Origin: a virus
Strand: one strand, 5' to 3'
DNA: 27,368 bases
IMG/VR virus record: IMGVR_UViG_3300010160_002017
Location: 1-27,368 of that record
Shown: in pieces, positions 1 to 27,368 of the stretch
How positions within the stretch are numbered: the first letter of the stretch is position 1
Layout of the letters: the number at the start of each line of letters is the position of its first letter
Made by a program: the position numbers and the translations under genes
Notes under the pieces: generated by a model
Database searches by the model: none
Told to the model about the DNA's origin: nothing
Seen by the model: only the letters and a program-made list of their open reading frames with translations

Positions 1-120
1 GCAGATACTAGATATAGTGGTTTGGGGGAAGGTTGGCTACTATATATAGGCTCTATTATCCATTCCCTTTCTCTCCATTTCTCTCCACAATGACTATCAA
101 AACAATCAGTAAGATTTATG

Positions 121-152
121 TGTGGATAACTATGTGTATAACCTGTGGATAA
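121..152 (-). promoter_or_regulatory. Cluster of three DnaA-box-like sites, possible origin
   Basis: Read on the minus strand, TTATCCACA occurs exactly at 129-121 and 152-144, and TTATACACA (one mismatch) at 141-133. All three point the same way, with starts 12 and 11 bases apart, about one helical turn. TTATCCACA is the classical bacterial DnaA box, and I see no other copy in the window. The cluster lies just beyond the stop of the PD-(D/E)XK-like gene at 153, in a gene-free stretch (1-152) that also holds pyrimidine-rich runs at 63-88. It could be a replication origin recognised by host DnaA, or a DnaA-titrating or regulatory site. Function is inferred. Confidence 0.6.
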
Positions 153-524
153 CTATCCATTTTTGTAGTGTTCAACGATATGTGACAACTTGATTAAAAA
201 CCCTTTAGACGGATTTGGTTCTATCTTACACTCTATAGGTTTACCTTTAGTAGATGTTATTTCTACTAGGTCTGAAGTTGCTACTATTACTACCATACCC
301 TCCAAAACAAACGCATAGTGTGTTGCTTTAGATACAGACAAACCTGATGGTTCCCATGACTGAGATGAGTTATACCAACATTCAGTTTCTATATATAGAT
401 TGCCAGTTTCTTTCCAGCGAGCATCTCTCTTGACTTCTACTGTATCTATACTAAGTAGATTGGCTACTGTGTTTTCACCTTCTAGCCCAAACTTTAGGTC
501 AAGGTCAAAGTCAGAGTTTTTCAT
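153..524 (-). CDS. PD-(D/E)XK nuclease-like protein
   Basis: A 123-residue protein with the pattern of small phage PD-(D/E)XK nucleases: an N-terminal GLEGE (13-17), then VEVKRD (29-34) carrying the E-x-K pair, then a TGN and an SGL/SKATHY segment typical of the resolvase-like core. The usual aspartate before the E-x-K would be Asp27 or one nearby. I chose ATG at 524, which has GAAGCAAGAG just upstream, over a TTG at 545. The gene overlaps the upstream small gene by 14 bases, so it is probably translationally coupled and the last gene of the unit starting at 1413. Likely role: structure-specific or DNA-end nuclease. Family call moderate; substrate unknown. Confidence 0.6.
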   Translation of the reverse strand: MKNSDFDLDLKFGLEGENTVANLLSIDTVEVKRDARWKETGNLYIETECWYNSSQSWEPSGLSVSKATHYAFVLEGMVVIVATSDLVEITSTKGKPIECKIEPNPSKGFLIKLSHIVEHYKNG

Positions 525-693
525 CTCTTGCTTCAATAAATTCAATCAATGATTCTGAATCAAAATGGTCACGATAAACATTAATTCCTGCATCTATCTC
601 AATGGCACTTCTATTACTCTCAATCCATTTAAGAATACGTGTTTGTTCATATCGTATACCTGCAACAAACATTACATCATCTGTTAGTGCCAT
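511..693 (-). CDS. Small phage protein of unknown function
   Basis: A 60-residue acidic protein, mostly helical in appearance, with no catalytic motif I recognise. ATG at 693 overlaps the stop of the preceding gene (684) by ten bases, and its own end overlaps the nuclease-like gene. It sits third in a four-gene minus-strand unit driven by the consensus promoter at 1444-1472. Continuous overlap with its neighbours is the main reason to accept it as real. Confidence 0.6.
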   Translation of the reverse strand: MALTDDVMFVAGIRYEQTRILKWIESNRSAIEIDAGINVYRDHFDSESLIEFIEARDEKL

Positions 694-920
694 CCAACTG
701 GTTCCTTATCTGCTACGTGTTCCTTTACGATAGGAACAATATCTTTCAATTCAATTGGTTCTTCTTTCAACCAATCTACCCCATGAATATTGCTATTCAA
801 TAAGTCTATAATCTGTTTATGTTGTTCATCCATACCTGCCTGGTATCCGTGCTTCCAACCCACGTCATATCCTTGCTGTACGAGCCGTACACGCCATTTG
901 AGTATCTTAGGCAACTTCAT
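684..920 (-). CDS. Small phage protein with glycine-spaced helix motif
   Basis: A 78-residue protein. Its N-terminal half is basic and contains GYDVGWKHGYQAGMDEQ (18-34), with glycines about every four residues. Similar glycine-spaced segments occur in the small proteins at 5813-6061 and 3705-3887, so the three may be distant paralogues. The start overlaps the end of the glycosylase gene (907) by 14 bases. The function is unknown; short basic glycine-spaced helices suit packing against a partner protein or nucleic acid, but nothing here proves that. Confidence 0.6.
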   Translation of the reverse strand: MKLPKILKWRVRLVQQGYDVGWKHGYQAGMDEQHKQIIDLLNSNIHGVDWLKEEPIELKDIVPIVKEHVADKEPVGWH

Positions 921-1413
921 TGTATTCCTTTTCGTGAGTTACCCAAAAGTACTGGCATGGAGTCTTTTTGTCTTGGCAACATGGCTTATTGTATTCACTT
1001 AGTTTTGCTAAACCAAACTGGTAATAATACATTGGGTCTTTACGATATAGGTTAACTTGGTGAGTAGTAGTTACTTTAGCAATGGTATCTTTATTACGAT
1101 ACCACTGTGGAATTTCCCTACCCCAGTTATCTTGGGTAGCATCACGAAGAGCAATAAGGTTCTCCATGTTTTTATCAGTTTTAATACCACGATTATTTGC
1201 TTCTAGCACCATTGCGGTAATGTAATTCCATAGACCCATCTCATGCCCACGCCACATCTTTACAGCAGGGTGGTTACGCCAAGCAGCACTTGGGTCTGGA
1301 TTGTTTAGGACTTTTAGGATTTGGTAGCCTTCAAGAATTTGCTTGTTAAGGCGTTTATTATCTAATGCTCTTGCAGACTTGGCAAAAGACTTATATGGTA
1401 GAAAGGTTTGCAT
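907..1413 (-). CDS. Pyrimidine dimer DNA glycosylase-like protein (MSMEG_6728-like)
   Basis: A 168-residue protein that begins MQTFLPY and continues with RALDNKRLNKQ, WRNHPAVKMWRGHE and a late TTTHQVNLYRKDP. This series matches the actinobacterial MSMEG_6728 family, related to T4 endonuclease V (Pyr_excise), which cuts the glycosyl bond at UV-induced pyrimidine dimers. Expected role: repair of UV-damaged phage DNA, useful in sunlit water. Length is normal for the family. ATG at 1413 follows AAGGA with five bases between. It is the first gene after a perfect TTGACA-17-TATAAT promoter and leads a unit of four overlapping genes running to 153. The cysteine-rich C-terminus (CCQDKKTPC) is unusual. 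Family call strong; activity inferred. Confidence 0.85.
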   Translation of the reverse strand: MQTFLPYKSFAKSARALDNKRLNKQILEGYQILKVLNNPDPSAAWRNHPAVKMWRGHEMGLWNYITAMVLEANNRGIKTDKNMENLIALRDATQDNWGREIPQWYRNKDTIAKVTTTHQVNLYRKDPMYYYQFGLAKLSEYNKPCCQDKKTPCQYFWVTHEKEYNEVA

Positions 1414-1443
1414 TCGATTCCTTCGTTTAATGGACCTATATAT

Positions 1444-1472
1444 ATTATAGTGGATGGTCGCTTGCTTGTCAA
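1444..1472 (-). promoter_or_regulatory. Consensus sigma-70-type promoter for the 1413 to 153 unit
   Basis: On the minus strand TTGACA (1472-1467) is followed by 17 bases and TATAAT (1449-1444), a perfect match to the housekeeping consensus. A 6-bp inverted repeat, CGCTTG / CAAGCG (1459-1464 and 1470-1475), overlaps the -35 and could be an operator. The -35 context ACGCTTGACA recurs at the 6061 promoter. Confidence 0.85.
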
Positions 1473-1503
1473 GCGTTTGTACTCTATTTTACCGCCGAGC
1501 TTA

Positions 1504-1512
1504 TGCTATAAT
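1504..1512 (+). promoter_or_regulatory. Extended -10 promoter placed for a leaderless mRNA
   Basis: TGCTATAAT ends six bases before the ATG at 1519, so the expected transcription start falls on or next to the A of the start codon. I see no good -35; the TGn extension probably compensates. Confidence 0.7.
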
Positions 1513-1518
1513 TTTACT

Positions 1519-1629
1519 ATGGCAGCCAAAAAAACAAACACTCGCAATAGCAACCGTCAGAATGGTAAAGCATCTAAGAAACGTCCTAAGATGTTTGACC
1601 CATCAAAGCGTAGACTAATTAGTCTCTAG
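1519..1629 (+). CDS. Small highly basic protein, probably leaderless
   Basis: A 36-residue protein dominated by Lys, Arg, Asn and Ser (starts MAAKKTNTRN), possibly a small nucleic-acid-binding protein. I chose ATG 1519 because TGCTATAAT sits exactly six bases upstream, the same geometry as at 2032, 4051, 3996, 10193, 11792 and 21650. The frame stays open upstream to 1408, but that region holds the promoter. The last 15 bases overlap the end of the convergent gene at 1615. Function unknown. Confidence 0.6.
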   Translation: MAAKKTNTRNSNRQNGKASKKRPKMFDPSKRRLISL

Positions 1630-1911
1630 AAGTATTGCACCTTCTGGAACTTCACCATTGTACTCTGAGTCATAGAATACAGGGTGTATTCCGTCTAGCC
1701 TACCAGTAACTATATCTACAATTTCATTCATTGACCACATATAGTCTGCTCCCTCTATTCTTTTATAAGCACCCCAAGCATTTAGCAGTCTTTGCTTAAC
1801 TAAGTTAATAGCCATATCTCTCTGGTGGTTTGCAAATTCATTAATTGCATCTACATCTTCTTTTGTTGAAGTGCCATCTAGCACCAACATTCCATTTTCA
1901 AACTTAATCAT
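1615..1911 (-). CDS. Hypothetical phage protein
   Basis: A 98-residue acidic protein with no motif I recognise. ATG at 1911 has AAGGAG (1921-1916) at good spacing, and a TATAAT at 1940-1935 gives a short leader. It stands alone on the minus strand between two plus-strand genes. Its 3' end overlaps the convergent basic gene within the palindrome AGACTAATTAGTCT (1612-1625). Function unknown; the clear promoter, ribosome site and intact frame support a real gene. Confidence 0.7.
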   Translation of the reverse strand: MIKFENGMLVLDGTSTKEDVDAINEFANHQRDMAINLVKQRLLNAWGAYKRIEGADYMWSMNEIVDIVTGRLDGIHPVFYDSEYNGEVPEGAILLETN

Positions 1912-1934
1912 TTTTCTCCTTTGTTTGTACTTCT

Positions 1935-1940
1935 ATTATA
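1935..1940 (-). promoter_or_regulatory. -10 element for the 1911 gene
   Basis: TATAAT on the minus strand (1940-1935), with a predicted start near 1928, so the mRNA has a short leader carrying AAGGAG. The -35 is weak. Confidence 0.55.
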
Positions 1941-1961
1941 GAGTTACCCTCAGACATTTAA

Positions 1962-1995
1962 AACCACGCTAGGAACTTAATCAACCAGCGTGGTT
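1962..1995. repeat. Perfect 9-bp inverted repeat between divergent promoters
   Basis: AACCACGCT (1962-1970) and AGCGTGGTT (1987-1995) are perfect reverse complements separated by 16 bases. The repeat lies upstream of both flanking promoters. On the minus strand it is followed by TTTTAAA, so it may be a weak terminator for transcripts reading through from the 3996-2469 unit. It could instead be a protein-binding site. Confidence 0.6.
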
Positions 1996-2016
1996 ATTCA
2001 TTAAGTATATCATGTA

Positions 2017-2025
2017 TGTTATAAT
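2017..2025 (+). promoter_or_regulatory. Extended -10 promoter for a leaderless mRNA
   Basis: TGTTATAAT ends six bases before the ATG at 2032, the same spacing as at 1519 and 4051. No ribosome-binding site is present between the -10 and the start codon. Confidence 0.7.
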
Positions 2026-2031
2026 TGATAA

Positions 2032-2400
2032 ATGGCAACAATTGTAGACATTGATGATACCCTGCTTCGCAACGGCACTCAACCAATTCAGCGAACCATT
2101 GAGTATATCAAAACACTAAAAGGACCAATCTACATTGTCACAGGTCGCAGCCCAAAACAACGTATAGAAACCGTTAAAGCCTTAAGGTCTGCTGGTGTCC
2201 GATATTCCGCATTATATATGAATCCTGGTCCTATGTCTGATAACGAGTACAAGGGTGAAATGGGAAAGAAACTCAAAGCTCGTGGGGCTACGCTTGCAAT
2301 CGAAAATAATCTAGATGCTAGAGCTGCTTATAGTAGAGCAGGGCTGGCTACAAAAGACCCTGCAACATTACCAGATGTATCTAAGATGTGGATTTTTTAG
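2032..2400 (+). CDS. HAD-superfamily phosphatase-like protein, leaderless
   Basis: A 122-residue protein with HAD motif I as VDIDDTLLR (5-13, nucleophile Asp6, acid/base Asp8) and motif II as IVTGR (35-39), followed by a lysine-rich segment (EYKGEMGKKLKARG) and an IENNLDAR segment that may supply later motifs. The compact, capless form resembles phage polynucleotide-phosphatase-like or LNS2-like HAD proteins. Likely a phosphomonoesterase on a nucleic-acid end, nucleotide or sugar phosphate; substrate unknown. The start is fixed by the TATAAT six bases upstream and the absence of a ribosome site. It is convergent with the HAD gene ending at 2469. Confidence 0.75.
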   Translation: MATIVDIDDTLLRNGTQPIQRTIEYIKTLKGPIYIVTGRSPKQRIETVKALRSAGVRYSALYMNPGPMSDNEYKGEMGKKLKARGATLAIENNLDARAAYSRAGLATKDPATLPDVSKMWIF

Positions 2401-2468
2401 TATGGCATTCACACGAACACTCTAAGTTCCAAGATGTTTTAAACAAACAATCTTTATGGTAGCCTGTG

Positions 2469-3206
2469 TTACACCATCCAAACATTGGCAAGAAACTTCT
2501 CTACTCTCTCAATGGTATCTTGTGGCTGGACTACTCTAAGACAGGTTACCCCAGCAAGAAGAGCAGGATAGTCATTTTCTCCTGGACGGAATTTGTCACC
2601 AACATACAGGATTTCTGATGTGTCAAGCTTTCTATATTTCATTAATTGTTTTAGTGCAAACTCTTTGTCTATACCTGGCAACGAAATGTCTATACTACTA
2701 GTACCACCAAGTCTAATGCTATAATCTGGTAGGACCTTCTTCAAGGCAGCAATCATTTCTTTACGCTTAGTTCCCCTTGGGTCCCAAGCAGACTTGTCTT
2801 CTAGTTTTGCCTTTTGTCCTAATGCAGAAAATGTAATCTGAGCTTTTCTATCTTCAATGATTTCTCCTGCTGGATTTTCTTCTAGAAGTCCCATGCTCTC
2901 TGCAGTAACTTTAACAATACTTTTAATAATATCTCGTTGTATCAATGGAATTTCTTCTTTGTATATTAAAGTTCCTTGTGCCTCATAGGTAGCACCAGAG
3001 CAAGACATTAAGTATAGCTTTGTTTGTACCCAGTCTGGTATTCTTCCCAGTACTTGAGTTTCAATTTGTTTTAGTGTACCGCCAGTAATAATGGCAATGT
3101 CATAATCATAAGCAAGTTTAGTAATAAATCTGGCAGTCTTATCATCAAGTATTTGTTTTGATTCTGTTAAGGTGCCATCAAGGTCAAAGGCTATTAGTTT
3201 ATACAT
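2469..3206 (-). CDS. HAD-IIB family phosphatase / phosphomannomutase-like
   Basis: About 245 residues. Motif I is AFDLDGTLTES near the N-terminus, motif II AIITGG, and late acidic motifs lie around YVGDKFRPGENDYPAL. The middle cap region (KRKEM ... RLGGTSSIDI) resembles type IIB sugar-phosphatase and eukaryote-like phosphomannomutase proteins. Expected role: removal or movement of a phosphate on a sugar. Its start overlaps the stop of the nucleotidyltransferase gene (3199), so the two are coupled and probably act in one pathway for making an activated sugar. ATG 3206 (or 3209) follows GGAAGA. Superfamily certain, reaction uncertain. Confidence 0.75.
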   Translation of the reverse strand: MYKLIAFDLDGTLTESKQILDDKTARFITKLAYDYDIAIITGGTLKQIETQVLGRIPDWVQTKLYLMSCSGATYEAQGTLIYKEEIPLIQRDIIKSIVKVTAESMGLLEENPAGEIIEDRKAQITFSALGQKAKLEDKSAWDPRGTKRKEMIAALKKVLPDYSIRLGGTSSIDISLPGIDKEFALKQLMKYRKLDTSEILYVGDKFRPGENDYPALLAGVTCLRVVQPQDTIERVEKFLANVWMV

Positions 3207-3633
3207 CATTCTTCCATTCTTTTAAAATCCAACTAGAGCTATTCTTTTTGTCATTACCACCAACACCAAAGACAAAAGCAACTCTATCGCTTTGTAAATC
3301 CATTTCTGGGATATTGTCTCTACCTCTATCTCCACCATTAGCAAAGACAATCATGGCATCTTCGTAATACCATAATAGCTTTTGAATAGCATCCTTGGCA
3401 GAGTTATCAGAATCATCAAACATAATAACTTCATCAACACAACGCAATTCTGAGATAACTATCTCACGCTCACTGTATGGCATAAAAGGCTTTCCCTTTT
3501 TGCGAGTAAGCCAAGCATCACTATTTAAACCAACAACAAGCCAATCACCTAGCTTTGCTGCTTCTTTAAAATAACTGATGTGACCTGAATGAATAGGGTC
3601 AAAGCCACCAGTAACCAAAACAATCTTACGCAT
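3199..3633 (-). CDS. Sugar-phosphate nucleotidyltransferase (HldE C-domain / RfaE2-like)
   Basis: A 144-residue protein of the cytidylyltransferase-like superfamily: VTGGFDPIHSGH (7-18) carries the HxGH nucleotide-binding motif, VGLNSDAWL (34-42) the next conserved strand, and PYSERE (52-57) the following motif. This order matches heptose-1-phosphate adenylyltransferases and related glycerol-phosphate enzymes, which join NTP and a sugar or polyol phosphate to give the activated donor. It overlaps the HAD gene downstream and a membrane micro-gene upstream. ATG 3633 has AAGGA at five bases, so I preferred it to 3636. A donor-making role for the phage glycosyltransferases is inferred. Confidence 0.8.
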   Translation of the reverse strand: MRKIVLVTGGFDPIHSGHISYFKEAAKLGDWLVVGLNSDAWLTRKKGKPFMPYSEREIVISELRCVDEVIMFDDSDNSAKDAIQKLLWYYEDAMIVFANGGDRGRDNIPEMDLQSDRVAFVFGVGGNDKKNSSSWILKEWKNDV

Positions 3634-3718
3634 CATCGTCCTTATTGTCTGTAGCCCATGCTAAAAGCAAAAGTAGGGGTAGACCAACAATTAATATAAT
3701 CCACTCAAGAACGCTCAA
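3626..3718 (-). CDS. 30-residue single-pass membrane protein, overlapping both neighbours
   Basis: A frame from TTG 3718 to TAA 3626 encodes a short N-terminus, one hydrophobic segment (WIILIVGLPLLLLLAWA, 6-22) and an acidic tail ending in NKDDDA. TGGAGC lies seven bases before the TTG. It overlaps the stop of the upstream gene (3705) and the start of the nucleotidyltransferase (3633), and it fills what would otherwise be a gap in an operon. It is probably a small inner-membrane peptide; function unknown. Confidence 0.6.
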   Translation of the reverse strand: MSVLEWIILIVGLPLLLLLAWATDNKDDDA

Positions 3719-3887
3719 CGCTTGCTCCACGGTTAATGCCAGCAATGTAGCCAGCTTGGAAAGACTTAATCTCTCCTTCTGTTGGAAGTTCTGTCAATGT
3801 GACAATCCAATCTTCCATATCTTTTTTAGCTTTGCGTTTCACTGAGTTCAGAAGTCTTTCGTTCTGCCTCTTTGCTTTTCTGTCCAT
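3705..3887 (-). CDS. Small basic protein with glycine-spaced motif
   Basis: A 60-residue protein with a strongly basic N-terminal helix (MDRKAKRQNERLL), a short acidic linker and a C-terminal SFQAGYIAGINRG segment. The latter resembles the glycine-spaced segments in the proteins at 684-920 and 5813-6061. ATG 3887 is preferred to TTG 3890. The gene overlaps the end of the 56-residue gene upstream (3826) by 62 bases in another frame, an unusually long overlap, so one of the two starts could lie further downstream. Function unknown. Confidence 0.55.
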   Translation of the reverse strand: MDRKAKRQNERLLNSVKRKAKKDMEDWIVTLTELPTEGEIKSFQAGYIAGINRGASVERS

Positions 3888-3996
3888 CAATAATTCTTTC
3901 TACTATTTCTTTACCGCTAATTTCAATTTGTTTTTCAGCTATTTTAAATACATAAACTCTTTCTGGGTATAAGAAATAGCGAAACTTGTCTTTCAT
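3826..3996 (-). CDS. Small charged protein, probably leaderless
   Basis: A 56-residue frame starting MKDKFRYFLYPERVYVFKIA and ending in a Lys/Glu/Ser-rich tail. TATAAT (4008-4003) lies exactly six bases before the ATG, with TTTACA 17 bases further upstream, so the mRNA should begin at the start codon. It is the first gene of the minus-strand unit running to 2469. The product resembles no family I can name; the promoter geometry is the strongest evidence for the gene. Confidence 0.6.
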   Translation of the reverse strand: MKDKFRYFLYPERVYVFKIAEKQIEISGKEIVERIIDGQKSKEAERKTSELSETQS

Positions 3997-4002
3997 TTAT
4001 TA

Positions 4003-4031
4003 ATTATACCAGATAGAGCAGACATTGTAAA
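4003..4031 (-). promoter_or_regulatory. Promoter of the 3996 to 2469 unit
   Basis: On the minus strand TTTACA (4031-4026), 17 bases, then TATAAT (4008-4003) preceded by TGG, giving an extended -10. Six bases separate the -10 from ATG 3996. It lies back to back with the plus-strand promoter at 4036-4044. Confidence 0.75.
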
Positions 4032-4035
4032 GATT

Positions 4036-4044
4036 TGATATAAT
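4036..4044 (+). promoter_or_regulatory. Extended -10 promoter of the 4051 to 4889 unit
   Basis: TGATATAAT ends six bases before ATG 4051, so the mRNA is predicted to be leaderless. Only four bases separate it from the -35 of the divergent promoter, so the two probably compete for polymerase. Confidence 0.7.
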
Positions 4045-4050
4045 TGTTTA

Positions 4051-4215
4051 ATGGATGAAAATCTAAAAGTACCACAAGAATATACAGATGGAATGAATGA
4101 CCAACGCATAATATTTTTTGAAAAACTAAGAGAACTTATTTTAGAAAAAGATATGAGTAATGATTTGGTAGCTGCTGCTGTTCTTGGATGGGCATACGAA
4201 CGATTGGCTGAGTAA
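4051..4215 (+). CDS. Small acidic protein, leaderless, coupled to a glycosyltransferase
   Basis: A 54-residue acidic, helical protein (starts MDENLKVPQEY, ends AYERLAE) with no motif I recognise. TGATATAAT lies six bases before the ATG and the stop is joined to the next start as TAATG at 4213-4217, so it probably feeds ribosomes onto the glycosyltransferase gene. It may only be a translational lead-in, or a small partner of that enzyme; neither can be decided from sequence. Confidence 0.65.
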   Translation: MDENLKVPQEYTDGMNDQRIIFFEKLRELILEKDMSNDLVAAAVLGWAYERLAE

Positions 4216-4889
4216 TGGATTTAGTTTACATCTGTAGAGATGGAGACAACGAAGAGTTAAGATACTCTATCAGGTCTGCTATAGTAAATCTTCCTCACGA
4301 TAATATTTGGGTATTTGGTGGTAAGCCAGATTGGTATATTGGAAACCACGTTAGGCTAAAACAAAACACAAACAAGTATGATAACGCTAGGGCAAACCTT
4401 GCTGCTATTGCTAGACATTACGATGTGTCAGAAAATTTTGTGTTGATGAATGATGATTTTTTTACTGTTAGACCTGTGGATGAAATCAAGAATTACCACC
4501 GTGGCACAATAGAGGGACATATTGAGATGGTAAAGTTTAGCGTTGGCTATCGTGTATTACTTGAAGAGACTCGTGATGTACTCAACTATCTTGGTTACGA
4601 AGAGCCACTAAGTTATGAACTTCATGTTCCAATGATAATGAACAAAACTAATCTTGCTAAGGTTGTTAGAACTTTGGGGCTATGGCGTTCTAACTATGGT
4701 AATATGTATAATGTTGGTGGAGAGAAGCATGATGATGTCAAGGTTCATAATCACGTTACCCTGGAACAAATCATAGCTAATCCACTTCCATATATTTCTA
4801 CAAATGATGATACATTTGAAGGTGTTTTAGAAGGTTATCTAAAAGATGCTTTCCCAGAACCAAGCAAATACGAAAAGTCCCCTCAGTAG
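4215..4889 (+). CDS. Stealth-like glycosyl/sugar-phosphate transferase
   Basis: A 224-residue protein. YICRDGDNEELRYSIRSA near the N-terminus, then WVFGGKPDW, and FVLMNDDFFTVRPVD (75-89) match the Stealth family pattern, in which an NDD segment lies in the active site. Known Stealth proteins transfer hexose-1-phosphate from UDP-sugars in capsule and teichoic-like polymers. This version is short and lacks the later Stealth blocks, so it may be a phage-specific minimal form. The start overlaps the upstream stop (TAATG). The last 12 coding bases overlap tRNA-Arg on the other strand, so its C-terminal residues are read from tRNA complement. Expected role: surface or virion glycan modification. 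Confidence 0.65.
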   Translation: MDLVYICRDGDNEELRYSIRSAIVNLPHDNIWVFGGKPDWYIGNHVRLKQNTNKYDNARANLAAIARHYDVSENFVLMNDDFFTVRPVDEIKNYHRGTIEGHIEMVKFSVGYRVLLEETRDVLNYLGYEEPLSYELHVPMIMNKTNLAKVVRTLGLWRSNYGNMYNVGGEKHDDVKVHNHVTLEQIIANPLPYISTNDDTFEGVLEGYLKDAFPEPSKYEKSPQ

Positions 4890-4950
4890 GATTCGAACCT
4901 ACGACCTACAGATTAGAAGTCTGTTGCTCTATCCACTGAGCCATGAGGAG
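4878..4950 (-). tRNA. tRNA-Arg (anticodon TCT)
   Basis: A full cloverleaf on the minus strand: acceptor arm CTCCTCA / TGAGGGG (one G-T wobble), anticodon loop CTTCTAA with anticodon TCT, and T-arm loop GTTCGAAT. CCA is not encoded. It reads AGA/AGG; AGA is frequent in the phage genes. The 3' end overlaps the last 12 bases of the convergent glycosyltransferase gene. Confidence 0.95.
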
Positions 4951-4955
4951 TAATG

Positions 4956-5042
4956 CTACTTATTCTTAAAATAATTAATTAAATTAATAATAGTGTTTAC
5001 CCATACACCAACTAATACCATAGATTCAATATATACTATCAT
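4956..5042 (-). CDS. Possible 28-residue membrane peptide
   Basis: A frame from ATG 5042 to TAG 4956 encodes a short hydrophobic peptide (MIVYIESMVLVGVWV at the N-terminus) with a basic end (YFKNK). It would fill the gap between the 5102 gene and tRNA-Arg. There is no good ribosome-binding site at normal distance; only AAGG about 15 bases upstream. Its hydrophobic character fits the run of small membrane genes here, but it may be chance. Confidence 0.35.
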   Translation of the reverse strand: MIVYIESMVLVGVWVNTIINLINYFKNK

Positions 5043-5101
5043 TGATGCAATGCCTTAAAAGTTTCTGGAAATGTTTACGGACATATCCTTTATCCAATAC
5101 A

Positions 5102-5347
5102 TTAATTTTGCCTGAGTTCATTAATGTTTTCCAATTTTAGAATTGCACCCTGTAGATTAATTCCACTAGGGTCTTTAGCCAATTCTTTTAGATAGTCAAT
5201 AATGTCAATTCGTTCGCTGTCTCTAGCCTGACGCTTGAAGTCTTCTAGAAGGTCACGAGACATTGTTAGATAGTTTTCCATTCCTGGAACTGTGCTAATT
5301 GTTGGAATACTATCTGTAAATAATTTGTTAAACTTCTCTTCATCCAT
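5102..5347 (-). CDS. Hypothetical helical protein downstream of groES
   Basis: An 81-residue acidic, mostly helical protein without a motif I can name. ATG 5347 overlaps the GroES stop as TAATG, with GGAG eight bases upstream inside the GroES gene. It is the last clear protein gene of the unit starting at 6061, before tRNA-Arg. It could be a cofactor for chaperone or head assembly, but only its position suggests this. Confidence 0.65.
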   Translation of the reverse strand: MDEEKFNKLFTDSIPTISTVPGMENYLTMSRDLLEDFKRQARDSERIDIIDYLKELAKDPSGINLQGAILKLENINELRQN

Positions 5348-5637
5348 TAGTTTTGCTCCAATACTGCAAGAATGTCACGATATGGTAACACTAGATAGTT
5401 CTCTCCATCGTGAGCAACTTCTGTGCCACTGTACTTTGCAAAGATAACCTTGTCCCCAATTTTTACATCTAGGTCAACGTGTGCTCCACTTGGAAGCGTA
5501 ATTCCTGGACCAACTGCTATCACAATTGCTTCTTGTGGCTTCTCGTCAGTCTTGTTAATCAAAAAGCCAGATGCGGTTGCTGAAATATCCTCAACAATTG
5601 GCTTTACTACTACTCTATCTTCAATAGGTTTTAGCAT
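5347..5637 (-). CDS. groES: GroES-type co-chaperonin
   Basis: A 96-residue protein of normal family length. It begins MLKPIEDRVVVKP, has a mobile-loop region near 15-33, and carries GDKVIFAKYSGTEVAHDGE and LVLPYRDILAVLE, the classical Cpn10 core and end. GroES caps the GroEL cage; phage homologues (T4 Gp31 in function) let host GroEL fold the capsid protein. No GroEL gene lies in the window, so it presumably partners host GroEL. ATG 5637 has AAGGAG upstream and overlaps the preceding stop as TAATG. The mobile loop carries ATASGFLI, near the hydrophobic tripeptide that touches GroEL. Confidence 0.93.
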   Translation of the reverse strand: MLKPIEDRVVVKPIVEDISATASGFLINKTDEKPQEAIVIAVGPGITLPSGAHVDLDVKIGDKVIFAKYSGTEVAHDGENYLVLPYRDILAVLEQN

Positions 5638-5813
5638 TAGTATTCTCCTTGTTTGTGTGTTACTTTGTGTTTATCATCAATGTACTTGTGAATTTTGCTA
5701 AACAGTTTTGCTTTTGATACCGCAAAAACTGCTATTGCAAATACAGCATTCCAAAAGAATTCTGCAATGATATGGTCAATTCCAAATACAACATCTAAAA
5801 GATTATGTTCCAT
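5637..5813 (-). CDS. 58-residue membrane protein upstream of groES
   Basis: A frame from ATG 5813 to TAA 5637. It has an acidic N-terminus, a hydrophobic segment around residues 17-33 (IAEFFWNAVFAIAVFAV) and a basic, polar tail. Both ends are joined to neighbours as TAATG (with the 5813 stop and the GroES start), a strong sign of a real gene. The groES ribosome site AAGGAG lies inside its last codons. Probably a single-pass inner-membrane protein; function unknown. Confidence 0.75.
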   Translation of the reverse strand: MEHNLLDVVFGIDHIIAEFFWNAVFAIAVFAVSKAKLFSKIHKYIDDKHKVTHKQGEY

Positions 5814-6061
5814 TATTTACCTTTTCTAATTAGTTCAATGGCTTTATTTATAGCACTATGATATTCTATATTATCCTGTGGAATTTTCTTAGATTGGTCC
5901 TGAAGCAATTTAATAAATACTTTACGAGCTTCTGTTACAGCCTTTTTGGAGCCAGACATAAAGCCTTCGTCGTATCCAATCTTTTGTCCATCGTGAAAAC
6001 CAAGGTCGTATTTACGTTTAAATGTGCGTTGTAGGCGTTCCGCCCAATCTGGTTTTGTCAT
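5813..6061 (-). CDS. Small basic protein with glycine-spaced helix, probably leaderless
   Basis: An 82-residue basic protein. KYDLGFHDGQKIGYDEGF (17-34) has glycines spaced like those in the proteins at 684-920 and 3705-3887. The start is fixed by TTGACA-17-TAAAAT ending six bases before ATG 6061, with no room for a ribosome site. It is the first gene of the unit that includes GroES and ends at tRNA-Arg. Function unknown. Confidence 0.7.
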   Translation of the reverse strand: MTKPDWAERLQRTFKRKYDLGFHDGQKIGYDEGFMSGSKKAVTEARKVFIKLLQDQSKKIPQDNIEYHSAINKAIELIRKGK

Positions 6062-6067
6062 ACCTCT

Positions 6068-6096
6068 ATTTTACAGCATAGACCTAGATGTGTCAA
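6068..6096 (-). promoter_or_regulatory. Promoter of the groES unit, leaderless
   Basis: On the minus strand TTGACA (6096-6091), 17 bases, TAAAAT (6073-6068), six bases, ATG 6061. The TTGACA overlaps the stop codon of the thioredoxin gene, and its context ACGCTTGACA (6100-6091) is identical to that of the 1472 promoter. Confidence 0.75.
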
Positions 6097-6356
6097 GCGT
6101 ACATGGATAGAATTTTTTCTTCGGTAGCAACGCCAATATGTGAATCAATCAACTCTTCATTCTGAATACTCCAAAGAGTAGGAACAGACATTACAGAACC
6201 AAAATAAGATGTGTACTTATCAAATAGTTCTGTGTCTTTCTCAATATTAATTTTGATATAGCTTCCTGTATTTTCAGAAACTACCTTGTCAATCACTGGC
6301 TGCATTCTTTTGCAGGGCTGACACCAGTCAGCAGTAAAGTGAATTAGTGTTTTCAT
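6093..6356 (-). CDS. Thioredoxin-like protein
   Basis: An 87-residue thioredoxin fold with the redox motif WCQPC (11-15) after FTAD and a cis-proline segment SVPTL near residue 59. It is slightly shorter than typical thioredoxins, as phage versions usually are. It should reduce disulfides in the cytoplasm using host thioredoxin reductase; usual phage clients are ribonucleotide reductase or polymerase, neither seen here. The start overlaps the DUF2061 gene stop (ATGA), and it ends the unit that contains the APS-kinase fusion and sulfotransferase. Thioredoxin also serves sulfate reduction, but no reductase is visible, so a link with sulfur chemistry is only positional. Confidence 0.88.
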   Translation of the reverse strand: MKTLIHFTADWCQPCKRMQPVIDKVVSENTGSYIKINIEKDTELFDKYTSYFGSVMSVPTLWSIQNEELIDSHIGVATEEKILSMYA

Positions 6357-6529
6357 TTAATAACTCTTTTCCAAATTTTTTCAAATACCCAATAGGTAAA
6401 TATTTTAAATAGAACTTCCAGCCCAACAATTTGTGCAGCAGTTTCAAATTTACCAGTAACAGTTAAAGCAATCATAAAGGTAATTAAGCTTTGCCAAATC
6501 CTATATGCAATAGATTTTACTAATGTCAT
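6353..6529 (-). CDS. DUF2061-like small membrane protein
   Basis: A 58-residue frame from ATG 6529 to TGA 6353: VKSIAYRIWQSLITFMIA, a TG pair, a second hydrophobic segment with a conserved-looking lysine, then YWVFEKIWKRV. This layout (basic start, two short membrane helices, aromatic/HER-W-like end) is that of DUF2061, small membrane proteins that in other bacteria occur near or fused with sulfate-activation enzymes. Here it overlaps the APS-kinase-like gene by ATGA and the thioredoxin gene likewise. Role unknown. Family call moderate to good. Confidence 0.7.
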   Translation of the reverse strand: MTLVKSIAYRIWQSLITFMIALTVTGKFETAAQIVGLEVLFKIFTYWVFEKIWKRVIK

Positions 6530-7272
6530 AGTCCTAGTTCTTTGCGTTTTTGTGTTGCTGATATTGCCTGAATCTCTGGAGATAATTCTATCTTCTCTAT
6601 ATTATACCCTACATCACGCCCATACACAATGTTTGTAATGTTTGGTAAGCGAAGTTTAAGTTCATTAGTTTCATTTGGAATAAAGTTGTTTACTTCATCA
6701 AATGTAAGTGGGTCCTTGTCGGAAGTGTTGTGGGTGCTTCTAATGCCCACCAGAACCTGCTCAGTGCGATTGTGTGCCTCTTCCTTAAGGGCAGCGTGAC
6801 CTTCATGCCATGGCTGGTAGCGACCAAGCATCAGGGTTGTAGGGGCAGACCAATCAAACAAATTAAACTTATTAATGATTTCATCAGCCATTTCTTTTTC
6901 AGGCTTCCATTCATAGAAGGTGTGGTCAGCATCAACTACAGGAATCCACATAGCATCAGTATCAGGAAAGCGACTAGAGACAATAGTATTCATAACAATC
7001 TTAATATCTGGTTTGCCAAATGCTTCACGAGTTGTTTTAGTTGGACAGATAAAGTCTACAATTACAGTGTATCTTTGTTTAGATAGTAATGATGCCATCT
7101 CTTTCAAACGCCTTGCATTTTCTGCACGGTCTTTTTCACTAAACTTTAAATCAGAATTTAGGGTAGCTCTTACTTCATCAGCATTTAAATGAATAGCGTT
7201 TAGTCGCTCTTTGAGTGTCAAAGCCAGGGTGGTCTTGCCAGACCCTGGAAGTCCAAGTATCTGTATAATCAT
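6526..7272 (-). CDS. APS kinase-like / nucleotidyltransferase fusion
   Basis: A 248-residue two-domain protein. Domain 1 (about 1-140) has a P-loop GLPGSGKTT (7-15) and then NADEVRATLNSDLKFSEKDR (30-49) followed by ENARR, a close match to the adenylylsulfate kinase signature; this family turns APS and ATP into PAPS. Domain 2 (about 145-248) has GRYQPWHEGH (150-159) and ISATQKR (237-243), the HxGH and ISxTxxR motifs of the adenylyl/cytidylyltransferase superfamily. The kinase-then-nucleotidyltransferase order recalls animal PAPS synthase, but domain 2 looks more like an NMN/sugar-type enzyme than classical ATP sulfurylase. It directly follows the sulfotransferase gene, so making PAPS for it is the simplest idea. 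Confidence 0.82.
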   Translation of the reverse strand: MIIQILGLPGSGKTTLALTLKERLNAIHLNADEVRATLNSDLKFSEKDRAENARRLKEMASLLSKQRYTVIVDFICPTKTTREAFGKPDIKIVMNTIVSSRFPDTDAMWIPVVDADHTFYEWKPEKEMADEIINKFNLFDWSAPTTLMLGRYQPWHEGHAALKEEAHNRTEQVLVGIRSTHNTSDKDPLTFDEVNNFIPNETNELKLRLPNITNIVYGRDVGYNIEKIELSPEIQAISATQKRKELGL

Positions 7273-8141
7273 TATTTAGTCTTTGCGTAGTTGTATAGCT
7301 CTAAGTCTAAAGAATTGTCAGAATAAATCTGTGCAATCTCTGCTTCTGTAAGCATTGCCCTGAAGTCAGCACTTGTGTACGTTTTACCATCACCGTCTGT
7401 AAATGAGCCATAGTTATAATATGGAAAGCCAGACTCTGCAGTTTTTTCAGCAACAATAGAATTAAACTCTTCTTGCCAATCAAATCCCCAATTAGTCTTA
7501 ATCCAATCAAAAATTTTAACCATAAATTCATCGTGCCTGTCTGTAATTCCAACAATCAAACATTTGTCTAAGTTTGATTTGGCTGCACTTATAGAGAACT
7601 CTTCATTAGTTAAAAACCAATCTTCAGTCCTTTTTGCAAGCGTGTGTTCGTATATAGTTTGTGGTGATGCAAAAATTTCTGGTGAAACTACTGGGCTATT
7701 TTCATGTGTGTAGTTATACCTGTAGTGCTGCTCTAAGTTTTCTTTATTTACAATTCCAGTTAGGAATTTTGTTTGAAGGTTATTGTGAACAAGGTAAGCT
7801 TCATCTTCAAACAAATATCGTCTAAGTTTTTGCTCCAAAGAAAGTCCAGCGTAACCGTCTTTGTAGTTAAAAGTACTGTTAATTAAAAACCAAGTAAAGT
7901 TACTAATTACTCTATCTAGTGGCTCACGAAGTAGTACAGCGGTATCAAAATTCTCTAAATCTAATGGGGTAACTCCAAAATGTGAATTAATAAACTTATA
8001 GTCATTAAAATTAGTAAATGGAATTCCAAAAGTAGAAAACACTGGCATATTTTCTTTTTTAAGTAATGGTCTTAGATTACGTAGGACTAGTCCACCAACT
8101 TTTGGTATATGTAAAAAGTATAAAGACTTAGTATTTATCAC
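7272..8141 (-). CDS. Sulfotransferase (Sulfotransfer_2-like)
   Basis: A 289-residue protein with both PAPS-binding signatures: FLHIPKVGG (9-17), the 5'-phosphosulfate loop, and LREPLDRVISNF (71-82), the 3'-phosphate site. The end (LDLELYNYA) is also typical of the heparan/chondroitin-type family. It should transfer sulfate from PAPS to a hydroxyl or amine on a sugar or, less likely, a protein. GTG 8141 overlaps the upstream stop as GTGA, so it is coupled to the probable virion protein before it, and its own end overlaps the APS-kinase fusion. No signal peptide is seen, so it probably acts on a cytoplasmic substrate such as virion protein glycans or lipid-linked precursors. Confidence 0.88.
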   Translation of the reverse strand: MINTKSLYFLHIPKVGGLVLRNLRPLLKKENMPVFSTFGIPFTNFNDYKFINSHFGVTPLDLENFDTAVLLREPLDRVISNFTWFLINSTFNYKDGYAGLSLEQKLRRYLFEDEAYLVHNNLQTKFLTGIVNKENLEQHYRYNYTHENSPVVSPEIFASPQTIYEHTLAKRTEDWFLTNEEFSISAAKSNLDKCLIVGITDRHDEFMVKIFDWIKTNWGFDWQEEFNSIVAEKTAESGFPYYNYGSFTDGDGKTYTSADFRAMLTEAEIAQIYSDNSLDLELYNYAKTK

Positions 8142-9511
8142 AGTATTGACTTCACCTCAGTTGAATTATAGTAGGATGTGACATCTGTATATGCGACAGA
8201 ATATGAACTAGTTGTAGTTCCAGTTCCGATTGTATTTGCCAAAGTAACAGTACTTACTGTTCCGCTTGTTCCATAACTGCCACCACTAGAAATAGATATG
8301 TCGCTACCACTTAGTATTTTTATATTGCCTGAACCTGCTGCAAAAGTTCCTACCTGACTGCCGTCTGGTTTTAATTTAGCAAAAATTAAACCTCGGTTAG
8401 AAACTAATGATGAATAATAATTACTTACTCCAAAAACTAAGTCACCATTATTATCCAAATCAATAGTTTGAACTGTAGTAGTAAAGGAAGTACTACCAGA
8501 GTTTATGGTTATGTCTCTTTGCCATACAATACTCCAAGTTCCAGTTATAGAAAATTTAACAATTTTTACAACGGTTGACCCATTCCCACCAAATGCTGCA
8601 TATAAATAAGTTTCTGAGGAGTCAACTACCATTGCTGAAGCAATTCCATCAGTAAATCCAGATATTGTATATCCTGAGTCTTGACCAGCACTGGTTATTT
8701 TTCTTAGCATATGGATATTTGCATCTCCACTGCCAGAACCATTTGTAGCAGTCCAGTTTACGTAGTAATTGCCAGAATTTGCAGGAGCAACATATAAACT
8801 AATATTATATATTCCATATATGTTACCAATTAAATATCTTTGAGCAGTAGTTGAGCCAATGTTATATTTGTAGACATTTGCAAAAGTTTTGCTAGTTCCA
8901 TATCCACCATCGCCAGTGCCAGATGCAAAAATTGTATTAGAATTATTCATAATTATGTTTGGATAATAGCCCTCAAATTCTTGACTACCAGTAAGATTTT
9001 TTAAAGAAGATTTTGCTAAACCTGCACCAGTAGCGTAATCATAGGCTTCTGGAAGGTTAACTGCAACATACCCTTTACCAATAGCATACCCATAATCTTG
9101 TAGTCTAACAAGTTTTAAGTCGGATGTTATTAGCATACGTCCAGAAGCGTCAAATAAACTTCTTTTTTCTAAAACATTTCCATTAAAGTCAATTTTTATA
9201 ATATCACCTGGTGATACCGAGTTGCCAATAAACCAAATTCCATCAGAAACAACTAGAGGGGAATTCCAAGAATTTCGAGGATTATATTGGGGTTCTCTTT
9301 TTACCCAAATTACTTCTCCAGTAGTTCCATCACGTTTAATAATTTCCCCAGTACTATAAAAAGAATAATAATTATTTTGAGAATCAAAAACTGTTTTTAT
9401 ATACGTTTGCACAGGAGTATTGTTGGAAGAGTCACCTTTTGATACAACAAAATAAACTTTTGCTATTGCAGATTTAAGAGATGCTAGTAGTCCACTAAGT
9501 ATTCCAGACAT
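8138..9511 (-). CDS. Beta-propeller-like probable virion or tail protein
   Basis: A 457-residue protein rich in Gly, Ser, Thr, Asn and aromatic residues. Repeats of about 50-60 residues with strands such as GEIIKRDGTTGEVIWVK, IIKIDFNGNVLEKRS and IDLDNNGDLVFGVS look like PQQ/quinoprotein-type propeller blades. A short N-terminal segment (MSGILSGLLASLKSAIAK) could anchor it. I chose ATG 9511, joined to the upstream stop as TAATG, over an in-frame start at 9541. It follows two other probable structural genes and precedes the sulfotransferase. A tail-tip, fibre or adhesin role is inferred; the acceptor of the sulfate could be this protein or a glycan on it. Confidence 0.6.
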   Translation of the reverse strand: MSGILSGLLASLKSAIAKVYFVVSKGDSSNNTPVQTYIKTVFDSQNNYYSFYSTGEIIKRDGTTGEVIWVKREPQYNPRNSWNSPLVVSDGIWFIGNSVSPGDIIKIDFNGNVLEKRSLFDASGRMLITSDLKLVRLQDYGYAIGKGYVAVNLPEAYDYATGAGLAKSSLKNLTGSQEFEGYYPNIIMNNSNTIFASGTGDGGYGTSKTFANVYKYNIGSTTAQRYLIGNIYGIYNISLYVAPANSGNYYVNWTATNGSGSGDANIHMLRKITSAGQDSGYTISGFTDGIASAMVVDSSETYLYAAFGGNGSTVVKIVKFSITGTWSIVWQRDITINSGSTSFTTTVQTIDLDNNGDLVFGVSNYYSSLVSNRGLIFAKLKPDGSQVGTFAAGSGNIKILSGSDISISSGGSYGTSGTVSTVTLANTIGTGTTTSSYSVAYTDVTSYYNSTEVKSIL

Positions 9512-9912
9512 TATGACAGTCCGTTTCCACTGGCAATCCAAGAAGTAGCAGTAATCTTTATAAGTGTTGCAACACCATGAGCAGCAAGAGTTCTTGTTCC
9601 AGTTGTTCCAGCATTTGCCAAAAGCAGAGTATCAGTTGTTATTGCAATAGAAGTAGAAACTGCAGCAGCATTAACAATAGTAATGGCTGTTCCAATTTCA
9701 AACGCTACCGAAGAGTTTGCTGGAATAGTTATTGTTTGTCCAGTAACAGTTACATAAATGTGTTTACCAGCATCAGATGCTGCTAGTGTGTATGATGCTG
9801 ATTTAGAGTTTTGTGGCATACCAATGTAGCCAGTGCTAGATGCAGCAGCGGTAGCTGCAGGAGCAGACGGAGAGCCACCAGATGATGGGGCTGGATAAAA
9901 TGTAGTACCCAT
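9511..9912 (-). CDS. Phage structural (fibre/appendage-like) protein
   Basis: A 133-residue protein with a low-complexity Ser/Pro/Ala N-terminus, then a beta-rich domain containing YTLAASDAGKHIYVTVTGQ and ITIPANSSVAFEIGTAITIVN, ending in ITATSWIASGNG. This domain is common in tail and capsid-decoration proteins of phages from aquatic samples. ATG 9912 follows AAGGAAG; an in-frame start at 9978 would overlap the upstream gene more and lacks this site. It is coupled to the propeller gene (TAATG). Expected to be in the virion; exact place unknown. Confidence 0.7.
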   Translation of the reverse strand: MGTTFYPAPSSGGSPSAPAATAAASSTGYIGMPQNSKSASYTLAASDAGKHIYVTVTGQTITIPANSSVAFEIGTAITIVNAAAVSTSIAITTDTLLLANAGTTGTRTLAAHGVATLIKITATSWIASGNGLS

Positions 9913-9914
9913 AG

Positions 9915-10193
9915 TTATCTTCCTTCCAAACCAATTTGCAAGACTGATACGTTTACTGTTGTTGAGCCAATAGCCCAAAGTGGATAAGAACTTGGTAGGT
10001 CAATAGCAATAGCAGCACCTGCTGCTAACTTGAACCCATAACTAGATGAAGTGACATCTGCATCACCACCAATATAAACGGTATCTGAGGCAGTTGAGTT
10101 TTGGATAGTTAGAGTCATTCCTCCATGTCCGCCTACTGGGGTAAGCCTGGTGGCTGTGCTTGAGTTTAAGGAAACAATTCTGTGTTGAGTCAT
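9915..10193 (-). CDS. Small phage virion protein, leaderless
   Basis: A 92-residue protein with beta-rich features: MTLTIQNSTASDTVYIGGDADV, then YGFKLAAGAAIAIDL and YPLWAIG. This pattern (decorated strand, GGD, PLWAI) is frequent in small phage head or tail decoration proteins. TGCTATAAT ends six bases before ATG 10193, so this gene has its own leaderless promoter and begins the fibre/propeller/sulfotransferase unit. Structural role inferred. Confidence 0.7.
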   Translation of the reverse strand: MTQHRIVSLNSSTATRLTPVGGHGGMTLTIQNSTASDTVYIGGDADVTSSSYGFKLAAGAAIAIDLPSSYPLWAIGSTTVNVSVLQIGLEGR

Positions 10194-10199
10194 ACAAAT

Positions 10200-10208
10200 A
10201 TTATAGCA
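10200..10208 (-). promoter_or_regulatory. Extended -10 promoter, leaderless, for the virion/sulfation unit
   Basis: On the minus strand TGCTATAAT (10208-10200) ends six bases before ATG 10193. It lies in the short gap after the stop at 10213, so the unit from 10193 to 6093 can be made independently of the Dps-like operon. Confidence 0.75.
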
Positions 10209-10212
10209 TATG

Positions 10213-11301
10213 TTATTTGTTTTTTAGTGTGCTTACTTTATGTCCAACCAAGGTATCTGTTGGCTTACCATCACGGTATAGTCTAATTACTGCAGCAGGG
10301 TCTTCTGGTGTTCCAGTTATTACAAAGTCTGAGTTAGGAACATTGTATTTACCATTTCTAATAATTCTAACAATCTTTCCTGTTGCTGTACCGCCAGAAG
10401 AATTCCAGGAAACCATACTGCCAACACTGCCAGCCTTAGACACGGATAATTCATCTCTAGAATAGTCTTTACCAAAATCAGCAAACAATGCTTTGTCCAT
10501 TTCTCTTTGAGCTATGCCACGAGACCAAGAAAAACCAGCGTCTCCACCCCAAGCGTCCCACATAATGCGACCATTGCTAGGGTTAGCAGTGTTGTTAAAG
10601 TCCTTGCCCTTTTTGTCTACCTCGTGGCGTGAGAAGAATGAGTACATACGCTTAACTACACTAAGAGACATTGAGCGACCTGCTACGATATCTCTGGCTC
10701 TACCCCAGCCAACAGGAGTTCCTGCTCCAGTAGCCTTGCCTTCTTCTTTCCAACGGATAGCACGAGCAGCAGCAGCCTTCATGCCAGAGGTTGGTGAGTA
10801 AGACTCTGCCTTATGCATATCTTCATCCATATACATTTCCATATCATAGTCCATGTTATTTTCCATGTCATCTTCCATGTGATGTCCCTCTAAAGCGTCT
10901 AGCCTTGTTGCATCTGCATACATCATTCCAATGCTGTATGCTGTTGGTTCCCACACACCATCTTCTTCTTCTTCATAAATTCTAACAGACATTGCTGGAT
11001 TGTCTGGTGGCATAGACTCTAAAGCATATTGACTACCAGGGGTACCAAGAGTGCCACCTTCAATCATAATGTGTTCAACACGACCATGAACTTCACCGTC
11101 CATAGTATTACCCATTACGTAGTCACCTTCCATAATGTCTGTGGCTGCTTTGCCAATGTTTCCTTCGCTACGATTAATAGCGTAAATCTGTCCAGCAGCT
11201 TCTGCTCTGGTTTTGTGGCAACCCATGACGGTTCCATCATCTTTAACTGCAGGGTATCCGCTACATCCGTAACTTCCCTTTGCTCCAACTTTATAGGGCA
11301 T
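10213..11301 (-). CDS. Multidomain phage protein with DUF2945-like Tudor ends and Met/Asp-rich linker
   Basis: A 362-residue protein. The N-terminus (MPYKVGAKGSYGCSGYPAVK, then GCHKTRAEA) is a small Cys-containing module seen at the start of phage head-linked proteins. Residues 57-130 (GDYVMGNTMDGEVHGRVEHI) and 294-358 (VSWNSSGGTATGKIVRII ... TDTLVGHKVSTL) resemble DUF2945 small-barrel domains. Residues 170-262 (GWGRARDIVAGR, RMYSFFSRHEVDKKGK, WGGDAGFSW) match a helical module common next to phage head proteases. Between lies a Met/Asp/Glu/His-rich segment (140-163). ATG 11301 is joined to the Dps-like stop (TAATG); an upstream start at 11382 is unlikely. Probably head-associated; function not known. 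Confidence 0.65.
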   Translation of the reverse strand: MPYKVGAKGSYGCSGYPAVKDDGTVMGCHKTRAEAAGQIYAINRSEGNIGKAATDIMEGDYVMGNTMDGEVHGRVEHIMIEGGTLGTPGSQYALESMPPDNPAMSVRIYEEEEDGVWEPTAYSIGMMYADATRLDALEGHHMEDDMENNMDYDMEMYMDEDMHKAESYSPTSGMKAAAARAIRWKEEGKATGAGTPVGWGRARDIVAGRSMSLSVVKRMYSFFSRHEVDKKGKDFNNTANPSNGRIMWDAWGGDAGFSWSRGIAQREMDKALFADFGKDYSRDELSVSKAGSVGSMVSWNSSGGTATGKIVRIIRNGKYNVPNSDFVITGTPEDPAAVIRLYRDGKPTDTLVGHKVSTLKNK

Positions 11302-11792
11302 TAGTCTTTCATCTCCATTTGCTGTGCTGGTGCTTCTGCCATAGGTTCTGGTTTTACTACAGTGCGTAGTTGCCAAGTCCATTTCTGGTGAGCAGTCTGA
11401 CGGTCTGCAAAAAAGTTAGCAAGACCATTTTGCTTTGCAGCAGTAGCCATGTCAAATGCCTGAATAAGTTTTGGAGTAACCAATTCAATTGATGCCAGAA
11501 GGTCTGCAGACATTGCTTCGTGGTCAGTAGTTACTGGATTTTCTGGAACAGTTGACAAAGATGCTAAACGAGATAGTGAGAATGGAGCATACTGTCCATT
11601 GTCAACCAAGCGAATCCACTCTCCAAATGGGTCGATTGCACCTTCAAAATCTTCATAAATTTTTTGGAAGAACTTGTGGTATTGTGGGAAGTCGTCTGTC
11701 TCTACGTTCCAGTGATATCCATGTGCCTTAAACTTTAGGGCAATAGTGTCTGCAAGCAACACCTTTAGCATATTAATAAGCTCTTCATTCAT
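11301..11792 (-). CDS. Dps/ferritin-like protein
   Basis: A 163-residue four-helix protein. HGYHWNV (24-30), then H39, D54 and E58 (HKFF ... IDPFGEWI), follow the Dps ferroxidase pattern; the position equal to Asp67 of E. coli Dps appears to be Gln, so iron chemistry may be weakened. Dps proteins oxidise iron with peroxide and bind DNA; phage members may protect DNA or serve in the head. The C-terminal tail (PEPMAEAPAQQMEMKD) is Pro/Ala/Met-rich rather than basic. ATG 11792 lies six bases after TATAAT, so the message is probably leaderless. It is coupled by TAATG to the Met/Asp-rich protein. Confidence 0.8.
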   Translation of the reverse strand: MNEELINMLKVLLADTIALKFKAHGYHWNVETDDFPQYHKFFQKIYEDFEGAIDPFGEWIRLVDNGQYAPFSLSRLASLSTVPENPVTTDHEAMSADLLASIELVTPKLIQAFDMATAAKQNGLANFFADRQTAHQKWTWQLRTVVKPEPMAEAPAQQMEMKD

Positions 11793-11798
11793 ACATAC

Positions 11799-11807
11799 AT
11801 TATAGCA
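11799..11807 (-). promoter_or_regulatory. Extended -10 promoter, leaderless, for the Dps-like gene
   Basis: On the minus strand TGCTATAAT (11807-11799) ends six bases before ATG 11792. It lies immediately after the T-run of the sHSP terminator, so termination and new initiation are packed into about 40 bases. Confidence 0.75.
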
Positions 11808-11839
11808 TAAAAATTGGGACAGTTTTAACTCATGCCCCA
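11808..11839 (-). terminator. Rho-independent terminator after the sHSP gene
   Basis: On the minus strand TGGGGCA (11839-11833), an 11-base loop, TGTCCCA (11821-11815; one G-T pair), then ATTTTTA. It lies 23 bases after the sHSP stop codon. Confidence 0.75.
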
Positions 11840-11861
11840 GGAGTATATGACTATTAAATTA

Positions 11862-12248
11862 TTAAATGATTGTAATTTGTTTTGGTTTCTTTTCTTCTGG
11901 AATGTTTCGAATTAGGTCAATGTAAAGAATCCCATCTTCAAATCCAGCAGCCTCTACCTCAAAGTACTCTGGTAGAGTAAAGGCACGAGTAAACTTACGA
12001 GCAGCAATACCCTTGTGTAGGTATGACTTATCATCAGCAACTTTGTCTGCCTTAATTGTTAGAATGTTTTTTTCAGTAGTGATACTAATGTCACTCTTCT
12101 TGAAACCAGCTACCGCAAATTCCATAACAATCTTGTCTTCGTTAATCTTAACAACGTTGTATGGTGGGAATGCGGTTTGGGTTGGTACTGTTTGGAAAAA
12201 CTTGTCAATATCTAGACCAAGTGCTCCGAATGGGTTAGTAATAACCAT
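11862..12248 (-). CDS. Small heat-shock protein (Hsp20/alpha-crystallin)
   Basis: A 128-residue protein with a short N-terminal arm, then an alpha-crystallin domain from about residue 29: YNVVKINEDKIVMEFAVAGF, KKSDISITTEKNILTIKA, and the closing ARKFTRAFTLPEYFEVEAAG with DGILYIDL; the tail carries PKQITII, an I-x-I-like motif. These ATP-independent chaperones hold unfolding proteins; cyanophages and other aquatic phages often carry one. I chose ATG 12248, about eight bases after AGGAG, over an ATG at 12257 that sits on that site. It has its own promoter (12304-12312), a roughly 50-base leader with a hairpin, and a terminator. Confidence 0.92.
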   Translation of the reverse strand: MVITNPFGALGLDIDKFFQTVPTQTAFPPYNVVKINEDKIVMEFAVAGFKKSDISITTEKNILTIKADKVADDKSYLHKGIAARKFTRAFTLPEYFEVEAAGFEDGILYIDLIRNIPEEKKPKQITII

Positions 12249-12277
12249 ATATATCATCTCCTATTAAGCGAGTTGTA

Positions 12278-12296
12278 TACCTCCAAATGGCAGGTA
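12278..12296 (-). repeat. Hairpin in the sHSP leader
   Basis: In the minus-strand mRNA TACCT-g-CC (12296-12289), loop ATTT, GGAGGTA (12284-12278) form a 7-bp stem with one bulged G. It also contains a second SD-like GGAGG without a usable start after it. It could be a regulatory hairpin; an RNA thermometer is only a guess from the gene type. Confidence 0.45.
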
Positions 12297-12303
12297 CTTA
12301 AAT

Positions 12304-12312
12304 AGTATAGCA
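12304..12312 (-). promoter_or_regulatory. Extended -10 promoter of the sHSP gene
   Basis: TGCTATACT on the minus strand (12312-12304), with a predicted start near 12297. It directly abuts the plus-strand extended -10 at 12313. Confidence 0.6.
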
Positions 12313-12321
12313 TGATATAAT
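12313..12321 (+). promoter_or_regulatory. Extended -10 promoter of the glycosylation operon
   Basis: TGATATAAT (12313-12321), with a predicted start near 12328, giving a 23-base leader carrying AAGGA (12338-12342), eight bases before the TTG start at 12351. Unlike many promoters here it is leadered. Confidence 0.7.
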
Positions 12322-12350
12322 TATTTTAGCTAGTAGTAAGGAAAAAATAA

Positions 12351-13316
12351 TTGGCTAATATAGTATTTTTAGGTAACTTTGAAGTTCCCTATAGTAGTGA
12401 AAACCATCACGTTAGAAGTCTTGAGGCACTTGGACATAATGTAATGAAGATGCAAGAACGCATCATGCCGTCGGATAAAATTTATAGAAGAACTAAGGAA
12501 TTTAACGCTGACCTGTTTATTTGGGTACACACTCATGGCTGGGAAACCCCTGGAATGTATTCAATGACCGATATTCTGGAAAGATTTCACGAACAGGGCA
12601 TTAAGACAATGACGTATCACCTTGACCTTTGGTTTGGTCTAGACCGCCAGAAGGATTTAGAGCAGGATAACTTTTACAAAACAATTGGACATTTCTTTAC
12701 GGTAGATAAGCTAATGGCTGATTGGTTTAATGAGAATACTAATGTAAAGGGTCACTTCCTTACCGCTGGAGTTTTTGGAGAAGAGTGCTACATAGATAAA
12801 GGATATAATAAAGATAGCTTTGATTATGATGTAGTATTTGTTGGTAGCAAAAGATATCATCACGAATACCCCTATCGTCCACAATTAATTGATTTCTTAA
12901 AAGAAACATATGGCAATCGTTTCTTGCACGTTGGTGGCGATGGAGATACAGGAACTATCCGTGGAGAACAATTAAACACAATCTACGCTAGAAGCAAGGT
13001 ATCTATTGGAGATACTCTTAATATTGATTTTAATTATCCTTACTACACTAGCGATAGACTATTTGAATCAACTGGTCGTGGTGGTTTTAGCATTTATCCT
13101 CGCATTGTAGGACTAGAGGAATACTTTGAGGATGGCAAAGAAATTGTATTCTATGAGCATGGGAATCTGCAAGACCTAAAAGAAAAGATTGATTATTATA
13201 TTATAAACAATGATGAAAGAGAATCAATCAGATTTGCTGGACATGAGCGTACTAAGAATGAACATACATACAAGCACAGATGGCAAACCATCTTGAAAGA
13301 ATTAGGCATTCAATGA
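12351..13316 (+). CDS. CgeB-like GT-B glycosyltransferase
   Basis: A 321-residue protein of the Glyco_trans_1_2/CgeB type. The N-terminal half (IVFLGNFEVPYSSENHHVRSL) is the acceptor domain; the C-terminal half has VVFVGSKRYHHEYPYR, LNTIYARSKVSIGD and SDRLFESTGRGGFSIYPRIV followed by an EYFEDGKEIVFY segment, the usual donor-binding order. It starts at TTG 12351 with AAGGA eight bases upstream. First gene of a six-gene plus-strand operon set against minus-strand neighbours; the stop overlaps the next start as ATGA. Donor sugar unknown. Confidence 0.85.
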   Translation: MANIVFLGNFEVPYSSENHHVRSLEALGHNVMKMQERIMPSDKIYRRTKEFNADLFIWVHTHGWETPGMYSMTDILERFHEQGIKTMTYHLDLWFGLDRQKDLEQDNFYKTIGHFFTVDKLMADWFNENTNVKGHFLTAGVFGEECYIDKGYNKDSFDYDVVFVGSKRYHHEYPYRPQLIDFLKETYGNRFLHVGGDGDTGTIRGEQLNTIYARSKVSIGDTLNIDFNYPYYTSDRLFESTGRGGFSIYPRIVGLEEYFEDGKEIVFYEHGNLQDLKEKIDYYIINNDERESIRFAGHERTKNEHTYKHRWQTILKELGIQ

Positions 13317-13981
13317 AGTATGTAATGTGCCTACCATTTCGTGTAAAAGAATTTCGTGACGAGTTTATGAAAAATTGCAAACTTGATGTTTTTGAAATTG
13401 ATAATACAGAAAATAATATTGGCGTAATGGCTAGTCACAATCTTGGAATTAAAAAGCTTTACAAGGATAATGCTGATTGGCTTATCATTGCTAGTGCAGC
13501 AGTCAGGTTTGGAGAAATTGGTGGTCTTGACATCATCGAACACCTTTCCAAAACAGATGCTCAGATTGTTGAAGGAAAGCCTTTGTTTGGCTGGCATCTA
13601 ATGGCATTTAGAAAAGACGTTATTGATACAGTAGGTGGTTGGGATGAAAACTTTACTCCATATGGCTATGACGATTTAGACTATGCAATTAGAATTAAAA
13701 AAGCAATCCCAAACGTTAAGTGGGAAAAGATTGTTTTTGATGTTTCTGATACGGTTATGGGTCACAGCATTAACCTTGGTGGGGTAAGGTCTAACGACAA
13801 CATACTTCACCAATATTTTTATAACAAGTGGGGACACTATCCTGGTGGAGGAAATCCAACTGAGGAGTATTACGATACCCCATTTAACTTGCCAGATGTT
13901 GATATAAAATATTGTCCCAAAGAGGATGATTTAAATCATGTAAGCAGAATAACTGCAGGAAGGTACAAACAACATGACTGA
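13313..13981 (+). CDS. GT-A family glycosyltransferase-like protein
   Basis: A 222-residue protein with a family-2-like plan: NNIGVMASHNLGIKK (34-48) resembles the conserved AxNxGI segment; DWLIIASAAVRF (55-66) stands where a DxD metal site normally lies; and VGGWDENFTPYGYDDLDY (107-124) matches the region before the catalytic ED/DD and the final arginine (RIKK). The missing acidic pair at the DxD position suggests a metal-independent or altered enzyme. ATG 13313 overlaps the previous stop (ATGA), so I did not use the in-frame ATG at 13280. Second gene of the glycan operon. Confidence 0.7.
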   Translation: MKYVMCLPFRVKEFRDEFMKNCKLDVFEIDNTENNIGVMASHNLGIKKLYKDNADWLIIASAAVRFGEIGGLDIIEHLSKTDAQIVEGKPLFGWHLMAFRKDVIDTVGGWDENFTPYGYDDLDYAIRIKKAIPNVKWEKIVFDVSDTVMGHSINLGGVRSNDNILHQYFYNKWGHYPGGGNPTEEYYDTPFNLPDVDIKYCPKEDDLNHVSRITAGRYKQHD

Positions 13982-14684
13982 AATGGTAAAAGCTATTCTT
14001 AATGGAGAATGGAAAATGGTGCTTCCAAAGCACAGGGCAGATAGACCCGAATGGTATACAGAAAAAGGCTGGGAAAAACTCAGACTAAAATCAATGCATG
14101 ATGGTCTTGGTAAGGGTGATGTCATGTATTACGTTGGAGCTGAAGAAGGTGAAATGGCTGCTTTGTGTCAAATGTGGGGAGCAGAAGTTGTTTTGTTTGA
14201 ACCCAATCCAAAGGTCTGGTCTCATATGCCAGCAGTTTGGGAAGCAAATAACCTAGACCTGCCACTTGCTTGTATTCCTGGATTTGCTTCAGATGAAATT
14301 AATGACCTTGCTAGAGTTTATAATAATGAGTTTCCACCAGAGGCAAACCAGGTTATTGAAGCAGCACACGGCTTTAAAGAACTATATCTTGAAGGAGCCA
14401 ACTATGGTCAAATTACCATTGACTCCTGTGTGTATGATTATGGCATTAAGCCACCTACCGCCATCACATTGGATGTTGAAGGTAGTGAATGGAAAGTTCT
14501 TGGTGGGGCATACCATGTTCTTAAAAATTATAAACCAAAGATTTGGCTATCTGGACACCCAGAATTTATGTTTCACCAGTATGGAAAATATCTTGCAGAA
14601 CTTCGTCACTGGCTTAGAGATGAGTTTGGATATGAAGAAACATTAATTGACTACCAGCACGAGGCACACCTGTACTATGAATGA
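13974..14684 (+). CDS. FkbM-family methyltransferase
   Basis: A 236-residue SAM-dependent methyltransferase. VMYYVGAEEGEMAALC (50-65) is the SAM-binding strand and loop, VVLFEPNPKVW (72-82) the acidic motif after strand 2, and ITLDVEGSEWKVL (164-176) is the hallmark FkbM segment. FkbM enzymes usually O-methylate sugars or polyketides, and they are frequent in glycan clusters of phages and bacteria. It overlaps the neighbouring genes by eight bases at each end. Expected role: methyl capping of the glycan built by the adjacent transferases. Confidence 0.85.
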   Translation: MTEMVKAILNGEWKMVLPKHRADRPEWYTEKGWEKLRLKSMHDGLGKGDVMYYVGAEEGEMAALCQMWGAEVVLFEPNPKVWSHMPAVWEANNLDLPLACIPGFASDEINDLARVYNNEFPPEANQVIEAAHGFKELYLEGANYGQITIDSCVYDYGIKPPTAITLDVEGSEWKVLGGAYHVLKNYKPKIWLSGHPEFMFHQYGKYLAELRHWLRDEFGYEETLIDYQHEAHLYYE

Positions 14685-15534
14685 TATTAAGGCATACTTA
14701 TTGGCTGTTGATGGCAAAAGTTTTCCAGACCACAAATGGGATTTTGGTTTTGTTAAAGAAGCATTTGACAAAAATAAAATAACTTATGAAGAAGTAGCAT
14801 CATTACCTAAAGTTGATAAAGCCTTTGTGGTTATTTGTGGTTATGAAAATAGAGGACTAAATGAAGAGATATCTAGAGAGTTACGAAAAGTTAACAGAGT
14901 AGTTTTATTTGTTACAGGAGATGAGCGTGGTGCCTTTAGAGCAGATAGAATTGCACACCACAACATTCATGTTTGGATTCAATCTCCATATCCTGGTAGA
15001 CATGACCAATTTAATAAAATGCCAATAGGTTGTCCATCGCACATGAAAAATAACTTACCAGAATACACAGGTAAAAAGAATGACGCATTCTTTTCTGGTC
15101 AAATTACTCACGATAGACGCAAACAGCTTGCAGAAATTATGCCCAGTATTCCAAATGCATTGTTCAACCCTACCCCTGGATTTACACAAGGCTATGAACC
15201 AAAAGATTATTACAAACATATTCTTGAGTCTAAGATAGTTCCTTGCCCTGCTGGCACATCTACAGTAGACTCATTTAGGTTTTATGAAGCACTAGAAATG
15301 CTTGCACTTCCAATAGGAGATTTAAGAAATTCTTCTAATGAAAAACAAGACTATTGGAATTTTGTTTTTGAACAAGAAGTTCCAACACCCAAGACTGCAA
15401 ACTGGTATACTTTACCAGAAATTATATCTAAAGAATTAATAGACTATCCTGCAAATATGCACAGGGTAGTTAGTTGGTGGATTAAATACAAAAGAGATTT
15501 TGCATATAAGATTATGGAACAAATAAATGAATAA
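14677..15534 (+). CDS. Exostosin/GT47-like glycosyltransferase
   Basis: A 285-residue protein. The C-terminal block CPAGTSTVDSFRFYEAL (190-206), followed by EMLALPIG, is the exostosin-type donor-site pattern (CPxG, xDSxRxxEAL, xxPI). The N-terminal part (to about 130) is the less conserved acceptor half; FFSGQITHDRRKQL (138-151) marks the interdomain region. ATG 14677 overlaps the FkbM stop by eight bases; an upstream in-frame ATG at 14647 lies well inside that gene. The stop overlaps the next start by eight bases. GT-B fold and role in the glycan chain inferred. Confidence 0.75.
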   Translation: MNDIKAYLLAVDGKSFPDHKWDFGFVKEAFDKNKITYEEVASLPKVDKAFVVICGYENRGLNEEISRELRKVNRVVLFVTGDERGAFRADRIAHHNIHVWIQSPYPGRHDQFNKMPIGCPSHMKNNLPEYTGKKNDAFFSGQITHDRRKQLAEIMPSIPNALFNPTPGFTQGYEPKDYYKHILESKIVPCPAGTSTVDSFRFYEALEMLALPIGDLRNSSNEKQDYWNFVFEQEVPTPKTANWYTLPEIISKELIDYPANMHRVVSWWIKYKRDFAYKIMEQINE

Positions 15535-16300
15535 AAAAGATATTACGGTTGTATTGGTTACTTCGGTAATTCCTAGCCACCCAGAAACATATATTCTTGA
15601 AGAGACAATTAAAAGTATTAGACATCACCTACCAGATAGTGAAATCATTCTTCAAATTGATGGGTTGAGAGAAGAACAACTTCATCGTAAGGAACAGTAT
15701 GATGAATATAAAACAAGAATACTTTGGAAATGTTTGCATGAATATAAAAATGTTTTACCAATTATTTTTGAAAAGCATTCTCACCAAAGCACAATGATGA
15801 AACAAACAATTGATTTAATCAACACTCCTTTGATGGTTTATATTGAGGGTGACACTCCTTTAGTGATTGATGAACCAATTGACTGGGATGCTTGTGTTGA
15901 TATTATTGATTCTGGCAAGGCTAATACCGTTCGTTTTTATCACGAAGCTGTTGTTCCAGAAGCTCATAACTGGCTAATGCTAGACATAGTTGGGGACTTT
16001 TTAGAAACAGTTCAATGGAGTCAAAGACCACACCTATCTAAAGTTTCCTACTATAAAGAAATAGTTTTAGCTGATATGCCAGAAAAAACTTTTATTGAAG
16101 ACTATATGCATAGCGTTGCTTATGAAGAATATATAATTCCTTGGAAAAAAACTAAATCTAAAGAAGGTTGGGAAAAACATAAACTTTGGATTTATTATCC
16201 AAGCAAGACAAATAACAAACGGTCTTATCACACAGATGGTCGTCAGGGTCTAAAGAAATTTACTGATGATGATATTTCATGGGGGCTTACGGAAACATGA
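15527..16300 (+). CDS. Family-2-like glycosyltransferase
   Basis: A 257-residue GT-A-like protein. VVLVTSVIPSHPETYILEETIKSI starts the nucleotide-binding strand and first helix (in two pieces: ITVVLVTSVIPSHPE and ILEETIKSI), EIILQIDG (39-46) the next strand, and MVYIEGDTPLV (102-112) stands in the DxD position as EGD. The C-terminal half is rich in Trp and Lys (WKKTKSKEGWEKHKLW) and could bind glycan. It is joined to both neighbours by short overlaps. Donor and acceptor are unknown. Confidence 0.7.
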   Translation: MNKKDITVVLVTSVIPSHPETYILEETIKSIRHHLPDSEIILQIDGLREEQLHRKEQYDEYKTRILWKCLHEYKNVLPIIFEKHSHQSTMMKQTIDLINTPLMVYIEGDTPLVIDEPIDWDACVDIIDSGKANTVRFYHEAVVPEAHNWLMLDIVGDFLETVQWSQRPHLSKVSYYKEIVLADMPEKTFIEDYMHSVAYEEYIIPWKKTKSKEGWEKHKLWIYYPSKTNNKRSYHTDGRQGLKKFTDDDISWGLTET

Positions 16301-17331
16301 GACTAGGAATAATTGCAAGAGCAGACAAAACTGGACTAGGAAATCAAACTAAAGAATTAGTCGATATGCTAAAGCCAGATAAAATTCTTCTTATTGATTC
16401 ATCACATTTCAATGGCAACAAGCAATACCCAGAATGGTACGATGGATATAATGTTCAAACCACTAGTGAAGGATTTGCAACATATTCAGAAGTTGGAGAA
16501 TTTTTAACTGACATAGATGTAGTAATTAGTTGTGAAATATTTTATAGTCATAGGCTTTCTAACTTAGCACATAGACGTGGAATAAAAACAATTCTACAAT
16601 ACAACTATGAATTTTTTGAACATTTTGTTCACGATGGAATTAGGCAACCACATATCTTACTTGGACCAAGTTTATGGAATATGGATAAGATGAGAGAATA
16701 TTTTGGAAACCATTCCAGAATAATGCATCTGCCACCACCAACTTCTCCAGAAATATTTAAAGAAGCAAGAAAGATTAACCAGGCTAAAACACATAAACGA
16801 ATTCTTCATGTTGCAGGTAAACGAGCCCATGGTGATAGAAACGGTACTGATACTATTATTGAAATGTTAAAATATTCTAAAGCAGATTATGAATTAGTTA
16901 TAACGGTTCAAGGTGACTATGACCCAAAGTGTGAAGACTCTAGGCTTACCATTAGAAATGATAATCCAGACAATAGGGCTGACCTGTATTCTGGATTTGA
17001 TTTGATGGTTCTACCTCGCAAATATGGTGGACTATGCCTACCAATGAATGAAGCATTGCTTAGTGGACTCCCTGTTATTATGACAAATATATCACCTAAT
17101 AATACCATCTTACCTCTAGAATGGCTTGTAGAGGCTTCCTATGACCGCACAATTAACTTTAAAGGTCCTACCGACTCATATGAGACAGACCCACAGAAGT
17201 TAGCGGAACTTGTTGATAAGTTTATTAATGAATATGACATTCCTGCAACTAAACATAAAGCATATGAAATTGGATACAATAACTTTGCACCAGATGTTTT
17301 AAAAGATAAATACTTATCCATTATTGGGTAA
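16297..17331 (+). CDS. GT4-family glycosyltransferase
   Basis: A 344-residue GT-B enzyme. GIIARADKTGLGNQTKEL (4-21) is a glycine-containing N-terminal loop; the C-terminal domain has ILHVAGKRAHGDRNG (169-183) and ADLYSGFDLMVLPRKYGGLC (228-247) followed by LPMNEALLSGLPVI (248-261), the family's E-rich donor site in a shortened form. ATG 16297 overlaps the previous stop as ATGA; an upstream in-frame start at 16279 is inside that gene. It is the last gene of the operon; a strong terminator begins seven bases after its stop. Confidence 0.88.
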   Translation: MRLGIIARADKTGLGNQTKELVDMLKPDKILLIDSSHFNGNKQYPEWYDGYNVQTTSEGFATYSEVGEFLTDIDVVISCEIFYSHRLSNLAHRRGIKTILQYNYEFFEHFVHDGIRQPHILLGPSLWNMDKMREYFGNHSRIMHLPPPTSPEIFKEARKINQAKTHKRILHVAGKRAHGDRNGTDTIIEMLKYSKADYELVITVQGDYDPKCEDSRLTIRNDNPDNRADLYSGFDLMVLPRKYGGLCLPMNEALLSGLPVIMTNISPNNTILPLEWLVEASYDRTINFKGPTDSYETDPQKLAELVDKFINEYDIPATKHKAYEIGYNNFAPDVLKDKYLSIIG

Positions 17332-17337
17332 AAGAAA

Positions 17338-17359
17338 AGCCAGGGCAAAAACCCTGGCT
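17338..17359. terminator. Strong bidirectional terminator between convergent operons
   Basis: AGCCAGGG (17338-17345), loop CAAAAA, CCCTGGCT (17352-17359): a perfect 8-bp, GC-rich stem. On the plus strand ATCTTTTTA follows; on the minus strand TTTCTTTTA follows. It separates the glycan operon (end 17331) from the minus-strand unit ending at 17375. Confidence 0.93.
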
Positions 17360-17374
17360 ATCTTTTTACTTCTA

Positions 17375-17680
17375 CTACTTCTTTGGAGTAGTCTTTTTGG
17401 CTGGAGCTTTTGGAGCAGCCTTTGCAGCAGCATCAATCTTTTTGGTTACTTCTGCAGCAACTACTTCCGCTACTCTACCAAAGGCTGGGTCTTTAGTATT
17501 TACCCAACGTAGAAGTGTTGGAATAGCAGCAGCCCATAGACCATTTGCTACGGTTAGCCATTCACCAACTCCAAAGTCAAGTGGTGAGGCAAGACCCTTG
17601 CTTGCCATTGTGGTTGTAACCAACGCAAGGACTACACCTAGCAGGTTACGAAAGTATGAATCAATCATTGCTTTATTCAT
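17375..17680 (-). CDS. Membrane protein, holin-like
   Basis: A 101-residue protein. A hydrophobic segment (LLGVVLALVTTTMASKG, 13-29) and a second (LTVANGLWAAAIPTLLRWV, about 42-60) give two membrane helices, followed by a long Lys/Ala/Pro-rich cytoplasmic tail (AAPKAPAKKTTPKK). Size and layout fit a class II holin or a related small phage membrane protein. ATG 17680 follows AAGGAG. It is the last gene before the bidirectional terminator. The endolysin (20877) and the other holin-like pair (21955-22370) lie several genes away, so an exact lysis role is uncertain. Confidence 0.6.
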   Translation of the reverse strand: MNKAMIDSYFRNLLGVVLALVTTTMASKGLASPLDFGVGEWLTVANGLWAAAIPTLLRWVNTKDPAFGRVAEVVAAEVTKKIDAAAKAAPKAPAKKTTPKK

Positions 17681-17701
17681 TTTATTTCTCCTTATTTGTG
17701 C

Positions 17702-18136
17702 CTAGTTATTAGGCGTTTGGTTATTCTCTGGCAATAAGTCTTTTAACTTTTTATATGCCACAGAAATTTGTTTAATCTTTTCTGAATGTGGATTTTCTCC
17801 AGTTGTAGAACCGTAAGTTTCATTCCACTTAATAATTTTAGTTATTTGTTTGTCAAACTTAGACAAGTTTTCTTGAACATCTTCAATGTATTCAAAAGCC
17901 CAATCACGAGAGTCGGAAATAAATTTAAGAAAGTCATCAGACTTTTCTAGTTTTTTATTTTCTAGTTCTTGAATAACTTTAGAATATTCAATTGCTATGA
18001 TGTCTTTATTAATTTGTGCCTGAAGCTTTTCAGAAATAGCATTCTGGAAGTTACGTCTTAAAGACAAATTCCTAAAACCTAAATATGCAATAAGTGTTGT
18101 CAATAGTGCATAAACAACAATGTTAAAAATATCCAT
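17702..18136 (-). CDS. Membrane-anchored coiled-coil protein
   Basis: A 144-residue protein with one N-terminal membrane helix (IFNIVVYALLTTLIAYLGF) followed by a charged, heptad-like region (about 27-110) and a disordered Asn/Pro-rich end. The layout resembles spanin-like or membrane-tethered phage proteins, but no lipobox or clear family signature is visible. ATG 18136 overlaps the previous stop as TAATG. It sits between a holin-like gene and small actinophage genes, so an envelope function is likely; I cannot name it. Confidence 0.6.
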   Translation of the reverse strand: MDIFNIVVYALLTTLIAYLGFRNLSLRRNFQNAISEKLQAQINKDIIAIEYSKVIQELENKKLEKSDDFLKFISDSRDWAFEYIEDVQENLSKFDKQITKIIKWNETYGSTTGENPHSEKIKQISVAYKKLKDLLPENNQTPNN

Positions 18137-18378
18137 TACTCTACAGCCCTTCTGGTTAGTTGTACAATTGCACCATTATCTTCTAGTGCTTTTTTTACTC
18201 TTACCATATATTCTACAGCACTACGCTTGTCTTCGTCAAGTAGTTTAATAAATTTATATTCATCTGCCACAATTTCAATAAAAAACAATCCTTCTACATT
18301 GTGTTCATATAACTCAACTTCAAAGTTTGGTGGCGGTGTGATAGAACGAAAAGCTCTTTTCATTTCTAATGTATACAT
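18136..18378 (-). CDS. Conserved-looking small phage protein
   Basis: An 80-residue protein with an alpha/beta look: MKRAFRSITPPPNFEVELYE at residues 6-25, then a beta region and a helix containing EDKRSAVEYMVRVKKALE, ending in VQLTRR. I recall similar short proteins in actinophages but no assigned function. AGGAA at the end of the whiB gene lies about seven bases before ATG 18378, so it is coupled to WhiB. Confidence 0.65.
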   Translation of the reverse strand: MYTLEMKRAFRSITPPPNFEVELYEHNVEGLFFIEIVADEYKFIKLLDEDKRSAVEYMVRVKKALEDNGAIVQLTRRAVE

Positions 18379-18381
18379 ATC

Positions 18382-18672
18382 TTATTCCTGTTCCATCGTT
18401 AGATTTTGCCAAGTATTAGCCCAATCAGTTTTTGATTTATGTCTATTGAATTCTCTAGATATTTTTCCAGCATCTAAATAAACTCCACCCCAAACACCAT
18501 ATTCTTTGCTTGAGATACCCACAGCAAAACACATTTTAGCTATAGGACACATAGAGCACATTTCATCAATAGCAGGTCTTAGCTCAAGGTCTTCTTCATA
18601 TTTATCAAAGAAGAGTTGTGTGTCAAAGTCTTTACACTGAGCATCCTGTTTCCATTCATCCTTGTGAGCCAT
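18382..18672 (-). CDS. whiB: WhiB-family Fe-S transcription regulator
   Basis: A 96-residue protein with the four WhiB cysteines, C13, C39, C42 and C48 (MCSMCPIAKMC), which hold a 4Fe-4S cluster, followed by the G(V/I)WGG turn at 59-63 (YGVWGGVYL) and a basic C-terminus (REFNRHKSK). WhiB proteins occur only in Actinobacteria and their phages; they bind sigma-A region 4 and alter promoter choice. In phages (for example TM4 WhiBTM4) they block host whiB genes and superinfection. It overlaps the upstream gene at 18656. Here it is the strongest host clue and could steer host polymerase to phage promoters. Confidence 0.93.
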   Translation of the reverse strand: MAHKDEWKQDAQCKDFDTQLFFDKYEEDLELRPAIDEMCSMCPIAKMCFAVGISSKEYGVWGGVYLDAGKISREFNRHKSKTDWANTWQNLTMEQE

Positions 18673-18883
18673 TCTTTACCACCAATCGTTTTGGGATATC
18701 CCAACCATTGGCTCCTGGCTCATAGCGTTTTTGCACAATCCAATTGCCATTTATGAATACACCAAGTTTATTGATGAATCCATCTATTTTTGAATTGCTT
18801 TCAATTACTGTCCAGCCATTCCATGATAGAACTTCGCTATTCTCTACGATAGTTTCCATCTCATTAAGTGATTTAATTATCAT
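18656..18883 (-). CDS. Small conserved-looking actinophage protein
   Basis: A 75-residue protein with the core LSWNGWTV (19-26), then VFINGNWIVQKRYEPGANGW and DIPKRLVV, a Trp-rich beta-like fold that I associate with small unnamed actinophage proteins. I chose ATG 18883, five bases after AAGGAG; GTG 18889 and ATG 18886 also lie in frame but are too near that site. It overlaps the deaminase stop (18873) and the whiB start. Function unknown. Confidence 0.65.
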   Translation of the reverse strand: MIIKSLNEMETIVENSEVLSWNGWTVIESNSKIDGFINKLGVFINGNWIVQKRYEPGANGWDIPKRLVVKNGSQG

Positions 18884-19247
18884 CATCACTCCTTGTGTAG
18901 ATTACTTTTTTGATTTGTGTTTCCTCAATGACTACCATGCAGCGGTCACAAGGCTTGCTGTATCTATTTTTACCCTGACTATTTATCCTGGCAACGTAAA
19001 GAACAGCACCTCTTACATTCCATCCTGCATCTCGGATAGCCTCAACCTCAGCATGAACTGAGCAATGAGTTTTAATGTGCTCTGGTGAAACAATGTTAGG
19101 ATGGTTGCGGTCTTTATTAAAACCTGTGCCAATGACACTACCACCTTTAACAATAATCGCTCCGTGCCTATACCTTGAATCAGATTTAGATGCAAGATAT
19201 TTAGCAACAGAGAGAAAAGCTTTCTCTCGCTTACTAAGTATTAGAAT
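18873..19247 (-). CDS. Cytidine/dCMP deaminase-family protein with probable ATT start
   Basis: A 124-residue frame containing the zinc deaminase motifs: VHAEVEAI (64-71: zinc His65, catalytic Glu67) and PCDRC (99-103: zinc Cys100 and Cys103). RYRHGAIIVKGGSVIGTGFN (25-44) is the usual substrate-loop strand region. dCMP deaminase supplies dUMP for thymidylate. No ATG, GTG or TTG lies in frame before the motifs after the last upstream stop. The best start is ATT 19247, seven bases after GGAG, giving a normal-length N-terminus (MLILSKREKA). It overlaps the neighbouring genes at both ends. The cytosine-nucleotide type cannot be settled by eye. Confidence 0.8.
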   Translation of the reverse strand: MLILSKREKAFLSVAKYLASKSDSRYRHGAIIVKGGSVIGTGFNKDRNHPNIVSPEHIKTHCSVHAEVEAIRDAGWNVRGAVLYVARINSQGKNRYSKPCDRCMVVIEETQIKKVIYTRSDDDN

Positions 19248-19591
19248 CGGTATACTCCAACTTCAACATCCTTAGCGTCAGCTAATTCAACAATTTCTGG
19301 CAATGATTCTTTTGGCTTGCTAAAATAAGCAAGATAGTTAACAATACCAAGATTTTCTTTAATCCAACGAGGTGGAATTTTAACAATTTTAATCTTAATG
19401 CCACGAGCCTTTAGACTACGTTCGGTAATGTTTGAAAACTCCTGACCAAAAGAATTAATTTGAGCAGGACCAGCAGACATAATAGTAATCATTTTATCGT
19501 CTTCTGGAAGTTGTGTCAATGCTGTATGCATTGCTCTTAGGAAAATGTTATAGTCATTAAAGCTACGACTTCCGTGGATAGCCACTATCAT
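19241..19591 (-). CDS. SLOG/DUF2493-like Rossmann protein
   Basis: A 116-residue protein beginning MIVAIHGSRSFNDY, with a glycine-rich first loop (GSRSF), then MITIMSAGPAQINSFGQEF and IKIKIVKIPPRW. The order (GSR-x-F, SGGA/SAGP-like loop, E, then a basic strand) is that of the YspA/DUF2493 branch of the SLOG superfamily, which binds nucleotide-derived ligands. Its partner and ligand are unknown. ATG 19591 has AAGGA four to five bases upstream and overlaps the previous gene's end by 29 bases. The stop overlaps the deaminase start. Confidence 0.7.
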   Translation of the reverse strand: MIVAIHGSRSFNDYNIFLRAMHTALTQLPEDDKMITIMSAGPAQINSFGQEFSNITERSLKARGIKIKIVKIPPRWIKENLGIVNYLAYFSKPKESLPEIVELADAKDVEVGVYRF

Positions 19592-19982
19592 TTCCTTTTC
19601 CTTCCGTTAGTTTTTTAACAATAAATTGAGTCTTATCTAATTGTACAGTATTCATAGTCATTGTGTCAACCTTTTTTGCTGTATGATTATTAACAATTCC
19701 ATCAATTACTTGTGCAACGTATAAAGTTTGTTCGGCAATCCAGTATGCCTCCCCTTCAATCACAAGCACTCTTACTTCAGTTCCTTTATTGTGCTCCGAA
19801 GATTGAGTTTTCTTTTTAGGTTTTGGTAAAAATTCTTCTAACATTTTTTGAGAAATAAGATTATCAATATGTGATTGTGAATAAATAATTTTTTTAATTG
19901 GTTCAGAAAGAAGTTTTGCTGAACGTTTACCAAAGTAAGACATGATTATTAAAGTAAGTAACGACCCAAGAAAGTATTCCAT
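19563..19982 (-). CDS. Membrane-anchored phage protein of unknown function
   Basis: A 139-residue protein. A hydrophobic N-terminus (MEYFLGSLLTLIIMSYFG) probably anchors it; then a basic linker (PKPKKKTQ) and a soluble domain with VRVLVIEGEAYWIAEQTLYV and DTMTMNTVQLDKTQFIV. I recall related soluble domains in actinophage proteins without known function. ATG 19982 follows AGGTG, and a TATAAT at 20003-19998 gives a short leader, so it starts a new unit through 17375. Confidence 0.65.
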   Translation of the reverse strand: MEYFLGSLLTLIIMSYFGKRSAKLLSEPIKKIIYSQSHIDNLISQKMLEEFLPKPKKKTQSSEHNKGTEVRVLVIEGEAYWIAEQTLYVAQVIDGIVNNHTAKKVDTMTMNTVQLDKTQFIVKKLTEGKGNDSGYPRKS

Positions 19983-19997
19983 TTTTCACCTAATATT

Positions 19998-20003
19998 ATT
20001 ATA
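19998..20003 (-). promoter_or_regulatory. -10 element upstream of 19982
   Basis: TATAAT on the minus strand (20003-19998); predicted start near 19991, leaving a nine-base leader with AGGTG. No clear -35 or TGn extension, so it may be weak. Confidence 0.5.
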
Positions 20004-20006
20004 CTA

Positions 20007-20222
20007 CTAGTTGTCACCTTGAGATTTATTTTCAATCAAACGTTCTCGTTCATCAATAATCTCAAATGCAAATGATTGTAGTTTTTCTCCATCCAAACTA
20101 TTAAAATGATGCCCACAGAACATTAAGTCCCCTGCTACCCCTTTGATATGCACATATGCTTGTGCATCACAAACGTCACAACGGTCTAGTCCTGTGAGCG
20201 ACCACTCTTTAGCTTTTACCAA
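20007..20222 (-). CDS. DUF7455-like zinc-binding protein
   Basis: A 71-residue protein with CDVC (15-18) and CGHH (36-39), a four-ligand zinc site, inside the pattern RCDVCDAQAYV ... LMFCGHHF. This is the layout of DUF7455, small proteins of actinobacteria and actinophages. The likely start is TTG 20222, directly after the FmdB-like stop. Zinc binding is probable; the partner (perhaps RNA polymerase or a nucleic acid) is not known. Confidence 0.75.
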   Translation of the reverse strand: MVKAKEWSLTGLDRCDVCDAQAYVHIKGVAGDLMFCGHHFNSLDGEKLQSFAFEIIDERERLIENKSQGDN

Positions 20223-20399
20223 TTATTTTTCCTTGCTGTAAAAACCGCTACCATTAAATTGTATTGCCCCTACTGAGTATACACGAGTCATTGCAATTTT
20301 GCAAGTATCGCATTCATATCCTGGGTCAGTTTCCATAATTGAGCGAGTTACAGTAAAGACTGCCTCACATTGAGAACATTTATAATTGTAACTTGGCAT
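20223..20399 (-). CDS. FmdB-like zinc ribbon protein
   Basis: A 58-residue frame with CSQC (8-11) and CDTC (30-33) and the closing segment IQFNGSGFYSKEK, typical of the FmdB/CxxC-CxxC zinc-ribbon family (usual end: GV-x-I-x-F-x-GSGFY). These tiny proteins are suspected regulators or assembly helpers. ATG 20399 follows the endolysin stop within a few bases and the gene ends one base before the next TTG start, so it is the middle of three coupled genes. Confidence 0.85.
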   Translation of the reverse strand: MPSYNYKCSQCEAVFTVTRSIMETDPGYECDTCKIAMTRVYSVGAIQFNGSGFYSKEK

Positions 20400-20400
20400 A

Positions 20401-20877
20401 TTACTTCACTGGTTTGTTGTTCTCGTCAATGTGCTTGTGAACATCAACAAGGTCGTCATAAGCCACTAGGTGAACATCTTTACCATGTGCCATTGCTGTA
20501 CCTGCCATATGTAGGTGGGCTCCAGTACTGGCGGACCCACTTGGTGTCTTTTTACCCCCACCAACTTTACCAATAACTGACTTGCCACCATCAAGAGGTG
20601 TGTCAAGTTCAAAGTTTGGTTTTTCTGCAAGGTGTGCATATAGCCAATAGAAGCCATCGTCTGAAGACTGCACTAGGCAGTGTCCTAGAACATCAGTCCA
20701 GAAAATCTTCTTGACCTTTCCATCAGTAATAGCCTTGATTGGCTTTAGTTCGATTGCTGCTTTTGCTCCCCAGTCGGAACCACGGTGTGGGTGCTTTCTG
20801 TATGAAGCCATGTTTCCAAGTTCATCCCCACGATTTTTTGGGAATGGGTCGAAATATTGTGCTGGTTTAACTGCCAT
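20401..20877 (-). CDS. M23-family peptidase, endolysin
   Basis: A 158-residue metallopeptidase. RKHPHRGSDWGA contains H31 and D35, and TGAHLHMAGT contains H121 and H123, with GFYWLYAHL (75-83, His82) between: the zinc and catalytic set of lysostaphin-type M23 enzymes that cut peptidoglycan cross-links. It lacks a signal peptide and a separate wall-binding domain, so it should need a holin. ATG 20877 has AAGGAG upstream. A GATAAT-like -10 near 20908-20903 may serve it. The tRNA cluster lies just upstream and holin-like genes at 21955-22370. Confidence 0.88.
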   Translation of the reverse strand: MAVKPAQYFDPFPKNRGDELGNMASYRKHPHRGSDWGAKAAIELKPIKAITDGKVKKIFWTDVLGHCLVQSSDDGFYWLYAHLAEKPNFELDTPLDGGKSVIGKVGGGKKTPSGSASTGAHLHMAGTAMAHGKDVHLVAYDDLVDVHKHIDENNKPVK

Positions 20878-20934
20878 TTTTTATTCTCCTTCTATGTAGA
20901 ATATTATCTACAAATATATTTTACCACTAATTGG

Positions 20935-21006
20935 AGCCACCTGTCAGGATTGAACTGACGACCTACGCATTACAAGTGCGTTGCTCTACCACTGAGCTAA
21001 GGAGGC
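20935..21006 (-). tRNA. tRNA-Thr (anticodon TGT)
   Basis: Cloverleaf on the minus strand: acceptor GCCTCCT / AGGTGGC with one T-T mismatch at the fourth pair, anticodon loop CTTGTAA, T-loop GTTCAAT. The CCA tail appears encoded (20934-20932), unlike its neighbours. It reads ACA and similar codons. Confidence 0.9.
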
Positions 21007-21010
21007 ATTG

Positions 21011-21084
21011 CGACTCCAATCGGACTTGAACCGACGACCCCCACCGTGACAGGGTGGTGCTCTAACCAACTGAGCTATGAAGCC
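21011..21084 (-). tRNA. tRNA-Asp (anticodon GTC)
   Basis: Minus-strand cloverleaf: acceptor GGCTTCA / TGGAGTC (two G-T wobbles), anticodon stem CCACC / GGTGG around CTGTCAC, T-loop GTTCAAG. Discriminator G as usual for Asp. No CCA encoded. Confidence 0.93.
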
Positions 21085-21090
21085 AATGCG

Positions 21091-21161
21091 AGCGAATAGT
21101 GAGAATCGAACTCACGCCACCTACTTGGAAGGAAGGAGCACTACCATTATGCAATATTCGC
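21091..21161 (-). tRNA. tRNA-Gly (anticodon TCC)
   Basis: Minus-strand cloverleaf: perfect acceptor GCGAATA / TATTCGC, anticodon loop CTTCCAA, T-arm GTTCGATT. The anticodon stem CCTTC / GTAGG has one T-T mismatch. It reads GGA, a frequent codon in these genes. No CCA encoded. Confidence 0.9.
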
Positions 21162-21183
21162 AATGACAGTATTTAGTTTGTCG

Positions 21184-21255
21184 CTGGGCTACCAGAACTC
21201 GAATCTGGAATCAACGGTTAACAGCCGTTCGTTATGCCAATTTAACTATAGCCCA
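21184..21255 (-). tRNA. tRNA-Asn (anticodon GTT)
   Basis: Minus-strand cloverleaf: perfect acceptor TGGGCTA / TAGCCCA, anticodon stem AACGG / CCGTT around CTGTTAA, T-arm CCAGA / TCTGG. The first ten bases overlap the end of the HNH gene; the HNH stop codon lies inside the tRNA. Confidence 0.93.
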
Positions 21256-21650
21256 ATATTATCTAAGTATCTTTTCCAAGTTCTAATTTTATGGCAATTA
21301 GCACAGACAATTTCACATTTAGACATTTCTTGTATAGCTTTTTCCCAAGAATGTTTATGCATAATCTCAGTTGGGCTACCAAGTTTTTCAAATTCTGGAA
21401 GGTGGTCAAAGTCTAGTATATAGTGTGGATATTTTTCTTTACAATCTACACAACCAGAATCTTCTTTAATTTTCCAAATTTTTCTTTTTGCTAATGTTCT
21501 ACTTCTTGTTGTTCTGGCGTTAGTTTTTTCTCTTTGACCTTTGCCAACATGATAAGCAATAGTACCTTTTGAACATCCAAGAATTTTCTGTATCTCTCTA
21601 TACGATTTTCCTTCCGCATAAAGTTTTAAAATGTTATCTTTGTGTTTCAT
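21246..21650 (-). CDS. HNH endonuclease with N-terminal helix-turn-helix, homing-type
   Basis: A 134-residue protein. Residues 5-35 (ILKLYAEGKSYREIQKILG, then CSKGTIAYHV) form a helix-turn-helix for DNA recognition. CVDC (67-70), LDFDH (79-83) and CANCH (116-120) form the HNH core with a structural zinc, the classic free-standing homing endonuclease. It overlaps the start of tRNA-Asn by ten bases. The start is fixed by TATAAT six bases before ATG 21650, with TTGACA upstream. An inverted repeat covers the -10 and may be its own operator. Target likely near the tRNA or lysis genes. Confidence 0.9.
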   Translation of the reverse strand: MKHKDNILKLYAEGKSYREIQKILGCSKGTIAYHVGKGQREKTNARTTRSRTLAKRKIWKIKEDSGCVDCKEKYPHYILDFDHLPEFEKLGSPTEIMHKHSWEKAIQEMSKCEIVCANCHKIRTWKRYLDNIGL

Positions 21651-21686
21651 GGTTCAATTATATCATAGTCTTGAACCAGATGTCAA
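21651..21686 (-). promoter_or_regulatory. Leaderless promoter with overlapping inverted repeat (HNH gene)
   Basis: On the minus strand TTGACA (21686-21681), 18 bases, TATAAT (21662-21657, extended as TGATATAAT), six bases, ATG 21650. A perfect 7-bp inverted repeat GGTTCAA-N13-TTGAACC (21651-21677) encloses the -10 and reaches the start codon, as an operator would. Confidence 0.75.
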
Positions 21687-21687
21687 T

Positions 21688-21888
21688 TTAAATAAGCCAC
21701 TTAACAACTGGTGAGCAAGGGTCTCCGCCCTCTTCCCACTCTGCCTCTTCTTCGGCAGTCATGTACTCGTCGCCATCGTGCGTATAGCAAAATCCTTCTG
21801 AAATCCAGCCCTTGTCAATACCAATATGTAGCCAAGCAACTGCTTCTTCAATTTCTTCTACTGAGAAATCTTTATGTTCAATAGTCAT
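21688..21888 (-). CDS. Small acidic actinophage-type protein
   Basis: A 66-residue acidic protein with an N-terminal helix, then GFCYTHDGDEYMTAEEEAEW and EEGGDPCSPVV. This pattern (C-x2-HDG, then TxEEExEWEEGGDPC) is very common in small genes of actinophages; function unknown. The Cys and His could bind a metal. I chose ATG 21888, with GAGAGGG upstream and a perfect promoter at 21917-21945; an in-frame start at 21945 would lie within that promoter. Confidence 0.8.
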   Translation of the reverse strand: MTIEHKDFSVEEIEEAVAWLHIGIDKGWISEGFCYTHDGDEYMTAEEEAEWEEGGDPCSPVVKWLI

Positions 21889-21916
21889 AATAAAACCCTC
21901 TCTAGGTTGTACATTT

Positions 21917-21945
21917 ATTATACAGTATCTAGAAAGGGTTGTCAA
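21917..21945 (-). promoter_or_regulatory. Consensus promoter of the 21888 gene
   Basis: On the minus strand TTGACA (21945-21940), exactly 17 bases, TATAAT (21922-21917). Predicted start near 21910 gives a 22-base leader with AGAGAGGG. As perfect as the 1472 promoter, so expected to be strong and possibly early. Confidence 0.85.
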
Positions 21946-21954
21946 TTATTTAAT

Positions 21955-22191
21955 TTACTTTTTTGCTGGAATGTTGTCTACAAATGCTTTATCAATCTCG
22001 TCTTGAGTCAGCTTTCCATCGTTAAGATATCCACGAGCGAGGTCTTCTATTACGTTAGCAACACCCATGATACCAGCAAGCAAGGCTGCTTGCCATACGT
22101 CAATTCCAATGGCTGCTCCAGCACCAACTGTTGCTAGGGCTGTTACAAGAAATAGAGAAAGCATACGCTTTGCAATTTTTAAAATGTCCAT
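21955..22191 (-). CDS. Holin-like membrane protein
   Basis: A 78-residue protein with two hydrophobic segments (LSLFLVTALATVGAGAAIG, 12-30, and WQAALLAGIMGVANVI, about 33-48) and a charged end (GKLTQDEIDKAFVDNI). Layout and size fit r1t-type actinophage holins, which make pores in the inner membrane so that an endolysin can reach the wall. ATG 22191 has AAGGAGG upstream and overlaps the previous stop as TAATG. It is the partner candidate for the M23 endolysin. Confidence 0.7.
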   Translation of the reverse strand: MDILKIAKRMLSLFLVTALATVGAGAAIGIDVWQAALLAGIMGVANVIEDLARGYLNDGKLTQDEIDKAFVDNIPAKK

Positions 22192-22370
22192 TAGTCTTCC
22201 TCCTTCTCTTTTGTATTTCTTAGTGGGTAGGAGACAATCCATAGACCCATTGTGCCTAGAATTGCCCAGCCTACTACATCTTTTGCTGAACCCTCAAGGA
22301 CTAGCCATGCAACGAACATACCTAGAAGGGTCCAGGCTTGACCTAGCATATCATTTAAAAATTTCTTCAT
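22191..22370 (-). CDS. Small two-helix membrane protein beside the holin
   Basis: A 59-residue frame: MKKFLNDMLGQAWTLLGMFV, a short loop (EGSAK), a second hydrophobic stretch (VVGWAILGTMGLWIVSY) and a charged end (RNTKEKEED). The double-helix layout next to a holin suggests a second holin or antiholin. AAGGAGG lies at ideal distance inside the end of the PA14 gene, and the stop is joined to the next start as TAATG. Confidence 0.75.
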   Translation of the reverse strand: MKKFLNDMLGQAWTLLGMFVAWLVLEGSAKDVVGWAILGTMGLWIVSYPLRNTKEKEED

Positions 22371-22371
22371 A

Positions 22372-24795
22372 TTAATTCCTCCTTCTTAATGTTCCACCTG
22401 ATGAACCACCTACTGATGCTCCACCTGTTGGTGCTGCTGCTGTTAGGGCTGCCCCTGTAGCTGCGTTTACGGCTGCTCCAACAGCAACTACTGCTGTTAC
22501 AACAATCTTTTTAGATTCTTCACGAACTTTTGGAGACATATCGGCTCCAACGTTACCAATAAAGTTAATTGCACCCACAAGTGCTGCTGCACCTGGGATT
22601 GCTGCTAACTCTTCTGAAATTACAATGTCGTCTGCTTGGGCTACTACAAATAGGGCTTTAAGTGCCTGTTCATATTCTGGTGAGCCTTGTGTTGCTGTTT
22701 CAAATGTTTCTAGTGCTGCTTCTGTAAGCTGTTCTACTTGTGTTTCTGTTAAGTTTGTTGCAATTATTGCTTCTAGATTAACTTCAGCAAGGTTTTCAAT
22801 TACCTCTGGAATGTTTGGGTCTCCAGAAGGTTCAGGGGTTGGTTTTGGCTCTGGCTCTGGTTCTTTTGTAGGTTCTGGTTCTGGTTGTGGGTCTACAATT
22901 GGAGTTTCTGGTGTTGGAATATTTGCTAATTGTTTAATGGCGTTTGAAAGCATTGCTGAGGCACCGCTTACAACTGCTTGTTGGGAAATTGCTTTTGCAG
23001 AAATTGATTGTGCCATTATTGTAATTGCTTGTACTTGTTGTTCTGCATTTATAACTGATGATGTTTGTGTAGATACGTTTGTTTGTGTTACATTCTTAGC
23101 TTTAATTTCGTTATCTAAAGCATTTTGTAAGTCATTAACTATATTAATATTATCTTCAATATCTTGTTCTATTTGTGTCAAGCTATTTTTTAATAGTTGT
23201 AGTGCAAAATCTTCTGATGTTAGGGTAAGTTGTTTTTCAGCAATAAGTAGTTGTTGTTCTGCATATGATACTTGAGCTTCTTGCAATGCCTGTTCTGCAG
23301 AATTTAATAATATACTAGAAGCAATTACTTCTTGGTTTGCACCGAGTTGAAGTTGTTCTGCATCTGTCATTTCAATTTGTTTTGTTTGCCATTCAGATAC
23401 TGCGATGTCGTAGTTATCTATTGCTGATAGATATTCTGCATTTTTTGTTGCTGAGTTTGCAAGTGCTAGTGAGTATTGTGTTTGTGCTGCTACAAGTAAT
23501 TCTTGTTTGTTTTGTAATACCGTCAAAAGTGCAGGGTCGTATTCATATGTTGGCTGTACTGGTTGATTTTGAGAGAACCAAGATGCAGGAACTATGTTCC
23601 AGTCAACCTGTGAAGAGTAGTATAAATAGTTACAAGCTCCACCGCCCCATTCATACATCCAGGCATCAAATACATATGGGTGTCCTGCTTGTAGTTGGAA
23701 CGAGCTACTCCACCAACCACCACATCCTTTTAAAGTCCAGTTGTCATTGATAACCATGTTGTCGAGTTTCATGTACCATCCGTCGTCAACGTTAGCTAGA
23801 AACTGATAGTTCATTGTTGTTGGTACTGTTAGGTATCCTGTGTAGTGAATAAGAACATTGTCTCCACCACAACCCTCAATGTCTCCACCACCCCAGTTTT
23901 TTGCAATTTGAGTAACTGTGATTGTTTTACAATATGTGTAGGCTGTCTCGGAGCGTTGTGGATTTGATGAGGTAATGTTTCTATAAATCTTTGCCTGTAG
24001 TCCATACACTGTTGGTTGTGCGTTTGTTGGATAGACTGTAATAAGATTATGTGTATAGTTATAGTTTGCTACATCTACTGCGTTTTGTGCATCTGTAAGT
24101 TGCTGTAATTTAAGTTGAACATCTGATAATGCTTCATTATATGCGTTAGATTTACTGCTAACAAGAGAACCTTTTGTTTGAACATTACTTACTGATGAAT
24201 TGTAGTTTAATACTGCAGCGTTATATGAAATATTTGCTAGGCTAAAGTTATTGTCAGATTGTTGTTTTCTAAGATTTGCATTATTTAGTTTGTTTTGAGA
24301 GTCAATAACTTGTTGTGTTATGTTTCCTAATGTATTTGTTTCTGTTTGTAGTTCTAAACTTTTTATTGTTACCACAGAAGATTGCTCAATAATACTGTTT
24401 GAAATTGTTTCTAATTCATTTTGTTTAGTTTCAAGATTAAATTGTGCATTTCCTAATGCTGATAAGGCAGCTTGAACAATTATTGACTGCTCATTATTTG
24501 ATTGAATTGCAAGATTAAGGTTGTTCTGAGCTTGTTCTAAAACGCTCTGTGAGGCTTGTAGGGACGATTCTAGGTCATCTTTAGATGTATTTAGGGCATT
24601 AAGTTCTGCTTGTTGTGTTGCTAATTCTGTTTGTGCTGCAGAAACATTTTCCTGTGCTTGTGCTATTAGTGTGTCATACTCTGCTTGTGTTATTGCATAC
24701 GCAGGTGATGAATAGGCTAGGGGTAAGAGCAATAATAAAATTGCTAGGGTTGAGTTTATTAATTTTTTTATTTTCCTGTTCTCCTCGTTGAACAT
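22372..24795 (-). CDS. Exported PA14-domain coiled-coil protein
   Basis: An 807-residue protein. Residues 1-34 form a signal peptide (LAILLLLLPLAYSSPAYA, cleavage probably after AYA). 35-250 and about 418-620 are Gln/Asn/Ala-rich long coiled coils. 262-405 is a PA14-like beta domain (WGGGDIEGCGGDNVLIHYTG, VDDGWYMKLD, GGGACNYLYYSS) with cysteines 289, 309, 358 and 388 that could pair outside the cell. 627-658 is a Pro/Glu/Lys linker. 660-735 is acidic helix. 765-790 is Ala/Val-rich, perhaps a membrane segment, and the end is basic (LRRRN). PA14 domains bind glycans. It precedes two holin-like genes. A secreted, surface-bound or virion fibre protein are all possible. Confidence 0.75.
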   Translation of the reverse strand: MFNEENRKIKKLINSTLAILLLLLPLAYSSPAYAITQAEYDTLIAQAQENVSAAQTELATQQAELNALNTSKDDLESSLQASQSVLEQAQNNLNLAIQSNNEQSIIVQAALSALGNAQFNLETKQNELETISNSIIEQSSVVTIKSLELQTETNTLGNITQQVIDSQNKLNNANLRKQQSDNNFSLANISYNAAVLNYNSSVSNVQTKGSLVSSKSNAYNEALSDVQLKLQQLTDAQNAVDVANYNYTHNLITVYPTNAQPTVYGLQAKIYRNITSSNPQRSETAYTYCKTITVTQIAKNWGGGDIEGCGGDNVLIHYTGYLTVPTTMNYQFLANVDDGWYMKLDNMVINDNWTLKGCGGWWSSSFQLQAGHPYVFDAWMYEWGGGACNYLYYSSQVDWNIVPASWFSQNQPVQPTYEYDPALLTVLQNKQELLVAAQTQYSLALANSATKNAEYLSAIDNYDIAVSEWQTKQIEMTDAEQLQLGANQEVIASSILLNSAEQALQEAQVSYAEQQLLIAEKQLTLTSEDFALQLLKNSLTQIEQDIEDNINIVNDLQNALDNEIKAKNVTQTNVSTQTSSVINAEQQVQAITIMAQSISAKAISQQAVVSGASAMLSNAIKQLANIPTPETPIVDPQPEPEPTKEPEPEPKPTPEPSGDPNIPEVIENLAEVNLEAIIATNLTETQVEQLTEAALETFETATQGSPEYEQALKALFVVAQADDIVISEELAAIPGAAALVGAINFIGNVGADMSPKVREESKKIVVTAVVAVGAAVNAATGAALTAAAPTGGASVGGSSGGTLRRRN

Positions 24796-24803
24796 TGTTC
24801 AAC
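24787..24803. repeat. Perfect palindrome over the start of the PA14 gene
   Basis: GTTGAAC-ATT-GTTCAAC: two perfect 7-base arms with a 3-base centre. It covers the predicted transcription start (about 24803) and the ATG (24795-24793), so a bound repressor would block initiation; in RNA it would hide the start codon. Confidence 0.7.
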
Positions 24804-24809
24804 AAATTT

Positions 24810-24818
24810 ATTATAGCA
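24810..24818 (-). promoter_or_regulatory. Extended -10 promoter of the PA14/holin unit
   Basis: TGCTATAAT on the minus strand (24818-24810), with a predicted start near 24803 and an eight-base leader to ATG 24795 that is filled by the palindrome at 24787-24803. Confidence 0.65.
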
Positions 24819-24881
24819 CGTTATTCATAAGACAGGTTTTGATTTTGATTGTTGGGAGCCATTCTACTTTGATTATTATAC

Positions 24882-24998
24882 TTATTTATACTTAATCTTT
24901 GTTGGCTTTTTAATAGATTTCTTGGTCGTCGCAAGTGGAGGTGCTGACTTTTTTCCATATGAAATGGCTTCCAGTTGCTATTAACCACGAAACTCCAT
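24882..24998 (-). pseudogene. Interrupted small ORF behind a leaderless promoter
   Basis: ATG 24998 lies exactly six bases after TATAAT. The frame reads MEFRG, then TAA and TAG (24983-24978), then resumes with QLEAISYGKKSAPPLATTKK and a Lys/Pro-rich end to TAA 24884-24882. The second part has the look of a small basic phage protein but no standard start. It may be a gene broken by mutation, a 5-residue leader before a gene with an unusual start (CTG 24974 or ATT 24965), or chance. A 45-residue overlapping frame (24821-24958) is also open. Confidence 0.4.
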
Positions 24999-25004
24999 AA
25001 TAAA

Positions 25005-25013
25005 ATTATAACA
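25005..25013 (-). promoter_or_regulatory. Extended -10 promoter at the end of the terminase gene
   Basis: TGTTATAAT on the minus strand (25013-25005). It overlaps the terminase stop codon (25008-25006) and lies six bases before ATG 24998, repeating the leaderless geometry in front of the broken ORF. Confidence 0.55.
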
Positions 25014-26796
25014 TATTAAATTGGGTTAAATAATCTTTGGCATCGTCTATATTTTTTTGTTCAAAGACTATTGTATTTTGAGGTAGCTGTGGCTTGTCTT
25101 TGTTTTCTTTTCTATCCCTAAACGTATGTATCTCTACTTCCTGGCTAGTATTTCTTGGAGTATGAGAAAGTGCTCCAAATACCGCACCACAAACAGCATC
25201 TGCTAAGTCCTTAGAAGATTTACGAGGGTGGTCAACACGATTATTCTTTACAATTTTAAGTTCTGTTAACTCTTCAAATAGAAGTTCAATGTTTGGCATT
25301 ACCAAACGCTCTTCGTATACAAGCATAGCCATGTCTTCGTAATGCTTCTTAGCAACAGAAACAGTATCAGTTCTAATACCAACAGCCTTTAGTTCATTTT
25401 GAATATCAAAAGAGTTCCAGCGGTCAAAGCTAACCATTCCAATATTGAATCCAAGTCTTCTTAAGTTCTGAATCCACTGCTTGACTTCTGACAGGTTTAC
25501 TGGACCTTCTCTACGAGGCTCCCACCAGGCTACAGCATCTACCACAATCATTGGAACTACTTGTTCATAGTCTTTCATTACTTGAACTGATACCCATTTT
25601 TCTACGTGGGCAATAGCAACAGCACACTTGTCATGTCGCTGTGCAAGGTCAGCATGAACAAAATAAGTTTTTTCTGGGTCAGGCTCAAATGTTTCGTCAA
25701 ATCTTCTAATGCTATCCAAAGGATTTCTGGTTGTCATACAGGCTCTTACTTTTTCCTGCTGCTTAAAGAATGCATCGGAGGCGTAAGTAGGAATACAGGC
25801 AAAACGTTGCATAGCATCGCCAAGGTCTGTGTAAAAAGCTAGTTTAAAATCATCAATCTTACGAGTAGGGTTTACTTCCCAGGTTGGTCTCTTAAGGGCA
25901 AACACCCCAGGATGCTTATAGGAAATAATTGTATCTTCATCCCACTCAATGTCTAAAAAGTTTCCGTCAGAATCTTCTGGTAATTCTGGATTAATAGTAA
26001 ACCTGTGAGTCTTTGTTATCACATCTTTTTCAGCAATTACTGCATCGTAACGTTGAGAAATAAAGTCTCCAGGGTAACGAGGAAATGATAGTAGGGCTAC
26101 CTTGCCTAGGTCTGGAAAACGAGAGTCTACAGAAGCACGGAAAGCTTTGTAGATATTATCTGCAGTTTTACCTTGGTCATTACCAGTTCCTACTTCTTGA
26201 GCAAAACCAGAAATCTCGTCAAGTACTGCTAGAAGAAGGTTTAGACCCTCGTGAGACTCACGTTCGGAGTGACCAGAGTAAACCGTAATAGCGTGGTCAA
26301 ACTCAATGCTGTCTGCCTTGGCATAGAACTTTCCAGCAAACCAAGGTGAGCGTTCAATCTTAGACTTAAAACCTTTAAAGAACACGTTCTTAGCTTGTTG
26401 TGCGTTAATAGCAACGTTAATAATATCAATAGCATCTCCAGATGGCTTACCAAAATAACGAGCAGGGTCTTTAAGACAAAGTAATTTATAAACAATATAG
26501 GCACACGCTACAGTAGATGTAAAGTCCTTACCAGAACCTTTACCTAGTTGTAGAATAATTTCATTCTTTGTATACTTCTTGTAATATCTGCGACCCTCTG
26601 TGTCGCCCATAATGTCAATCAAATCTTCTAACCTATAGATTTGACTCATTGCTTCAACAATATCATATTGAATATCTGATAGTGGTGGCTGACCAAGATA
26701 CTCTGAGCCTTCTACAAATGTGCGAGCATTTACTGGTGTTTCAATAAAGTTATTATTTTTTAAGACTTCAAAGAAATCATTGAACGTCATTGACAA
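25006..26796 (-). CDS. terL: Terminase large subunit
   Basis: A 596-residue packaging motor. The ATPase half has Walker A LQLGKGSGKD (82-91), Walker B LLLAVLDE (187-194) and a coupling region near SFPRYPG (237-243). The nuclease half has acidic positions D383 (YFVHADLAQRHDK), D458 (SFDRW) and D530/D533 (KDLADAV). It drives DNA into the prohead with ATP and cuts it. TTG 26796 has GAGG nine bases upstream; ATG 26790 is an alternative. The start overlaps the small-subunit end by 20 bases. The normal next genes (portal, protease, capsid) are not downstream; instead come lysis and accessory genes. Confidence 0.93.
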   Translation of the reverse strand: MSMTFNDFFEVLKNNNFIETPVNARTFVEGSEYLGQPPLSDIQYDIVEAMSQIYRLEDLIDIMGDTEGRRYYKKYTKNEIILQLGKGSGKDFTSTVACAYIVYKLLCLKDPARYFGKPSGDAIDIINVAINAQQAKNVFFKGFKSKIERSPWFAGKFYAKADSIEFDHAITVYSGHSERESHEGLNLLLAVLDEISGFAQEVGTGNDQGKTADNIYKAFRASVDSRFPDLGKVALLSFPRYPGDFISQRYDAVIAEKDVITKTHRFTINPELPEDSDGNFLDIEWDEDTIISYKHPGVFALKRPTWEVNPTRKIDDFKLAFYTDLGDAMQRFACIPTYASDAFFKQQEKVRACMTTRNPLDSIRRFDETFEPDPEKTYFVHADLAQRHDKCAVAIAHVEKWVSVQVMKDYEQVVPMIVVDAVAWWEPRREGPVNLSEVKQWIQNLRRLGFNIGMVSFDRWNSFDIQNELKAVGIRTDTVSVAKKHYEDMAMLVYEERLVMPNIELLFEELTELKIVKNNRVDHPRKSSKDLADAVCGAVFGALSHTPRNTSQEVEIHTFRDRKENKDKPQLPQNTIVFEQKNIDDAKDYLTQFNML

Positions 26797-27313
26797 TTGT
26801 AATTACCTCTTGCTCTCTTGAAACCTGCGAAAGTCTACGCATAATTTCATCACGAATTTGTGGATACTCAGATGCAATGTCACGAAGAATATTTACAAGA
26901 ATATCTTGTTTACGCTCAATCTCTAGCATTTCTTCTGCTAGTTCCTTGTTCTCAAGCAGACCAGCTTTTTGTAACATATCAATACGCTTAGATTCAATAT
27001 CAAGCACTAGTTTGATAGCACTTGTTTTAGCAGTTAGGTTTGCAGTAGTGGTGGCATCGTCAATAACTTCGTATGCTTTACTAATTAATTTGTTATAGTG
27101 GGCATCTGCACCTACCAAAGCTTCTTTTGCTCTTGCACGAATAACAGCATTATCAGAAGCCATCTGCTTCCACTCATTTAGATACCCAACAACCTTTTGT
27201 CGTGGCATACCAAGTTCTTTAGAAATTTGGGTAGGCTCGGCACCCTGTAGATACTTTTCTACGACCTTATTTACTTGGTCAAGGTGTTCAATTAATTGTG
27301 CTTCCGTTGACAC
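26777..27313 (-). CDS. terS: Terminase small subunit-like protein
   Basis: A 178-residue helical protein. An N-terminal helix-turn-helix (ISKELGMPRQKVVGYLNEW, about 30-48) fits DNA recognition at the packaging site; a long central coiled coil (about 85-165) suits ring assembly; the acidic end could touch the large subunit. It starts at GTG 27313, six bases after GAGGAG. Position directly before the large subunit, with overlap, supports the call; sequence of small subunits is too variable to prove it by eye. Confidence 0.75.
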   Translation of the reverse strand: MSTEAQLIEHLDQVNKVVEKYLQGAEPTQISKELGMPRQKVVGYLNEWKQMASDNAVIRARAKEALVGADAHYNKLISKAYEVIDDATTTANLTAKTSAIKLVLDIESKRIDMLQKAGLLENKELAEEMLEIERKQDILVNILRDIASEYPQIRDEIMRRLSQVSREQEVITIVNDVQ

Positions 27314-27368
27314 GCTTACTCCTCTTGCCTCTGGTTGGTATACGCTTTACACGGTCTACCTTGAAAGA
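27288..27368 (-). CDS. Partial gene at the window edge (frame uncertain)
   Basis: The minus-strand frame ending at TGA 27290-27288 is open to the edge and reads a basic tail (FKVDRVKRIPTRGKRSKRVN). It would overlap the small-terminase start by 26 bases. A second frame ending at TAA 27318-27316 (tail KAYTNQRQEE) is also open and would not overlap as much. Only the C-terminus is present, so function cannot be said. Confidence 0.35.
   Translation of the reverse strand, partial: SFKVDRVKRIPTRGKRSKRVNGSTIN

Follow-up and report, generated by a model that had tools for sequence, protein, structure and literature searches.

Several described systems resemble parts of the phage locus examined here. 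In animal PAPS synthase (PAPSS1/2; ~600 aa), a kinase domain comes first and an HxGH adenylyltransferase second. In the ATP sulfurylase-APS kinase fusions of Aquifex and Thiobacillus and in fungal Sat, the adenylyltransferase precedes the APS kinase, and the sulfurylase is the canonical PF01747 type. The CysD/CysN(C) system is built differently: the GTPase CysN drives CysD, an enzyme of the PP-loop type. For phages, single sulfur assimilation genes have been reported, e.g., a phage PAPS reductase (PMC10434257). In contrast to these auxiliary genes, the protein studied here (KinNT) is a fusion of an APS-kinase-like domain and an HxGH nucleotidyltransferase that we read as a PAPS synthase, and it is paired with phage sulfotransferases. 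We found no description of such a fusion as a PAPS synthase, or in partnership with phage sulfotransferases, in the literature searched (which took in few subscription journals and preprints); the first-pass annotation of this DNA likewise knew of no described system of the same composition.

The window, i.e., the whole stretch of DNA analyzed, is a 27,368-base virus record. It encodes the following genes at the locus of interest:

7272..8141, minus strand: sulfotransferase-like protein (289 aa, GTG start)
6526..7272, minus strand: KinNT, the APS-kinase-like/HxGH nucleotidyltransferase fusion (248 aa)
6353..6529, minus strand: DUF2061 small membrane protein (58 aa)
6093..6356, minus strand: thioredoxin (87 aa, CQPC active site)
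8138..9541, minus strand: 467-aa ORF, a possible virion protein, the end of which overlaps the sulfotransferase start by 4 bases

Neighbors in the four-gene group overlap by 1 to 4 bases in the ORF list. Coordinates and family searches bear out the four overlapping genes at 6093-8141 under the names first given to them, of which that of the sulfotransferase is the weakest. The group had also been described as coupled to probable virion genes. The 4-base overlap with the 467-aa ORF is there, but it is the one basis for this coupling, and Pfam and PHROG searches returned no family match for that ORF. The same gene order had been suggested as something to seek in related phages, and sulfotransferase-KinNT-DUF2061 does recur in six other viral contigs; because of this recurrence, the arrangement is not a product of chance. 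The idea of a fixed four-gene cassette did not survive, as at least 593 viral contig stretches encode KinNT relatives, most of them lacking this sulfotransferase, and linkage to the thioredoxin is inconsistent. What stays constant is the pairing of KinNT with DUF2061, and the sulfotransferase is exchangeable. In the six close relatives with the conserved order, KinNT is 84-85% identical, whereas the sulfotransferase is only 36-40% identical. The virus is a virus of freshwater bacteria, and its host is probably an actinobacterium, because the TerL in the window is 53% identical to Streptomyces phage terminases and the window also encodes a WhiB-like gene.

KinNT matches PHROG phrog_10255 ("kinase") over its full length (1.1e-57). 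Matches to KinNT were found in six phage records; in five, they extend over most of KinNT, with identities of 36-41%. Its two domains are a kinase (residues ~1-140) and an NMNAT-type HxGH nucleotidyltransferase (NT; residues ~141-248). The joining of an APS-kinase-like domain to an HxGH nucleotidyltransferase, as proposed in the first-pass annotation, is confirmed by Pfam matches to APS_kinase (PF01583; 9e-18, 65.1 bits versus a cut-off of 21.1, covering residues 2-84 only) and CTP_transf_like (PF01467; 1.5e-6, residues 148-187). For the kinase domain, TIGR00455 gives 64.2 bits, which does not reach the APS-kinase equivalog cut-off of 138.7. A fold search with a predicted model places the kinase nearest to APS kinases (best Z, 16.7), with ~21-32% identity to those listed compared to 13-15% for gluconate and sugar kinases (a gluconate kinase, at 15% identity, has a Z of 15.0). 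In CysC, APS is held by Asp480, Arg483, Phe492, and Arg497 (PMC4373884). The equivalents in KinNT, D32, R35, F44, and R49, are invariant in 31 relatives, so the residues whose loss had been named as grounds for rejecting an APS kinase are present on alignment. The P-loop lysine (K13) is also invariant in 31 sequences. The ~30-residue APS-kinase lid, with Arg559, Lys562, and Phe576, corresponds to a much shorter stretch in KinNT, and no counterparts of these three residues are apparent in the alignment. In one viral contig (L015:6001-6753), the KinNT frame has a stop after residue 81, either a sequencing error or a broken copy.

By sequence and profile, the closest relatives of the NT domain are NMN adenylyltransferases of the NadM/NadR type (hhalign probability of 98.6 to NadM/Nudix-type NMNATs). 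PF01747 is absent from the Pfam scan, and hhalign of NT against SAR11 Sat gives a probability of 6%. The domain carries the motifs GRYQPWHEGH, YGRDVGY, and ISATxxR, and HxGH and ISATxxR are motifs of ATP-using adenylyltransferases. YGRDVGY is invariant in the phage NT alignment and is common but not universal in bacteria, some of which have YGRG or YGRQ; it is GRD-like and may be the equivalent of the GRD loop of Sat. In Sat, a QXRN sulfate/phosphate loop precedes HxxH (PMC3779200). This loop is absent from NT in our alignment, where GRYQ stands before PWHEGH instead. The view that domain 2 is a relative of ATP sulfurylase, as in animal PAPS synthase, is therefore not upheld at the sequence level, as the sequence matches NMN adenylyltransferases and is without the QXRN motif. 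The NMNAT acceptor motif (invariant D80, N84, and W87 in A6) also has no counterpart, and the stretch reads LPNITNIxYGRxVGY. Given that both the Sat QXRN loop and the NMNAT acceptor motif are absent, sequence alone leaves the function of NT undecided. The NT half of the structure model is weak (block pLDDT of ~35-76), and the kinase domain accounted for the matches in both fold searches, including the Penicillium Sat entries, which match through the kinase-like domain of Sat.

In these terms, KinNT shares with animal PAPS synthase the domain order (kinase, then HxGH adenylyltransferase), as the first-pass annotation had noted, as well as the kinase fold and the APS-binding residues, and we propose that it catalyzes the same two reactions. 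It differs in its length, in its short kinase lid, and in a second domain of ~110 residues that is NMNAT-type, is without QXRN, and is not recognizably related to PF01747 by profile. KinNT cannot be filed as a member of the Sat family, and its kinase falls below the APS-kinase equivalog cut-off, so it would represent a variant form of sulfate activation.

The profile match to NMNATs raises the possibility that KinNT functions in NAD salvage, as a nicotinamide riboside kinase joined to an NMN adenylyltransferase (NadR-like with the domains swapped) that rebuilds NAD during infection. Two Casjensviridae isolates (L082 and L083), in which the gene immediately upstream of KinNT is of the NADAR type, are in keeping with this; a "cysteine dioxygenase" and a MazG-like gene are nearby, and no sulfotransferase exceeds the Pfam cut-off in either record. 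We nevertheless consider NAD salvage improbable, as the acceptor-binding motif of NMNATs is missing from NT and as the genomic context of NT is sulfur metabolism rather than NAD. It would leave unexplained the fusion of NT to true APS kinases, the cysI-cysH operon, and the aprBA and sulfotransferase contexts described below.

Phage KinNT proteins and alphaproteobacterial proteins, mostly KIN-NT fusions, form one clade (support of 0.998) in a midpoint-rooted FastTree phylogeny of 113 NT domains. SAR11 sequences, the NTs of cysH operons, SAR116 sequences, and the OCS116 fusions fall outside it. The relatives that supply the bacterial context belong to other clades and share about half of their NT residues with phage KinNT, which counts against the reading proposed below, as the function of NT is carried over between such clades. 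KIN and NT are separate, overlapping genes in some genomes (L183, L184, and L185) but are joined in phages, which means that the fusion was either gained or split.

Three bacterial contexts place NT in sulfur metabolism. The first is a fusion. In OCS116 alphaproteobacteria and one gammaproteobacterial MAG, NT forms the N-terminal part of a fusion protein whose other part is a genuine APS kinase (TIGR00455 scores of 243 and 247 bits for the two complete genes, against the cut-off of 138.7). The domain order is that of the Aquifex, Thiobacillus, and fungal proteins, with NT in place of the canonical sulfurylase. The second is an operon on one strand in four small alphaproteobacterial genomes (G234, G365, G462, and G540), and the third is an association with aprBA in SAR11:

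L314:3267-8404, with L315, L316, and L317: CbiX-like-CobA-CysI-CysH-DUF2061-KIN-NT operon, without CysD or CysN in the operon
L183:7992-12806, with L236-L239 and L241-L259: separate KIN and NT genes adjoining aprM-aprB-aprA in SAR11, in more than one arrangement

The families of the siroheme-cysI-cysH operon were checked in one of the four genomes. CysD went undetected in three of them, and G462 has only a weak match located approximately at its CysH gene. Unlike the CysD/CysN(C) system, in which a GTPase drives a PP-loop enzyme, NT is of the HxGH type, and no GTPase is seen in this operon. KIN and NT occupy the place expected for cysDN/cysC. Sulfate must become APS or PAPS before it can serve CysH, and the operon offers no candidates for this step other than KIN and NT.

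Most SAR11 bacteria are reported to be without ATP sulfurylase (PMC10356861), and "Ca. Pelagibacter ubique" lacks sat and cysDN and has AprBA (PMC5069961). NT occurs in 84 of 117 SAR11 genomes, mostly adjacent to KIN, and canonical Sat (PF01747) in six of the same 117. In 23 of the 40 SAR11 regions examined, aprA is within 1.4 kb of NT, and L183 is another case. In the remaining regions, the genes clustered with NT are those for a Rieske-type dioxygenase and an enoyl-CoA hydratase-like protein (both recognized by eye from sequence) and, in some, a methanethiol-oxidase-like protein. PF01747 was found in none of six NT-bearing genomes tested, among which Bradyrhizobium and one SAR116 gave CysD-like matches; such gene absences are weak evidence, because many NT-bearing genomes may be incomplete. 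Elsewhere, bacterial KinNT genes adjoin Sulfotransfer_1, _2, or _3 proteins or TPR-sulfotransferases.

The SAR11 arrangement also suggests a reading in which NT acts on APS without being an ATP sulfurylase, for example, as an APS:phosphate adenylyltransferase (ADP sulfurylase) or as an enzyme that runs only in the APS-consuming direction. NT sits there with AprBA, which makes APS from sulfite, and consumption of APS fits. However, the cysI-cysH operon and the sulfotransferase neighbors require APS to be made from sulfate, and the HxGH and ISATxxR motifs are established as those of enzymes that use ATP. We regard this alternative as very unlikely. An NT domain that is an ATP sulfurylase could accommodate the aprBA context by running backwards, converting APS and PPi to ATP and sulfate.

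In phages, KinNT is associated with sulfotransferases. The sulfotransferase-like protein of the window matches Pfam Sulfotransfer_2 just below the cut-off (E value of 3e-4; 21.4 bits versus 22) and PHROG 3347 ("Galactose-3-O-sulfotransferase"; 3e-5). It has a 5'-phosphosulfate-loop-like HIPKVGG (residues 11-17) and a 3'-phosphate-motif-like REPLDRVIS (residues 72-80). As HIPKxGG and R-x-PLDRxxS, these are kept across its relatives, so the two PAPS-binding motifs noted in the first-pass annotation are present as motifs. Its AlphaFold model is poor (pLDDT of 45.5). Used as a query, it found no relative in the viral contigs or phage records; its relatives were reached only via KinNT.

Elsewhere, the gene directly upstream of KinNT is often another, different sulfotransferase-like protein. 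Iterated phmmer searches up to 6 kb to each side of KinNT, which superseded a strict two-motif regular expression that gave only seven sulfotransferases, recovered sulfotransferase-like ORFs in 36 of 83 KinNT loci. These ORFs belong to ~16 unrelated clusters and lie directly upstream of KinNT in 12 loci; most KinNT loci have no sulfotransferase within the 6 kb. Among TerL-selected control loci, 8 of 80 were positive (Fisher p of ~1e-6 versus KinNT loci, a value that is indicative only, because the loci are related to each other and the counts are not independent). Of these eight, four share their contig with a KinNT gene, and three are on short fragments. When whole contigs were searched with Pfam, a sulfotransferase was found in 23 of 47 with KinNT, compared to 1 of 37 without it. 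On four contigs (L022, L024, L064, and L066), the few kb around KinNT contain two or three sulfotransferase-like genes that differ from one another. Among isolates, Stenotrophomonas phage DLP_6 carries both a KinNT and a sulfotransferase gene. In three loci (L036, L078, and L081), the gene directly upstream of KinNT is a luciferase-like monooxygenase that resembles, by eye, alkanesulfonate monooxygenase, possibly a further sulfur gene.

Based on this genomic context (the fusions, the operon, aprBA, and the sulfotransferase neighbors), we provisionally assign a function to KinNT. We consider it likely that KinNT serves the phage as a PAPS synthase, that its ATP sulfurylase domain is a compact, non-orthologous one, and that the adjoining sulfotransferase draws on this PAPS to sulfate a glycan of the virion or host. 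The NT domain would convert ATP and sulfate to APS and PPi, so that an NMNAT-type HxGH domain would catalyze the ATP sulfurylase reaction, and the kinase domain would phosphorylate APS at the 3' hydroxyl, using ATP and yielding PAPS and ADP. PAPS would then serve as the sulfuryl donor for the upstream sulfotransferase, whose acceptor would most likely be a glycan, carried either by the phage particle or by the host envelope. We infer both catalytic activities, and the use of PAPS by the sulfotransferase, from the observed arrangement of genes, conservation of motifs, fusions, operons, and co-occurrence. The original suggestion that the phage makes PAPS and sulfates its particle or a host glycan thus keeps its core, PAPS supply plus sulfation, which the fusion, operon, and co-occurrence favor, but not the fixed set of four genes. 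With reasonable, though somewhat lower, confidence, we also propose that NT is a third, hitherto unrecognized family of ATP sulfurylase (~110 residues, NMNAT-type), providing phages with PAPS for sulfation and constituting the "missing" Sat of most SAR11, where it would convert the APS from AprBA to ATP and sulfate.

A virion or envelope glycan is a plausible acceptor because the window has a glycan island at 12351-17331, in addition to the 467-aa ORF that overlaps the sulfotransferase gene. Glycan synthesis genes occur at 12351-17331 (plus strand), 4215-4889 (plus strand), and 2469-3636 (minus strand) and include several glycosyltransferases, an FkbM methyltransferase, and Stealth_CR2-like, heptose-1-phosphate-adenylyltransferase-like, and PMM-like HAD proteins. 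That KinNT instead makes an activated sugar or alcohol for glycan synthesis, with the nearness of sulfotransferases reflecting common surface modification regions, is highly improbable: the kinase fold is also close to those of gluconate and sugar kinases, and a distinct heptose-type nucleotidyltransferase (3199-3636) and a PMM-like HAD protein (2469-3209) are encoded in the window along with the six-gene glycan island, but the APS-specific residues are invariant, the kinase is closer in identity to APS kinases than to gluconate and sugar kinases, and all of the sulfur contexts of KinNT and NT count against it.

The other two genes of the group differ in their ties to the putative PAPS synthase. 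The DUF2061 protein of the window is well supported (PF09834; 1.1e-12, 48.7 bits versus a cut-off of 23.1), and the ORF just downstream of KinNT belongs to one DUF2061-like cluster in 60 KinNT loci. In the four bacterial operons, DUF2061 also lies between cysH and KIN. Among 115 alphaproteobacterial genomes, most DUF2061 copies have no evident adjoining sulfur gene; therefore, its link is with the KIN/NT module. In the literature, we found DUF2061 only as entries in iron-response gene lists. It is a frequent membrane partner of the module and may function in sulfate supply or membrane attachment. The thioredoxin (PF00085; 1.3e-11, 44.8 bits versus a cut-off of 23.5; CxxC reading CQPC) has relatives in only 10 of 83 KinNT loci and is probably a bystander of the sulfate module. 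A role as the reductant for a PAPS reductase was considered and dropped, as no cysH-like gene was recognized in the window.

PAPS is the universal sulfating agent, and its supply can limit sulfation. A phage with its own PAPS synthase and swappable sulfotransferases would have a surface modification strategy for which we found no description in the literature searched. SAR11 is one of the ocean's most abundant groups of bacteria, and AprBA there makes APS; NT, as a neighbor of aprBA, provides a concrete candidate for the ATP sulfurylase step that is missing from SAR11 sulfite oxidation. If this is correct, the capacity to activate sulfate has been overlooked in genomes whose annotation denies it.

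The window also encodes GroES-like (5347-5637), ferritin/Dps-like (11301-11792), Hsp20 (11862-12257), and WhiB-like (18382-18672) genes, as well as a pyrimidine dimer DNA glycosylase-like protein at 907-1413 on the minus strand (PF03013; 2.9e-18).
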